This document shows, one piece after another, positions 1-64,000 of a stretch of DNA of 64,000 nucleotides. The first letter of the stretch is position 1. Each line of letters starts with the position of its first letter. The notes under the pieces were generated by a model that saw only the letters and a program-made list of their open reading frames with translations, made no database searches and was not told the DNA's origin. Source of the stretch: Spiroplasma phoeniceum (GTDB lineage: Bacteria > Bacillota_I > Bacilli_A > Mycoplasmatales > Mycoplasmataceae); assembly GCA_026239495.1 (NCBI GenBank), contig CP110830.1, positions 124,001-188,000 of the forward strand, read 5' to 3'. The position numbers and the translations under genes are program-made.

Positions 1-372
1 AGAAAACTAAGAAAAAACATTTAAATAAAGAACAAAAACAACATAATATACTAGTTTCAAAAATAAGAATTATTATTGAAAATATTTTTGCTATTCTTAA
101 AAAATTTAAAATTATTACAGAAAAATATAGAAATCGTAGAAAACGATTTAGTTTAAGATTTAATTTAATTGCTTCAATTTATAATTTACAATTATTATAG
201 TTATCATAAAAGATTTATTTAAAATTAACGAATTTGAATAATAAAATAATTTTTCGTTGTGGCAAAATATTAAATTTTTAAATAAAAGACATAATTAATT
301 AAAATTATAATTTTATATTAACCCCTTTTTACAAATATTTGAAATTATTTTAATGGGTTATGCAAGAAGTCT
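1..372 (+). mobile_element. IS5-family (subfamily A) right-end fragment
   Basis: This is the 3' part of the abundant IS5-family element, cut by the window edge. It holds the last part of transposase ORF B, which ends with TAG at about 200, then the non-coding tail and the terminal inverted repeat ending GCAAGAAGTCT at 372. It sits inside a subfamily B remnant (373-505), which resumes immediately after it, so it is the innermost layer of a nested insertion. Confidence 0.85.
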
Positions 373-505
373 AATAAATTAATTTTTTGTTTTGGCAAAA
401 TATTAAATTTTTAAATAAAAAACATAATTAATTAAAATTATATTTTTCTATTAGTGTCTTTTTTACAAATATTTGCAATTTTTTAATAGGTTACGCAAGA
501 AGTCT
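373..505 (+). mobile_element. IS5-family (subfamily B) right-end remnant
   Basis: The sequence matches the right end of subfamily B copies elsewhere in the window (for example 9,640-9,775), including the variant end TTAATAGGTTACGCAAGAAG. Only the last 133 bp remain. The subfamily A fragment to its left was inserted into it. Confidence 0.8.
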
Positions 506-543
506 AATATTTTAATAATAAAAACAGGTATCGCAAGAAGTCT
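506..543 (-). mobile_element. IS5-family (subfamily A) left-end remnant
   Basis: This is the reverse complement of the subfamily A left end (compare 38,160-38,197). It is the outermost layer of a three-deep nest: an A copy was hit by a B copy, and the B copy was hit by another A copy. It begins with AAT, consistent with a 3-bp ANT target duplication at the B insertion. Confidence 0.75.
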
Positions 544-626
544 ATTGTACAGTAACGTTATTTACTAATTAAAATAGTCATACACTATTTATATAATAAC
601 TCATTTTATTAAAAAATAATATTTTT

Positions 627-1769
627 CTTTAATTTTGTCGAAAACTCTTGATGAAATAAAAAAAATCATCAATATGACAATTTAAAAACTAATTTTGTGT
701 AAGATTATGATTTTGTTTTAAATTTTTTAAACGTTAAAATATAATACCGTTGATTGTTGGTTTGGTGTTAAACCTTTATGTTGGTATTTTCATTTTCAGA
801 GCTTTAAATAATTTTGAATATTAGTGAAACCCAAACCATGATAATGAATTAAGGCTTCTTTAAGACTGGATTGTAATTTATTAATCTTATTTAACTTTCG
901 ATAACTAGTATCAGGGTTTGTACTAGTTTTGGTGGAATATAGAGTAGAATTTGTTTGTTTTGCTACTAATAAATATAGTGGTTGCATGTCAGAAATAATC
1001 GTTGATTTTTCTTTAATCAATTGCTTATTCATATTTTCAATAATTCATTGTTTTTGTAATCGTTTGGTATTGGTAGATTGAACAAAAATATTATTATTGC
1101 TATCAACTGCCATTTGAATACAGCATTTGGTATTGGTTGAAAATGGATCGAGATGAGTTTTTCGTTTATCAAATTTATCTTTAAAATTACCTTTATGGAT
1201 TTCTTTAATAAATGTTTCATCCATTTGAATTTGACCATTTAATTTTTTAAATTTTAATTGGGTATTTTCTAATTGTTTTGATTGCATTAATTTTTGTCGA
1301 TTATACCAAGCAGTTTTTGGGGTTGTTTTAATAAAACGAGAAATTATTTTGCTAGATTGTCCTAATAATGCAATTTGAATTAATAAATTTCATTGTTCAT
1401 AATTTAAATGACTTCAATAAGTAAAATGATGACGAAAAGCATCAAAACTAGCACGACATTTTTTACATAAATATTTTTGTTTTCCTTCAGGATTATGACC
1501 ATTTTTAACACAATGAAAAGATTTGCAATTAGGACATGTAATGCCTTTATCTCTAAATTTTTGATCAATTTCATTTAAACGTTTTTGTTTTTTGATTACC
1601 TTTACTTCTTTTTTTATTTTTTCATAAAATTCTAAAAATTGATCATCTGTAAAACTGTTTTTTAATTCTGTAATTATTTTTTCCATCAATTATTTACCTC
1701 TATATATTAAAAATATACCTAAAATTAGGTATATTCTATAAATATCAAGAGTTTTCGACAAAATTAAAG
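627..1769 (-). mobile_element. IS1595-family insertion sequence, complete
   Basis: The 1,143-bp element is bounded by perfect 26-bp inverted repeats (627-652 and 1744-1769, ending CTTTAATTTTG... on the left). It is flanked by a perfect 8-bp direct repeat ATATTTTT at 619-626 and 1770-1777. The single gene is an ISXO2-like transposase on the minus strand. The 8-bp duplication is the size known for IS1595 elements. Intact ends, target duplication and reading frame suggest a recent insertion. Confidence 0.92.
727..1686 (-). CDS. IS1595-family (ISXO2-like) transposase
   Basis: The gene encodes a 319-residue DDE-type transposase that moves the surrounding IS1595 element. It reads as one open frame only if TGA is tryptophan; with the standard code it falls into three pieces. 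Residues about 50-80 form a zinc ribbon, with CPNC near residue 51 and CKKC about 20 residues later. The catalytic domain begins with the acidic motif QMDETF near residue 155. The start is the ATG at 1686, 9 bases after a GAGG ribosome-binding site; an in-frame TTG just upstream is less likely. No inactivating change was seen, so the enzyme is probably functional. Confidence 0.9.
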
Positions 1770-1917
1770 ATATTTTTTATAATATCGTAAGTTATTTTAT
1801 AATTGAAAATTGTTTAGTTACTTAGTATTTAGTAAATAATTTACTTAATGATTGAATTTTAAAATGTGGTAATTAACTTTAATTTATAGTAAGATTACAT
1901 CTAGGAGGAAAAATTTT

Positions 1918-2163
1918 ATGATTGAAATGACAGTACAAAAAACAAGTGAACAAGGGAATAATCATTATTCTCTTACTCAAACTTTATCATTTGATAATAC
2001 AATTAGAGGAAAACGTAATCAAGAATCATTAAACCACAGTATTGTTCATACAATAGTTTCTTTAAGAGTGCAACATGGATTTTCTTGAGAGGATATTAAT
2101 GAATGTATTAAAATTAAAAATTTTTCAGAAAAAAAGAAATTATTACAAAAGACTTTGTTTTAA
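1918..2163 (+). CDS. small hypothetical protein
   Basis: An 81-residue protein begins MIEMTVQKTSEQ and has one TGA-encoded Trp. It has a strong AGGAGG ribosome-binding site 8 bases before its ATG, which is the main reason to call it real. The sequence is polar, with a lysine-rich C-terminus and no signal peptide or membrane segment. I do not recognise the family. The 3' side (2164-2380) holds scraps of a further frame (around MLINIDDFFK near 2228-2259) but no intact gene, so this could be the surviving 5' part of a longer gene. It lies upstream of asp23 on the same strand. Confidence 0.55.
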
Positions 2164-2380
2164 AATATCAAGAATTAATATTAGTGGAATAGAAGTCTAT
2201 TAGAGAAACTTGTTAGTCCTAGTCATATGTTAATAAATATTGATGATTTTTTTAAATAATTTTAAATGGGAAAGACAACGAAAATTTAACAATTTAATTA
2301 AGAAAATATAATAAATTTATTGCTTTATTATATTTTATAGTTATAATTAATAATGTTAATTTAGTTTAGTGGTGATTTTT

Positions 2381-2729
2381 ATGATTAAAAAAATTAATGT
2401 AGCTAAAATTGCAGATTTAATTCATGCAGCAGTAATTACAATTCCTGGGATCGCTTGATTCGCAAAGGTTGATGATACTGAAAATAATGAAGATAATGTG
2501 ACAATGCTACTTAAAAATTATTCACAGTCAATTAAATTGAGACAAGATGGTCTTAATTTATATATATATATATATATATATCTTTATTATTTTTCTAGAA
2601 GGAGTAAACATTAAAGATATTGCCCGAGAAATACAAATTAGGATTAAATATGAATTAGAAAAACTGGACATTTATTCGAACAATATTATGATTTATGTGA
2701 ATGTAAATATTCAAGACTTATTAATTTAG
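2381..2729 (+). pseudogene. Asp23/Gls24-family protein, frame split at a TA repeat
   Basis: Asp23/Gls24 proteins (YloU in Bacillus) are small proteins usually encoded directly upstream of the fatty-acid kinase gene, as here. The frame opens at ATG 2381 (MIKKINVAKIADLIHAAVI) and runs to GLNLYIYIY. It then enters an 11-unit TA repeat and leaves it in another frame, which continues as the conserved C-terminal half (GVNIKDIAREIQIRIKYELE). The two halves are offset by one base, so gain of one TA unit, or loss of two, would restore a single protein of about 115 residues. It is either a pseudogene caused by microsatellite expansion or a slip-switched gene. Confidence 0.75.
2559..2580 (+). repeat. 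(TA)11 microsatellite inside asp23
   Basis: Eleven uninterrupted TA units lie within the coding sequence, exactly where the two halves of the Asp23-like protein lose frame. Such repeats are prone to slipped-strand change. Confidence 0.95.
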
Positions 2730-2840
2730 GTATGAAATTTATTAAAATGAGATATTTGAATGATGCAAGATTTACAGTTATATCACTTAAGAGAACTAAA
2801 AAAGGGAAATTAATTGATGAAAAATGTAAAGGTGATAGAA

Positions 2841-4460
2841 ATGGAATTTAATGCAAAATCTTTTAAAGATTCAATGATCAGCGGTTATAATAATTTATAT
2901 AATTTTTATCGAGAAATTGATAAATTAAATGTTTTTCCAGTTCCTGATGGCGATACGGGAACAAATATGAATTTAACGATGACTAATGCTGTTAAGGAAA
3001 TTAATGAACTCAATTCGGAGTCAATTAGTAAGATTGCTGATGTTTTTGCCCGTGGCTTAATTATGGGAGCTCGTGGTAATTCAGGTGTTATTTTATCACA
3101 GATCTTTCGTGGTTTTGCCGATGGTTTAAAAGAATTTGATGAATTAAATTTTGATTCAGTTAAAGCAGGAATTTCACAAGCAAATGAGTTTGCCTATAAA
3201 GCAGTAATGAAGCCGGTTGAAGGAACAATTTTAACTGTAATTCGCGAAACTGCCGAACATGTTTCAACATTAGAAAAAGAAATTCCTGTTCCAGAGTTAT
3301 TCCAAAAAATTGTTGATTTTGCAACTGAGTCATTGAATCACACTCCGGAGTTACTGCCAGTTTTAAAAGAAGTTGGTGTTGTTGATTCAGGTGGTTTTGG
3401 TTTAGTAAAAATATTTGAAGGCATTACAGAATATTGAAAAACAGGAAAAATTGTGCCACAATGAAAAAAACAGGGTGAAAATAATGGTGAAAATGTTGTT
3501 ATGGATTTACAAAATAAAGAATTTGGTTATTGTACTGAAGCAATTGTAATTTTAGATCATAACCATATTAATAAAATTAATGTAATGCAAATTCGCCAAA
3601 CATTAGAAGATCAAGGTGGAAAATCAATTGTTGCAGTTGTTGATAATGATATTTTAAAAGTTCATGTCCATACTTTACTTCCTGGTTATATTTTAACTTT
3701 TTTACAACAACATGGTGATTTTAAAAATATTAAAATTGAAAATATGAATTTACAAGCAGCCAAACATGTTAAAAAAATTAAAATTGATCGGCAATTGAAA
3801 AATCCGGCCGCTATTATTGCCGTCACACCATCAAACGGCATTGCTAATTTTTTCAAAACTGATTTAAATATTCAATTTACAGTTAATGGTGGGGCATCAA
3901 TGAATCCATCAACCGATGATTATTTAAGTGCAATTGAAGCAGTTGATGCGGTTGATGTATTTATTTTACCAAACAATAGTAACGCAATTTTAGCAGCGCA
4001 ACAAGCAGCAAAAGTTGAACGTAAGTCCAATGTCTATGTTGTGCCAACAACATCAATTCAAGAAGGAATGGTAGCGGCTTTGTCATTTGAACCGGGAGAA
4101 AAACCGAAAAAGATTTATTCAGCATTAAAAGCAAGTCTTAAAAATGTGACAAGCTTGTCAATTACTGTTTCAGCAAAAACAACTTCAATTGATGGTGTTA
4201 AAATTAACAAAGGAGAATATATGGGAATTATGAATAAAAAAATTATTTGCTCATTTCCAACCTTATCACGAACAATGAAATACTTGTTTGACCGAGCAAT
4301 TATAAAATCAACAGAAATTGTTACAATTTTTGCTGGTGAAGAAGCAGAAACACGCGATATTAATGCAATTCGAAAATATTTAGATGAAAGTTTTGATGTT
4401 GAATATGAATTTATTGATGGTGATCAAACATTATACCCGTTTTTAATTGCTGTAGAATAA
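2841..4460 (+). CDS. fakA: fatty acid kinase subunit FakA-like (DhaL/DAK domain protein)
   Basis: FakA (YloV) is the ATP-binding catalytic subunit that phosphorylates fatty acids bound to FakB, giving acyl phosphate for phospholipid synthesis. The protein is 539 residues, close to the usual 550. The N-terminal DhaL-type domain (residues about 1-200) carries the signature NVFPVPDGDTGTNMN, in which the aspartates bind Mg-ATP, and MGARGNSGVILSQ. The remainder matches the FakA C-terminal region. Several Trp are TGA. The start chosen is ATG 2841, 6 bases after AAAGGTG; an in-frame ATG at 2814 lacks a good ribosome-binding site. The upstream asp23 is the typical neighbour. FakB is not in the window. 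Confidence 0.9.
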
Positions 4461-4502
4461 ATAAAAATAATAGAATGAATTTAAGTTTTTTATTTATTTA
4501 TC

Positions 4503-4530
4503 TTGAAATCAATTATGAATATGATAATAT
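4503..4530 (+). promoter_or_regulatory. promoter of the tRNA cluster
   Basis: TTGAAA (4503-4508) and TAATAT (4525-4530) with 16-base spacing lie just upstream of the first tRNA and match a sigma-A type promoter. No other good promoter was seen before the ten tRNAs, so they are probably one transcript. Confidence 0.6.
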
Positions 4531-4551
4531 AATGGGGGGATTATATTTTAT

Positions 4552-4627
4552 GGCACTATAGCCAAGGCGGATAAGGCATGGGACTGCAACTCCCCGATCG
4601 TCGGTTCGAATCCGACTAGTGCCTCCA
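4552..4627 (+). tRNA. tRNA-Cys (GCA)
   Basis: A full cloverleaf: acceptor GGCACTA pairs with TAGTGCC, the T-arm reads GGTTCGAATCC, the anticodon is GCA, and CCA is encoded. Confidence 0.95.
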
Positions 4628-4667
4628 TTTAAATCTGTTCAACATTTAAATACTGCTTTATTCTTAT

Positions 4668-4744
4668 GCGCCCATAGATCAATTGGATAGATCGTTTGAC
4701 TACGGATCAAAAGGTTGAGGGTTCGAATCCTTCTGGGCGCGCCA
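4668..4744 (+). tRNA. tRNA-Arg (ACG)
   Basis: Acceptor GCGCCCA pairs with TGGGCGC; the anticodon loop CTACGGA gives ACG, whose A34 would be inosine; CCA is encoded. Confidence 0.93.
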
Positions 4745-4767
4745 TTTATTTAAATGTTATTTTTTTT

Positions 4768-4844
4768 CGGAAAGTAGCTTAGCTTGGTAGAGCACTCGGT
4801 TTGGGACCGAGGGGTCGCAGGTTCGAATCCTGTCTTTCCGACCA
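4768..4844 (+). tRNA. tRNA-Pro (TGG)
   Basis: Acceptor CGGAAAG pairs with CTTTCCG; the anticodon loop TTTGGGA gives TGG; CCA is encoded. Confidence 0.95.
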
Positions 4845-4860
4845 TTTTTTATACTATTTT

Positions 4861-4936
4861 GGGCCCGTAGCTCAGTTGGGAGAGCGCCTGCCTTGCACGT
4901 AGGGGGTCAACGGTTCGATCCCGTTCGGGTCCACCA
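4861..4936 (+). tRNA. tRNA-Ala (TGC)
   Basis: Acceptor GGGCCCG pairs with CGGGTCC; the anticodon is TGC; the T-arm is GGTTCGATCC; CCA is encoded. Confidence 0.95.
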
Positions 4937-4967
4937 TTAACTTTAGTAAAGCAATTAAAATTGATAT

Positions 4968-5044
4968 GGCGGGATAGCTCAGCTGGTTAGAGCGCTCGGC
5001 TCATACCCGGGAGGTCAAGAGTTCAAGTCTCTTTCTCGCTACCA
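4968..5044 (+). tRNA. tRNA with CAT anticodon, probably elongator Met
   Basis: A cloverleaf with anticodon CAT and CCA encoded. The acceptor stem includes G:U pairs. In the conserved Spiroplasma and Bacillus cluster order Ala-Met-Ile-Ser-fMet, this position is the elongator tRNA-Met. The Met/Ile assignment rests on order, since lysidine modification cannot be seen in DNA. Confidence 0.8.
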
Positions 5045-5045
5045 C

Positions 5046-5122
5046 GGACCCTTAGCTCAGTTGGTTAGAGCATCCGGCTCATAACCGGATGGTCACTGGT
5101 TCAAGTCCAGTAGGGTCCACCA
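5046..5122 (+). tRNA. tRNA with CAT anticodon, probably Ile2 (lysidine)
   Basis: Acceptor GGACCCT pairs with AGGGTCC; the anticodon is CAT; CCA is encoded. Only one base separates it from the previous tRNA. By conserved order it is the tRNA-Ile read as AUA after lysidine modification by TilS. Confidence 0.75.
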
Positions 5123-5154
5123 TTTATTATTTAGTTGCTTTCCTACCATTTTTT

Positions 5155-5247
5155 GGAAGATTACCCAAGTCTGGTTAAAGGGATCGGTCTTGAAAACCGA
5201 CAGGCGGTGAAAGCCGCGCGGGGGTTCGAATCCCTCATCTTCCGCCA
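5155..5247 (+). tRNA. tRNA-Ser (TGA)
   Basis: A class II tRNA of 93 nt with a long variable arm. Acceptor GGAAGAT pairs with ATCTTCC; the anticodon is TGA; CCA is encoded. Confidence 0.95.
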
Positions 5248-5298
5248 TTTTTTTAAAAAAACTTGCAATTAAAAGTTAAGTTATGATAGTATTAAAAT

Positions 5299-5373
<75 letters not shown>

Positions 5374-5375
5374 AT

Positions 5376-5451
5376 GGTCTTGTAGTGAAGTGGTTATCAT
5401 GCCTCTCTGTCACAGAGGAGATCGCGGGTTCAAGTCCCGTCAAGACCGCCA
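5376..5451 (+). tRNA. tRNA-Asp (GTC)
   Basis: Acceptor GGTCTTG pairs with CAAGACC; the anticodon is GTC; CCA is encoded. Confidence 0.95.
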
Positions 5452-5456
5452 ATCGT

Positions 5457-5532
5457 GGTTCAGTAGCTCAGTTGGTAGAGCATTTGATTGAAGCTCAAAG
5501 TGTCGGCAGTTCAATTCTGTCCTGAACCACCA
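5457..5532 (+). tRNA. tRNA-Phe (GAA)
   Basis: Acceptor GGTTCAG pairs with CTGAACC; the anticodon is GAA; CCA is encoded. It is the last gene of the cluster. Confidence 0.95.
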
Positions 5533-5557
5533 TTGAATTTAGTTAAAAATAACCCTA

Positions 5558-5600
5558 AACTCTAAACTAATCGTAGATTAGTTTAGAGTTTTTTATTTTT
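5558..5600 (+). terminator. rho-independent terminator of the tRNA cluster
   Basis: A perfect 15-bp stem (5558-5572 with 5576-5590) around a 3-base loop is followed by a T-rich run, 25 bases after tRNA-Phe. Confidence 0.9.
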
Positions 5601-5627
5601 ATTATATAATTAATAAAGGTGATGGGA

Positions 5628-6320
5628 ATGTTTTCAAGATTAACAAAAGATATAACCTTTTATTTAAAACGTGAAGAGTGAAAGTTTACGTTAAATGAAG
5701 ACAATTTTAAATATAAACCACGCTTTGTCTTAGACCGTTATCAGAAAAAGATGAGAACTGAGAATTTCCGTAATTTTAAATATTGAATTTTTAAACGTTG
5801 AATTTTAAAAAATTTTGCTTATACCCAAGATTTTATTCATCGGTTTTATAAATATCAAAGGAAATTAGATTTAGTGCTAACTGGTCGTGAACAAGAATTT
5901 ATTTATAATGTTGAAGAAGTTAATTTTACATTATGACGTCCCTTAAAAGTTTTACCAGTGGCATTTGATTTACAACCAAAGGAAAAGTGCCATTTTAAAA
6001 ATAATGCTGTTAATATTCATCTTTTTACAACCCATAAAGATATTAATTTTTTTTGTAAGGGTGTTCTATTAATTACTAATAAGCGGTTTATTATTGATGG
6101 TTTAGATAAGAATAATAATAAGAAAGTAGTTCAGTTTAATTTAACAGATATTTCAAATGTTGAATTTATTGATATTGGTGTTAAAATTACTGTTGGAAAG
6201 CAAACTTATTTGATTCGGGAAAATAATCATATGTTAATTTTAGCATTGCTTTATCGTTGCTTGGGGCATAAGAAAGTTACCTTTGATCTTAAAAAAATAC
6301 CACTAAATTTTAAGTTTTAA
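5628..6320 (+). CDS. hypothetical protein
   Basis: A 230-residue protein that is continuous only with TGA read as Trp. The start is ATG 5628, 6 bases after AAAGGTG. The N-terminal 110 residues are rich in basic and aromatic residues, with no clear signal peptide or membrane helix. The C-terminal 120 residues alternate short beta-like segments (GVLLITNKRFIIDGLDKN, VGKQTYLIRENN) reminiscent of a PH-like or GRAM-like fold. I do not recognise a named family. It lies 23 bases ahead of nagA on the same strand and may have shared its transcript. Confidence 0.7.
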
Positions 6321-6343
6321 GACAGAAAGATGAGAAAGACAAA

Positions 6344-7524
6344 ATGATGTTAAAAAATGCGAAAATAATTTGTGAAGAAGAATTAATTTCAAATGGTTGA
6401 ATTGAAATTAAAGATAATAAAATTGTTAAAATTACATCAGGTCATACTGACAAAGGAGGTTATGATTTACAACAAGCAATTATTATGCCTGGTTTTATTG
6501 ACTGTCATGTGCACGGTGGATATGGTGAAGATACTGAAAAAGGCACAATTGCTATTTTTCAAAAATTTGCTCAAGCAGTATCACAATAAGGAATTACCAA
6601 ATATTGCCAAGCAATTATTACTGGCAGTGATGATAATTTAACAAAGATTTTAACGGTATATCCAGGATTATATGAAAAATTATAATAAGGGTGGCCCCCG
6701 TAAGCATGACAAATTGGTGCCCATTTAGAAGGACCTTTTATTTCCCATAATTTTAAAGGGGCAAATGATGAAACATTATTACAAGAACCAAACATTCACT
6801 TTTTAGAAAAATGAATAAAAGATTCAAGTAATAACATTCGGATTTTCACATATGCGCCTGAAGAAGAAAATGGTACTTTTACAAAGTTTTTATTAGAACA
6901 TGAAATTTTACCATCAATTGGACATTCAAATGCAACATATGATTTAGTCGCAAAACGACTAGCCATGGGGAGCCACCATGTAACACACTTATAATTCTAT
7001 AATGCTATGAGCAAATATGATCATCGTCAGCCTTGTGTTGTTTCGGCTGCATTAAATTTTGATGAAATTTTATGTGAATTAATTAGTGATGAAATTCATA
7101 TTAATCCAAACATCATTAATTTAACTTATAAAATTAAAGGAGCAAAAAGAATTTGCTTAGTAACTGATGAAATGCTTGCAAAAGGATTACATGATGGTGA
7201 ATATAAATTTGTGCCATTGTCAGTTGTTAAAACTGGATAACAAGTTGTCATTAAAGGCACAACTACAATTGCGGGGTCAGTTGTAACATATGATTATTTT
7301 GTTCGTAATTTTCAGCAGTTTACTAATTGTTCATTCCAAGATTTAGCATTAGTTACCAGTACTAATATTGGTAAACAATTAGGAATTTATTCAACGACCG
7401 GTTCAATCGCTGTTGGTAAATTAGCAGATTTAGTGGTTTTAGATTAGATACTGACTTAAAAGTTTTAATGACCTTATGTGAAGGCCAAATTTCTTATTCA
7501 CAACATCATTTAACACAAAAATAA
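6344..7524 (+). pseudogene. nagA: N-acetylglucosamine-6-phosphate deacetylase NagA, degraded
   Basis: NagA removes the acetyl group from GlcNAc-6-phosphate in amino-sugar use. Family signatures are readable: MPGFIDCHVHGGYGEDT (metal-binding HxH), GAHLEGPFIS, PSIGHSNATYD and VTDEMLAKG. The frame is broken by several nonsense codons, nearly all TAA (near 6586, 6684-6689, 6991 and 7238), plus a TAG near 7446. The amino acid sequence stays alignable between stops, so the decay is recent. nagB follows and is also dead, so the GlcNAc-6-P route is lost here unless duplicated elsewhere. Confidence 0.9.
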
Positions 7525-7552
7525 AAATTTTTTTAATAGGGATGAATAAAAA

Positions 7553-8131
7553 ATGAAATTAATTATTGTTGAAGATAAAAATGCAATTGGGAAGGTTGTT
7601 GGACAAATTTTTGTAAATTATGTGCAACAAAATCCAAAAGTTCTTTTTTAATTTTATTTACTTTTTGGGGTGCAGTCTAATTATTTACCATTAGGGACAG
7701 GTGATTATATTGCTTATGCGAAAGAATATGATAATTTAATTGCAAAAGCAGGGGGGAATTTACTTACAATTATTAGGTCTTGGTACTAATGGTCATGTTG
7801 GTTTTAATGAACCACCAGCATATTTTAATTCTTTAACAGGTGTTGTTGATTTAGTTCCTTCAACAATTGAAGCTAATGCTCGTTTTTTTGCTTCACTAGG
7901 TGATGTTTCCCCCAAGCAGTGTCAATGGGCATTAAATCAATTTTAAATGCAAATAAAATTATTTTAATTGCCAATTGTACAAATAAAGCACACGCGGTTA
8001 AGCAAATAGTTGAAGTTGGAATTAGTAACTTATTACCTTGTACAGCTTTGCAAATGCATCAAGATGTTACTGTTGTAGTCGATAAAGCAGCAGCTGGATT
8101 ATTACAAACACGAGGAATTAATCTTAGTTAA
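7553..8131 (+). pseudogene. nagB: glucosamine-6-phosphate deaminase NagB, degraded
   Basis: NagB converts glucosamine-6-P to fructose-6-P and ammonia. The start MKLIIVEDKNAIGKVVGQIF, the [15 protein letters not shown] core and the C-terminal segment (ANKIILIANCTNKAHAVKQI) are present. The frame stops near 7650, shifts near 7750 and shifts again near 7920. Much of the region expected between about residues 33 and 85 is missing and replaced by a 35-bp piece (7644-7678) matching an IS3-type end. This suggests an insertion followed by a deletion. It lies 28 bases after nagA, as expected of a nagAB operon. Confidence 0.88.
7644..7678 (+). mobile_element. IS3-type terminal scar inside nagB
   Basis: The 35 bp TTTTTTAATTTTA... 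ending GGTGCAGTCT match the terminus of the IS3 remnant at 20,270-20,308 (ending GGTGTGCAGTC) with few differences. No other part of that element is present. Confidence 0.65.
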
Positions 8132-8413
8132 GAATGAATTAAAAGAAAATTTAATAATTTTAACAAAAACATTTTTTTTCAAAGAAATACTTTTTTAGCA
8201 GAAGTATAACAATATCAGTGAGAAAAATTGAACCTAGTAATTATTTAAAAGAGTTTTTTATTAAAACTTTTTTTGAGTGATATAATTTAAGCGCTATTTA
8301 CTAACTAGATAATAATTAAAACACGCTCTTAATTTTAAGATTAGGGTATGCTCTATGACTGAAATTGAACAATTATTATCACAGTCATATGCTGAATGCG
8401 TTAATTATTTATT

Positions 8414-10564
8414 AGACTTCTTGCGTAACCTATTAAAAAATTGCAAATATTTGTAAAAAGACACTAATAGAAAAACATAATTTTAATTAATTATGTTTTT
8501 TATTTAAAAATTTAATATTTTGCCAAAACAAAAAATGAATTTATTATTTAAATTCTTTAATTTTAAATAAATCTTCTATGCTAACTGCAAATTATAAATT
8601 GAAGCAATTAAATTAAATCTTAAACTAAATCGTTTTCTTCGATTACGATATTTTTCTGTAATAATTTTAAATTTTTTAAGAATAGCAAAAATATTTTCAA
8701 TAATAGACTTCTTGCGTAACCTACCTAATTATTTTAAAATTCCTATAAAATATTTTTAAATTAAAATAGAAATTATAGAAGATTAAAATTATGAAATTTG
8801 ATAAATTTAATTTTATTAATGATAAAAAATTATTGCGATTAACCGGAGCAAAAAAAGATACTTTTAATAAAATGTTAAATATTTTACAAGTAGCTGAAAT
8901 AGAAAAATTTAAAAAAGGTGGCAAAACCAATAAATTATCACTAGAAAATCGGCTACTGATGACTTTATCGTATTGACGATAATATCGGACTTATTTTCAT
9001 CTTGCTAAAAGTTTTGATATTAGTGAATCTATTTGTTATCGCAATATCAAGTGAATTGAAGATATTTTAATTAAACACTCTGATTTTCAACAACTCGCTG
9101 GTAAAAAATCACTAATAAATGATTATTTTAATGATAAAACTATTATTATTGATGTTACCGAAACCCCAATCCAACGCCAAAAAAAAGAAAAAAACAATCT
9201 TATTCTGGTAAAAAGAAAAAACACACTATTAAAACACAAGTAATTATCGAACAAGAAACAAAAAAAATATTGCAACAAGTTTTTCGCTTGGAAAAAAATG
9301 ATTATGCTTTATTTAAAGAATCAAAAATCTCAATTTTAAAAAATACCAAATTAATAGTTGATAGTGGTTATCAAGGAATACAAAAAATTCACAATAATGT
9401 TCTAATACCTACAAAAAAACAAAGAAAAACCTTTTAAATAAAGTAAAAAAACAACTTAATAGAATAGTTTCAAAAATGAGAATTATTATTGAAAATATTT
9501 TTGCTATTCTTAAAAAATTTAAAATTATTACAGAAAAATATCGTAATCGAAGAAAACGATTTAGTTTAAGATTTAATTTAATTGCTTCAATTTATAATTT
9601 GCAGTTAGCATAGAAGATTTATTTAAAATTAAAGAATTTAAATAATAAATTCATTTTTTGTTGTGGCAAAATATTAAATTTTTAAATAAAAAACATAATT
9701 AATTAAAATTATATTTTTCTATTAGTGTCTTTTTACAAATATTTGCAATTTTTTAATAGGTTACGCAAGAAGTCTAATAATTCTCATTTTTGAAACTATT
9801 CTATTACGTTGTTTTTTTACTTTATTTAAAGGGTTTTTCTTTGTTTTTTTGTAGGTATTAGAACATTATTGTGAATTTTTTGAATTCCTTGATAACCACT
9901 ATCAACTATTAATTTGGTATTTTTTAAAATTGAGATTTTTGATTATTTAAATAAAGCATAATCATGTTTTTTTCCAAGCGAAAAACTTGTTGCAATAATT
10001 TTTTTGTTTCTTGTTCGATAATTACTTGTGTTTTAATGGTGTGTTTTTTCTTTTTACCAGAATAAGATTGTTTTTGTCTTTTTTTTTTGGGCGTTGGATT
10101 GGGGTTTCGGTAATATAAATAATAATAGTTTTATCATTAAAATAATCATTTATTAGTGATTTTTTACCAGCGAGTTGTTGAAAATAAGAGTGTTTAATTA
10201 AAATATCTTCAATTCACTTGATATTGCGATAACAACTATATTAACTAATATCAAAACTTTTAGTAAGATGAAAATAAGCCCGATATTATCGTCAATACGA
10301 TAAAGTCATCAGTAGCCGATTTTCTAGTGATAATTTATTGGTTTTGCCACCTTTTTTAAATTTTTCTATTTTAGCTACTTGTAAAATATTTAACATTTTA
10401 TTAAAAGTATCTTTTTTTGCTCCGGTTAATCGCAATAATTCTTTATCATTAATAAAATTAAATTTATCAAATTTCATAATTTTAATCTCCTATAATTTCT
10501 ATTTTAATTTAAAAATATTTTATAGGAATTTTAAAATAATTATATTAGGTTACGCAAGAAGTCT
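8414..10564 (-). mobile_element. IS5-family subfamily B copy, itself interrupted
   Basis: A minus-strand B copy with ends AGACTTCTTGC and GCAAGAAGTCT, split at 8704/9776 by another B copy. The target duplication is ATT. Its transposase carries TAA in place of the Glu codon after the first TGA-Trp (near 10,288), so it is inactive. Confidence 0.88.
8705..9775 (+). mobile_element. IS5-family subfamily B copy nested in another B copy
   Basis: A complete 1,071-bp element inserted in opposite orientation into the B copy around it, with AAT duplicated (8702-8704 and 9776-9778). The transposase starts at ATG 8791 but has TAA at codon 64, the same Glu-to-stop change as its host copy. It also has changes at the A-run frameshift site, so it is dead. 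Confidence 0.9.
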
Positions 10565-11125
10565 ATTTAAAAAATATGGGCCAGTTGTAAAAGATTGCTT
10601 TTCTGATTTTGGTTGTACTAAAAAGACAAGTTGGAGTCACGCGGGGAAATGAAGGCTTATATATTCATCATATTGATGAAGATAAAGCAATTATGTTATA
10701 AACTCCGACATATGCAAAGAAAAATCCATTTGATTATCAAAAACCTGATCATTTATTCTATTTCAATTTATTAGAACATTTAGTTTTACATATTAAAATT
10801 GTTGAATATCCAAATCTAGCCAAAAATCCGGGCGAAACCTGTGGGATAAGGATGAATCTATAATTATATTGTTCCTGAATTAAATGATATTTATAGTAGA
10901 ATTTTTTTATAAACAAGCTTGAAAAAAAGTTACATAAATTATTTTGCCACTTAAAAATGATTATTTTAAATGCATCAAACAAATAGTAAATCTTAATTTT
11001 GATTATGCTGTACTAAAATCTTTTAATACCAAATATGGTTTGTGAAGTAATGATAAAAATAAACAAATATATAAAAGATTGAAAAAACTAGGAGTAACAA
11101 GCTAATATGTAAAACTTTAATAAAT

Positions 11126-11155
11126 TAAAAAATATCTCTTTTGAGATGTTTTTTA
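11126..11155 (-). terminator. terminator after rpsD
   Basis: The hairpin with stem CATCTC/GAGATA and a 4-base loop is flanked by A-rich and T-rich runs on both sides, so it can act in either direction. It lies 15 bases beyond the rpsD stop codon. Confidence 0.75.
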
Positions 11156-11170
11156 AACTAAACGGTTGTA

Positions 11171-11767
11171 TCATTCAACAATTAGTGCTTCATTAATATT
11201 ACTATTTATTTCTTCACGAAGAGGGAAACGAACATATGTTCCTGTCATTTTAGTTTTATCAAATTTAACAAATTCTAATGTACTAACTTGACTATCTAAA
11301 CTTTCGAAAATCTTAACATTTTTTTGTGAACTTTCTTTTATACTAATCACATCGCCAGGCTTACAATTATACGATGGAATATCAACTTTCTTGCCATTAA
11401 CAAGAATATGAGCATGATTTACTAATTGACGAGCTCCCGCTCTTGTTTGTGATAGTCCCATACGATGCACGATGTTATCTAAACGTGATTCTAACATAAT
11501 TAAGAAGTTTGTTCCGGCAATCCCTTTCATTTTTTTTGATTTACTGTAAGTGTTACGGAATTGACGTTCTGTTAAACCATACATATAAGAAACTTTTTGT
11601 TTTTCATGTAATTGTAATCCATAGTTTGATAATTTTGAACGACGTTGCCCATGTTGATTAGGTAGTGTTGTTCTTTTTTTCCCTTTTGAAAATTCTTTGT
11701 CGTTTTCTAAGATACTAAAACCATATCTTCTTGCTTTTTTAAATATACTCCCACGATAACGTGCCAT
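11171..11767 (-). CDS. rpsD: 30S ribosomal protein S4
   Basis: S4 is a primary 16S rRNA-binding protein of the small subunit. At 198 residues it has the usual length. It has the S4 N-terminus [19 protein letters not shown], the [19 protein letters not shown] segment, and the RNA-binding S4 domain at about residues 90-155 ([33 protein letters not shown]). A perfect AGGAGG precedes the ATG. It has no upstream neighbour on its strand and its own terminator, so it is probably monocistronic, as in Bacillus. No damage was seen. Confidence 0.97.
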
Positions 11768-11789
11768 TAAAAAAACCTCCTATATATCA

Positions 11790-11885
11790 TTATGACATAC
11801 AAAAAGATTCATTCAATTGCTCTAATAAAGGAAGTTTTTGCTTCGCCCTAACAGCTAGGGTTACTTTAACATTAAATATTAATTA
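11790..11885 (-). promoter_or_regulatory. structured leader of rpsD, possible S4 autoregulatory site
   Basis: The untranslated leader can form two hairpins, CCCTAGCTGTTAGGG and GAAGCAAAAACTTC, just before the ribosome-binding site. In Firmicutes S4 often represses its own mRNA through a structured leader. The structure is visible; the role is inferred. Confidence 0.4.
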
Positions 11886-12056
11886 ATAAAAAACTAAGAA
11901 CATTACTATGCAATTATGCTGCTTCTCTGTGTTGTCCATAAAATATTGTATAATAAAATCAAGGATAGTTCAATATTTTTTCTAATTTTTAAAGTAATAT
12001 CTTTTGCAAGTGCTATAATTCAATTGATATATAGTAATGATTGGAGGGCTATCAAA

Positions 12057-13772
12057 ATGGAAAATATTATTAATAATCCAATTAAATTAACATTATTAAT
12101 TTTATTTTTTGTCTGCTTGTTACTATTAATAATAACATTAGTGTTGTGAGGAGAAAAGCGTTATTTAAAAACAATTGAAATTAAAGTTTTACAAAAATTT
12201 GATATTTTAAAAAGATTACCGTTAAAACATAAAATTTTTCGGATTTCTGAAATTGCTAGTTATAATAATCGCTATGCAAAAGACCTGAATATCTGACGAA
12301 CAAAGTATGAAATTATTTATGAGAAAAAATTAATAAGTTGTTTAGAAGTATTTCGTAAATTATATCAAATTAATAAAACAACATCCAAGAAAATGCCGAA
12401 AGTAGCAGTACAAAAAATTATTCTGTTGTTAAAAGAATTAACTTTATTGGAAGAAGAAGCTCGTCGGTTATTGGATGAAATTAACAGCCAATTAAGAATT
12501 GAATTATTACAACGAGATTATATTTTGGCACATAAGAAAATGTTTAATTCATTGTTAGAAGATGCAGTTAAATTGCAAATGAATTTATCTTTAGATTCTA
12601 AAAAAATTAATGATTTTGAACGAAATATTGAAAGTATGTTTGATGAATTTGAAGATTATTTAACAGCGGGTAGTTTTATTAAAACAGAACAAATTTTATC
12701 TAATATTACCACCTCATTAACTATTTTTGTTGAGATTTTAGACAATATTCCACAAATTAAAACCTTTTTAACAAAAGTGGTTCCCAATAAACTTTCTTTA
12801 TTAAAAGATAAATATGTTCTCTTCAATAAAGATGAAAGTAGTCGTGATTTATTAAAGTATAGTTTTGATGAATTAACCCAAAAGATTGATGAAACTAAAA
12901 TTTTAATTTCTAAATATATTGATAACTTGCAATATAAAAAAGCAACAAAGAAAACAATTGAAATTATTAATCAAATTAGTGATTTTGATCAAAGTATTGA
13001 ACACCAAAAAGCAATTATTTCATGTTTTAAAAAATATTATCAAGTTGTAATGGATTATATTAATAAAATTGAACGGAGTTTTAATGCTATTTCTCGACAA
13101 ATTGAGGTATTAGGTAGTTCTTCAACATTAACGGCACATGAAGAAGGAATTTATCGTGAAGCAATGGGAAAAATAAAGAATTTAAGGAATAATACCAACC
13201 GTTTAGTCTTAGAAATTAATTGTAATGGTCACGATTATGTTAATTTTAATCAAGAATTAGTACATTTATTAGAAAATGCTGTTGTAACCCAAGAAGCGTT
13301 AGAAAATGCTGTAAAGATTATTGAAAAACATAATTTTGCAGAAACTGAAATTTGAAAAACAATTCATTTGTTAGAAGTGGTTTTATTACAAGCTGAAGTT
13401 CGCTTAAATCAATTACAATATAAAAAATTATTAACAAAATATGAAAAAGTAATTAGTTATTATCGACAATCATTGGAAAAAATTAAACGAATATCATTTG
13501 ATGTTAATAATCCTAGTGAAGTTGATGAAGTAACAGGTAAACTAAATCGTTTGAAAACAGAAGTTTTAAAATTGTTTGAAAAAATTAAAAATAATATTTT
13601 ATTAGATTTATTATCACAAGAAACATTAGTTTATGCACAAAAATTTATTTTAACAAATGATGATGTTGATGAGCAGTTACGTAATGCTCAGATCGCTTAT
13701 CGCGATGGTGATTATGATGGCTCATTATTTTTAGCGTTAAAAATTATTCATGAAGAACAAGGAAAAATATAG
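12057..13772 (+). CDS. ezrA: septation ring formation regulator EzrA-like
   Basis: EzrA is a membrane-anchored coiled-coil protein that restrains FtsZ ring assembly and links division to envelope growth in Firmicutes. The protein is 571 residues, near the usual 560-570. One N-terminal helix (residues about 10-31, LTLLILFFVCLLLLIITLVL) anchors it with a short outer segment. The rest is almost entirely predicted coiled coil, ending in a conserved-looking ALKIIHEEQGKI tail. The start is ATG 12057, 7 bases after GGAGGG. The order rpsD-ezrA-thiI matches that around Bacillus ezrA and is the strongest evidence. TGA-Trp codons occur. Confidence 0.8.
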
Positions 13773-13788
13773 AAAATAGACTAGAAAA

Positions 13789-15030
13789 TGAATTTTGATG
13801 TAATATTAATTGGTTATGGAGAATTAACAACCAAAGGAAAAACCGTAATTATTTTACAAGAGTTTTAGTTAATAATATTAAAAAAAATAACAGGATATGA
13901 AAATCAATATCAAATTAAAAAAGAATTTGATCGTTTATTTATTGAACTATTAGACGCAAAGGTTAGTATGGAAATTGTTAACATTGTTAAAAATGTTTTT
14001 GGTTCATCATCGTTATCATTAGCCAAAAAAGTTGCTTGTGATTTATCAGAGATTGCTAATTGTGCAATTAATATCGTAAATTATTATGAACCAGCAACTT
14101 TTAAATTAGAAGCGTGCCGAAATGATAAGACTTTTCCACTGACATCAACGGAAATTAAGCAACAATTAGCACAAAAAATATTACAACAAACAAAAGGTTA
14201 AAGTTGATGCTCATCAACCAGTTTTGCAAATTGATGTTGAAGTACGCCGAACATTTATATATGTTTTTGTTAATAAGATTAAAACAATTGGTGGTTTACC
14301 ATTTGGAATATCTGGACGAGGATTGGTAATGTTATCAGGAGCAATTGATTCACCACTTGCAGCTTTTTTAACAATGAAACGGGGAATGAATATTGAATAT
14401 TTACATTTTGCCACACCGCCACATACGACAGAAGAAGGATTACAAAAGGCTAAAACTTTAGTTCAAAAATTAAATTATTAGGCGGGTCAAAATCAGCAAC
14501 TATTGCATGTGGTTAATTTTTCAATATTAAAACATGAATTAATGCATATTCCTGACGCTAGCTATCTAATTATTATTATGCGAAGAATGTTTTATCGTAT
14601 TGCTAATTTATTAGCTAAAGATTTAAAATGTCAGGCAATTATTACTGGAGAATCATTAGGAAAAGTTTATTCTCAAAAAATTGAAAGTATTAATACAATC
14701 AATGATGATGTTTCTACATTGCCAATTTTGCGGACAGTATTGTGTTTTGATAAAAATGAAATTATTGATATTGCAAAACAAATTGATACCTATCAAACAT
14801 CAATTTTACCGTTTGAATATTGTTGTAGTTTATTTGTTACAAAGAATCCTGTTACAAAACCACTTTTAAAACAAGCAAAATTTCAAGAAAATAATTTAAT
14901 GTGAGCAGAAATTATTGATGTTATAATTAAAAAAAATATAACAACATATGTGGTTGGTAAGGATGTGATTTATGAAGAAGAAAACTATTTTTTTTCAAAA
15001 AAAGAAAGAAGTAGCAAAACAATTAGTTAA
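13789..15030 (+). pseudogene. thiI: tRNA 4-thiouridine synthase ThiI, degraded
   Basis: ThiI makes 4-thiouridine at position 8 of tRNA, using sulfur relayed from a cysteine desulfurase. The start MNFDVILIGYGELTTKG, a THUMP-like region (to about residue 165), the PP-loop segment GRGLVMLSGAIDSPLA (normally SGGIDSP) and a C-terminal segment with ITGESLGKVYSQ and LPILRT are readable. The frame is lost near 13,830, near 14,200 and at TAG near 14,480. Gly to Ala in the PP-loop is also unusual. It overlaps the next gene by 59 bases. The position after ezrA is conserved. Confidence 0.88.
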
Positions 15031-15328
15031 TGAATCTGAACTCCAAAAAGCAGAACAATCACTAACAAACTTATTAGAAGGAACAATATTAATTGATGAA
15101 GAATTTTCAATTATTTATGATTTTAAAGATGAAGATATTAAAATAATAAATATGAAGAAAGAACAAAATTCTTTTTATAATGAAAATGCAATTGATTTAG
15201 AAAAAGAATTATTAAAAGAAATGGTTCCAAAGAAAAAAGCCCGTTTATCACGTTATTTAGTTTTTGGTATCTTAGCGCTTTTAATTGTAATTATGATCAT
15301 TATTATTGCAATTAAATTATTAAATTAG
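14972..15328 (+). CDS. small single-pass membrane protein
   Basis: A 118-residue protein with a basic N-terminus (MKKKTIFFQKKKEVAKQ), an acidic middle and one strong C-terminal membrane helix (YLVFGILALLIVIMIIIIAI, residues about 94-115). This is a tail-anchored layout with the bulk in the cytoplasm. A TAAGGATG ribosome-binding site precedes the ATG. The family is not recognised. It overlaps the dead thiI and precedes dnaE on the same strand. Confidence 0.7.
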   Translation: MKKKTIFFQKKKEVAKQLVNESELQKAEQSLTNLLEGTILIDEEFSIIYDFKDEDIKIINMKKEQNSFYNENAIDLEKELLKEMVPKKKARLSRYLVFGILALLIVIMIIIIAIKLLN

Positions 15329-15386
15329 GCCACAATTGTGATTTTTATTTTCTTTTTCGCTACAATGATAGGAGAGTGAGGTAGCA

Positions 15387-18300
15387 ATGATGACAATTCC
15401 CCATTTAAATGTTCGAACAAGTTATAGTTTATTATCATCTTTAATTACTTTTGATAAATATTTTAATTATGCTATGACAACTAATTTATCATCATTGGCA
15501 ATTTGTGATAATAATATGTTTGGGGTTTATGAATTTCACCAGCTTTGTCAAAAAAATAAAATTAAACCAATTATTGGCTTAAATGTTATTATTTTCTTGA
15601 ATGGTTTTCCTTATAATATGAATTTATTTGCCCGTAATCAAAATGGTTATTTTAATTTAGTTGAAATTTCATCTTTAATAATGATTAATGCTGAACATAA
15701 GAAAAATGTAACATTAGAGGAAATTAGTAAGTTTTTAACAACAGATATTAATATTATTATTAATTATACAACAGATAATTATCAAACTGAGTTATATCAA
15801 ACTCTAAGAAAAATTTTAAAAGTTCGAACGGATTTATATTTAGGTATTAATAATGGGAACTTATCGTTGTTAGAGTCGTTGCAAGCATTAGTTGCAAATG
15901 AACAAATTATTTGAAATAATAAAGTGCAATATTTTACAAGTGAAGATTTTACTGCTTATAAAGTTGTTGATACAATTAAAACACAAACTTTGTTTAAAGA
16001 AAGTAAGATGAAAGATTTATATGGTTGAGTTTCACCACCGCCCCTTTATCAACAATATTTTGATAATATTAAAACATTTATTACGACAATTGATTTTTTT
16101 CCTTTGCATAAAGGGACTGTTTTTGATAATTTATTACGTTATCCAACCCCAGAAGGGCAAACCGCACAACAGTTTTTACAAGAAATTTGTCAAACAGCTT
16201 TAAAACAAAAAAAAATTAATGGCTCTAAAACAACATATCTGCAACGATTAACTTATGAATTAACGGTGATTAATAAAATGGGTTTTAATGATTATTTTTT
16301 AATTGTATGAGATTATGTTCGTTATGCAAAACAACAAAATATTGTTGTTGGTCCTGGCCGCGGTAGCGCTGCTGGTAGTCTTGCCAGTTATTTATTAAAT
16401 ATTACAAAAATTGATCCAATTGCTTATAATTTACTTTTTGAACGATTTTTAAATCCAGAGCGAAAAAGCTTACCAGATATTGATATTGATTTTGAAGATG
16501 ATAAACGAGAAATGGTTGTTGAATATTTATTTGGAAAATATGGTATTGAACATGTTGCCCATATTATTACTTTCCAAAAAATTGGGATGAAAATGGCAAT
16601 TCGAGATATTTGTCGAATTTTTGATATCGCAATTGAAGAAGCAGATAAAATGAGCAAAGCAGTTCCATTAGAATATAATTATCATTATGAAGAAGCAATT
16701 AATACTAATCCTCTTTTTGAAATTTATCAGAAGAAATATCCCCAAGTGTTTTTGCATTTAAAAAAAATTATTGGTTTACCACGTCAAACAGGGACCCATG
16801 CAGCAGGTGTTGTTTTAACACAACAACGCTTACAAACAATTATTCCAATTAAAGAAGGCTATAATGGAATTTATCAAACACAATATTCAATGAATTATTT
16901 AGAAGAATTGGGAATTCTAAAAATGGATTTATTAGGATTACGAAATTTAACAATTTTACATGATGTGATTGATAATATTTACCAAGAAACAAAAGTAAAA
17001 TTAGATGTTGATACCTTACCATTAAATGACGAAAAAACTTATCAATTATTAGCGCGAGGGGATACAAAAGGGATTTTTCAATTAGAATCACCAGGGATGA
17101 CGAAGGTTTTAGTTAATATGGTTCCAGACCAATTAGAAGATATTGTTGCAACATCTTCGTTATATCGTCCTGGTCCACAAGATAATATTCCTTTGTTTAT
17201 TAAACGAAAAAAAAATTTGGCAAAAGTTACCTATATTGATGAACGTCTAGCTGAAATTTTAGAACCAACTTATGGCATTATTGTTTATCAAGAGCAAGTT
17301 ATACTAATTGCTCAAAAAGTTGCTAATTTTTCACTAGCTAAAGCGGATGTGCTTCGTCGTGCAATGGGGAAAAAAGATGTATCAATTATGAGCCAAATGA
17401 AAACTGAATTTATTGAAGAGGCTGTTAAAAATAATTATGTTGAAAAAATAGCACAAGAAATTTGAGAATTAATTTATAAATTTGCTGCCTATGGGTTTAA
17501 TCGGAGCCATGCAGTTGCATATTCATTGCTAGGTTATCAAATGGCCTATTTAAAAGCAAATTATCCTTCCCAGTTTTTAGCTAGTTTATTGACACATGTT
17601 ATTGGGGATAAACATAAAACAAATGATTATATTGCTTTAGCAAAAAAGAATCATTTAACAATTGTGCCACCAAATATTAATCTTCCATATCGACAGTATC
17701 ATACAATTGATAATCAAATTTGTGTTCCATTATTAATTATTAAACAAATTGGTTTTGCTTTTTTTAATAAAATTGCCCAAGAGTATAAAACTAATGGGAT
17801 GTTTATGAATTTATATGATTTGTTTATTCGTTTATATAAGAAAGGCTTAAATCGAAAAACTTATGAGGCATTATGTTTTTCTGGAGCATTAGATGTTTTT
17901 AAGTTGAACCGAATTACCTTATTTAATAATTACCATCGGATTTTTACTTATATTGAGTTGATTAAAACGCAAGAAGAGAATGAAAATTTAGTTGTTGATT
18001 TTTCATTAGCTGAAAAACCAGAACTAGCAATTGAACCAAACGATGAAGTTATATGTCTAGAAAAAGAATATGAATTTTTAGGATTTTATTTATCGAATCA
18101 TCCATTAAAATATATTCGTGAAAAAGCAGGGTACCAATATAAAACAACATTAATTAGTAATTTGCGTTTAAGTTTAGGATCAACAAATATTTTAGTTATT
18201 TTGAAGCGAGTAAAAGTAATTACTGATAACAACAACAATAAAATGGCATTCTTAGATTGTTATGATGAAAGTGGCGAAATTAGCATTACTGCTTTTGCTG

Positions 18301-18434
18301 GTATTTATAAAGATTATGCTAATTTGTTAAAAAATAATAACATCTTATTATTAAATATTAAGTTAGGAACATATAATAATAAATTTAATGGGATTATTAA
18401 TCGCATTAAATTTATTAGTGGGGGGCAAGAATAG
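15387..18434 (+). CDS. dnaE: DNA polymerase III alpha subunit, DnaE type
   Basis: This is a replicative C-family DNA polymerase of 1,015 residues with TGA-Trp. Domains in order: an N-terminal PHP domain (residues about 1-200, HLNVRTSYSLLSSLITF), a palm with VVGPGRGSAAGSLASYLL and the catalytic aspartates PDIDIDFEDDKRE, a fingers region with THAAGVVLTQQ and SLYRPGPQDNIP, and a C-terminal OB fold. It lacks the internal proofreading exonuclease of PolC, so it is the DnaE form. The last codons GGQE are followed by a stop TAG created at the edge of an IS5 copy starting at 18,433. The OB fold looks complete, so at most a few residues were lost. Start ATGATG follows AGGAGAGTGAGG. Confidence 0.93.
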
Positions 18435-19506
18435 ACTTCTTGCATAACCTATTAAAAAATTGCAAATATTTGTAAAAAGACACGAATAGAAAAATGTAAT
18501 TTTAATTAATTATGTTTTTTATTTAAAAATTTAATATTTTGCCACAACAAAAAATGAATTTATTATTTAAATTCTTTAATTTTAAATAAATCTTCTATGC
18601 TAACTGCAAATTATAAATTGAAGCAATTAAATTAAATCTTAAACTAAATCGTTTTCTTCGATTACGATATTTTTCTGTAATAATTTTAAATTTTTTAAGA
18701 ATAGCAAAAATATTTTCAATAATAATTCTCATTTTTTAAACTATTCTATTGCGTTGTTTTTGCACTTTATTTAAAGGGTTTTTGTTTGTTTTTTTTGTAG
18801 GCATTAGAACATTGCTGTGAATTTTTTGAATTCCTTGATAACCACTATCAACTATTAATTTGGTATTTTTTAAAATTGAGATTTTTGATTCTTTAAATAA
18901 AGCATAATCATGTTTTTCCAAGCGAAAAACTTGTTGCAATAATTTTTTTGGTTTCTTGTTCGATAATTACTTGTGTTTTAATGGTGTGTTTTTTATTTTT
19001 ACCAGAATAAGATTGTTTTTGTCTTTTTTTGGGCGTTGGACTGGGGTTTCGGTAACATAAATAATAATAGTTTTATCATTAAAATAATCATTTGTTATTG
19101 ATTTTTTACCAGCGGGTTGTTGAAAATCAGAGTGTTTAATTAAAATATCTTCAATTCACTTGATATTGCGATAACAACTAGATTCACTAATATCAAAACT
19201 TTTAGCAAGATGGAAATAAGTCCGATATTCTCGTCAATACGATAAAGTCATCAGTAGCCGATTTTCTAGTGATAATTTATTATTTTTGCCACCTTTTTTT
19301 AAATTTTTCTATTTCAGCTACTTGTAAAATATTTAACATTTTATTAAAAGTAGCTTTTTTGCTCCGGTTAATCGCAATAATTCTTTATCATTAATAAAAT
19401 TAAATTTATCAAATTTAATAATTTTAATCTCCTATAATTTCTATTTTAATTTAAAAATATTTTATAGGAATTTTTAAATAATTAGATTAGGTTATGCAAG
19501 AAGTCT
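18433..19506 (-). mobile_element. IS5-family subfamily B copy, decayed
   Basis: A full-length 1,074-bp B copy. The transposase start codon is ATT instead of ATG (near 19,420) and there are indels in the T-runs near 19,300 and 19,355, so it is inactive. The flanks do not show a shared 3-bp repeat: dnaE lies on the left and an IS3 fragment on the right. This implies an adjacent deletion or recombination. Confidence 0.85.
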
Positions 19507-20308
19507 ATTCATCATGAGATAAATAAATATTGTTATGAATTGTTGCTTTTTTAATAAAGAATGAAAACTTTCAATAACAATATTATCAGCACAATGATAA
19601 TTTTTACCAATAGAAATTTTAATTTTATTATATATACATTTATTATTATATATTTTTGATGTGTATTGAAATCCATGATCTGAATGAATTATTATTTTAC
19701 TGAGATCTTTTTTTTGTTTGTTTAATTTTATTAATTGCAGCATCTAAATTGTTCATAACAATTTTGTTATCATTATACTTTGATCACTGCACATCAACAA
19801 TTTCTTTAGTATATCCATCAATTATTGTTGATTTATAATGTTTTTTACCATTTCAAATTAAATAAGTTACATCAGTAAATAAAGCTTTAATTTTTTCTTT
19901 AATTTTATTAAATTTATGATTTCCTAAATCAGGATATTTAATTATATTTTTATTTTTGGCCTTTTTATTAATATTTTTTTACGCATCTGTTTTACATATT
20001 CAGCTTGAATATTATTTTCATTCATAATTCGTAATAATTTTTTAGCATTATAAATAATGCCATAATCTTCTTTTAAATATTTAGTTATCCGACGATATCC
20101 AAATTGTTTTAAATTTTCTTCATAGACTTTTACAATATTCTTTAATGGTTCCGTTATCCTTACTATTACTATATTTATCTCAATAATTATTCTTTAAACC
20201 TGTAGTATATGTTTTAAATTTTTGGCCTTTTTTTGCCATATAAAAATGTACCTCCTCTAAAAGTTTAGTAAAATTTTTTAATTTTACTTACTTTTTGGTG
20301 TGCAGTCT
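19507..20308 (-). mobile_element. IS3-family element remnant (type 1)
   Basis: Part of an IS3 element whose outer end reads ...TTTGGTGTGCAGTC at 20,308. The start of orfA (MAKKGQKFKTYTTGLKNN) and a segment of the orfB integrase domain with IIIHSDHGFQYTS are readable. The DDE domain lacks its end because the IS5 copy at 18,433-19,506 replaced it. Frameshifts and a deletion between orfA and orfB make it non-functional. Bases 20,309-20,330 are unassigned. Confidence 0.8.
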
Positions 20309-20330
20309 TGCTTTTCTTTTATTTTTAATT

Positions 20331-21400
20331 AGACTTCTTGCGATACCTGGTTTTATTATTAAAATATTATTATAAAATATAATTTATGAGGATATTAAAT
20401 TATGAAATTTGATGAATTTAAAAATATTAATGATAAAGAATGATTAAGATTAACAGGAATAAAACAAGATATTTTTAATAAAATGTTAGATATTTTACAA
20501 GTAGCTGAAATAGAAAAATTTAAAAAAGGTGGCAAAGCTAATAAATTATCACTAGAAAATCGATTATTGATGACTTTATCGTATTGACGAGAATATCGAA
20601 CTTATTTTCATCTTGGAAAAAATTTTGGAATTAGTGAAGCTAATTGTTATCGCAATATCAAGTGAATTGAAGATATTTTAATTAAACACCCTGATTTTCA
20701 GCAAGTTGCTGGTAAAAAAGCACTAATAAATGATTATTTTAATGATAAAACTATTATTATTGATGTTACCGAAACCCCAATCCAACGCCCAAAAAAAGAC
20801 AAAAACAATCTTATTCTGGTAAAAAGAAAAAACACACTATTAAAACACAAGTAATTATCGAACAAGAAACCAAAAAAATTATTGCAACAAGTTTTTCGCT
20901 TGGTAAAAAACACGATTATGCTTTATTTAAAGAATCAAAAATCGCAATTTTAAAAAATACCAAATTAATAGTTGATAGTGGTTATCAAGGAATACAAAAA
21001 ATTCACAATAATGTTATAATTCCCACAAAGAAAACTAAGAAAAAACATTTAAATAAAGAACAAAAACAACATAATAGACTAGTTTCAAAAATAAGAATTA
21101 TTATTGAAAATATTTTTGCTATTCTTAAAAAATTTAAAATTATTACAGAAAAATATCGCAATCGTAGAAAACGATTTAGTTTAAGATTTAATTTAATTGC
21201 TTCAATTTATAATTTACAATTATTATAGTTATCATAAAAGATTTATTTAAAATTAACGAATTTGAATAATAAAATAATTTTTCGTTGTGGCAAAATATTA
21301 AATTTTTAAATAAAAGACATAATTAATTAAAATTATAATTTTATATTAACCCCTTTTTACAAATATTTGAAATTATTTTAATGGGTTATGCAAGAAGTCT
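20331..21400 (+). mobile_element. IS5-family subfamily A copy, intact
   Basis: A 1,070-bp element with perfect 11-bp ends and ATT target duplication (20,328-20,330 and 21,401-21,403). Both overlapping transposase frames are open. Confidence 0.93.
20402..21228 (+). CDS. IS5-family transposase, ORF A/B fused by -1 frameshift
   Basis: ORF A (20,402-20,854, 150 residues with TGA-Trp) overlaps ORF B in the -1 frame. At 20,791-20,797 a run of seven A follows CC and precedes G, reading CCA-AAA-AAA-GAC. A one-base slip back there joins ORF A to ORF B and gives one 275-residue DDE transposase. The fused product carries IIDVTETPIQRPKK (catalytic Asp region) and LIVDSGYQGIQ (second Asp). The 827-nt length and the A7 run are shared by all five intact copies, so the shift is probably programmed, not damage. 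Confidence 0.85.
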
Positions 21401-21590
21401 ATTATATGTTAAAAAATAAAATTTTAATTTTAATTTTAAAACTTTTCACTGTATAATTAAATAGAATATGTTATTAATAATTAAAATGATAATTATAATT
21501 ACTTTAATTATTGGTTCACAATAGGATTTTTAATTAACTATAACGAAAGATATAATTTAAAATAAAAGGAAATATGCGTGGGTGATTAAA

Positions 21591-22343
21591 ATGAGAACAG
21601 ATTTCAAAAAATATTTTCAATTATTTTTTAATATATTTTTTATTTTGTTTACTTTATATTTTAGAATTTCGTTATTTTTACTTTATTTTGTTCCACATTA
21701 TACAAATTGAACATTTGTTAGTATTTCACTAAATTTAACTTATATTGTTTTAATAACGGGTGATTTTTTATTTTTCTTAGCTGTTTTAATACAAATTTTA
21801 AGTGATTTTAAACATTATAAAAGGATTATCTTACAATGAGATAATATTTTAAAAGCTAATGTTATTGTAATTTTATTTTGATTAGCAAATATTTTTTGAT
21901 TATTATACACTATTTATTGAAATATTACGATAAAAGGATTATTTAGTCGTTTTACGCATTTTTATTTTCAACTTTATCAATCAATTTTAATTTCGTTTTA
22001 TTTCTTTTATGCTTTATTTATTATTACCTTTTTTATTGCTTTATTCATATTACGGATTTATTTAATTTATTGGTATAAAATTAATGATTTAATTTATTTT
22101 AATCCGTTTCTTAATCTAACATTATTTTTAAATATTTTGGAACCGCATCTTTTTATGCGGTATCGAATTAATATATCAGTTATTTTTTTATTAAAAAAAC
22201 TAATTATTATTTCATTTATTATTGCAAATATTATTAAAACATATCGATTAATTCTTTTTAAAAAGGAACCAAACCCCGCCACAACAGCGCAGTATTATTA
22301 CCGAAATTTTAAAAAAATAATATTTTTAAAATTAATAAACTAA
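21591..22343 (+). CDS. polytopic membrane protein, unknown function
   Basis: A 250-residue, very hydrophobic protein with about five membrane helices and aromatic-rich segments; Trp codons are mostly TGA. The start at ATG 21,591 follows GGGTGA. The last 30 residues are basic (KKEPNPATTAQYYYRNFKK) and probably cytoplasmic. The family is not recognised. It is followed 54 bases later by a lipoprotein gene on the same strand, suggesting a two-gene envelope operon. Base composition is among the lowest in GC here. Confidence 0.72.
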
Positions 22344-22397
22344 TTTTAATATTAACTATGTAATAAAAATTATTGAAAAACAAAGGAGAATAAAATA

Positions 22398-23537
22398 ATG
22401 AAAAAATTAATTATGATTTTAGCATCAGTATCACTATCAAGCCCAATTATTGGGACAACAATTGCATGTCATAGTCATAAAAATGGGGGTGAAATTAATA
22501 CAACAGGAATACCAACTGTTGGTGCTATTAAAGCAAATTTAAAAAAAGCAGGCTATGATCTTGATAACTTAGATGTTGATTTAGCGCCAGGAATGAAAAC
22601 AGCAATTATTCGTTTTATTCCAGATGTTCCAAATCGCCCATTTTTAACAAAAAAAGTTGATTTAAAATGAACAACAAATGATATTAGTAAAATTATTACT
22701 TTTACATCATTGCCATATGATAATGGTTCTGGAACAAAATTAACAGTCGATGAAGTGTTAACTGTTGTTAATATTTTAAATGGAACAAATTTTACTTTTT
22801 CTGATATTGAAATAAATCTTGATCAAGAAATTAGTCAATGAGTAATTAGGCCAAAACCAGGCGGTAATTTTACTGGTTCAGCAGTTGAAATTGTTAATGA
22901 GCCAATTACATTATTGCAAGCATTTCCATTAAAAAATATTGGTTATATTTATATCGCTGATGAAGTCTGGGCAGATTATAAAAAAGACCCCGAGGGCACA
23001 ACAATGAATATGACAGCATCAATTATGGAGTTTGTTGGGGACCGAAATCGTTTCGCAAGTTTATATAAATATGCAATGATAAAAGCGATGACGGGAGCTT
23101 TAGATGGTGGAATTGAAATATCAATTAATCAAGATAGTGGGGAAGGGACTTTAAAAATTACAACGGAAGTTGAGCGTGTTATTAATCATTCAACACTAAC
23201 TGCTAATTTTACAGTCAAGACAACACCACGTAAGTTTTTAACGCAAGATAATGTTAAACCAACAGAAAAATTAATCCCTGTTAAATTAGATAAGATTTAT
23301 ACAAAAGAAACTGAAAACGAACTTCGTTATGATCTTGTTACAAAGCTATTAGGAAAACAATTCGCTGATCAATATCAGGAGATTTGATGTAATGAAATTT
23401 GAGCAACTTTTAATGAGGATGGCAAAGGATCGACTATTGAGGCTAAACCAGGCTCAAAAATTTTAGCAGCTTCTGATACTTTAGCCTCTTTAATGACAAA
23501 AATTCCAGATTATAAATTAAATGTTACATTTGAATAA
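22398..23537 (+). CDS. surface lipoprotein, unknown function
   Basis: A 379-residue protein with a lipoprotein signal peptide: MKKLIMILASVSLSSPIIGTTIAC, with Cys24 as the lipidation site. The mature part begins with a polar linker (HSHKNGGEINT) and has several TGA-Trp. No enzyme motif was seen. A GGAG ribosome-binding site precedes the ATG. Mollicute lipoproteins of this kind sit on the outer face of the single membrane and often serve adhesion or transport. A terminator follows directly. Family not recognised beyond the lipobox. Confidence 0.8.
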
Positions 23538-23541
23538 AAAA

Positions 23542-23575
23542 AATAAACTCATTAATCTTATGAGTTTATTTTTTT
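23542..23575 (+). terminator. terminator after lipoprotein gene
   Basis: An 11-bp stem AATAAACTCAT/ATGAGTTTATT with a 7-base loop is followed by a T-run, 5 bases after the stop codon. Confidence 0.88.
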
Positions 23576-23645
23576 ATTTGAACAGGCTATAATTAAAATT
23601 ATTGCGGAATACAATAAAACATTAAAATATTTAGGGGGGAATACA

Positions 23646-24809
23646 ATGACAAAAATTTCATATGTTTTATTAGGAATTATTTTAATTATTTTAGTTACTT
23701 TTCTAATAATTTATTTAGTAAAAACACATAAAAAACCGCTTGTAAATAATGATTCAGAATTATTACAGAAAGATATTCAAGCATCAAAAGAATTATTAGA
23801 GAAACAAGGATTAGGATTACAAAATCAACTTTCTGAACAAAAAAGAGAATTATTAACTTTAATTAGTGAATTTCAAAAAAATTCAGTTAAAAATGATACT
23901 AAATTTAATCAAAACTTAACAAGTTTAAATGAAGGATTAAGTAATTTTCAAAATAACTTGTCAAAGCAAGATACTGACTTAAAAAATAATTTAAACCATC
24001 AAGGTGAAATTATTTCCAAATCATTTACTGATGTTTTATCAAATTTAAAAGTTTTAAAAGAATCAACTACAACATTAAAAGAAGTTGAAGAAAAAGTTAA
24101 AACTTTAAATGATATTTTTTTAAATAATAAAAAACGAGGTAATTTAGGTGAATATTTATTAGAAAAAGTCTTAAGTAATATTTATGGTGAAGGTCATCAA
24201 GGATGAGACCGCCAATATAAATTGCCGACAGGAACTGTTGTTGATGCATTAGTTAAAACTGGTGGAACAAAAGAAAACATTGCTATTGATGCAAAATTTC
24301 CATTAACAAATTATAATAAATACTTAGAAGCAAGTGATACCGTAATTAAAAATAAATATTTAAATCTTTTTAAACAAGATTTAAAAGATCGAATTAATGA
24401 AGTTGCCAAGTATATTAATCTTGAAAATGAAATTTCAAGTGCAATTATGTTTGTTCCTTCCGAAGATTTATTCTCATTTATTTATGGCCAATTTCCAGAT
24501 GATATTATTACTTTTGCATTTAAAAAACGTGTGTGAGTTACTTCACCAACAACATTATCAGCAATTTTATTTTTTTTAGAAAAAAATATGCGTGAAGTTG
24601 CTTTTAATCAAAATATTGAAGTTATTAAAACTAATTTATTAAAAATAAAAGGCGAATTTGATCGTTGAGTTGAACGTTGACAAGAGTTTACGAAAAATTT
24701 TGCAAAATTTAATACTAATATTGAACAATTAAATATTACACATAATAAAATTCATAGTCAATATCAAAAAATTTTAAATGAGCAACAGCTAGAACAACCA
24801 ACAAATTAA
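23646..24809 (+). CDS. rmuC: DNA recombination protein RmuC-like
   Basis: RmuC-family proteins are predicted nucleases that limit recombination at inverted repeats. The 387-residue protein has one N-terminal membrane helix (residues about 6-26), then a coiled-coil region rich in Gln and Lys (to about 155). It then has the conserved RmuC core with NKKRGNLGEYLLEKVL, VVDALVKTGGTKENIAIDAK, AIMFVPSEDLFSFIY and VWVTSPTTLSAIL. The core is complete and TGA-Trp codons fit. It is flanked by terminators on both sides and so is probably transcribed alone. No damage was seen, notable beside so many pseudogenes. Confidence 0.92.
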
Positions 24810-24827
24810 AATGAATGACTATAAAAG

Positions 24828-24855
24828 AAAAATATCTTACTTCTAAGATATTTTT
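24828..24855 (+). terminator. terminator after rmuC
   Basis: The stem AAAAATATCTTA/TAAGATATTTTT around a 4-base loop ends in T residues, 18 bases after the rmuC stop. Confidence 0.8.
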
Positions 24856-24968
24856 AAATAATTTCTGAAATTAATCTTCAACAGAACTTCAATATTGTTT
24901 TCCTTATTATTGATTTTAATTAAAGTTATAATTATGTAAAGGAAAACACAAGGAAAGGAAGAATAAAA

Positions 24969-25689
24969 ATGAAATCACTAACAATGAAATTAAAACTTTT
25001 TAATGGCGTTGAAATCCCATTAATTGGGCTAGGAACATATAAAATGAATGATGAGCATGAATTTTATCAAGCTGTTATTGTCGCATTACAAAATGATTAT
25101 CGTCATATTGATACTGCTCAATTCTATGGAAATGAAGAATTAATTGGCAAAGCAATCAAAGATAGTGGAGTTCCAGGAAAAGAAATCTTTTTAATAAGTA
25201 AGATTTGAAATGCTAATCATAAGTACGAGGTGGCATTACAGGAAGTAGATAACATACTAACACAGTTAGATACGGATTATTTAGATTTATGTTTAGTTCA
25301 TTGGCTGCCTGCCAATCGAAATAAATTTTTTCGTGCGTTAGAGACGGTGTATAAAGCAAAAAAATCGTGCAATTGGAGTCAGCAATTTTGAAGTTAGCCA
25401 CTTACAAGAGTTAATCGCAATTAGTGAAATCAAACCAATGGTTAATCAATTTAAAGTTCATCCTGGTTTAAATAATAATGATGTTTTTAAATTTTGCCAA
25501 GCAAACAACATTATTATTGAATCATGAACAACTTTAATGCAAGGACAATGTATGACAAATTCAACTGTTCTTAAAATTGCAGAAAAACACCAGAAAAGTC
25601 ATGCCCAAATTTGTTTAAAATGAGCAATACAACAAAATATTGTTGTTATTCCAAAATCAACCCATAAGGAACGTATTATTGCTAATTAA
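24969..25689 (+). pseudogene. aldo/keto reductase, frameshifted and truncated
   Basis: NADPH-dependent reductases of this family reduce carbonyls. Present are NGVEIPLIGLGTYKM, the catalytic Asp/Tyr region YRHIDTAQFYGNEELIGKAI, DTDYLDLCLVHWLP, RAIGVSNFEVSHLQELI and VVIPKSTHKERIIAN. A run of seven A near 25,363 shifts the frame just before RAIGVSNF; six A would restore it. The C-terminal 20-30 residues usual after PKSTHKERI are also missing, since TAA follows IIAN. Either change would probably prevent function. Confidence 0.85.
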
Positions 25690-25848
25690 AAGATAGTTTA
25701 TCAAAAGGAATGATTCAATGAAAAAACTGCTTAGTTTTTTTTGGAACGATTCTGTAGTATACCACACACATTTTGAAGATTATAAGAAAACAAGAAAAAA
25801 TAATAAAATATATAATTTAAAATATAAAAACATCATTAAAAATGATAC

Positions 25849-26839
25849 TGCACAGTTTCAAATAACTGAGAATTATTTTTTTAATTTAAAATGCTTTTTA
25901 ATTCAAATTGAATTGGAGGCACTTTTAATTTTAAAACCCTTCTATAATTATTATGATAGCATTACAAAAGTTGAGGTTTTATAAAAAATATAAATAAAAT
26001 AATTGGATAAATTTTTAAAAATCCTGATTTATTAGTGTTTTAAATTCATCAATAATAGTAAAAAAATACTTTTTATACCAAAACCTCAACCTTTTTCTTA
26101 CTACCATTATTATACTCAACAATATAATTATCTATCATATTTTTAGCTCATTAAAATTTTTGTATTTTGTTATATTTTTATTTTCTGTTTTTAAAATTGA
26201 AAACCAATTTTCAATAGGTGAATTATCTAAACAATTTCCACGTCGAGACATACTTATAGTTACTCCATAATCTCTTAATAAATCAAAATATGCATGTGAA
26301 GTAAAATGAATGCCTTGATCAGAATTAATTATTAATTGACCAGGTTTAATTTTTCGATTAATTAAGCTTTGTTTTAAACAATTAATTACTCAATTTACTG
26401 TTGAACTTACTGTTAGTGATTATCCAACAATTGCATTACTAAATAAGTCTTTAATAGCAAATAAATATACTGATTATGAATATATTTTAATTATTGTAAT
26501 ATCAATTGATCATTTTTGATTCATTTGATTATAATGAAAATTACGTTTAAGTAAATAGAGGTATTTTTTATGTTCATATAACATATTATTAAAATGTTTA
26601 ATTCGTTTTTTATGTTTAATTCTAACTTCAGAACATATTTGTAATATCTTCATATAACGATATACAGTAATTGCTGATATTTTTATTTTTTGTTCTTCTT
26701 TTCATTCATATTTTTCATGAATATTTTTATATTTATTTCATGTATTATATGAAATGCATAATATTTTTTAAAATCATCTTAATGGTAAGATTGAGTTGTT
26801 ATTTAATTCGTTTTTAATAAAATCAATTTGTTTTCTAAT
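25849..26839 (-). mobile_element. IS3-family element (type 2), truncated, carrying a MITE
   Basis: Minus-strand IS3 element whose 3' end reads TGCACAGTTTCAAATAACTG near 25,849. The reading frame encodes the C-terminal integrase domain with SDQGIHFTSHAYFDLLRDYG, SMSRRGNCLDNSPIENWF and YNNYRRVLKLKMPPIQFEL, giving the D and E of the DDE triad. A 151-bp element interrupts it at 25,955. The 5' part beyond 26,839 is lost next to an IS5 copy. Internal stops occur. A short frame at 25,718-25,848 (MKKLLSFFWNDSVVYHTHFE) just before it may be the start of an unknown gene cut off by this element. Confidence 0.82.
25955..26105. repeat. 151-bp MITE-like element, copy 1
   Basis: A non-coding 151-bp element with imperfect inverted ends (GATAG...AAAGTTGAGGTTTT and the complement of AAAACCTCAACC...CTACC). 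It is flanked by a perfect 8-bp repeat ATTATTAT at 25,947-25,954 and 26,106-26,113. The uninterrupted IS3 sequence at about 41,830 confirms the empty site. A second copy of identical length lies at 31,836 in reverse orientation. Confidence 0.9.
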
Positions 26840-27913
26840 AAACTTCTTGCTTAACCTATTAAAAAATTGCAAATATTTGTAAAAAGACACTAATATAAAA
26901 ATATAATTTTAATTAATTATGTTTTTTATTTAAAAATTTAATATTTTGCCACAACAAAAAATGAATTTATTATTTAAATTCTTTAATTTTAAATAAATCT
27001 TCTATGCTAGCTGCAAATTATAAATTGAAGCAATTAAATTAAATCTTAAACTAAATCGTTTTCTTCGATTACGATATTTTTCTGTAATAATTTTAAATTT
27101 TTTAAGAATAGCAAAAATATTTTCAATAATAATTCTCATTTTTAAAACTATTCTATTACGTTGTTTTTGTACTTTATTTAAAGGGTTTTTCTTTGTTTTT
27201 TTTGTAGGTATTAGAACATTATTGTGAATTTTTTGAATTCCTTGATAACCACTATCAACTATTAATTTGGTATTTTTTAAAATTGAGATTTTTGATTCTT
27301 TAAATAAATCATAATCATGTTTTTTTCCAAACGAAAAACTTGTTGCAATATTTTTTTGGTTTATTGTTCGATAATTACTTGTGTTTTAATGGTGTGTTTT
27401 TTCTTTTTACCAGAATAAGATTGTTTTTGTCTTTTTTTAAGCGTTGGATTGGGGTTCCGGAAACATCAATAATAATAGTTTTATCATTAAAATAATCATT
27501 TATTAGTGATTTTTTACCAGCGAGTTGTTGAAAATCAGGGTGTTTAATTAAAATATCTTCAATTCACTTGATATTGCGATAACAACTAGATTCACTAATA
27601 TCAAAACTTTTAGCAAGATGAAAATAAGTCCGATATTCTCGTCAATACGATAAAGTCATCAGTAGCCGATTTTCTAGTGATAATTTATTAGTTTTGCCAC
27701 CTTTTTTAAATTTTTCTATTTCAGCTACTTGTAAAATATTTAACATTTTATTAAAAGTAGCTTTTTTGCTCAGGTTAATCGCAATAATTCTTTATCATTA
27801 ATAAAATTAAATTTATCAAATTTCATAATTTTAATCTCCTATAATTTCTATTTTAATTTAAAAATATTTTATAGGAATTTTAAAATAATTATATTAGGTT
27901 ATGCAAGAAGTCT
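26840..27913 (-). mobile_element. IS5-family subfamily B copy, decayed
   Basis: A full-length copy with one mutated end (AAACTTCTTGC) and AAT target duplication at both sides. The transposase has frameshifts (near 27,345 and 27,768) and altered motifs, so it is inactive. It separates an IS3 fragment from a GNAT pseudogene. Confidence 0.85.
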
Positions 27914-28210
27914 AATATGTAATTAGTTTTGAAAATAAAATTTTAGGTTATGGTGATTATCATACCCAACAAAATCAAATCACCGATTTATATGTTGACC
28001 CTGAATATCAAGGGCGATATTTTGGCAAAAAATTTCTAAAACAGTTAGAATTAGAAGCATAAAAAAAACGGTTTTTTAGATATTACTGTGGATGCTTTTT
28101 TACTAGCTGTTGCTTTTTTTCAAAAGCATCATTATATTGCAATTAAGAAAAATGTTCATATTTATTCACAACAAGAAGTTTTAACCTATTTTATGAAAAA
28201 ATATTTTTAA
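27914..28210 (+). pseudogene. GNAT acetyltransferase fragment
   Basis: The C-terminal part of a GCN5-related N-acetyltransferase. The segment QITDLYVDPEYQGRYFGKKF carries the acetyl-CoA binding signature (V-x-P-x-Q-x-x-x-x-G), followed by LDITVDAFLLAVAFFQKHHY. The N-terminus is absent on the left, where the IS5 copy ends. A TAA and frameshift in an A-run near 28,062 break the rest. It ends at TAA 28,208-28,210. The substrate cannot be guessed. Confidence 0.78.
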
Positions 28211-28407
28211 TTCAATAGAAAAAAATGTATAATATATAAAATAAAATAAACAACGAGTAATGTTGAACAAATTAAATTTATATCCAAAAGTGTTAAAAAA
28301 TTTTAAATTTTTAAATTAACTAAAATTGAATTTTCTTTCAATTAAGCTAATTTTAAAATCAAAAACAGAATTAACTTTTGCTAAAAAAGAAACAATTTTT
28401 AAATTTA

Positions 28408-28709
28408 ATGCGTCAACAATATAATATTAAGATTAAAGCAAATTATAATGCACATCCAATAGGTCAAACCCAGCAGCGTAAACAAGCACTTAGTTTAGAA
28501 AAATTAAAAAAGATTCAAAAAAATATTCTCAGCAAAGAACATTAAAAAATAAAAAATAACAAGAGATAACAAATATTTATCAAAAGCGACCTTCTTTTAG
28601 CCAAGGTAATTTATTAGAATTAACGAAGCAAATGATTAATTTATCACGTAATGCTTCAAACAATTACAATCGAATGGGGCAAGGTGTTGTAAAATGACGA
28701 AATCCTTAA
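28408..28709 (+). pseudogene. unrecognised gene remnant
   Basis: Two readable stretches in different frames (MRQQYNIKIKANYNAHPIGQ, and later RPSFSQGNLLELTKQMINLS ending WRNP) look like the decayed end of one small basic protein. I do not recognise the family. The surrounding 28,211-28,902 holds no other gene; a promoter-like TATAAT lies at 28,861. Confidence 0.4.
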
Positions 28710-28902
28710 AAATTTATAATTTAAGTAAAATTAAAATCAGAAATAATATTTATGATTTTAATTTTTTATTTACATCTTAAATAAAAATAAATAATTTTAT
28801 TTACAAAAAAATTCATGATTAAGAAGTAAAAATAACTTTTTTAAAATAAAATTTTTAAGTTATAATAATTAACAACACAGTAAAATAGAAAGGTAATTAG
28901 TG

Positions 28903-31725
28903 ATGGAAGAATACATATCCCACAATAATAGCAACTTAGAAACTAATTTAAAAACTAATTTTGAAACAGGCTTAACTTCAGAAGAAGTAATTGTTCGGCA
29001 AAAACAATATGGAAAAAATGAATTACCAAAAAGTAAAGTAAGCCCATGATATGTTATTTTTGGCAAAGCCTTAATTGAACCAATCCAATTAATTTTAATT
29101 GCAGCAGCTGTAATTTCAGTAATTGCGCCAATGATTGGAAATAATTGACAAATTCAGGGCGAATATTTTATTGATTTTTCAGTAATTGCAGCAATTGTTA
29201 TCCTTGATGCAATTTTAGAAACAATCCAAACAGTAAAAGCACGGAAATCAATGGCCGCCTTAAAATCTTTATCAAAACCAAAAGCGGTCGTAATTCGAAA
29301 TGATTCTCAGCAAGAAATTCCAGCCAATGAATTAACGGTTGGTGATATTGTTATTTTAGAAGCAGGAAAATATGTTCCAGCGGAACTACGCATTATTGAA
29401 CAATCTGATGTATTTATTGATGAAGCAATTTTAACAGGAGAAAGTGTTCCTGTTCATAAAACAGCACACCCAATTGAACCAACAACAATTTTGGCAGAAA
29501 TGAAAAATATTGCTTTCATGTCAACTTTTATTACAGCGGGGCGAGCAGTTGGTGTAGTTATTAAGGTTGGTCAACAAACAGAAATTGGAAAAATTGCAAC
29601 AACAATTAATGAAACAGAAGAAACTGCTACAAATTTAGAAAAAAAACTAACAAAGTTTTCGTATTGAATTGCCGGCTTAAGTTTTATTATTGCTATTGTT
29701 ATTTTTTTAGCATTATATTTTAATGGTAATAAAAGTGGATGAACTAATTATTTAATGGTATCAATTACTTTAACAATTGGGGTGATTCCAGAATCATTAT
29801 CAGCAGTTGTTTCGATTACTTTATCATTTTCAACCAAACGAATGGCAAAACAAAATGTGATTGTCAAAAAACTTGCTAGTATGGAAACATTAGGAAGTAT
29901 CAATGTTATTTGTACTGATAAAACAGGAACTTTAACACAAAATAAAATGACAGTTAAAAAAGTATTGATTAATAATGCTGTAATTAATGCTGACGAATAC
30001 GTTAATAGTAGTTTGGATCAGCAACAAGATTTATTTTTAAAAGCATTAGTTTTATGTAATGATAGCGTTACTGAAGATAAAGAACGGATTGGTGATCCAA
30101 CAGAATTAGCACTAGTTGATTATGCTGAATTATTTGCTTATGATGAGCAAGATTCGCGTGATAAATGAGAACGAATTGATGAAGTTCCTTTTGATTCTGA
30201 ACGGAAATTAATGTCAACTTTAAATGTGATTGAAGGCGTTAGTACAACTTTTACAAAAGGTGCATTGGATAGTTTATTAGAACGTTGTGATCGTATTATT
30301 ATTCAGAATAAAATTTTAACATTAACAAAAAAAGATAAAGCATTGTTGTTAAAGTTAGCAGACGATTTATCAGCGCAAGCATTACGGGTATTATCTTTTG
30401 CTTATAATACTAATTTTGATGATGAACAAGACCCCGAGGCGTTAGAAAAAAATTTAATTTTTTTAGGAGCTGTTGGTATGATTGACCCTGTTCGTCAATC
30501 TGCTATTGAAGCAGTAAAAAAAGCACATGCTGCTGGAATTAAAGTTGTTATGATTACTGGCGATCATGCAACAACTGCTCTAGCAATTGCAAAAGAATTA
30601 GACTTAGCTTATTCAGAATATGAAGTAATTTCTTCAGAGCAGTTAAATGCAATGACAGATAATCAATTAATTCGAATTGTTGACAATATTAAAGTATTTG
30701 CACGAGTTAATCCTGAACATAAAGTTCGGATTGTTAATATTTTACAGCAGAAAGATTATCTTGTGTCAATGACAGGAGATGGGGTTAATGATGCTCCAAG
30801 TTTAGTAAAAGCTGATATTGGGGTAGCAATGGGAATTACTGGAACGGATGTTGCAAATCAAGCGGCTGATGTTATTTTAACGGATGATAATTTTGAAACA
30901 ATTATTAAAGGGGTTAATGAAGGCCGTAATGTTTATCAAAAAATTCGCCGAGCAATTACGTTTGTGATTGGGGTTAATTTAGCAAATGTTTTATCAATTT
31001 TTATTTTATCCTTAATTAACCATGTTTCACCAGTTGAAGCAACTGATATTTTATGAATGAATTTAGTTGTTGAATCAATTTTAGCAATTTGTATTGGAAT
31101 GTCTGATAATGATGATACATTAATGACAATTAAACCAGCGCAAGGGAAGAATCCTTTATTTCGAAATATTTGAGGACCGATGATTCGCATTACGGTCTTA
31201 ACAACAAGTGTTTGTGTTGGCGCTTATTATTTTGGAATGAGTTTTGTACCAACCCAAGCATACGAATATTATGGTTACCAAACAGTTTTTGATTTTTTAC
31301 GAAGTAGTGATCCTAATATTACAATTGAAATTAAATTGCAAATTTCTGATTTTGGCCGAACAGGAATTTTTATTGCTTTAACTTGTGCACCAAGTATTTT
31401 TGTTAATACTGTTAATTTAACAAATTGAAAAATAAAACAACGTTTTATTCCAATTATTAATCGACCATTAATTTATGCCGCAATAGGATCAGTTTTATTA
31501 AATATTGTTATTTTGTTTATTCCTTGAATTAATAATAAAGTATTAAACTTAAATGATTTAGAAGTTTATAATTTAAATAATTGATATTTTATTCCTTCTT
31601 GTTTAGCAATGGAAATGATTCCTGTCACAATTATTGTGATAATTGATGCTTGTCATTTTTGATGACATCATGGGTTAAAACAACACTTACGAAAACTTGG
31701 TAAAATTAAAATAAGAAAGTTATAA
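28903..31725 (+). CDS. P-type cation-transporting ATPase (P2 type, calcium-pump-like)
   Basis: A 940-residue ion pump. Signatures in order: the actuator motif LTGESVPVHK (about residue 183), the membrane PES motif in TIGVIPESLSAVV (about 290), the phosphorylation site CTDKTGTLTQNKMTVKK, the nucleotide-binding KGALDSLLERC, and the hinge MTGDGVNDAPSLVKADIGVA. About ten membrane helices flank these in the P2 layout, and the N-terminus is a cation-ATPase N domain. Frame is continuous with many TGA-Trp. Start ATG 28,903 follows AAAGGT. PES instead of PEG/PEA in M4 is compatible with several ions, so Ca2+ is an inference. It appears fully intact. Confidence 0.93.
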
Positions 31726-31795
31726 AGAAATAATTGTATTTGTAAATTGTACCATGAAGTGTAGCACTTTATTTGAATTTCATTATAACACGAAT

Positions 31796-31830
31796 AAAAT
31801 AAATTTTCAATATAATTTATTTTAAAAAAA
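31796..31830 (+). terminator. likely terminator after the ATPase gene
   Basis: Inverted repeat AAAATAAATT/AATTTATTTT with a short loop; the AT-only stem makes it weak. Confidence 0.5.
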
Positions 31831-31835
31831 TTTAT

Positions 31836-31986
31836 GGTAGTAAGAAAAGGGTTGAGGTTTTGGTATAAAAAGTATTTTTTTAATGTTATTGATGAATTTA
31901 AAACACTAATAAATCAGGATTTTTAAAAATTTATCCAATTATTTTATTTATATTTTTTATAAAACCTCAACTTTTGTAATGCTATC
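31836..31986. repeat. 151-bp MITE-like element, copy 2
   Basis: The reverse complement of the element at 25,955-26,105 with only a few differences and exactly the same length. It is flanked by a perfect 8-bp repeat AAATTTAT at 31,828-31,835 and 31,987-31,994. The site is just downstream of the ATPase terminator. Confidence 0.9.
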
Positions 31987-32093
31987 AAATTTATTAGTTT
32001 TGTTTTAAATTTATGAATTTTGGCACACTGAAAAATAAAATGATAAAATTTTTATAAGTAATTATATTAAAAATTAAACATTTGTATAAAAAA

Positions 32094-33050
32094 TTATTTT
32101 GAAGATAGTCAATGTAAAGATTTTTTAAGTTTAGAGTTTATTATATTAGCAACTTCTTGATAATAATTTCTTGAATAAATACTTAAATCAATTCATTTGG
32201 TAAATCAATTTCTAAAATCTCGGATTGCTCTTTCAAATTTGGGTTTTTGTATTGGAGTTACAGCATCACAAAAATATACTTTAGCGTTTGTTATTTTTTT
32301 AATTTTTTCTCAATCAGCAAATTATTTGCACTGATCTGTTATTATTCCTTTGCATCTATCTTTGAAAAATCTGTTAGAAAAAATTCGTTCTACTGCGTTT
32401 GTAACTTATTTTGTTGTTTTTTCTTTTAATGGTTCAATGATTTTAAATTGGGCTAATTCTTCGATTAAAACTAAACAAACACTATTGTTTTTATCAACCA
32501 TAGTATCCATTTGAAATCAACCAAATTCATATTTATCATGTTTTTCTTATTCAATAGTTCTAAAATTTCTTATTTTTTCACGGTTATCAATTATATTTTT
32601 TGTTTTATATTTTATATCATGAAAATACAAATTATCTTTCTTGAAATTTAAAAACCCCAAATGAATATATTTATATAAAGTTTTAAAACATACCGGAAAT
32701 TTAATACCAAACTATTTTTCATATTTTTTACAAATTTGTTCTGGTTAATCATGAAATTTGTTATATTTTTCATCTAGTCATTATAAAATATTTAACAATA
32801 ATGATGATTTTTTAAAACATTTTTGCCGCTTTTGTAAATAATCTTCGTGTGCTAATTTAGCATCATATTTATTATCTTTTAATCTTTTTATTTATCGTCT
32901 AATTGTATTACGATTTTTATGCAATATTTTTGCTATTTCATATATATTGAGTCGACCATTTTCTCTTTTTAAAGAATCAAGTTGTAATAAATTTTTTAAC
33001 ATTACTCTTTCTTTAAAAGTAAAATGATGCTTTGTTTTATCCTTATTCAA
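32094..33050 (-). pseudogene. IS30-family transposase, heavily decayed
   Basis: The reverse strand encodes an IS30-type transposase: an HTH region (RENGRLNIYEIAKILHKNRN), GWFQMDTMVD (first catalytic Asp in its usual context), GIITDQCK (second Asp) and PKFERAIRDFRNW (the Glu). At least seven TAA codons interrupt about 320 codons, which otherwise align throughout. Transposases of this family are encoded by spiroplasma plectrovirus SpV1 (ORF3) as well as by IS elements, so this may be viral. Confidence 0.8.
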
Positions 33051-33089
33051 TCTAAAAAATTCTTTCTTTTATGTACAAAGCTAATTATA

Positions 33090-33400
33090 TATTTTTTTTA
33101 GGACTTTTGGGCGAGCGGTTTATTTTCTTAAATTTTTGTAATAAAATTATTTACAAGTTAAAAAAATTTTTGAGGTTCTTTCAAACAAATTTAGGAACCT
33201 TTATAAAATTCTTCGCTTAACGCTTAGAATTTTTCCCAATTATTTTGAAAAGCGCGGAAAAAGTTTTTTTAAACTTTAAGTAATTTTTCATAAAATTATG
33301 AAAAGCACCGCGAGCCTATTTTAGTGCAACAATATAATTATAATAATCATTTAAATAACTTACTTTCTTAAATATACTTAAAAGCGCTTATATATATAAT
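33090..33400. other. non-coding block with three hairpins, locally GC-richer
   Basis: No gene. Three inverted repeats follow each other: AGGTTC/GAACCT (33,174-33,202), AAAATTCT/AGAATTTT followed by T (about 33,206-33,235) and TTTTTCAT/ATGAAAA (about 33,284-33,305). Islands such as AAAGCGCGG and GCACCGCGAGCC stand out from the AT-rich surroundings. It adjoins the IS30-type pseudogene. A filamentous-phage intergenic or replication region is possible but unproven. Confidence 0.5.
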
Positions 33401-34471
33401 AGATTTCTTGCATAACCCATTAAAATAATTTCAAATATTTGTAAAAAGGGGTTAATATAAAATTATAATTTTAATTAATTATGTCTTTTATTTAAAAATT
33501 TAATATTTTTCCACAACGAAAAATTATTTTATTATTCAAATTCGTTAATTTTAAATAAATCTTTTATGATAACTATAATAATTGTAAATTATAAATTGAA
33601 GCAATTAAATTAAATCTTAAACTAAATCGTTTTCTACGATTTCTATATTTTTCTGTAATAATTTTAAATTTTTTAAGAATAGCAAAAATATTTTCAATAA
33701 TAATTCTTATTTTTGAAACTAGTCTATTATGTTGTTTTTGTTCTTTATTTAAATGTTTTTTCTTAGTTTTCTTTGTGGGCATTATAACATTATTGTGAAT
33801 TTTTTGTATTCCTTGATAACCACTATCAACTATTAATTTGGTATTTTTTAAAATTGCGATTTTTGATTCTTTAAATAAAGCATAATCGTGTTTTTTTACC
33901 AAGTGAAAAACTTGTTGCAATAATTTTTTTGGTTTCTTGTTCGATAATTACTTGTGTTTTAATAGTGTGTTTTTTCTTTTTACCAGAATAAGATTGTTTT
34001 TGTATTTTTTTGGGCGTTGGATTGGGGTTTCGGTAGCATCAATAATAATAGTTTTATCATTAAAATAATCATTTATTAGTGCTTTTTTACCAGCAACTTG
34101 CTGAAAATCAGGGTGTTTAATTAAAATATCTTCAATTCACTTGATATTGCGATAACAATTAGCTTCACTAATTCCGAAATTTTTTCCAAGATGAAAATAA
34201 GTTCGATATTCTCGTCAATACGATAAAGTCATCAATAATCGATTTTCTAGTGATAATTTATTAGCTTTTCCACCTTTTTTAAATTTTTCTATTTCAGCTA
34301 CTTGTAAAATATCTAACATTTTATTAAAAATATCTTGTTTTATTCCTGTTAATCTTAATCATTCTTTATCATTAATATTTTTAAATTCATCAAATTTCAT
34401 AATTTAATATCCTCATAAATTATATTTTATAATAATATTTTAATAATAAAACCAGGTATCGCAAGAAGTCT
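33401..34471 (-). mobile_element. IS5-family subfamily A copy, frameshifted
   Basis: A 1,071-bp copy, one base longer than intact ones, with AAT target duplication. The extra T near 33,897 shifts ORF B inside KKHDYALF, so no full transposase is made. One terminal base is also changed (AGATTTCTTGC). Confidence 0.9.
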
Positions 34472-34626
34472 AATATATATTTATCAACTGACTTACGATA
34501 TGATTGTGCTTCTTTTGTAAAATATTTTAAATAATATCATTTAGGCGCTTTGGGTAATTCCATTTGTTTAGGGATTTGTTCAGGCGTAAAAGCTTCTTCT
34601 AATTTATCAATAATTTTAGTTTCCAT
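34472..34626 (-). pseudogene. phage gene start, probably portal protein, cut by IS5
   Basis: The first 51 codons of a gene (METKIIDKLEEAFTPEQIPK, then KAPKWYYLKYFTKEAQSYRK) directly follow the large terminase, 4 bases after its stop. In tailed phages the portal gene usually sits here, and the length lost is consistent. The IS5 copy at 33,401-34,471 cuts it. Portal identity is inferred from position alone. Confidence 0.4.
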
Positions 34627-34630
34627 AATT

Positions 34631-36149
34631 TTAACCTCGCTTTCCTAATTGTTTACTTATTAAAAATGGATTATCTAATGTTTTTATAAAATATTCCATT
34701 ATATCCATAACAGCATAAGTCATAGCATCAAAACCATCATCAAATAATTTATTATCTTCTAATTTATAAGTAGATTTATTTGCAGGTGGTTTTCTTCATT
34801 CCATTTTTAACATATCCTTAAATAACTCTGGTGTTAATCGTTGACTAATTTGTAAATAATTCTTATTTAGCAAGATGATTATAGCATCAATTCTATCGGT
34901 TCTATATCAAACATCTTTGACTACTGATTTAAATCTTAATCAATTAGCATCGGGATAATATTGTCGTCTAATATTACTTAATGTATCAATAGAAACTAAA
35001 CCACCATTTCCATAGTCAACATTTACATCTAAACCATCTTGTAAATAATCTCATTTTATAGAAGCAGTTATAAAAAAGTGTACTATTTCAAGTAAAATTT
35101 TAGTTGTATCTTTATGTATCATTTCAGCATTGCTATGTTTATATTCCATTAATGGTGTCATTTTTTTATATTCTCTATCTAATCCCATTAAAATAGCATG
35201 ATTTGCATGTCCGAGAGGTGAATCAGCATAACCTAAATCTAAACCTGCTTCAAAATTAACTGGTTCAAAATCGTATAATTTACTAAATAAATAATTAGCA
35301 AAAATAGAGCCATCTAATGCTCATCGGCATTCCAATTCCTCAAACCTCATATTTTTTAGGTCATTCTGCTTTTAATTCATATAATTTCATTAATTCATCA
35401 TAATTTAAATTATCTTTATTAATTAAATAATTAGTATAATGATTAATTACTTTTTTATCATATGCTTTTTGACCTGTTTTAGGATCTAATACCGGAACTA
35501 TTAATTTAGATATTTGTTCTCCTTTACTTTCTAATTCTTTACGATTAAAAGGTAATAATTTGTTTAAATAATCTATATGATCTTGATAAATACTATCAGG
35601 GTTAGTACTTGTAATTAATATTAATTTTTTATAATCACGAACTGCTTGCATAATTGCTTCTTTTTCTGATTTACTAAATTCATTTGCTTCTTCAAGTCAA
35701 ATAATACATAAATCAGCACCATTTGCCCGTGCCGTTCCTTTACCTAATACTTGCGATGAATTGCTTTTTCTTGCTCCTTGTAATTTAATAAAACTAACAT
35801 TAGGAAATGTTCAAGTTGGTTTATTAAATCTAGCATTATATTGATAATGACCACCTTTTCATTTTTTAGTAGAATTAAGGATTAAACCAACTTTATCTAA
35901 TGCATCTTGAATATCTTGTTGCATTTCAGTAGTATCAGCACTATTTAATCTAAAACCATATATTGCTATTTTTTTATCTTTATTTGCTAATACAACACAA
36001 CTTAATAATGATATTAATTCATCAATACTATATGTTTTACCTGCTTTACGACTACCTGATAGATTAATCTCATCAGCAATGTATTCTGTATTTTCTAATA
36101 AACTAGTTATTATCTCATTAAGATAACTATATTCATATAACATTGCCAT
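34631..36149 (-). pseudogene. phage terminase large subunit (type 1), one frameshift
   Basis: TerL is the ATPase and nuclease that packages phage DNA. About 506 residues. The ATPase domain shows Walker A EINLSGSRKAGKTYSI (about residue 30), Walker B GADLCIIWLEEANEF and the coupling motif LILITSTNPDS. The nuclease domain begins FEAGLDLGYADSPLGHANHA and continues to ISKQLGKRG at the stop. The frame breaks once near 35,350 in a run of six A; five would restore it. Otherwise it is well preserved. The start overlaps the stop of the small terminase gene by one base. Confidence 0.85.
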
Positions 36150-36478
36150 TATATTTTTCTCCTATCTGTTATGTTAATTGCTGGGGGAGTATAATTTATT
36201 TCAGTTTCATTTTCACGACCATAATACTGCGCATATACTGATACGCCCCCTTTAGTTTCGTTTAAGAGATGTAATTTTATATTATTTTCTAGTATTCGTA
36301 TTTTCATTTTAAGTTCATTAAATGCTAATAAATTAATGTCTTTTAAGGCATTATATTCATCTTCTTCTAAATTACAAAAGATTAATAATGTTTCTTTTGT
36401 AGCAAGTTTGATATTATTTTCTTTACAATATTCATCAAATTTTGTTAATTTTTGCTTTATTTTTGTTAAATTTGCCAT
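36149..36478 (-). CDS. probable phage terminase small subunit
   Basis: A 109-residue charged protein (MANLTKIKQKLTKFDEYCKE ... INYTPPAINITDRRKI) with a helical, lysine-rich N-terminal half that could form the DNA-binding region. Its stop codon overlaps the first base of the large terminase start (36,149), the arrangement expected for a terS-terL pair. The call rests on position and size. No damage was seen. Upstream (36,479-36,725) is non-coding, with a hairpin AAAGACTT/AAGTCT-like segment near 36,572-36,592. Confidence 0.6.
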   Translation of the reverse strand: MANLTKIKQKLTKFDEYCKENNIKLATKETLLIFCNLEEDEYNALKDINLLAFNELKMKIRILENNIKLHLLNETKGGVSVYAQYYGRENETEINYTPPAINITDRRKI

Positions 36479-37127
36479 TATTCACCACTTTTTATCTACT
36501 TTTGCCATCTTTTTTACCTCTTTTTGTCATCACCATTCTACAAAAAAATATAAAAAAGTAAAATAAATTAAAAAAAGACTTTTTCAAGTCTCTAATTTTA
36601 GTAATTTTTAAACAAGAGATTAAGGGTTAGAAAATCCTACTTGTATAAATTACATCATCATCTTAGCATCTTTTATTAAATTGTCAATAAAATTTTAATT
36701 TTTAGTGTATAAAATAATTCTAAGAAAGGGTTAGATTTTATGAAAAAAGAAAAGAAAAAATATAAACATACAGGTTTTGATGAAAGATATAATTTAAAAG
36801 AACATTTGGTAGCAGAAACATTTAAGAAAAAGAATGGTACAACTAATTTATCAAAAATAGCAAAAGCATTGGATAAAAGTCCTAACACAATCAGATTAGA
36901 AGTTAATAGACTTAAAGAAGAATACGATCCTGAAAAAGCAAATGATGATTATAAAAAGAAAAGAAAAAAATCGATTAAATATACAACAATTACAAAAAAA
37001 AATACTTAATTTTGTAATAAAAATTTTAAGTAAAAAAATATATTCACCAATGTTAATTATTTATGAATATGAAAAAAAGTATAATGAAAAGTTTCCATTT
37101 TCGCATGTGACACTTTACAAATATATT

Positions 37128-38197
37128 AGACTTCTTGCATAACCCATTAAAATAATTTCAAATATTTGTAAAAAGGGGTTAATATAAAATTATAATTTTA
37201 ATTAATTATGTCTTTTATTTAAAAATTTAATATTTTGCCACAACGAAAAATTATTTTATTATTCAAATTCGTTAATTTTAAATAAATCTTTTATGATAAC
37301 TATAATAATTGTAAATTATAAATTGAAGCAATTAAATTAAATCTTAAACTAAATCGTTTTCTACGATTTCTATATTTTTCTGTAATAATTTTAAATTTTT
37401 TAAGAATAGCAAAAATATTTTCAATAATAATTCTTATTTTTAAAACTAGTTTATTATGTTGTTTTTGTTCTTTATTTAAATGTTTTTTCTTAGTTTTCTT
37501 TGTGGGCATTATAACATTATTGTGAATTTTTTGTATTCCTTGATAACCACTATCAACTATTAATTTGGTATTTTTTAAAATTGCGATTTTTGATTCTTTA
37601 AATAAAGCATAATCGTGTTTTTTACCAAGTGAAAAACTTGTTGCAATAATTTTTTTGGTTTCTTGTTCGATAATTACTTGTGTTTTAATAGTGTGTTTTT
37701 TCTTTTTACCAGAATAAGATTGTTTTTGTCTTTTTTTGGGCGTTGGATTGGGGTTTCGGTAGCATCAATAATAATAGTTTTATCATTAAAATAATCATTT
37801 ATTAGTGCTTTTTTACCAGCAACTTGCTGAAAATCAGGGTGTTTAATTAAAATATCTTCAATTCACTTGATATTGCAATAACAATTAGCTTCACTAATTC
37901 CGAAATTTTTTCCAAGATGAAAATAAGTTCGATATTCTCGTCAATACGATAAAGTCATCAATAATCGATTTTCTAGTGATAATTTATTAGCTTTGCCACC
38001 TTTTTTAAATTTTTCTATTTCAGCTACTTGTAAAATATCTAACATTTTATTAAAAATATCTTGTTTTATTCCTGTTAATCTTAATCATTCTTTATCATTA
38101 ATATTTTTAAATTCATCAAATTTCATAATTTAATATCCTCATAAATTATATTTTATAATAATATTTTAATAATAAAACCAGGTATCGCAAGAAGTCT
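37128..38197 (-). mobile_element. IS5-family subfamily A copy, intact
   Basis: A 1,070-bp element with perfect ends and ATT duplication, inserted into the IS30 transposase gene. Confidence 0.92.
37300..38126 (-). CDS. IS5-family transposase (frameshift-fused)
   Basis: The 827-nt coding region has the same A7 slip site and length as the copy at 20,402. Both frames are open when TGA is Trp. It differs in a few residues (for example Cys for Arg in the NCYRNIK segment), so activity is likely but not certain. Confidence 0.82.
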
Positions 38198-38438
38198 ATT
38201 GATCATGGTGTTTTTGATGATGAAAATACTGAAATTAAGAAAAAATTACCATTTAAAGGTAAAAAATTTAAAACAAAAAATAGAAAAGATGATCGTGGTC
38301 AATTAACTAATATTAGATTTATTGAAGAAGCAGAACATGAAAAAGGTACTTTTGGTTGATTTCAAATTGATTGTATTATTGGAAAAGAACATCAATCTGC
38401 TTGTTTGACTTTTACAGAAGAAAAGAGTTTATATACTA

Positions 38439-40580
38439 GACTTCTTGCGATACCTGGTTTTATTATTAAAATATTATTATAAAATATAATTTATGAGGAT
38501 ATTAAATTATGAAATTTGATGAATTTAAAAATATTAATGATAAAGAATGATTAAGATTAACAGGAATAAAACAAGATATTTTTAATAAAATGTTAGATAT
38601 TTTACAAGTAGCTGAAATAGAAAAATTTAAAAAAGGTGGCAAAGCTAATAAATTATCACTATAAAATCGATTATTGATGACTTTATCGTATTGACGAGAA
38701 TATCGAACTTATTTTCATCTTGGAAAAAATTTCGGAATTAGTGAAGCTAATTGTTATTGCAATATCAAGTGAATTGAAGATATTTTAATTAAACACCCTG
38801 ATTTTCAGCAAGTTGCTGGTAAAAAAGCACTAATAAATGATTATTTTAATGATAAAACTATTATTATTGATGCTACCGAAACCCCAATCCAACGCCCAAA
38901 AAAAGACAAAAACAATCTTATTCTGGTAAAAAGAAAAAACACACTATTAAAACGCAAGTAGTTATCGAACAAGAAACCAAAAAAATTATTGCAACAAGTT
39001 TTTCACTTGGTAAAAAACACGATTATGCTTTATTTAAAGAATCAAAAATCGCAATTTTAAAAAATACCAAATTAATAGTTGATAGTGGTTATCAAGGAAT
39101 ACAAAAAATTCACAATAATAGACTTCTTGCGATACCTGGTTTTATTATTAAAATATTATTATAAAATATAATTTATGAGGATATTAAATTATGAAATTTG
39201 ATGAATTTAAAAATATTAATGATAAAGAATGATTAAGATTAACAGGAATAAAACAAGATATTTTTAATAAAATGTTAGATATTTTACAAGTAGCTGAAAT
39301 AGAAAAATTTAAAAAAGGTGGCAAAGCTAATAAATTATCACTAGAAAATCGATTATTGATGACTTTATCGTATTGACGAGAATATCGAACTTATTTTCAT
39401 CTTGGAAAAAATTTCGGAATTAGTGAAGCTAATTGTTATCGCAATATCAAGTGAATTGAAGATATTTTAATTAAACACCCTGATTTTCAGCAAGTTGCTG
39501 GTAAAAAATCACTAATAAATGATTATTTTAATGATAAAACTATTATTATTGATGCTACCGAAACCCCAATCCAACGCCCAAAAAAAGACAAAAACAATCT
39601 TATTCTGGTAAAAAGAAAAAACACACTATTAAAACACAAGTAATTATCGAACAAGAAACCAAAAAAATTATTGCAACAAGTTTTTCACTTGGTAAAAAAC
39701 ACGATTATGCTTTATTTAAAGAATCAAAAATCGCAATTTTAAAAAATACCAAATTAATAGTTGATAGTGGTTATCAAGGAATACAAAAAATTCACAATAA
39801 TGTTATAATGCCCACAAAGAAAACTAAGAAAAAACATTTAAATAAAGAACAAAAACAACATAATAGACTAGTTTCAAAAATAAGAATTATTATTTAAAAT
39901 ATTTTTGCTATTCTTAAAAAATTTAAAATTATTACAGAAAAATATAGAAATCGTAGAAAACGATTTAGTTTAAGATTTAATTTAATTGCTTCAATTTATA
40001 ATTTACAATTATTATAGTTATCATAAAAGATTTATTTAAAATTAACGAATTTGAATAATAAAATAATTTTTCGTTGTGGCAAAATATTAAATTTTTAAAT
40101 AAAAGACATAATTAATTAAAATTATAATTTTATATTAACCCCTTTTTACAAATATTTGAAATTATTTTAATGGGTTATGCAAGAAGTCTAATGTTATAAT
40201 GCCCACAAAGAAAACTAAGAAAAAACATTTAAATAAAGAACAAAAACAACATAATAGAATAGTTTCAAAAATAAGAATTATTATTGAAAATATTTTTGCT
40301 ATTCTTAAAAAATTTAAAATTATTACAGAAAAATATAGAAATCGTAGAAAACGATTTAGTTTAAGATTTAATTTAATTGCTTCAATTTATAATTTACAAT
40401 TATTATAGTTATCATAAAAGATTTATTTAAAATTAACGAATTTGAATAATAAAATAATTTTTCGTTGTGGCAAAATATTAAATTTTTAAATAAAAGACAT
40501 AATTAATTAAAATTATAATTTTATATTAACCCCTTTTTACAAATGTTTGAAATTATTTTAATGGGTTATGCAAGAAGTCT
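38439..40580 (+). mobile_element. IS5-family subfamily A copy, dead and interrupted
   Basis: An A copy with ACT target duplication in the IS30 gene. Its ORF A has TAA for Glu near 38,661. It is interrupted at 39,119/40,190 by another A copy in the same orientation. Its ORF B end resumes at 40,190. Confidence 0.9.
39120..40189 (+). mobile_element. IS5-family subfamily A copy nested in another A copy, dead
   Basis: A 1,070-bp element with AAT duplication inside the copy at 38,439-40,580. ORF A (from 39,191) is open, but ORF B has TAA in place of Glu at about 39,895. Confidence 0.9.
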
Positions 40581-41115
40581 ACTATTTGTTTTAAATTAGA
40601 CCATCATAATTCAGAAGAAGTTAACAAAGCAATTAAAAGTATTTTTAAAAATAAACTTTATAAAGAAAACATAAAAGGAATTATAACTGATCAAGGTAAA
40701 GAATTTAGTAAATGAAAAGAAATCGAAAAAATTACTGGATCTAATGTTTATTTTTGTGATGCTGGAACTCCGACACAAAAACACAAAGTCGAAAGAATGA
40801 ATAGAGATATTAGAGAATATCTTATTAAGGTAACAGATTTTAACAATATTACTCAAAAAGAAATTAATAAAGTTATGAAAATTATTAATGAAAAACCACG
40901 ACCGAGTTTAGGTTGATTATCCTCCAAAGAGGTATTTTTAAAAAATATTTAATAGTTTAATTATTAATTTTAGATTTTTAACAAAAATCATTTTTCGTCG
41001 TGCTGAAATAACCAGACAATTTTAAAAAATTATTTTTTTTTTGAAAAAATAGTTGCAATTTTTGATAAAAGACATACTATTGGATTAATAAGGGTTAAAA
41101 ATCCTACTTGCATCT

Positions 41116-41337
41116 TTACTTTACAATTCCTAATAAATTAGAAATTACAAAACCTCCGATTAAATAACTAGAAACTATAACTAATTTAACTCCAATTTTT
41201 TGTTCAATTGGTAAAATTGGTAAGTTTTCAAAAATATTTTCGTTACTATTAACAACAGGGTGGCCATCAACAAAATATTTGGTTAATTTTTCAGGATCTC
41301 AGACCGTAAAAGTTAAAGTGATTCCTGCAATATTCAT
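41116..41337 (-). CDS. small membrane protein, possibly plectroviral
   Basis: A frame of 73 residues from ATG 41,337 (MNIAGITLTFTVWDPEKLTK) with TGA-Trp and a strong C-terminal membrane helix (VKLVIVSSYLIGGFVISNLL). Coding similarity continues upstream of this ATG without a start codon, so the true start may be altered. Family not recognised. The neighbouring frame on the same strand and the IS30-type gene nearby suggest a remnant of a filamentous spiroplasma virus. Confidence 0.45.
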
Positions 41338-41404
41338 GACTAATAATATTTTGAATGCTTTCTTTATCGTTTTTGTTTCTATATTCTTTTCAAATATTTT
41401 TTAA

Positions 41405-41732
41405 TTAAACATTATAATGTGTCTGCACTTTTTGCAAGTAAGTGTTAAGTAAAACATAATAAAAAATTCCTTGATCAAATTTTTTGTTTTCATTATAATT
41501 TGTGCTAGTAGGATTTAAAGTTCATGAATGAGAATCTTTAAATCAATCTTTTACATTTTCACTACGAAGTTTGTCAACATATAATAAACGTTTTTTGTCA
41601 TATAAATCTGATTTTTCTGAAATTGGATTATCATAATAAGATAATAAAGGTTCTAAATCAGTTACTGTTTTATTTTTACTTGTTTGATCTAAATATCGAT
41701 TATATTTCTCAACAACCGTTGGTCACGGCTGG
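41405..41732 (-). pseudogene. gene fragment truncated by IS3, possibly plectroviral
   Basis: An open frame of about 108 residues (VEKYNRYLDQTSKNKTVTDL ... YYVLLNTYLQKVQTHYNV) has no start before it meets the IS3 end at 41,733. It uses TGA-Trp. It is polar and would be the C-terminal part of a larger protein. I do not recognise it. The adjacent downstream frame carries a membrane helix. Confidence 0.45.
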
Positions 41733-42433
41733 CGCACAGCTTCAAATAACTGAGAATTATTTTTTTAATTTAAAATGCTTTTTAATTCAAATTGAATTGG
41801 AGGCATTTTTAATTTTAAAACCCTTCTATAATTATTATACTCAACAATATAATTATCTATCATATTTTTTAGATCATTAAAATTTTTGTATTTTGTTATA
41901 TTTTTATTTTCTGTTTTTAAAATTGAAAACCAATTTTCAATAGGTGAATTATATAAACAATTTCCACGTCGAGACATACTTATAGTTACTCCACAATCTC
42001 TTAATAAATCAAAATATGCACGTGAAGTAAAATGAATGCCTTTATCAGAATTAATTATTAGTTGACCAGGTTTAATTTTTCGATTAATTAAGCTTTGTTT
42101 TAAAAAATTAATTACTCAATTTACTATTGGCCTTACTGTTAGTGGGCATCCAACAATTGCATTACTAAATAAGTCTTTAATAGCAAATAAATATACTGAT
42201 TATGAATATATTTTAATTATTGTAATATCAATTGATCATTTTTGATTCATTTAATTAGAATGAAAATTACGTTTAAGTAAATAGGGGTATTTTTTATGTT
42301 AATATAACATTTTATTAAAATGTTTAATTCGTTTGTTTATGCTTCTAATTCTAACTTCAGAACATATTTGTAATATCTTCATATAACGATATACAGTAAT
42401 TGCGATACAATGTTTCTCCTAACTTTATATATT
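41733..42433 (-). mobile_element. IS3-family element (type 2), internally deleted
   Basis: The same IS3 type as at 25,849. It retains the 3' end (GCACAGCTTCAAATAACTG) and the integrase C-terminus (SMSRRGNCLYNSPIENWF). At about 42,402 it jumps directly to the 5' leader (AATGTTTCTCCTAACTTTAT, as at 48,483), so orfA and the start of orfB are deleted. An IS5 copy cuts its outer 5' end. Confidence 0.8.
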
Positions 42434-43503
42434 AGACTTCTTGCGATACCTGGTTTTATTATTAAAATATTATTATAAAATATAATTTATGAGGATATTA
42501 AATTATGAAATTTGATGAATTTAAAAATATTAATGATAAAGAATGGTTAAGATTAACAGGAATAAAACAAGATATTTTTAATAAAATGTTAGATATTTTA
42601 CAAGTAGCTGAAATAGAAAAATTTAAAAAAGGTGGCAAAGCTAATAAATTATCACTAGAAAATCGATTATTGATGACTTTATCGTATTGACGAGAATATC
42701 GAACTTATTTTCATCTTGGAAAAAATTTCGGAATTAGTGAAGCTAATTGTTATCGCAATATCAAGTGAATTGAAGATATTTTAATTAAACACCCTGATTT
42801 TCAGCAAGTTGCTGGTAAAAAAGCACTAATAAATGATTATTTTAATGATAAAACTATTATTATTGATGCTACCGAAACCCCAATCCAACGCCCAAAAAAA
42901 GACAAAAACAATCTTATTCTGGTAAAAAGAAAAAACACACTATTAAAACACAAGTAATTATCGAACAAGAAACCAAAAAAATTATTGCAACAAGTTTTTC
43001 ACTTGGTAAAAAACACGATTATGCTTTATTTAAAGAATCAAAAATCGCAATTTTAAAAAATACCAAATTAATAGTTGATAGTGGTTATCAAGGAATACAA
43101 AAAATTCACAATAATGTTATAATGCCCACAAAGAAAACTAAGAAAAAACATTTAAATAAAGAACAAAAACAACATAATAGACTAGTTTCAAAAATAAGAA
43201 TTATTATTGAAAATATTTTTGCTATTCTTAAAAAATTTAAAATTATTACAGAAAAATATCGTAATCGAAGAAAACGATTTAGTTTAAGATTTAATTTAAT
43301 TGCTTCAATTTATAATTTACAATTATTATAGTTATCATAAAAGATTTATTTAAAATTAACAAATTTGAATAATAAAATAATTTTTCGTTGTGGCAAAATA
43401 TTAAATTTTTAAATAAAAGACATAATTAATTAAAATTATAGTTTTATATTAACCCTTTTTTACAAATATTTGAAATTATTTTAATGGGTTATGCAAGAAG
43501 TCT
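42434..43503 (+). mobile_element. IS5-family subfamily A copy, intact
   Basis: A 1,070-bp element with perfect ends. The flanking triplets differ (ATT at 42,431-42,433, AAT at 43,504-43,506), so it has no target duplication. It joins an IS3 remnant to a phage gene, which suggests a recombination junction between two copies. Confidence 0.92.
42505..43331 (+). CDS. IS5-family transposase (frameshift-fused)
   Basis: The 827-nt coding region has the A7 slip site at about 42,894-42,900. It is unusual in encoding Trp13 as TGG where sister copies use TGA. The product would be 275 residues. Confidence 0.85.
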
Positions 43504-44650
43504 AATATATTGTTAAAGCAACCTCACCCGCAACCGATAAAGGAACAATTTTAACTGCTAAAAAAACATCAGAACTATAAGAAAAAGGTAATAATTGACC
43601 TTTTTTAACAGCCTTAGTTTCAAATTTAGATAATATTTTTTTAGTTTTATCAGTAATTTTACTAATTACTTTTTGTTTAATAGTAATTATTTGTTTTTCA
43701 ATTGGGGCTAATAATTTTTTAGTTACTTTTTGAATATAAAAATTTGGGTTTAAATGATTTAAAATTTTATTTAATTTAATTGGTGTTTGATGAAAAATAT
43801 TTAATAATTTATTATTATATATTTTACTGCCCCTCATTAAATTAGCATTTAATAGTAGATTTTTACCAACACCTTTTTTATGAAGATTAGTCATAATGTT
43901 ATATCACTCATTAGTATTAATTTTACTTATTTTATCAATATTTAATCCATATTCAGACAATCATTTATTAGCATTTTTTTCATTCACGCGTGGTATTTTT
44001 TGAACTAATTTAGGACTTATTTTTTGAATATTTTTCTCAATTTTTAATAAATTATTAATTGTTTCTAAATTAGAAAATTTAAAACCTTTATAAAAATCAT
44101 TTCGGGCTAATTTTCCAATTGTATATAATAAAGTTTCATTATTAGCCTGCTTTGTAAAATCAAATATTAATTTAGAATATAAAATCTTTTTACCTGTAAC
44201 TTGCCTTACAACATCTTCTAAATTATTAGCAGTTATTACACCTAATTTTTCAAGTAGTTTAGTTTCTTTTGCTAATTTTAAAATTCTAGTTGTGCGAGCA
44301 GCACGCGTTAATTTACCAATTCCACCAATTGCTGGTAACAAATTTAAGGCAGTACTTTTTGCTGTCACTTCTGATGTTAATTTATCGTATATTTGATTTA
44401 TGGCAAAATCGGTTGCTGTTTCTACACCAAAGGAGATAAAGGCTGCGGCAAAATTAGATAATCCCGCACCAAAACCAACAGCCGAAGCAATCCCACCAGT
44501 TAAAACCGATAAACCAAGGGCTAAAAATTGAATTCCTAAAAATTCTAATAACTGTAAAACAAAACTTTTTTCTTGTTGTTGGATTGACAATCTAGTTGGA
44601 TTTTTTTTAACAGCATAAATAAGGGCTGTTTTAGATGTTCCAATTGGCAT
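43502..44650 (-). CDS. phage structural-type protein, 3' end cut by IS5
   Basis: About 382 residues from ATG 44,650 (MPIGTSKTALIYAVKKNPTR), continuous with TGA-Trp. It has a hydrophobic glycine/alanine-rich region (LALGLSVLTGGIASAVGFGA, about residues 45-80) and then a long basic helical region. The stop TAG at the end comes from the IS5 border, so the natural C-terminus is missing. It follows the capsid-like gene; a membrane-active internal or tail-related protein is plausible. Family not recognised. Confidence 0.55.
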
Positions 44651-44660
44651 ATCTATCAAA

Positions 44661-44685
44661 CGAAAAAGTACTATTTTTTAGTACT
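44661..44685 (-). terminator. hairpin after the capsid-like gene
   Basis: The inverted repeat AGTACTA/TAGTACT is followed on the minus strand by CTTTTTCG, just after the stop of the capsid gene. It could end or attenuate its transcript. Confidence 0.5.
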
Positions 44686-44686
44686 A

Positions 44687-45913
44687 TTAAGAATTTTTAA
44701 TTTTAACATCAATCGGATTTGTTTGACCAGTAGCGTTGTTTTTACCTTCAATTTGAACTTCAACAGTTTTATCATTTGTAATATTAATTGGTCAATCTTC
44801 ACCTTTACTTTCAATAAAGTAATCAAAATCACTTTCAGTTAAAGAACTATTTACTGCTTTTACTGCTTTTAAAACAACAGTTTTAAATTGTGGTTTTAAC
44901 TGTTCTGGTGTTGCTTTTGTTGGGTCTGTAACATGTATAGTTGGTTTATCTATTTTATTAATTTTACTAATATCAATTTTTGTAACAATATGTTTAATAA
45001 TTCCCTTAGGTTCAACTACTGCTCCACCTAAATATAAAACTCTTTCCATAATCAAAGTATTACCCATACCAGTGCCTAATGCAGCAGCACCAACTCTTAA
45101 TTGGGTGTGGTCTTTTTTGCGTAAAATAAGGGGGTCATATTTTTTACTAAATTTAAAGGCAATTGCATTAACACCATCTGGTAATAGAGTAATTGTTCCT
45201 TCTGAACCATCTTTATTGATAATTGGTAATTTTTTAGGAACCATATAGTATGTTGTTCCTTCAACAGTTTTCATTGCTCCACTTGTTGCAATTACACTAT
45301 TTATTTGGTCATTTGCTCCAAGTTGTAACTGTAATTTATTACGAATTCCACGAATAAAATCAGCCGAACCCAATACAACTGTTTCTGATGGAGTAAAGCC
45401 ATTTTCATATATTTTATCCATAATTTCATCATGAATTTGTAAAGCATTTGTATCATCTACTTTTTGTCCTTGAATAGTTGTAACTGTTTCTTTATTAATA
45501 ATTTCTAAAATTTTATTGCGTTTATAGGCAACCTCAGTATCCATTGCTTGCTCAATATCGGCCGCCCAAAGATTAGGATTAAAATCACTTTCTACAGGGT
45601 CTAATTTACGAGCAAAAGTTAAAATTGTATCTAATTCAACAGTTCCATCTTCAAATTTTACTTCAGTGTAGTTTAAAAGACTATCATCGGTATTAAATAC
45701 TTTTCCATCTTTTCCTAAACCCTCATTATATTGAATATTTTTCTTTCTTTTATATGTTAAACCAAATTTATTTGCTTCTTTTCACGCAAATAAAGCTTCT
45801 CAACTAAATTTTTGTTGATAAGTTTGTAAATATCATTGTTCAAATGTTTCTCGATCTCTTTGTGTTGCTTGATTAGCAATATCTCCGAAAATTCTTTGTG
45901 GGTTTTGTGCCAT
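44687..45913 (-). CDS. phage major-capsid-like protein with C-terminal accessory domain
   Basis: A 408-residue protein, continuous with TGA-Trp, starting MAQNPQRIFGDIANQATQRD after a GAAGG ribosome-binding site. The first 310 residues resemble phage coat proteins in organisation (capsid gene directly after a scaffold gene; SETVVLGSADFIRGIRNKLQ, DGVNAIAFKFSKKYDPLI). The last 97 residues (from KIDISKINKIDKPTIHVTDP) form a separate domain also found in the second capsid-like gene at 54,491. That domain's spacing of motifs (DIS, DP.K.T, SDF, ATGQ) recalls the repeat domain of spiralin, the main spiroplasma surface lipoprotein. Capsid identity is inferred from context. Confidence 0.65.
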
Positions 45914-45930
45914 AATTTACTTCCTTCTTT

Positions 45931-46389
45931 CTATTTATTAAATACATTGTCTGTATCTAAAATATTGTTTTCTTTGTTTTCTACTTTTTGTACGCCGCCA
46001 GTGTTAACTGTTTGTACCTTAATTAATTCATCATAAACACTTTGCAATTGTGTTTTAATGATTTCAATATCATCAGTAATATCATAAGACTTTAATAAAA
46101 CATTTTTAAAGTCTTCATTATCAGTTAAAGAATTAATAAAATCAATTACTTCAATTTGTTTTAGTTGAATTGTTTGTTGTTCAATTTGTGAAGTTAATTC
46201 AGTATTTTTTGTTTGTAGTTCGTTGATTTGCTGATTACTATTTTCTAAATTACTTGTATTAAATTCTTCAACTTCAACAGTATTTTCTAAAATAATTTCA
46301 GCAGTTTTAATATCTAAACTACCATCTTCATTTTTAATAGGTTCGTTATTTTCATCTATAAGAACATATTTTACATTTTTTACTGCCAT
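45931..46389 (-). CDS. phage scaffold-like protein
   Basis: A 152-residue acidic protein (MAVKNVKYVLIDENNEPIKN) with a central coiled coil rich in Gln, Glu and Asn (NQQINELQTKNTELTSQIEQ, about residues 50-80). It lies 17 bases upstream of the capsid-like gene. Size, acidity, coiled coil and position match phage scaffolding proteins, which shape the procapsid and are then lost. AGGAGG precedes the ATG. Confidence 0.65.
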   Translation of the reverse strand: MAVKNVKYVLIDENNEPIKNEDGSLDIKTAEIILENTVEVEEFNTSNLENSNQQINELQTKNTELTSQIEQQTIQLKQIEVIDFINSLTDNEDFKNVLLKSYDITDDIEIIKTQLQSVYDELIKVQTVNTGGVQKVENKENNILDTDNVFNK

Positions 46390-46412
46390 CGTTTTTCCTC
46401 CTATTTTTTAAG

Positions 46413-46799
46413 TTATTTATTTGTTCTTTTTCTAATCGCTTTTTGTATAATTTCAAAACTATCTACTCTAAAAGACAAAAAATATCGTTTAGTTTTTATA
46501 TTTAATTGATTAAATACTGAGCCTTTAATTTTTATCTCATCATCTTTTTTTAATTTCAAAAACTCAATTAAAACAGATGGATTATATATTGATAATGTTG
46601 AGTAATTTAATCCTTCTCACTGACATTTAGCCGAACAAGCATCAACTTCAACACCGCCAGCAACCAGTGCCTTAATCTTGGTTTTAATCGGATTTTCATG
46701 TAATCTAACAGTTAATTCTAATTTATTAACTCTTTTATTTTTTGTTTTAGGTTTATTAGTTATTGGTTCTTTGGATAAATTACTTTTTAGTTGTGTCAA
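46413..46799 (-). CDS. phage-associated small protein, possible OB-fold
   Basis: A 128-residue protein starting at TTG 46,799, placed 8 bases after AGGAG; no ATG is available. A basic N-terminus (KPKTKNKRVNKLELTVRLHE) precedes alternating hydrophobic strands ending DEIKIKGSVFNQ and RYFLSFRVDSFEII, which suggests a small beta-barrel. It overlaps the end of the preceding RuvC-like gene by 20 bases. A DNA-binding role is possible but not shown. Confidence 0.5.
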
Positions 46800-47082
46800 T
46801 TTTATCAACTCCTTTTGCTAAAAAATATTGTAAATGTTTTCAAGCATCGTGTTCGTGCTCTGTCATTTTAATATTTCCTTTATAAAAATAATTTTTCTTA
46901 ATAACTGGCGATTGTAAAACATAATTTAAATTAAATAGATATTTACATAAAACTTTTAAACCACCAATAAATTTAGGAGTAGATAATGGATTTTTTATTT
47001 TTAAACCTTTGTGAAGTTGATAATCTTCAATTATTAAAATAACTTTATTTAAATAAGAACAAATTTTATTTTTAAATTCATT
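46780..47082 (-). pseudogene. RuvC-like resolvase C-terminal fragment, cut by IS5
   Basis: About 100 residues remain. The pattern FIGGLKVLCKYLFNLNYVLQ followed by a C-terminal MTEHEHDAWKHLQYFL recalls phage RuvC-type Holliday junction resolvases, whose last catalytic acid sits in a similar H..DA..H motif. The N-terminus with the first acidic residues is missing because the IS5 copy at 47,083 cuts it. Confidence 0.45.
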
Positions 47083-48152
47083 AGACTTCTTGCATAACCC
47101 ATTAAAATAATTTCAAATATTTGTAAAAAGGGGTTAATATAAAATTATAATTTTAATTAATTATGTCTTTTATTTAAAAATTTAATATTTTGTCACAACG
47201 AAAAATTATTTTATTATTCAAATTTGTTAATTTTAAATAAATCTTTTATGATAACTATAATAATTGTAAATTATAAATTGAAGCAATTAAATTAAATCTT
47301 AAACTAAATCGTTTTCTACGATTTCTATATTTTTCTGTAATAATTTTAAATTTTTTAAGAATAGCAAAAATATTTTCAATAATAATTCTTATTTTTGAAA
47401 CTAGTCTATTATGTTGTTTTTGTTCTTTATTTAAATGTTTTTTCTTAGTTTTCTTTGTGGGCATTATAACATTATTGTGAATTTTTTGTATTCCTTGATA
47501 ACCACTATCAACTATTAATTTGGTATTTTTTAAAATTGCGATTTTTGATTCTTTAAATAAAGCATAATCATGTTTTTTTCCAAGCGAAAAACTTGTTGCA
47601 ATAATTTTTTTGGTTTCTTGTTCGATAATTACTTGTGTTTTAATAGTGTGTTTTTTCTTTTTACCAGAATAAGATTGTTTTTGTCTTTTTTTGGGCGTTG
47701 GATTGGGGTTTTGGTAACATCAATAATAATAGTTTTATCATTAAAATAATCATTTATTAGTACTTTTTTACCAGCAACTTGCTGAAAATCAGGGTGTTTA
47801 ATTAAAATATCTTCAATTCACTTGATATTGCGATAACAATTAGCTTCACTAATTCCGAAATTTTTTCCAAGATGAAAATAAGTTCGATATTCTCGTCAAT
47901 ACGATAAAGTCATCAATAATCGATTTTCTAGTGATAATTTATTAGCTTTGCCACCTTTTTTAAATTTTTCTATTTCAGCTACTTGTAAAATATCTAACAT
48001 TTTATTAAAAATATCTTGTTTTATTCCTGTTAATCTTAATCATTCTTTATCATTAATATTTTTAAATTCATCAAATTTCATAATTTAATATCCTCATAAA
48101 TTATATTTTATAATAATATTTTAATAATAAAACCAGGTATCGCAAGAAGTCT
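47083..48152 (-). mobile_element. IS5-family subfamily A copy, intact
   Basis: A 1,070-bp element with perfect ends and ATT duplication at 47,080-47,082 and 48,153-48,155. It entered a pre-existing fusion between phage DNA and an IS3 element. Confidence 0.92.
47255..48081 (-). CDS. IS5-family transposase (frameshift-fused)
   Basis: The 827-nt coding region has an intact A7 slip site. One change stands out: Lys replaces Glu in the DVTETPIQ segment near the first catalytic Asp, which may lower activity. Confidence 0.82.
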
Positions 48153-48567
48153 ATTAATCTTTGTTTTTGTTTTTGGAATAGATTCAAGCTTTTTTAAAAT
48201 ATTATTTTCTGCTTTTATTTGTTCATTTTCTTTTGTTAATAAATATATAGTTTCATCATGCGTATTATTAAAATTGGCATTTTTTAATATATGTTCGTTT
48301 ATCAAATTTTTTATCTTTATTGAAAAAATTAATTCACCTAGAAATAGTTGCAGTACTTATTTCATATTCTTTAGATATTAAAGATATTGATTTATTATAT
48401 TCGTAATATTCGTTAATAATTTTAGTTTTAAATTCAATATCATGATCTTTTGCCCCTTTATTTTTACCCCTTGCCATATAAAAAATGTTTCTCCTAACTT
48501 TATATATTTAATAATAACCTAGAAAGGTTTTTTATTTCATATTCTCAGTTAAAAGAAAAATTGTACA
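48153..48567 (-). mobile_element. IS3-family element (type 2), 5' part only
   Basis: The outer end reads TTGTACA at about 48,567. An AGGAG-containing leader and orfA follow, MARGKNKGAKDHDIEFKTKI with the HTH SISLISKEYEISTATISRW. A frameshift near 48,310 separates the second half (NTHDETIYLLTKENEQIKAE). orfB is absent; the element stops at a junction with phage sequence now occupied by an IS5 copy. Confidence 0.8.
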
Positions 48568-48649
48568 ACTTTTTCCTAGTTTGTTTTTAGTTGGTAAATA
48601 ATTTATTAATTTTAACTTGCATTTTAAAAGTAAACTTTATATTATTATT

Positions 48650-48812
48650 TTAACAACTTTAAAAAGCAATTTTGGTACGGGAATTAGGTGTGAATTCTAG
48701 GCTGTCCCAGCAACTTTAAAGTGTATGAAAGCTAACATCATTCCATTGAGAAAATATTTCTTGAGAAGGAATAGTTAGTAAAGCGAAACTAAGCAAGTAG
48801 ACCGATCTAAAA
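48650..48812 (+). promoter_or_regulatory. cobalamin-type riboswitch
   Basis: The segment contains GGTACGGGAATTAGGTG, GAATTCTAGGCTGTCCCAGC and AACT, closely matching the conserved core of the B12 aptamer. A GAGAAGG element lies near 48,773. A B12-box-like AAGCAAGTAGACCGATC at 48,791-48,807 matches the consensus at about 14 of 17 positions. Next on the same strand is a decayed deoD about 400 bases on, then a nucleoside kinase. B12 use is not expected in mollicutes, so regulation by this element is uncertain. Confidence 0.72.
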
Positions 48813-49218
48813 AGCGCTGGTAAATATCAATTCTGCACTTATAGTTATTACCTATGGGATTATATGATTAATTATTTATTAGTGAAAACTATTAAATAAT
48901 AATTTGAAAGACATCAAAAATCGTTTTTTAGTTGTTAATTTAAAGCATTAATACTATCAAAAAGTATTATTTAAAAGATAATAAATAATAAAATTAATTA
49001 ATAATTAAGCTTAATAGCATTTGATTTAAAATCGTTTTATTTTTGCTATTGTCTTAAACTATTAATTAAAATAATCGTAGAAATTAAACTTCATTTATGT
49101 GGATATTTAACAATATTCTTTTTCATGTTATTTAAATATCCTTACTTTTTAAATAAAAATAGCATTGATATGTATTTATTTGTAATTAAATTAAGCGGAA
49201 AAAGAGAGGATTAAAAAA
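48813..49218 (+). other. gene-free stretch between riboswitch and deoD
   Basis: No open frame of note. An inverted repeat ATTATTTATTAG/CTATTAAATAAT lies at about 48,872-48,903 and could be the riboswitch expression platform, although no T-run follows. A second repeat AATAGCA/TGCTATT lies near 49,013-49,050. The original target gene may have been lost here. Confidence 0.5.
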
Positions 49219-49929
49219 ATGACACCACATATTAATGCCAAAAAATAAGAAATTGCAAAAGTTGTTTTAATGCTGGGAGGCCCATTACGGGCAAAAAACG
49301 TTGCTGAGAAATATTTAACAAATTTAAAATTAGTAAATGAAGTTCGAAATATGTTAATGTATAAGTGAAAATATAAAAACATTGAGGTAACAATTGCCGG
49401 AAGTGGAATGGGTTGTTCAAATATTGGAATTTATTAATAGGAATTATTTAAGTTTTATGATGTTGATTATATTATTATAATTGATTCAGCTGGAAGTTAT
49501 AATCCAAATATAAAGTTTATGATTTCTTTAATGTTCGTGAAGCATTTGGCGAAAGTAATTATGCAAAAATTTCAGCTAATATTGATAGTAATTTAATTGC
49601 TGCAAGTGAAAAATTATTTAATGAAATTGAAACCGCAGCACAAGCAAAAGTAATTAAAAATCACACGGGAATTGTTCATGCAGCAGATGTTTTTTACTGT
49701 TATGATAATTCATTAGACCTTACTTATACTCATAAGTTAGATGTTGTTGAAATGGAATCATATGCTTTGTTTACTAATGCAATTGTTACGCAAAAAACAT
49801 GCAGCAACATTATTAACAATTTCTGACCATCCTGTAACTAAAGAAGTTAATACAGCATTGGAACGCCAAAATAATTTTATGACAATGGTTGAATTAGCGT
49901 TAGATACTGCTATTCAATTAATGGGTTAA
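49219..49929 (+). pseudogene. deoD: purine nucleoside phosphorylase DeoD, degraded
   Basis: DeoD splits purine nucleosides into base and (deoxy)ribose-1-phosphate. The start MTPHINAKK follows GAGAGGA; IAGSGMGCSNIGIY, YDVDYIIIIDSAGSYNP, DVVEMESYALF and LLTISDHPV are recognisable. TAA occurs after codon 9 and near 49,435, and there are frameshifts near 49,515 and 49,790. It lies 19 bases ahead of the intact nucleoside kinase, so the two were probably one purine-salvage operon. Confidence 0.88.
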
Positions 49930-49948
49930 AAATGAAAGGAGCGATAAA

Positions 49949-50572
49949 ATGAAAATTGCAGTCTTTGGAACCGTTGGGGCAGGAAAAACAAAAGTTAGTG
50001 AAGAATTATGTAAACAATTAAACTATAATTTATTTAAAGAACCATTAGAAGAAAATCCATATTTTAAAGATTTTTACCAAGATATGGAAGGATTTGCATT
50101 TAAAATGCAAATTTATATGTTAACAACAAGAATTGAGCAATTTTTCAACATTGATAATTTAGAGGATACTGTTTTTGACCGCACAATTTTAGAAGACCCT
50201 GTTTTTGTGCGAGTTTCCCACTTATTAAAAATTATGAATGAAATTGATTTTAAAGTTTATAATCGTTTTTTTCAAAATGTTATTGTTCCAATTTTTAAGA
50301 AAAAGTTAGGCTTTGATGTCATTATTTATTTAAAAGTTTCAACTAAAAAAGCGGTTGAACGAATTAAACAACGTGGGCGTCAATTAGAATTAGAAACCCC
50401 ATATTATTACTGGGAAAAGTTAAATGAACAGTATGAATTTTTATATAATGAATTAAAAAATGATTATAAATTTATTGTTATTGATGCTGACAGTGATGAT
50501 TTTTCAAAAAAAATAAGCATTATTATGCAACATTTATTACCTCTTGATAATAAATTTCCTTGTTTAATTTAA
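49949..50572 (+). CDS. deoxynucleoside kinase (dGK/dAK type)
   Basis: The enzyme phosphorylates deoxynucleosides to dNMPs, essential for mollicutes that salvage DNA precursors. It is 207 residues, typical. Present are the P-loop GTVGAGKTKVSEEL (residues 7-20), the substrate segment EPLEENPYFKDFYQDM, the catalytic DR motif in DTVFDRTILEDPVFV, and the lid RIKQRGRQLE. The start ATG follows AAAGGAGCG. It is undamaged, while deoD just upstream is broken. Preference for dG or dA cannot be read from the sequence. Confidence 0.92.
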   Translation: MKIAVFGTVGAGKTKVSEELCKQLNYNLFKEPLEENPYFKDFYQDMEGFAFKMQIYMLTTRIEQFFNIDNLEDTVFDRTILEDPVFVRVSHLLKIMNEIDFKVYNRFFQNVIVPIFKKKLGFDVIIYLKVSTKKAVERIKQRGRQLELETPYYYWEKLNEQYEFLYNELKNDYKFIVIDADSDDFSKKISIIMQHLLPLDNKFPCLI

Positions 50573-50618
50573 AAAATAATTATTATTAATATTTTAATTT
50601 AATAAGGATGAAATTAAA

Positions 50619-50699
50619 ATGAAAAGCACAAATAATAATATAGAAACAAAAAGTTTAAGTAATTTAAGAATTTTAGGAATAGGTCCTATTATTTATAAT
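50619..50699 (+). pseudogene. start of an unknown gene, cut by IS5
   Basis: Twenty-seven codons (MKSTNNNIETKSLSNLRILG, then IGPIIYN) follow an AAGGATG ribosome-binding site and run into the IS5 copy. Across the insertion the frame would soon enter antisense phage sequence, so the host gene had already been truncated at a prophage border. Confidence 0.5.
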
Positions 50700-51769
50700 A
50701 GACTTCTTGCATAACCCATTAAAATAATTTCAAATATTTGTAAAAAGGGGTTAATATAAAATTATAATTTTAATTAATTATGTCTTTTATTTAAAAATTT
50801 AATATTTTGCCACAACGAAAAATTATTTTATTATTCAAATTCGTTAATTTTAAATAAATCTTTTATGATAACTATAATAATTGTAAATTATAAATTGAAG
50901 CAATTAAATTAAATCTTAAACTAAATCGTTTTCTACGATTTCTATATTTTTCTGTAATAATTTTAAATTTTTTAAGAATAGCAAAAATATTTTCAATAAT
51001 AATTCTTATTTTTGAAACTAGTCTATTATGTTGTTTTTGTTCTTTATTTAAATGTTTTTTCTTAGTTTTCTTTGTGGGCATTATAACATTATTGTGAATT
51101 TTTTGTATTCCTTGATAACCACTATCAACTATTAATTTGGTATTTTTTAAAATTGCGATTTTTGATTCTTTAAATAAAGCATAATCGTGTTTTTTGCCAA
51201 GTGAAAAACTTGTTGCAATAATTTTTTTGGTTTCTTGTTCGATAATTACTTGTGTTTTAATAGTGTGTTTTTTCTTTTTACCAGAATAAGATTGTTTTTG
51301 TCTTTTTTTGGGCGTTGGATTGGGGTCTCGGTAACATCAATAATAATAGTTTTATCATTAAAATAATCATTTATTAGTGCTTTTTTACCAGCAACTTGCT
51401 GAAAATCAGGGTGTTTAATTAAAATATCTTCAATTCACTTGATATTGCGATAACAATTAGCTTCACTAATTCCGAAATTTTTTCCAAGATGAAAATAAGT
51501 TCGATATTCTCGTCAATACGATAAAGTCATCAATAATCGATTTTCTAGTGATAATTTATTAGCTTTGCCACCTTTTTTAAATTTTTCTATTTCAGCTACT
51601 TGTAAAATATCTAACATTTTATTAAAAATATCTTGTTTTATTCCTGTTAATCTTAATCATTCTTTATCATTAATATTTTTAAATTCATCAAATTTCATAA
51701 TTTAATATCCTCATAAATTATATTTTATAATAATATTTTAATAATAAAACCAGGTATCGCAAGAAGTCT
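50700..51769 (-). mobile_element. IS5-family subfamily A copy, intact
   Basis: A 1,070-bp element with perfect ends and AAT duplication at 50,697-50,699 and 51,770-51,772. It sits at the border between the nucleoside-kinase region and a prophage block. Confidence 0.92.
50872..51698 (-). CDS. IS5-family transposase (frameshift-fused)
   Basis: The 827-nt coding region has the A7 slip site and DVTETPIQ. Both frames are open and no damaging change was seen. Confidence 0.85.
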
Positions 51770-51775
51770 AATGTC

Positions 51776-52240
51776 TTAAATGGTCTTTTTTCATTTTGAT
51801 TTATCAATTCAAATAATGATTAAAGAAATTATTAAAGTAATTAAAGGTAATATTGTAAATACTAATCCCATTTTAGATATTTTTAATCTTGGTATATCAA
51901 TTTTCATATCAACTTTTGGTTTACCAGCAGCAACAAATATACCTTAAATTCCGTGTGTAAATAAAGGTGTTAGTAAAATAGCAACTCCATTATCTCAATA
52001 TTGACCACAATTATATCAATTAATATTATCTTTTATTGCATTAATCATACCATATTCTAATCAACAATTTAATGCTAAAAATATCAATGTATAAAAAATA
52101 ATCACTCAACTACAAATTTTATATTTTATTTCTCATTCTCTAATATCTTTATGAGTTCAATTATAATTTGGAATAGGGTCTTTTTTAAATCAATTTCAAG
52201 GCAAGGCATCCTTTAATCAAGTTGTTTTATCTTGTTTCAT
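51776..52240 (-). pseudogene. holin-like phage membrane protein with one nonsense codon
   Basis: About 154 codons starting MKQDKTTWLKDALPWNWFKK after an AAGGAG ribosome-binding site. Three to four membrane helices (SWVIIFYTLIFLALNC, VAILLTPLF, MGLVFTILPLITLITSLIII in approximate reading) and a basic tail WIDKSKWKKTI. A TAA near 51,943 interrupts the middle. It is the last gene of the phage block, after the fibre-like gene, where holins are often found. Confidence 0.5.
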
Positions 52241-52256
52241 TAATTTAATCTCCTTC

Positions 52257-53558
52257 CTAACTTACTTTTTTTCTTTCAATAAACATAAATTCCAAAGTTC
52301 TAAATTTTGCTGGACCATTAACTCCAATATTAATCACAATCCATCAGGATTAATAGATAATGCTAAACATGCACTATTAACAACTATTTGATCATATATA
52401 ACACCTATTGTTTGTATAAAAATATGCCTTGTTTGCAACATCCCTTGACTTTTTAAATATCCTTTGCTATATTCTCTTGATGCTCAAATTCTATAAATAT
52501 AATTTTCTTTATCAAAATTAGGAATATTATATCCAGTTTGACCAACTATAAAATCACTAGTATCAACAATTTCTCAATCATTACCAGCATTAATAGATAT
52601 ATCGCCACTGCCTAATAATGAACTACTATTAATAGTTTTAATATTTGTTCCACTTATTAATTTATCTTGTTTAGTATTAATTATTCTGTTCATATTTTCT
52701 ATTGCAAAATTAAATCCAGATATAGATAAATCTAATTTTTTTGATGTTTTTACAATATATTTGCCATTTTCTTTATCAATATAATCTTTATTCAAATCAC
52801 TATCTTTAATAACATCTGATGGAATTTCACCACCTTGTTTTGCTTTTCAAACATTATTATCAAAATAAATAGTATCATTATCAAATGGAACAATCATTTT
52901 AATATATTCTTTATAATAAATTTTACTAAAATCATTAACAGTTGGATAAGTAATATTTATTGAATTATCTGTTTATAATCGTTATTTTAATCAAAATAAT
53001 AATGTTGGATAAAAAGTTTTTTTACTAATATGCTTATATTCTTATTCTCAAAGATTAGCATAATTATCTAAACTATAATTATATGGTCTATCAACGGTTT
53101 TACTAGATATAATATCAATTATTTCACCTGCTAATTTTAAAGCATTTTTAACATCACGAGTAATATTTTGATTTGCTTCAGAGTCATTAGTTTGAGAATA
53201 AGCAACTCCACCCTGGTAAAAATGAAGCACTACCAGTTAAATCATTAACTCCTTTGGGTAAATATCAATTTATAACCGCTAATAAACAGGCAGATTGAAT
53301 ATAACTTAATCATTTATCATATTGAATTAAACCAGTATTATCTTTTTTTACTCAGTGAAATAAATATTTTTTATTTATTTTATCTAAAATTGTCCCACCT
53401 GATAATCTATCCATTCATAAAATAGTTTTTAAAATAGCATTATAAATTAAATTATCATTATAAGAAGATTGTTTTCTATCATTAATGGGTTGTCAAAGTT
53501 TACTTTCTTTCACATCTTCAACTTTTATAAATAACAAATTACTTAAATTATTTTCCAT
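52257..53558 (-). pseudogene. phage tail-fibre or baseplate-like protein, broken
   Basis: A gene of about 430 codons starting MENNLSNLLFIKVEDVKESK after GAGGTG. Its middle carries the motif ISGTNIKTINSSSLLGSGDI, common in tail fibres and adsorption proteins of Gram-positive phages. The frame is lost near 53,225, at TAA codons near 52,970, and near 52,335, after which the natural end GVNGPAKFRTLEFMFIERKK is readable in another frame. Host binding is the likely role. Confidence 0.65.
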
Positions 53559-54485
53559 ATAAAACACCTCTTAATTGATTGCGATATTTATTTTTTAAAT
53601 TACTCGGCTTATAACTATTAATTTTTCTTTGTACTTTTTTAATTTTTTTAATAGTTTGATTATTTTTGTAAAACATATTTTTAACTGGTGTTTTATATAA
53701 ATCCTTAATATTTTTAACATCACTTCGGCGTTCACGATACCATTTTTATTATTAATTTCACCAGCAAAATTAAAATTAAAATGTCCAATTTTTAAATTAT
53801 TAATAAACTTTTTAATTTGATTTAATTTTTGAACTGTTGGTAATGTTAATTTAGTAGTTCTTTTGGTGTGTTTTTCTTTTAATGCTTGCGGTAATCGTTT
53901 TTTAATATAATTTCTTAAATGACTAGGTAATAATTTTCTTAATCAATAACGTCAAAATAAAGTTCCTACATTAGATACAGCATTACTTAATAATTTTCAA
54001 ATTTCAACTGGAACACCAGGATAAACATATGGACCATAAAATTTCGGATGTTTTGCTGTTTTTTTATATATTAAAATAGTTAAATTACCTGTTAAAGTTA
54101 ACTTATTAGTTATATTAAACACACCACCATCAAGTCAACTACTATTTAAAGGTTGTCAATTAGTATTTAAATAATTTTCATTTTTAAATTGTTCTCTATT
54201 TTTAATATTATTATCTTTTTCTAATTGAATTAATATTTGTTGTATTTCTTTTTTATGACATTTTTTAATTAAATCTAAATAAGTAAATGGATTTAATTAA
54301 TGGTAAATATCTTCAACTTTATTTGTAATTTTATTATATTTATCAGTAATATAATTAATTGGCTTTAATACTTTATTGTGAACTTGATTAACTCTATTAA
54401 TTAAATTTACAAATTTACTTATTAAGGGTTTATTTTCTAAACTAGATACTAATAAAGTTAAAACTCGTAAAATTAGTAAGTTCAT
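53548..54485 (-). pseudogene. phage structural-type protein, broken
   Basis: The frame starts MNLLILRVLTLLVSSLENKP and is interrupted by TAA at 54,297. It continues (LNPFTYLDLIKKCHKKEIQQ, FYGPYVYPGVPVEIWKLLSN) to a frameshift near 53,745, then ends in a basic tail ending NQLRGVLYGK. The stop overlaps the start of the fibre-like gene by 11 bases. It takes the same place after a capsid-like gene as the protein at 43,502-44,650, but the two are not clearly alike. Family not recognised. Confidence 0.55.
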
Positions 54486-54490
54486 TGTTT

Positions 54491-55754
54491 ATTAAGAGTT
54501 TTTAATTACTACATAAATCGGATTTGTTTGACCAGTAGCGTTGTTTTTGCCTTCAATTTGGACAAAAACCTTGGTATCATTTGTAATATTTATTGGTCAA
54601 TCAACACCAGCACTTTCAATAAAGGAATCAAAACCACCCTCAGTTAAAGAACTATCTACGGCTTTAACTACTTTTAAAACAACATCTTTAAATTGTGGTT
54701 TTAACTGTTCTGGTGCTGCTTTTGTTGGGCCTCTAACATGAATATTTGGTTTATCTATTTTATTAATTTTACTAATATCTATTTTACTTGGTGTTGGTGC
54801 AGTGATTACATAGTCAACTGGCACTCTAAATGTTTTATTTAGATTACTTTTAGCAGTATTAATTTCATCTTTTGTTGGTTCTTTTTTTAAAATAATTTTA
54901 TATGTTTTAGGATATAAAATAGTTGGTGTTACATAATGTACTTTACCGATTCATTTAGGGTTAGCAGTATCATTATCTAAAACTTGTTGAATAGTATCCA
55001 TATTAATTGTATATGATCATACTTGTTTATTAATAATTAAACCATTTACATTAGTAAAATTATAACCTTTATCACGGTTAACTTGTCCTTTTGTATATGT
55101 TTTTTCTAAATGAAAGCTTTTTGATACTGGAACACCCATTGCTGTATTTTCATATAATTCACCATTAACCATCGATTTTAATTGTGCTTGTGAACCAATT
55201 ACTTTTAAATAAGCGGGCGTTAACACTAAATATGATCTTCAACCTAAAACCATAAACATTTTATCTGTTGGTAAACCAAAATATAAATTACTAATTTGAT
55301 TTGTTAATTCAATCAAAGTTTCATTTAATTTAAAGAATGCTCTATTTGCATCGCCAGCATTATCTGCTGTATAACTACGAAATGGAATTACTTCATATTG
55401 ACCATCTGCTAAACAATAATCATAAATAGCCTGAATTAATTCACATTATAAATTAACAAATTTATTTTGCACAACACTAGAAATAGCATCAGCGATAACA
55501 CCATTTTTAATATTTTGTTCTATTAATGCTAAGTCAAAAGCCTCATTAATTAATTTTAAATTAAATCTTTTATCAATCGGAACTGGAATTCTTGTTAATC
55601 CCATTGTTTGAGTTGCTCCACCATTTGGTAATGAATAATCATCTTGTCATAACACACGATGAGTTAAATTATATAATGCTTGTCCAGCATTAGGTAATAA
55701 AGCAACTTATTCTGCTGTTGCGGTTGCATATTGCATAATACTTGCATATTCATT
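54491..55754 (-). pseudogene. second phage capsid-like protein, truncated
   Basis: About 420 codons remain (ALYNLTHRVLWQDDYSLPNG, GATQTMGLTRIPVPIDKRFN, GLPTDKMFMVLGWRSYLVLT). The N-terminal start is lost at the IS5 copy at 55,755. Two TAA codons (near 55,710 and 55,448) interrupt it. The last 95 or so residues (from KIDISKINKIDKPNIHVRGP) are nearly the same as the end of the capsid-like protein at 44,687, although the rest differs. It precedes the structural, fibre and holin-like genes, as in a phage morphogenesis operon. Confidence 0.65.
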
Positions 55755-56827
55755 AGACTTCTTGCATAACCTAATCTAATTATTTTAAAATTCCTATAAA
55801 ATATTTTAAAATTAAAATAGAAATTATAGGAGATTAAAATTATGAAATTTGATAAATTTAATTTTATTAATGATAAAGAATTATTGCGATTAACCGGAGC
55901 GAAAAAAGTTACTTTTAATAAAATGTTAAATATTTTACAAGTAGCTGAAATAGAAAAATTTAAAAAAGGTGGCAAAACTAATAAATTATCACCAGAAAAT
56001 CGGCTACTGACGATTTTATCGTATTGACGAGAATATCGGACCTATTTTCATCTTGCTAAAAGTTTTGATATTAGTGAATCTAGTTGTTATCGCAATATCA
56101 AGTGAATTGAAGATATTTTAATTAAACACTCTGATTTTCAACAAATCGCTGGTAAAAAATCACTAATAAATGATTATTTTAATGATAAAACTATTATTAT
56201 TGATGTTACCGAAACCCCAATCCAACGCCCAAAAAAAGACAAAAACAATCTTATTCTGGTAAAAAGAAAAAACACACCATTAAAACACAAGTAATTATCG
56301 AACAAGAAACCAAAAAAATTATTGCAACAAGTTTTTCGCTTGAAAAAAAATGATTATGCTTTATTTAAAGAATCAAAAATCTCAATTTTAAAAAATACCA
56401 AATTAATAGTTGATATTGGTTATCAAGGAATTCAAAAAATTCACAATAATGTTCTAATATCTACAAAAAAACAAAGAAAAACCCTTTAAATAAAGCACAA
56501 AAACAACGTAATAGAATATTTTCAAAAATGAGAATTATTATTGAAAATATTTTTGCTATTCTTAAAAAATTTAAAATTATTACAGAAAAATATCGTAATC
56601 GAAGAAAACGATTTAGTTTAAGATTTAATTTAATTGCTTCAATTTATAATTTGCAGTTAGTATAGAAGATTTATTTAAAATTAAAGAATTTAAATAATAA
56701 ATTCATTTTTTGTTGTGGCAAAATATTAAATTTTTAAATAAAAAACATAATTAATTAAAATTATATTTTTCTATTAGTGTCTTTTTACAAATATTTGCAA
56801 TTTTTTAATAGGTTACGCAAGAAGTAT
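55755..56827 (+). mobile_element. IS5-family subfamily B copy, decayed
   Basis: A full-length copy with a mutated right end (GCAAGAAGTAT). The transposase has a 2-base loss near 56,344 and further changes near 56,460. The left flank is a phage capsid gene and the right flank a transketolase gene, with no shared triplet, so it marks a recombination junction. Confidence 0.85.
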
Positions 56828-56830
56828 AAT

Positions 56831-58328
56831 AAGACTGGCCACCCAGGGATTGTATCAACTTCAACACCACTGATGCAAGCAATTTATTTAAATAATTTAA
56901 TTGCTAATCCGGCAGCACATGATTGAATTAATCGTGATCGTTTTGTATTATCTCCGGTACATGCTTCAACTTTACAATATGCGATTTTACATTTAGCTGG
57001 TTATAATTTAACTAATTGATGATTTAAAAAATTATTGTCATATTAATTAAAAAATGCCAGATCATCCAGAATATGGTGTTACTCCTGGAGCGGATAATTC
57101 TTCTGGTCCCCTAGGGCAAGCAGTTGGCTATGGAGTTGGAATGGCATTAGTTGAACAACATTTGGCAGATAAATTTAATAAACCAGTTTATAAAATCATT
57201 GACCATTATACTTATTTTTTATGTAGCGATGATGATTTGCAAGAATACGGAGCAATTGAAGCAATCCAATTAGTTGGGGTATTAAAATTAAATAAATTAA
57301 TTATGTTATATGATTCAAATAATTGCCAATTAGATACAAAATGTGATGCTGTTTTAAAAATTGATTATCAACGTTTTTTTGAAGCACAAAATTGAAATTA
57401 TATTCGGATTGAAAAAGCAGATGAGGATCTACCAGCAATTCAAAAATCAATTGCAAAAGTGCAAAAATCTGATAAACCAAAATTAATTGAATGTAAAACA
57501 ATTGTTGGTTATTGGCATCCAAAACAAGGCCCACCTATGCATTCTTCACCATTTACTCACGACGAAACGGAACAAGTAAAAGCATTTTATGGTTTTAATC
57601 ATCCTCAATTTTTTGTTGATAATGATGTTAAAAAACATTGACAATATACTTTTGCTAAACTAGGAGCAACAAAATATGAAGAATGAAATAAAAAAATAAC
57701 TGCTTACAAAGCAACATTCCCAAAGGAATATGAAGAATTATTTGTAATTCCATCGGTTGATTTAAAATTTTTTGAAGCTTTATTAACAACTGATAAAGAT
57801 AAAAAAGTAGGAAACCCACGAATTATTATGGGTGATGTGTTTAAATATTATCAAAAAAAGTGTTTAAATAATATGTTTGGAGGTAGTGCTGATTTGGGAA
57901 CTGCAACCAAAATTATTGGTTATAATGGTTCATGAACAACATCAAAACCACAAAATAATAATGTTCATTTTTGAGTGCGTGAATTTGCCGCCGAAACAAT
58001 TAGCATTGGTGTTGAATTAAACCAAGGTTTGAAAGGATTTAATTCAACATTTTTAATTTTTGCTGACTATATGTAACCATGTATTTGAATGGCTTGTATT
58101 CAAAACTTACCCGTAATTTTTGCTTTTTCACATGATTCAATAGGTGTTGGTTTTGATGGAAAATCACATCACCCAGTTGAACAATTAGCAATGCTACGAA
58201 ATTTTCCGAATTTAAATTTGTTTCGTCCAGAGGATATTAAAGAAACAATTGGTTGTTTGAAAGCAAGCTTATAAGCAAAAAGTGCTCCATCAGCTTTAAT
58301 CTTATCGCGAGAAGATGCAGTCGTATAA
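56831..58328 (+). pseudogene. tkt: transketolase, truncated at both ends
   Basis: Transketolase moves two-carbon units in the pentose phosphate pathway using thiamine diphosphate. The fragment starts at KTGHPGIVSTSTPLMQAIYL (about residue 25 of the family) and keeps MPDHPEYGVTPGADNSSGPL, GQAVGYGVGMALVEQ, FGGSADLGTATKI and FSHDSIGVGFDGKSHHPVEQ. It stops at REDAVV, so the last 170 or so residues are missing. A frameshift near 57,045 and TAA near 58,075, 58,272 and 58,326 also break it. The diphosphate-binding GDG is altered to CSD (FLCSDDDLQEYG), so it was unlikely to be active even before truncation. Confidence 0.88.
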
Positions 58329-58515
58329 AAAATTATAGGGTAACTTATATAATTTAAGAAATTAGAACGCTTTAAGCATTTTACTTACAATATTATTTTA
58401 AACTAAACTATTTTATTGTCAATATTTATCTCTTATATTTTTTATTTTTATTATTTTTGCACACTAAAAAATAATTTTTATTTATTTAACATCTTTAAAA
58501 ATAATAAATTAAAAA

Positions 58516-58870
58516 CTAAATACTTAAATTTTGAACTTTAAGAATTTCAACTAAATTATTTTTATTAATTACAATATTTTTCATTTCTTTATTATTTTTC
58601 ATATTCGTTTCACTATTAGTTTTAATCATTGAAACAGTTAATAAATTATTAAAAGTTAATTTATTATAAATTTTGCCCCCTCTACCTTTAACAATTTTTG
58701 CTTTCGAAATATCACCTTCCATATGACAACCAATATTATTAGAAATAATTTGATTACGAATACCTTTTTCATTATTTTTAATATGGCGCTGTGTAGATAT
58801 AAATGGCAAATTTATATCTTGTTAAGTTAATAATAAAATATTTTTAATAAATTGCAACAACTTTTTCAGA
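58516..58870 (-). pseudogene. ISLre2/UPF0236-type transposase fragment
   Basis: A C-terminal fragment (FISTQRHIKNNEKGIRNQII, NIGCHMEGDISKAKIVKGRG, GKIYNKLTFNNLLTVSMIKT) resembles the end of UPF0236 / ISLre2-type proteins, which carry a conserved GC..EG..S segment followed by a basic motif. TAA at about 58,824 separates it from a little more upstream sequence. The stretch between the transketolase end and this fragment (58,329-58,515) has no gene. Confidence 0.5.
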
Positions 58871-58954
58871 AAAAATTAAATTTTTGTAATTTTATCTTAT
58901 TTTATTCATATTTAATCACACTAAAAATAATTTATTAAATTTTAACTAATAAAT

Positions 58955-59956
58955 TTATTTAAAATTTTGTAAAAACATTGTCTTTGCACTTAATCAATTT
59001 AAACATGGTCGGAGTTTATCATTTATAACATTAACTACTCAATCTATCATTTTTTGACTAATATTATTAAAATCAATTCCCTTATAAAGTAAATATCTAA
59101 ATTCGCCGTTCATATGCTCAATTAATGGTTTTTGTTGTGGTTTACTGGGGTCACAAAAATAAACTTGTGTTTCAGTAAATATTTCCATTTCTCTTCATTT
59201 ACTAAATTCTTTTCCTCTATCAGTTATTATTCCTTTAATTTTCCTAATTAAATTATTTTTTTTAACAATCTCTTTAAATTTTTCTAAAACTTCATTAGCA
59301 GTATTATTTTTTAATTTCATTACAAAATAATTTTTACTTGATTGTTCTACTAAAACTAAATTACTAGATTGATCGTCTTTTCCCACAACAGTATCCATTT
59401 CAAACCATCCAACATTAGAAACTTTATTTTCAATATCTCAAATTGATTTAAATTTAGTTAATTTACCACGATTATCAGGTTTTCCTTTTGTTTTATATTT
59501 TTTACCACGATGGGGTAAATTTTCTTTTTTTAATCCAAATTCACCTAAGCAAATTCATTTATACAATGTTTTAACACAAGCAGGAAATTTAACACCAAAC
59601 TCCAAGAAATAACGATAAATCAATTGTTCGGGTATATCGCGGTATTTATTAAATCTTATTTTAATAAAATCTAACTGCTCTTTTGTAAATTTAGGTAGTT
59701 TTTTAATACATTTTTTACGTTTTTGTTTATAATATTTTTGTGCTTGATATAGATTATAATCTTGTATATTTTTAAATCGATTAATTTCTCTTTTAACAGT
59801 ATTAATTCCACGACCCGTTTGTCGTGATATTTCATATAAATTAATTGTGCCATTTTTCTTTTTACAAGTATCAGATAACAATAAATCCTTAAATAAATCT
59901 CGTTCATCAAATATTAAATGTTTAAATTTTCTCATTTTTATACAAATTTCTTTCAT
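58955..59956 (-). CDS. IS30-family transposase, intact
   Basis: A 333-residue DDE transposase, continuous with TGA-Trp. The HTH region is KKNGTINLYEISRQTGRGIN (about residues 34-54). The catalytic triad sits in GWFEMDTVVGKDDQSSNLVL (Asp), GIITDRGKEFSKW (Asp) and PLIEHMNGEFRYLLYKGIDF (Glu). Related decayed copies lie at 32,094 and 36,740. Clear IS ends were not found: the left flank holds a GTTGCAAT-type sequence near 58,845, similar to one after the copy ending at 40,952. Either an IS30 element or a plectrovirus ORF3-type gene. Its start lies only 45 bases from the divergent terminase gene. Confidence 0.85.
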
Positions 59957-60001
59957 TTTTTCTTATAATGTATTGTATATAAAATAAAAAGGTCAATAAA
60001 T

Positions 60002-61252
60002 ATGCAAGAATTTAGTAAAATTAATAATAAAAAACGAATTACTAGTTATGAACATTTAAATAAAAAATATGATTTAAATTTTAGTGACTATAATTTTGGT
60101 TTTGATTGAGAAGTATTTAAAGACTTTGTTGGTGATAGTTATGCCCGATATTTTACTTCGCCAAGTTTTTTTAAGTTTGTTTCAGCGGGGCGCGGTACTA
60201 ATAAAACATGAAATCATTTAGTAGAAAAATTATTTTTTGCTTGTAATTTTACCGATGCTTCATCTGATATTTTACGAAGATACGCCAACACCCACGAAGA
60301 TACCACGTTTGGTGATACAATTAATGTCTGTAATTATTTATATTATAAAATATGGGATTGATATAGAACCCGACAATGAAAATGGCATTGTTTGACCTAA
60401 AAATGTTAAAGAAGGTGGTGAAATTGTTTTTCCTAGTGGTGTTCGCATTGCCTTTGCTGGTTATGATAATGGTAATAAAATTATGGAAAAAGTTGGTAAA
60501 GGTAGTGGTATTATATCGGCGTGAACAGATGAAATGATACATGCTGAAGAAAAAGAAATTTTAACGGACAAAGAACTAGATAAAAAATATAATAATTTAA
60601 GAGTTTCAATGTTTCGTTCTAAAAGTTTAAAAGTATCTTATAAAAAATACACGGATGAAAATGATAATAAACAATATAATTTAGATAATCCTATTCCAGT
60701 AAAAGAATTATCTTGGACATTTCAAGAATGAGACAACATAGCAAAACAATACATAACAGTAAAAACATATTTTCATAAAACATATTCTAATCAATTTACT
60801 TTTAACCCTTTTGATAAATACCATGTCTTTTATGAAAAATTTGTAACGCCATTTTTACCTTTAAATGAAAGAATTAAAAACATTTTAAAAAAACACAATC
60901 AAGTATATTCAGAAAATACACAGGCATTTAATGGCTTGGGTGTTTTTAATTTAAGATTAACAATGGGTGCTGTTTGAAATAAAATACCTGATATTACTAA
61001 AAAACTTGTTTTAACAAATAAAGAAGAACGACCTGATTTATTTGAACTTGAATATTATGGTTTTGAATATAATGACAATGAATCCAGTATTTATGTTTTA
61101 CGAAATTATTGTAAATATATTAAAGATTATAATCTACAAGATTTTTATAATTCTAATACAAAAAATTATCAATTTGATAGTTATTCAGTTGGTGTTTATT
61201 ATGCTAATGGTAGTGAAGACCATACGATATTTTTATTTAGTGGTTATAAAAT
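60002..61252 (+). pseudogene. phage terminase large subunit (type 2), frameshifted and truncated
   Basis: About 415 codons of a PBSX-like large terminase: MQEFSKINNKKRITSYEHLN, Walker A FVSAGRGTNKTWNHL, GVRIAFAGYDNGNKIMEKVG, and Walker B GIISAWTDEMIHAEE. A one-base insertion in an A-run near 60,346 shifts the frame; the rest reads on to VYYANGSEDHTIFLFSGYK, where the IS5 copy cuts it in the nuclease domain. It is unrelated in detail to the terminases at 34,631 and 62,323. Confidence 0.8.
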
Positions 61253-62322
61253 AGACTTCTTGCATAACCCATTAAAATAATTTCAAATATTTGTAAAAAG
61301 GGGTTAATATAAAATTATAATTTTAATTAATTATGTTTTTTATTTAAAAATTTAATATTTTGCCACAACGAAAAATTATTTTATTATTCAAATTCGTTAA
61401 TTTTAAATAAATCTTTTATGATAACTATAATAATTGTAAATTATAAATTGAAGCAATTAAATTAAATCTTAAACTAAATCGTTTTCTACGATTTCTATAT
61501 TTTTCTGTAATAATTTTAAATTTTTTAAGAATAGCAAAAATATTTTCAATAATAATTCTTATTTTTGAAACTAGTCTATTATGTTGTTTTTGTTCTTTAT
61601 TTAAATGTTTTTTCTTAGTTTTCTTTGTGGGCATTATAACATTATTGTGAATTTTTTGTATTCCTTGATAACCACTATCAACTATTAATTTGGTATTTTT
61701 TAAAATTGCGATTTTTGATTCTTTAAATAAAGCATAATCTTGTTTTTTACCAAGTGAAAAACTTGTTGCAATAATTTTTTTGGTTTCTTGTTCGATAATT
61801 ACTTGTGTTTTAATAGTGTGTTTTTTCTTTTTACCAGAATAAGATTGTTTTTGTCTTTTTTTGGGCGTTGGATTGGGGTTTCGGTAGCATCAATAATAAT
61901 ATTTTTATCATTAAAACAATCATTTATTAGTGCTTTTTTACCAGAAACTTGCTGAAAATCAGGGTGTTTAATTAAAATATCTTCAATTTACTTGATATTG
62001 CTATAACAATTAGCTTCACTAATTCTGAAATTTTTTCCAAGATGAAAATAAGTTCGATATTCTCGTCAATACGATAAATTCATCAATAATCGATTTTCTA
62101 GTGATAATTTATTAGCTTTGCCACCTTTTTTAAATTTTTCTATTTCATCTACTTGTAAAATATCTAACATTTTATTAAAAAAATCTTGTTTTATTCCTGT
62201 TAATCTTAATCATTCTTTATCATTAATATTTTTAAATTCATCAAATTTCATAATTTAATATCCTCATAAATTATATTTTATAATAATATTTTAATAATAA
62301 AACCAGGTATCGCAAGAAGTCT
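61253..62322 (-). mobile_element. IS5-family subfamily A copy, inactivated
   Basis: A 1,070-bp copy with AAT duplication. The transposase (61,425-62,251) has a TGA-Trp changed to TAA near 61,989 (KWIEDIL), plus Arg to Ser and other changes. It separates two different terminase fragments that were adjacent before it inserted. Confidence 0.9.
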
Positions 62323-63375
62323 AATCTTCTAAATTAACATTTTTATTATTTTTTTCTTGTAAAGATCCAAAATTAAATAATGAAGTTTCTTGCAAAGAAG
62401 CAATATTACAATGACGAGTTAAAAAACTAGGTTGTTGTAATGGTTGGTTAATTGCTGTTTGTCATTCTTCTTTTAACTTTTCAATATTTTTAGAAATACC
62501 AAGATTTGGATTTGCTTTATATAGATTTTTAAATTTTTTCATTCATTAAAATTATCTAATTCATATATTCAAGGTAAAAAATTATCGTTTTGATAAATAT
62601 TATTTAATACTTTTTCAGCATATTCATATCTCTCATCATAAATACTCTCACGAGTACTTCCGATTGTTGTAATTAAAAGCATTAATGTATTTTTTCTTTT
62701 TGATGTTGCTGATTTAATAACATCATATAAGTCTCTTTTTTTCATAGCTGCCAATTCATCTAAAATTACTACATATGGATTTAAACCATCTAATGTTTTA
62801 TCTTCTGATGCTAATGGCTGAAAATGTGATCAATCTCTTAAAAATTCTATTTTATCCCTTGTTATTTTTAATTTATTATTTAATCATTCTTCTTGTCTAA
62901 TCATATTTTTAACTTAATCAAAAATAATTTTTGCTTGCTCTTTTTTTGTTGCAACTGTATATATAATTGCTCTTTTTTCGTTATCTAATAACAAACATTT
63001 TAAAGCAATAGCAGATGATAGGGTTGATTTACCATTCCCCCTACCAACAACCAATAATGCTTCTTTAAATATACGAATATTAGTTTCCTTTTCGTAAAAA
63101 CCAAATAATGCTTCTATAAATGCTTTTTGTCATAATTCTAATTTAAAATTTTGTCCTGCATATTAACCAGTTGAAAGATGACAAAATATTTCTATAAAAA
63201 TTATTGCACCACTTGCTTGTTTTTTATTAAAATAAAACCTTTTACTATTTTTTAATTCATTAACTAAATTAGATACTATCTTTTTAATTTTCAAACAAAC
63301 AATATCTTCGTTTTTTTTAATTCACTCATTATATAATTATAAATTAGTTTTATTATTTATCGTTTTTTCAAACAT
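62323..63375 (-). pseudogene. phage terminase large subunit (type 3, Terminase_1-like), broken
   Basis: The N-terminal 350 codons of an HK97-type large terminase. The Walker A variant VVGRGNGKSTLSSAIAL, the Walker B NPYVVILDELAAMKKRDLYD and the coupling motif MLLITTIGSTRES are all clear. TAA codons interrupt it near 63,165, 63,338 and 62,916, and the IS5 copy cuts the nuclease domain at 62,323. The start MFEKTINNKTN lies 3 bases after the small-subunit stop. Confidence 0.82.
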
Positions 63376-63378
63376 AAA

Positions 63379-63867
63379 TTATTTTTCTTCTAATTGTAGA
63401 ATTTCATCTAATAGATTATTGTTTGTTTGTAATATAGGCGATACTTCAATTTTTTCATTACCTTCTTTTATTCATTTTTCAATAATTATATAGTGACTTT
63501 TATAATTTTTTAACATTGAATTATATTCTGACAAAATTGGATTTTTTTCTTGTCTTTTATTCCCGCGAATATTTTCAACATCAATATAATAATTATCTAA
63601 TTGACGAATTTTTTTATCGATATCATAAATTAATCATTCAATTTTACAAAATGTTTTAAGGAAATTAATTTTTGATTTATCTAAATCAACATTATTATTA
63701 ATTAATATTTTTTTATAATCTTTAAAAAGATTATTTATTTATTTTTCACCTTTTAAATTTAGTTCATTTTCGTTTAAAATTGCTTTATTTTTATTCATTT
63801 TTGGGTTATTTTTATTCATTTTTAAGATATTTTTTACCAATTTTTTATTGTTTTTTTTGCTTTCCAT
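63379..63867 (-). pseudogene. phage terminase small subunit (P27-like), one nonsense codon
   Basis: About 162 codons (MESKKNNKKLVKNILKMNKN ... NNLLDEILQLEEK). The second half (FCKIEWLIYDIDKKIRQLDN, NPILSEYNSMLKNYKSHYII) has the helical layout of P27-type small subunits, and it directly precedes a matching large subunit. TAA near 63,740 interrupts the frame. Upstream to the window end (63,868-64,000) is non-coding, with an AGGAGG at 63,994 onward that may belong to a gene outside the window. Confidence 0.6.
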
Positions 63868-64000
63868 TAATAAAACCCCTTATTTTTAAATGTTTTTTTA
63901 TTATTTTACATAATTTATTTCATCACTGTAAATTGTAAATGCCAAATCATAAAAAGTTAACTATTAATTTAGTTAACTTTTTTAAGTTAATTATAGGAGG

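Follow-up and report, generated by a model that had tools for sequence, protein, structure and literature searches.

The window, the whole 64-kb stretch of DNA analysed here, carries two phage capsid-like genes that have different bodies and share a C-terminal end. It belongs to a 2.18 Mb genome that uses genetic code 4. The first gene, P1, is intact and occupies a capsid slot; the second, P2, is of the type found in MaM-2019a phages and is decayed (Table 1). The initial annotation had described two capsid-like proteins that differ over most of their length and end almost identically, and this description holds: the last ~97 residues of P1 and P2 are 82% identical (E 2e-48 for the pair), and no significant alignment was found between the two outside this region. 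It had also treated 54491-55754 as one protein, a reading that has to be revised. Two in-frame TAA codons were counted in P2 and its 5′ end is absent, so the span reads through the stops of a decayed copy, and only 54492-55445 is open. Beside the broken end lies an ORF that we take to be transposase-like; relatives of this ORF recur through the window.

Table 1. Features of the two capsid-like genes and their neighbours (window coordinates).
Feature	Position	Strand	Remarks
P1, capsid-slot protein	44687..45913	-	408 aa, intact, code 4; body = residues 1-311
Spiralin-like C-terminal domain of P1	44690..44980	-	residues 312-408
Protein directly upstream of P1, scaffold position	45931..46389	-	152 aa; weak PHROG matches
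Gene directly downstream of P1	43502..44659	-	93% identity over 382 aa to the post-capsid gene of OL689230
P2, 3′ open part of a decayed capsid gene of MaM-2019a type	54492..55445	-	317 aa; 75-84% identity to the MaM-2019a capsids
P2 upstream remnant, same frame	55446..55706	-	bounded by in-frame stops; 5′ end of gene missing
Spiralin-like C-terminal domain of P2	54495..54785	-	by sequence comparison
Remains of the gene found after the P2-type capsid in MaM-2019a phages	53595..54488	-	
Presumed transposase-like ORF beside the broken 5′ end of P2	55842..56294	+	

The body of P2 matches the capsid of three MaM-2019a records (OL689226, OL689227 and OL689230), on which the depositors’ HHPred notes report a P22 major capsid match at 35.9-94.5%; a putative HK97 fold in P2 is taken from these notes. 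For P1, it is gene position that supports an identity as a capsid or virion protein. OL689230, the Spiroplasma phage record MSRO-P1, has after its capsid a gene resembling the one 3′ of P1, and another P1 copy in the window genome is followed by the same gene and then by a homologue of the head-tail connector. The 158-aa gene in front of that other copy has no match in the three MaM-2019a records, and the 152-aa protein 5′ of P1 matches tail chaperone and scaffold families of PHROGs weakly (E ~0.01). Searches with P1 itself were less informative. Pfam, NCBIfam and PHROGs gave no family match for the whole protein, a scan of IMG/VR (which reaches close relatives only) gave none that could be confirmed, and sequence searches of the PDB returned nothing or only irrelevant weak matches. 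The structural model of the body has pLDDT below 50 over most of its length, with 12 of the 31 alignment rows covering the body, those at least 85% identical to P1, and Foldseek found nothing usable with it. At the profile level, P2 and two further capsid types, P3 (L109) and P4 (L149), are related to one another (97-99%), and P1 is unrelated to them (<2%).

The shared end is a widespread module. The window genome holds 34 copies that are 73-99% identical and span 92 or more of the 97 residues, which places the sharing far beyond chance; of the 37 rows that the search returned, the remaining three are a fragment of 31 residues, a weak overlapping match and the genome’s own spiralin (E 2e-4). 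Thirty loci of the window genome were read: 17 have a P1 body and 11 a P2 body, one carries a P4 tail (L024; 81% identical to L149 across 78 aa, E 3e-39) and one has no body (L031). At least three types of capsid in this genome thus bear the domain. That is, the same module occurs at the C-terminus of unrelated proteins (P1 as against P2, P3 and P4), with the virion status of P1 given by gene position. The full-length copies read from the window genome and from S. poulsonii have it as an in-frame fusion. Across the genus, P1-body matches were found in eight of 14 Spiroplasma genomes and P2-type matches, distant ones included, in nine; any match to P1 occurs in 12, in four of which spiralin-like proteins alone are hit. 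The check proposed earlier, whether other spiroplasma phages carry the domain, came out positive: it is present on the three MaM-2019a records, whose host is S. poulsonii. The phage-like contigs of the MaM-2019a description were assembled from S. poulsonii particle DNA, according to passages of PMC12453411.

The initial annotation had likened the shared end to a domain of spiralin, which PMC3485318 describes as the major membrane lipoprotein of S. citri. The outcome is mixed: specific similarity to spiralin stands, and the curated family thresholds are missed. Against the Pfam model PF05215, which had been proposed as the check, residues 312-408 of P1 scanned alone score 16.8 bits (E 0.0099), under the curated cut-off of 25 bits. 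Whole P1, whole P2, the P2 domain and the domains of L072, L120 and L104 alone give no match to this model, and the L060 ORF reaches 20 bits; the model also matches below its cut-off in one of 14 control genomes (B. subtilis). The NCBIfam model spiralin_LP (NF038030) is the best match for five of the seven fused or first phage domains scanned alone (P1, L072, L120 and the first domains of L060 and L104; E 0.001-0.031), and no spiralin match was found there for P2, L024 or the second domains of L060 and L104. The full-length criterion of NF038030 is more than 140 bits and a lipobox; the best phage domain scores 18.8 bits, and no lipoprotein signal or lipobox is seen at the start of P1.

Direct comparisons carry the homology. 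BLASTP of the phage domain with the genome’s own spiralin gives 3e-8 for the N-terminal half and 2e-4 for the C-terminal half (for the P2 domain, 0.001 only). With hhalign, the phage domain aligns to the spiralin N-domain over 90 columns with a probability of 91.9% and a score of 40.6, and to the C-domain with a score of 34.6; 60 column shuffles stayed at or below 19.1 (N) and 18.3 (C), and the reversed profile scored 12.0 and 11.2. For comparison, the two spiralin domains score 32.8 against each other. An HMM of the fused phage domains recovers lipobox proteins, spiralins among them, at E 7e-8 (L097), 2e-5 (L154, S. citri-type) and 1e-4 (the genome’s own spiralin), in a set of 2,879 ORFs and 2,879 reversed decoys that is enriched for spiralin loci and in which the first decoy appears at E 0.43. 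A 45-domain tree places every one of the 16 phage domains on the spiralin N-type side of a branch with support 98/100; a single phage clade is neither rejected (p-AU 0.236) nor demonstrated, and the tree does not decide the direction of transfer. Taken as profile similarity above shuffled and reversed controls, these results support homology between the phage domain and spiralin.

Predicted structures point the same way. The P1 domain model has a helix at residues 336-354 and strands at 363-369, 382-390 and 401-405, and the model of the spiralin N domain has a helix at 31-49 and strands at 58-63, 81-89 and 103-107. In both, a 19-residue helix is followed by three strands, with 27 residues from the start of the helix to the start of the first strand. 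The comparison with a spiralin model that had been suggested earlier came out in favour of the link, with the same element order and near-same spacing (the models were compared by order and spacing of elements, not superposed on each other), and by topology the P1 domain is predicted to have the spiralin fold. Both align, at low Z values of 3.6-4.9, to the same ranges of three surface proteins of bacteria: 9flv, 4l3a (for spiralin, with its N domain) and 5eq4 (with its C domain). Rib, Siglec-adhesin and cadherin domains are also matched at low Z, and no known family of capsid decoration proteins appears in the VIA structure-match lists, which does not rule any of them out. Such generic surface folds at low Z, together with the Pfam score below threshold, are what would be expected if a general phage Ig-like domain had come to resemble spiralin by chance. 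We consider such convergence highly improbable: hhalign, HMM and NCBIfam profile tests point to spiralin specifically, and no competing family of known function was matched consistently in Pfam, NCBIfam or PHROGs.

A second arrangement is found in three relatives, S. citri, S. kunkelii and a third (G002, G004 and G007, one of which we take to be S. citri). Here, capsids of P1, P2, P3 and P4 type between them end in a different domain of ~75 residues, and the spiralin-like domains follow in another reading frame. The ~75-residue domain is 63-67% identical to the repeats of a S. kunkelii plasmid lipoprotein (pSKU205, WP_053391604), which has 16 tandem copies with a period of 76 residues. A reading of this domain as the ‘sarpin’ repeat was dropped, as sarpin repeats are 38-42 residues long according to PMC3485318. 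A resemblance to the repeat domain seen by eye in L040, a lipoprotein of G003, and in three plasmid proteins (L148, L085, L084) was not supported by the HMM (E 0.08-0.7). Overlapping the capsid end is an ORF in the -1 frame, of 227-232 codons in full-length copies, that encodes two spiralin-like domains. The first scores 31.5 with spiralin N in hhalign and 17.5, inside the shuffle range, with spiralin C; phrog_38127, a family whose function is not known, matches residues 5-36 of the ORF (E 0.0038). A search for the junction around TTATTCAAAGTAAGTAG gave 21 exact matches, spread over three of the 14 genomes (5, 4 and 12; a control pattern, 0), and the ten junctions printed in full span P1, P2, P3 and P4 bodies.

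The -1-frame ORF shows purifying selection, with pN/pS of 0.41 for the first domain and 0.70, a weaker constraint, for the second, in pooled non-independent pairs from ten copies; for two of these copies (L048, L117) the capsid frame in front is broken. The relatedness of the junction copies may reflect recent exchange instead of constraint. No ATG, GTG or TTG lies ahead of the first domain (which starts at about codon 13) in any of the 16 junctions read out of 21 found. In 13 of the 16 none occurs before codon 114, and of the others, L135 and L138 have a TTG inside the first domain (codon 45 or 49) and L141 has a -1 ORF of just 26 codons, without a start. The absence of starts over 113 codons has a chance probability of P 0.04 under phage codon use, and two of four fused domains checked likewise have no start codon. 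NCBI annotation places nothing under the first domain in seven of the nine plasmid records matched; on one S. citri plasmid, for example, the stretch after the capsid is empty and the next gene begins 327 nt later.

These observations bear on two ways of making the protein. A programmed -1 frameshift at the capsid end is likely from the architecture of the junctions and the selection on the ORF: the ribosome would slip at A_AAG beside the capsid stop codon (UCA_AAG_UAA), and A_AAG is a known low-level -1 site according to PMC5009743. Alternatively, the ORF could be a separate decoration protein that begins at a non-standard start codon and needs no frameshift. No canonical slippery heptamer was seen at the -1 junctions and no RNA structure was found there (z +1.0, +1.3, -0.1), which would suit a separate protein; but all 16 junctions read lack a standard start codon before the first domain, a candidate ATA start varies to GTA, and the frame opens only ~28 nt before the capsid stop. 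In addition, no Shine-Dalgarno-like run was seen by eye in the ten printed junctions, whereas AAGGA-type ribosome sites are present at the four capsid starts that were printed. A separate protein is therefore, in our judgement, unlikely. Two further genomes vary the layout. In the first, G006, an ORF with two domains comes after a P2-type capsid in the +1 frame, and the overlap contains CCC AGG; only one such case was seen, and it also has an ATG in frame. In G011, the repeat domain forms the end of two P2-type capsids (L107, L125), and no spiralin-like ORF comes after it.

Taken together, we consider it probable that the domain is a swappable display module of spiralin type on tailed-phage capsids, either fused or apparently added by frameshifting; it would face outward and might be adhesive. 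A spiralin-fold module of the N-terminal type would have been swapped as a cassette between unrelated capsids. With in-frame fusion, as in the window genome and S. poulsonii, every capsid subunit would carry one domain; with two domains in the -1 frame, as in S. citri, S. kunkelii and the third relative, only a fraction of the subunits would be extended. The domains probably project from the phage head, and they might bind cell or insect surfaces weakly and multivalently, in the manner of phage Ig-like decoration domains. We favour display on the head, which is more likely than adhesion; by analogy with those domains, we put weak multivalent adhesion to spiroplasma or insect surfaces at about an even chance.

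A different role would be structural. The domain could be a cement that stabilizes the capsid, shares a surface-protein fold with spiralin and binds neighbouring subunits rather than host surfaces. The in-frame fusion seen in those full-length copies that were read from the window genome and from S. poulsonii would fit such a role, as would the weak similarity to domains of stalk and S-layer assembly. Set against this, the domain is found on unrelated capsid bodies, is out of frame in some relatives and has no spiralin-like counterpart after the two G011 capsids; moreover, a single body is found with divergent variants (L120, L060), whereas one would expect a cement and its lattice to evolve together. 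A cement is thus improbable in our view, and we retain outward display.

If display is correct, a spiralin domain used as a swappable tail on several capsids connects phage heads with host surface coats, and it offers a concrete candidate for how Spiroplasma phages adhere in insects. Papers cited in PMC12453411 describe spiralin in their titles as a lectin and as necessary for leafhoppers to transmit the bacterium efficiently. The possible frameshift-decorated capsid in a mollicute also becomes directly testable. A broader proposal, which we regard as rather unlikely, is that phages show two families of host coat (spiralin and the plasmid repeat lipoprotein) in a ratio set by frameshifting in some lineages and so ride on spiroplasma or insect surfaces, and that head-decoration domains of phages may be the source of spiralin and its relatives, or may still be exchanged with them. 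The link has been touched on before: on OL689226, alone among the three MaM-2019a records, the depositors’ HHPred note on the capsid reads ‘PF05215.15 Spiralin 67.74%’. Our literature search found no paper stating a link between spiralin and phage capsids, and Ramirez et al. (doi 10.1007/s00284-022-03099-7) may state it. Within the literature searched, four points appear to be new: the statistics that support the link, the occurrence of the domain on capsids unrelated to one another, the lipoprotein-repeat domain, and the layout with overlapping frames.

The closest known relative is spiralin itself (PF05215; NF038030 spiralin_LP; NF038028 spiralin_repeat), with which the phage domain shares a homologous stretch of ~95 residues, a place on the N-terminal-domain side of the tree and the same helix-strand order. 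Unlike spiralin, it has no signal peptide or lipobox, is attached to capsid proteins and scores under the curated cut-offs. The MaM-2019a capsids (OL689226, OL689227, OL689230) are the same P2-type capsid with the domain, but these records contain P2-type capsids only and no -1-frame arrangement. Similarly, the pSKU205 lipoprotein WP_053391604 shares with S. citri-type capsids the repeat domain that ends them, and differs from them as a surface lipoprotein without a capsid body. In organization, the nearest parallel is with phage Ig-like domains. Phages T3, A2, A118, A500 and PSA acquire such domains on capsid or tail proteins by fusion or by -1/+1 frameshifting, in the account given by PMC5009743, and T4 Hoc, which has Ig-like domains, is considered to aid attachment to bacterial surfaces (PMC10385173). 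The pattern seen here, with a domain that is fused, in the -1 frame, perhaps in the +1 frame or absent on unrelated capsids, matches that account in PMC5009743. Like these domains, ours is C-terminal, modular and found on unrelated virion proteins, either fused or in an overlapping frame; it differs in that frameshifting is predicted, and in that its family is that of the host’s own surface lipoproteins.

The spiralin domain appears to have a further phage-like setting in the protein of L085, a Spiroplasma genomic locus, judging from its Pfam matches: the Spiroplasma phage ORF1-like family (PF12461) at 55 bits and, in the same protein, Spiralin (PF05215) at 29.7 bits, which exceeds the cut-off. 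Four relatives (L084, L098, L147 and L148) each carry a Pfam spiralin match; PF12461 was not found in them, and a tblastn search of the phage collection gave no match. Spiralin-domain ORFs also occur in many copies on small plasmid-like contigs (G005:C1, G005:C2 and G007:C2), with at least nine on C1 and at least two on C2 of G005 among the matches listed.

Since the terminase pieces are just 27-29% identical to their MaM-2019a phage counterparts, the window is a mixture of parts from different prophages. A near-identical 150-aa ORF, presumably transposase-like, recurs across it. The small opposite-strand gene of MaM-type prophages is possibly a superinfection-exclusion lipoprotein.

Features and their coordinates
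Feature	Location	Remark
L085 protein, 672 aa	L085:1-2016 (G011:C1 around 169978)	PF12461 and PF05215 matches
Terminase large-subunit pieces	window 34631-36161	
Near-identical 150-aa ORFs	window 20402-20854, 33948-34400, 37674-38126, 39191-39643	
Further copies	window 42505-42957, 47629-48081, 51246-51698	
Spiralin-domain ORFs on plasmid-like contigs	L147 (an example from G005), L148 (G007:C2)	
Small lipoprotein-like gene, MaM-type prophage	L161:18221-18718	opposite strand
Same	L163:5520-6053	opposite strand
Same	L062:8299-8850	opposite strand
P2-type capsid, then overlapping +1-frame ORF	L060:396-2124 (G006)	

In L060, the +1-frame ORF that follows the capsid holds two spiralin-like domains, and its overlap with the capsid gene contains the rare pair CCC AGG, an arrangement reminiscent of Listeria phage PSA, which has a +1 frameshift at a proline codon (PMC5009743).

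Follow-up and report, generated by a model that had tools for sequence, protein, structure and literature searches.

Why should a cobalamin riboswitch stand in front of broken nucleoside salvage genes in a mollicute? An earlier note, made from the letters of a 64-kb stretch of Spiroplasma DNA (here called the window), placed such an element at positions 48650 to 48812, ahead of a dead deoD and an intact deoxynucleoside kinase (dNK) gene, and proposed that it might be a relic of a B12-dependent reductase or transporter, the sensor of another ligand, or a new kind of salvage regulator. Comparison with related genomes leads us to an answer that we hold with good confidence, namely, that the element would be an orphaned, decaying AdoCbl riboswitch, ancestrally a transcriptional OFF switch on the salvage operon, whose ligand side has been lost.

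A cobalamin riboswitch ahead of a decayed salvage operon

When the window was searched with cmscan (Rfam 15), a match to the Cobalamin family, RF00174, was found at 48656 to 48824 on the plus strand (66.3 bits, E 3.7e-14). The match runs over the complete model (positions 1 to 189) and lies well above the curated gathering cut-off for the family, 31.5 bits; thus, the identification made in the earlier note was borne out, and its coordinates were correct to within about 12 bases. tRNAs aside, RF00174 was the sole Rfam family above its curated cut-off across the window, and the genome (2,179,570 bases in a single contig) holds this one copy. Judged by its sequence, the element is an authentic AdoCbl-type cobalamin riboswitch with an aptamer from the known family.

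The genes behind it are largely ruined, and all of them lie on the plus strand. deoD (purine nucleoside phosphorylase), which is intact in relatives (TIGR00107), is a pseudogene at 49219 to 49926: its tblastn match to an intact relative (55% over all 236 residues) can be followed only across stops and frame breaks, and no open stretch is longer than about 60 aa. Transketolase has been cut by a 6.1-kb insertion, and tblastn recovers its first 28 codons at 50619 to 50702 and a remainder at 56825 to 58316 in which the frame is broken and the C terminus is missing. Of these three genes, only dNK survives intact, as a 207-aa open reading frame at 49949 to 50572, so the dead deoD and the intact kinase of the earlier note both hold. 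The kinase is 94% identical to the protein of genome G012, and PF01712 is matched in a relative; among named genomes, it is 96% identical in S. phoeniceum P40 and 84% identical in S. poulsonii MSRO_BK, and the window is placed on the citri-phoeniceum side of the genus. It belongs to a clade-specific second group of paralogues that is only 38 to 41% identical to the other dNK, the latter being present in all 14 genus genomes.

On the minus strand, an insertion-sequence transposase in two parts occurs on both sides of the riboswitch-dNK segment, in two copies that are nearly identical (47629 to 48081 and 51246 to 51698; 47255 to 47464 and 50872 to 51081), and phage-like minus-strand genes lie on either side of the salvage operon (43502 to 46808 and 51944 to 54122), the second block sitting inside the 6.1-kb transketolase insertion.

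Riboswitch-led operons in the genus and the order

Cobalamin riboswitches were present in 13 of the 14 genus genomes, in one to four copies each, and in 42 of the 298 genomes of the order. The genus riboswitches were oriented, and the downstream genes were translated with code 4 and assigned to families, which gave six classes of target. Class (a) is the operon deoD-dNK-transketolase-KDPG-type aldolase-nucleoside deoxyribosyltransferase, found in nine genomes of the citri-phoeniceum-poulsonii clade, including that of the window. Class (b) comprises a small membrane protein and an ECF S-component, usually adjoining a class II ribonucleotide reductase (RNR). The targets of classes (c) and (d) are the class Ib nrdFIE and the class III nrdDG genes, and classes (e) and (f) are lipoprotein and membrane-protein operons to which no function was assigned. 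Searching Spiroplasma for the same element upstream of deoD or of ECF transporter genes, as had been suggested, thus recovered both. Outside the genus, the switch most often precedes nrdF(I)E or S-component/lipoprotein/ABC operons, a number of which contain a BtuR adenosyltransferase. Four genomes that carry the class II reductase NrdJ (G005, G008, G009, and G010) have no riboswitch-led nrdFIE or nrdDG; in these, the switch precedes the salvage operon instead.

An alignment of nine leaders, together with an identical operon order, makes the window leader orthologous to the deoD-dNK leaders of NrdJ-bearing genomes. Since eight relatives have this leader at the head of this salvage operon, the word "relic" used in the earlier note fits the best-supported option, but the accompanying idea that a B12-dependent gene was lost from this very spot does not.

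Among the relatives, the parts expected of such a switch can be recognized. Changes in the C-rich loop L5 are matched by changes in loop L13 farther downstream (UCCCAG with CUGGGA/G, CCCCAG with CUGGGG, UCCUAG with CUAGGU, and UACCAG with CUGGUC), and when L5 was permuted among 64 sequences, L5-L13 complementarity was lower in 500 of 500 trials. Terminator hairpins followed by U runs precede the target genes; between G001 and G013, the terminator stems differ by linked changes (AAAGGGCC/GGUCCUUU and AAAGAACC/GGUUCUUU). In characterized switches, the kissing loop formed by C-rich L5 and L13 favors the terminator when a corrinoid is bound (PMC10653944, PMC2258182). Transcriptional OFF members of RF00174, such as that of Priestia megaterium metE (PMC10653944), have the same aptamer, C-rich L5, L13 on P13, and downstream terminator.

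A lipoprotein of about 330 aa stands behind cobalamin riboswitches across Mollicutes, often with ABC-2-like and small membrane proteins (loci L042 in G010, L044 in G009, L053 in G013, and L059 in G001; L122 to L125 outside the genus); it matched nothing in Pfam or NCBIfam and is a candidate component of B12 capture or uptake. In G009 (L032, 3988 to 5500), with equivalents in G008 and G010, a riboswitch leads an operon in which a secreted protein (about 155 aa), resembling a CbrS-like product, is accompanied by a lipoprotein and an odd ABC protein; neither the secreted protein nor the lipoprotein had a family match.

A B12 economy built around class II ribonucleotide reductase

What in these bacteria might use B12? 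The 844-aa neighbor of the S-component is the B12-dependent ribonucleotide reductase NrdJ, matching NF005991 with 1313 bits (cut-off, 854) and TIGR02504 with 565 bits (cut-off, 400). The monomeric RTPR type of class II RNR (TIGR02505) gave only weak partial matches and was rejected. The importer beside NrdJ received no family name from Pfam or NCBIfam. A profile of 15 S-components matched 6FNP (ECF-CbrT) with an E value of 1.4e-15, and in a Foldseek search with a model of the importer (mean pLDDT, 88), the best-ranked folds were those of S-components, none of them below an E value of 0.2; we therefore call it CbrT type on the sequence profile match, which is decisive. The adenosyltransferase is of the BtuR type (PF02572); the PduO type (PF01923) was sought and rejected, as none was found in the genus. 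NrdJ, importer, and adenosyltransferase are all present in G001, G003, G005, G006, G009, G010, and G013. Searches of the genus for the B12-binding domain PF02310 and for TIGR00276 (QueG) found neither, which makes NrdJ the only apparent user of B12.

A survey published in 2009 reported that 88.2% of 17 Mollicutes examined use neither nickel nor cobalt/B12 (PMC2667541). The view of the earlier note that mollicutes are not known for cobalamin use does not stand up in this order, where the class II RNR model was matched in 39 and BtuR in 44 of the 298 genomes, the majority of which also have a cobalamin riboswitch. Riboswitch and NrdJ occur together in 31 genomes (Fisher 1.6e-25) and riboswitch and BtuR in 36 (Fisher 2e-32), in tests that count related genomes as independent; NrdJ and BtuR occur together in 37. 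Sequence evidence supports the aptamer, the kissing loop, the terminators, membership in the regulon, and the co-occurrence of the riboswitch with NrdJ and BtuR.

This arrangement recalls Lactobacillus delbrueckii, in which cbrT lies within an nrdJ-cbrS-cbrT-pduO cluster and CbrT is a vitamin B12 ECF transporter (PMC5997447). As in that cluster, the Spiroplasma relatives have NrdJ beside a CbrT-type importer and a small partner gene; unlike the PduO of L. delbrueckii, their adenosyltransferase is of the BtuR type and is encoded elsewhere.

Loss of the B12 side in the window genome

In the window genome, this set is broken. A profile search found no PF02867-matching large subunit and no NrdJ there; neither the window nor, as far as tested, the genome holds anything that needs B12 (no NrdJ, no B12-binding domain, no TIGR00276/QueG), in agreement with the earlier note. 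The former importer locus, L120, retains an intact hydrolase neighbor, a broken small membrane gene, and an S-component that is cut after about 48 residues, and the CbrT remnant contains 7 TAA. A blastn alignment of G005 with L120 covers G005 positions 1 to 402 and resumes at 656, the junction falling at one base in L120, which indicates that about 254 nt were deleted and that these were exactly the riboswitch and platform of the importer. A remnant riboswitch at L120 was considered and rejected, since cmscan found none and blastn showed a clean deletion. The broken importer locus is close to an RNase P RNA gene (L120 14401 to 14769; RF00011, 265 bits). BtuR is truncated in the window genome (profile positions 1 to 99 of 172); elsewhere, it is split into two separated pieces in G007 and is absent from G002 and G004.

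Searches with PF02867 (classes I and II) found no RNR large subunit in G002, G004, G007, G011, G012, or the window genome, which suggests that genomes of this kind depend on deoxynucleoside salvage.

Probable decay of the window switch

The aptamer core and B12 box are recognizable, as the earlier note had said, yet they carry private changes at conserved positions. The B12 box (48791 to 48804) has a C-to-A change at 48795 that sets it apart from all eight orthologous leaders, and P1 has a private 4-base deletion. Loop L5 (UCCCAG, 48705 to 48710), recognized by its position, by its complementarity to CUGGG in most relatives, and by the linked changes, is intact. Its downstream partner, for which a check had been proposed, exists but is altered: L13 at 48853 to 48859 reads UAUGGGA, as opposed to CUCUGGGG or CCCUGGGG in the aligned relatives. 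Five of the six L5-L13 pairs are possible, and the P13 hairpin that presents L13 (48840 to 48873, plus strand) has a weakened stem, with a fold energy of -1.7 kcal/mol compared with -3.6 and -5.5 kcal/mol in relatives. The intrinsic terminator survives as a remnant at 48903 to 48931 on the plus strand, where the fold of -3.9 kcal/mol (z -0.8) is barely better than that of shuffled sequences; relatives reach -8.6 kcal/mol (z -2.9), so over half of the predicted stability is gone. The lesions thus span P1, L13, P13, and the terminator, and by these and by its target, a salvage operon, the window copy differs from switches of the P. megaterium metE type.

Some of the changes look tolerable. The private changes at 48716 and 48795 together would turn G-C into U-A within the short helix that lies between CUG and the B12 box; this combination is unique to the window among 67 aptamers and may have arisen by chance, given nine private aptamer substitutions. 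Since these two positions could still pair, the window aptamer may still fold. Of the others, one turns G-C into G-U, and two resemble the bases of other riboswitch classes of the genus.

Leader, deoD, and dNK were aligned from nine genomes, and private substitutions were counted. In the NrdJ-bearing G008, G009, and G010 taken together, aptamer and platform show 1 private change in 789 sites, compared with 68 in 2189 for spacer and deoD (p 1.8e-8). In the window genome, the corresponding counts are 16 in 268 and 47 in 950 (p 0.53), which implies that drift is equally rapid in the switch and in the dead deoD; dNK has 6 private substitutions in 555 sites. By this measure, the leader is strongly constrained in NrdJ-bearing relatives and under no detectable selection in the window genome. 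The leaders of G002, G004, and G012 have about 2 private changes each, too few for a rate to be judged. Five NrdJ-less genomes all retain the deoD leader, which argues that decay is recent or partial.

Could the window element nevertheless still work as an AdoCbl switch, with cobamides entering by another route and controlling dNK? Its score, close to the 66.8 bits of G012, the intact L5 with its five possible pairs, and the double change that keeps a pair speak for such a switch, but cbrT and btuR are broken, neither NrdJ nor another tested B12 enzyme is present, the terminator is degraded, and substitutions have accumulated at the same rate as in the dead deoD; we regard this as rather unlikely. 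Far less credible is a drift of the aptamer toward a new ligand, e.g., a nucleoside or nucleotide, that would now control the salvage genes of a cell lacking a reductase. The position before salvage genes and the private changes in the conserved core are compatible with it, but selection on the leader was not detected, deoD and transketolase are dead, and the terminator is decayed, so the suggestion of another ligand found no support.

The origin of the leader bears on a third possibility. The nearest relative of the deoD leader is the one that precedes cbrS-cbrT in G003 and G006 (76 to 77%, compared with 60% or less for other classes), and the salvage operon may have acquired a riboswitch that once served a transporter. 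On this resemblance, the operon could also have simply landed behind a former cbrS-cbrT leader and never have been controlled by it. No useful synteny between the two leaders was found that would support such a swap, and in NrdJ-bearing genomes of the citri clade, leader and platform stay almost unchanged while deoD diverges, which argues that the leader is selected in its present place; we consider a leftover that never exerted control very improbable.

Proposed mechanism and relation to known systems

We therefore return to an orphaned OFF switch, for which we infer the ligand, the direction of control, and the physiology from the patterns described above. In the ancestor, B12 would be imported via CbrT and adenosylated by BtuR, and with AdoCbl, NrdJ would supply dNTPs. 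The L5-L13 kissing loop would then form, and the terminator would halt transcription of deoD, the second dNK, transketolase, aldolase, and nucleoside deoxyribosyltransferase; when AdoCbl was absent, the operon would be expressed. AdoCbl would thus repress salvage and, across the regulon, likely shuts off B12-independent dNTP routes. The window lineage lost NrdJ, importer, and adenosyltransferase, which should leave the switch without ligand and permanently ON; dNK was probably left permanently on and stayed intact, while the switch drifted without detectable selection.

A precedent is Streptomyces coelicolor, in which, according to the account of Borovok 2006 given in PMC4991794, an AdoCbl riboswitch controls the class Ia nrdABS genes and the primary reductase is NrdJ, of class II. 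As in that account, AdoCbl would govern a B12-independent dNTP route in an NrdJ-carrying organism; unlike the class Ia RNR target described there, the Spiroplasma target is deoxynucleoside salvage, with class Ib/III RNR in sister species. In the open-licence literature, we found no paper joining Spiroplasma with a cobalamin riboswitch and none joining such a riboswitch with a deoxynucleoside kinase; against that literature, deoxynucleoside salvage as the target and a mollicute B12 regulon undergoing loss as the setting are new. We think it reasonably likely that, in the NrdJ-bearing clade, the B12 riboswitch governs salvage itself and not only alternative reductases, as a back-up for NrdJ with a dedicated second dNK, and that the window holds the fossil of that switch, left behind when the entire B12 economy disappeared from a cell in which no class I/II RNR was detected.

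On this reading, part of the Mollicutes has a complete B12 economy that is centered on a single enzyme, class II RNR, and governed by a compact riboswitch regulon, and the rule that a B12 riboswitch represses a B12-independent RNR would extend to deoxynucleoside salvage. Among the citri-group species, the enzyme, the importer, the adenosyltransferase, and the riboswitches have been lost in steps, and this natural series allows one to study the speed at which a riboswitch decays after loss of its ligand.

As a separate observation, NrdJ-less genomes carry a second cobalamin riboswitch, of 70 to 90 bits, before a broken lipoprotein gene (G002:C1:1482816, G007:C1:1699381, and G004:C1:109726), a switch outliving its target.
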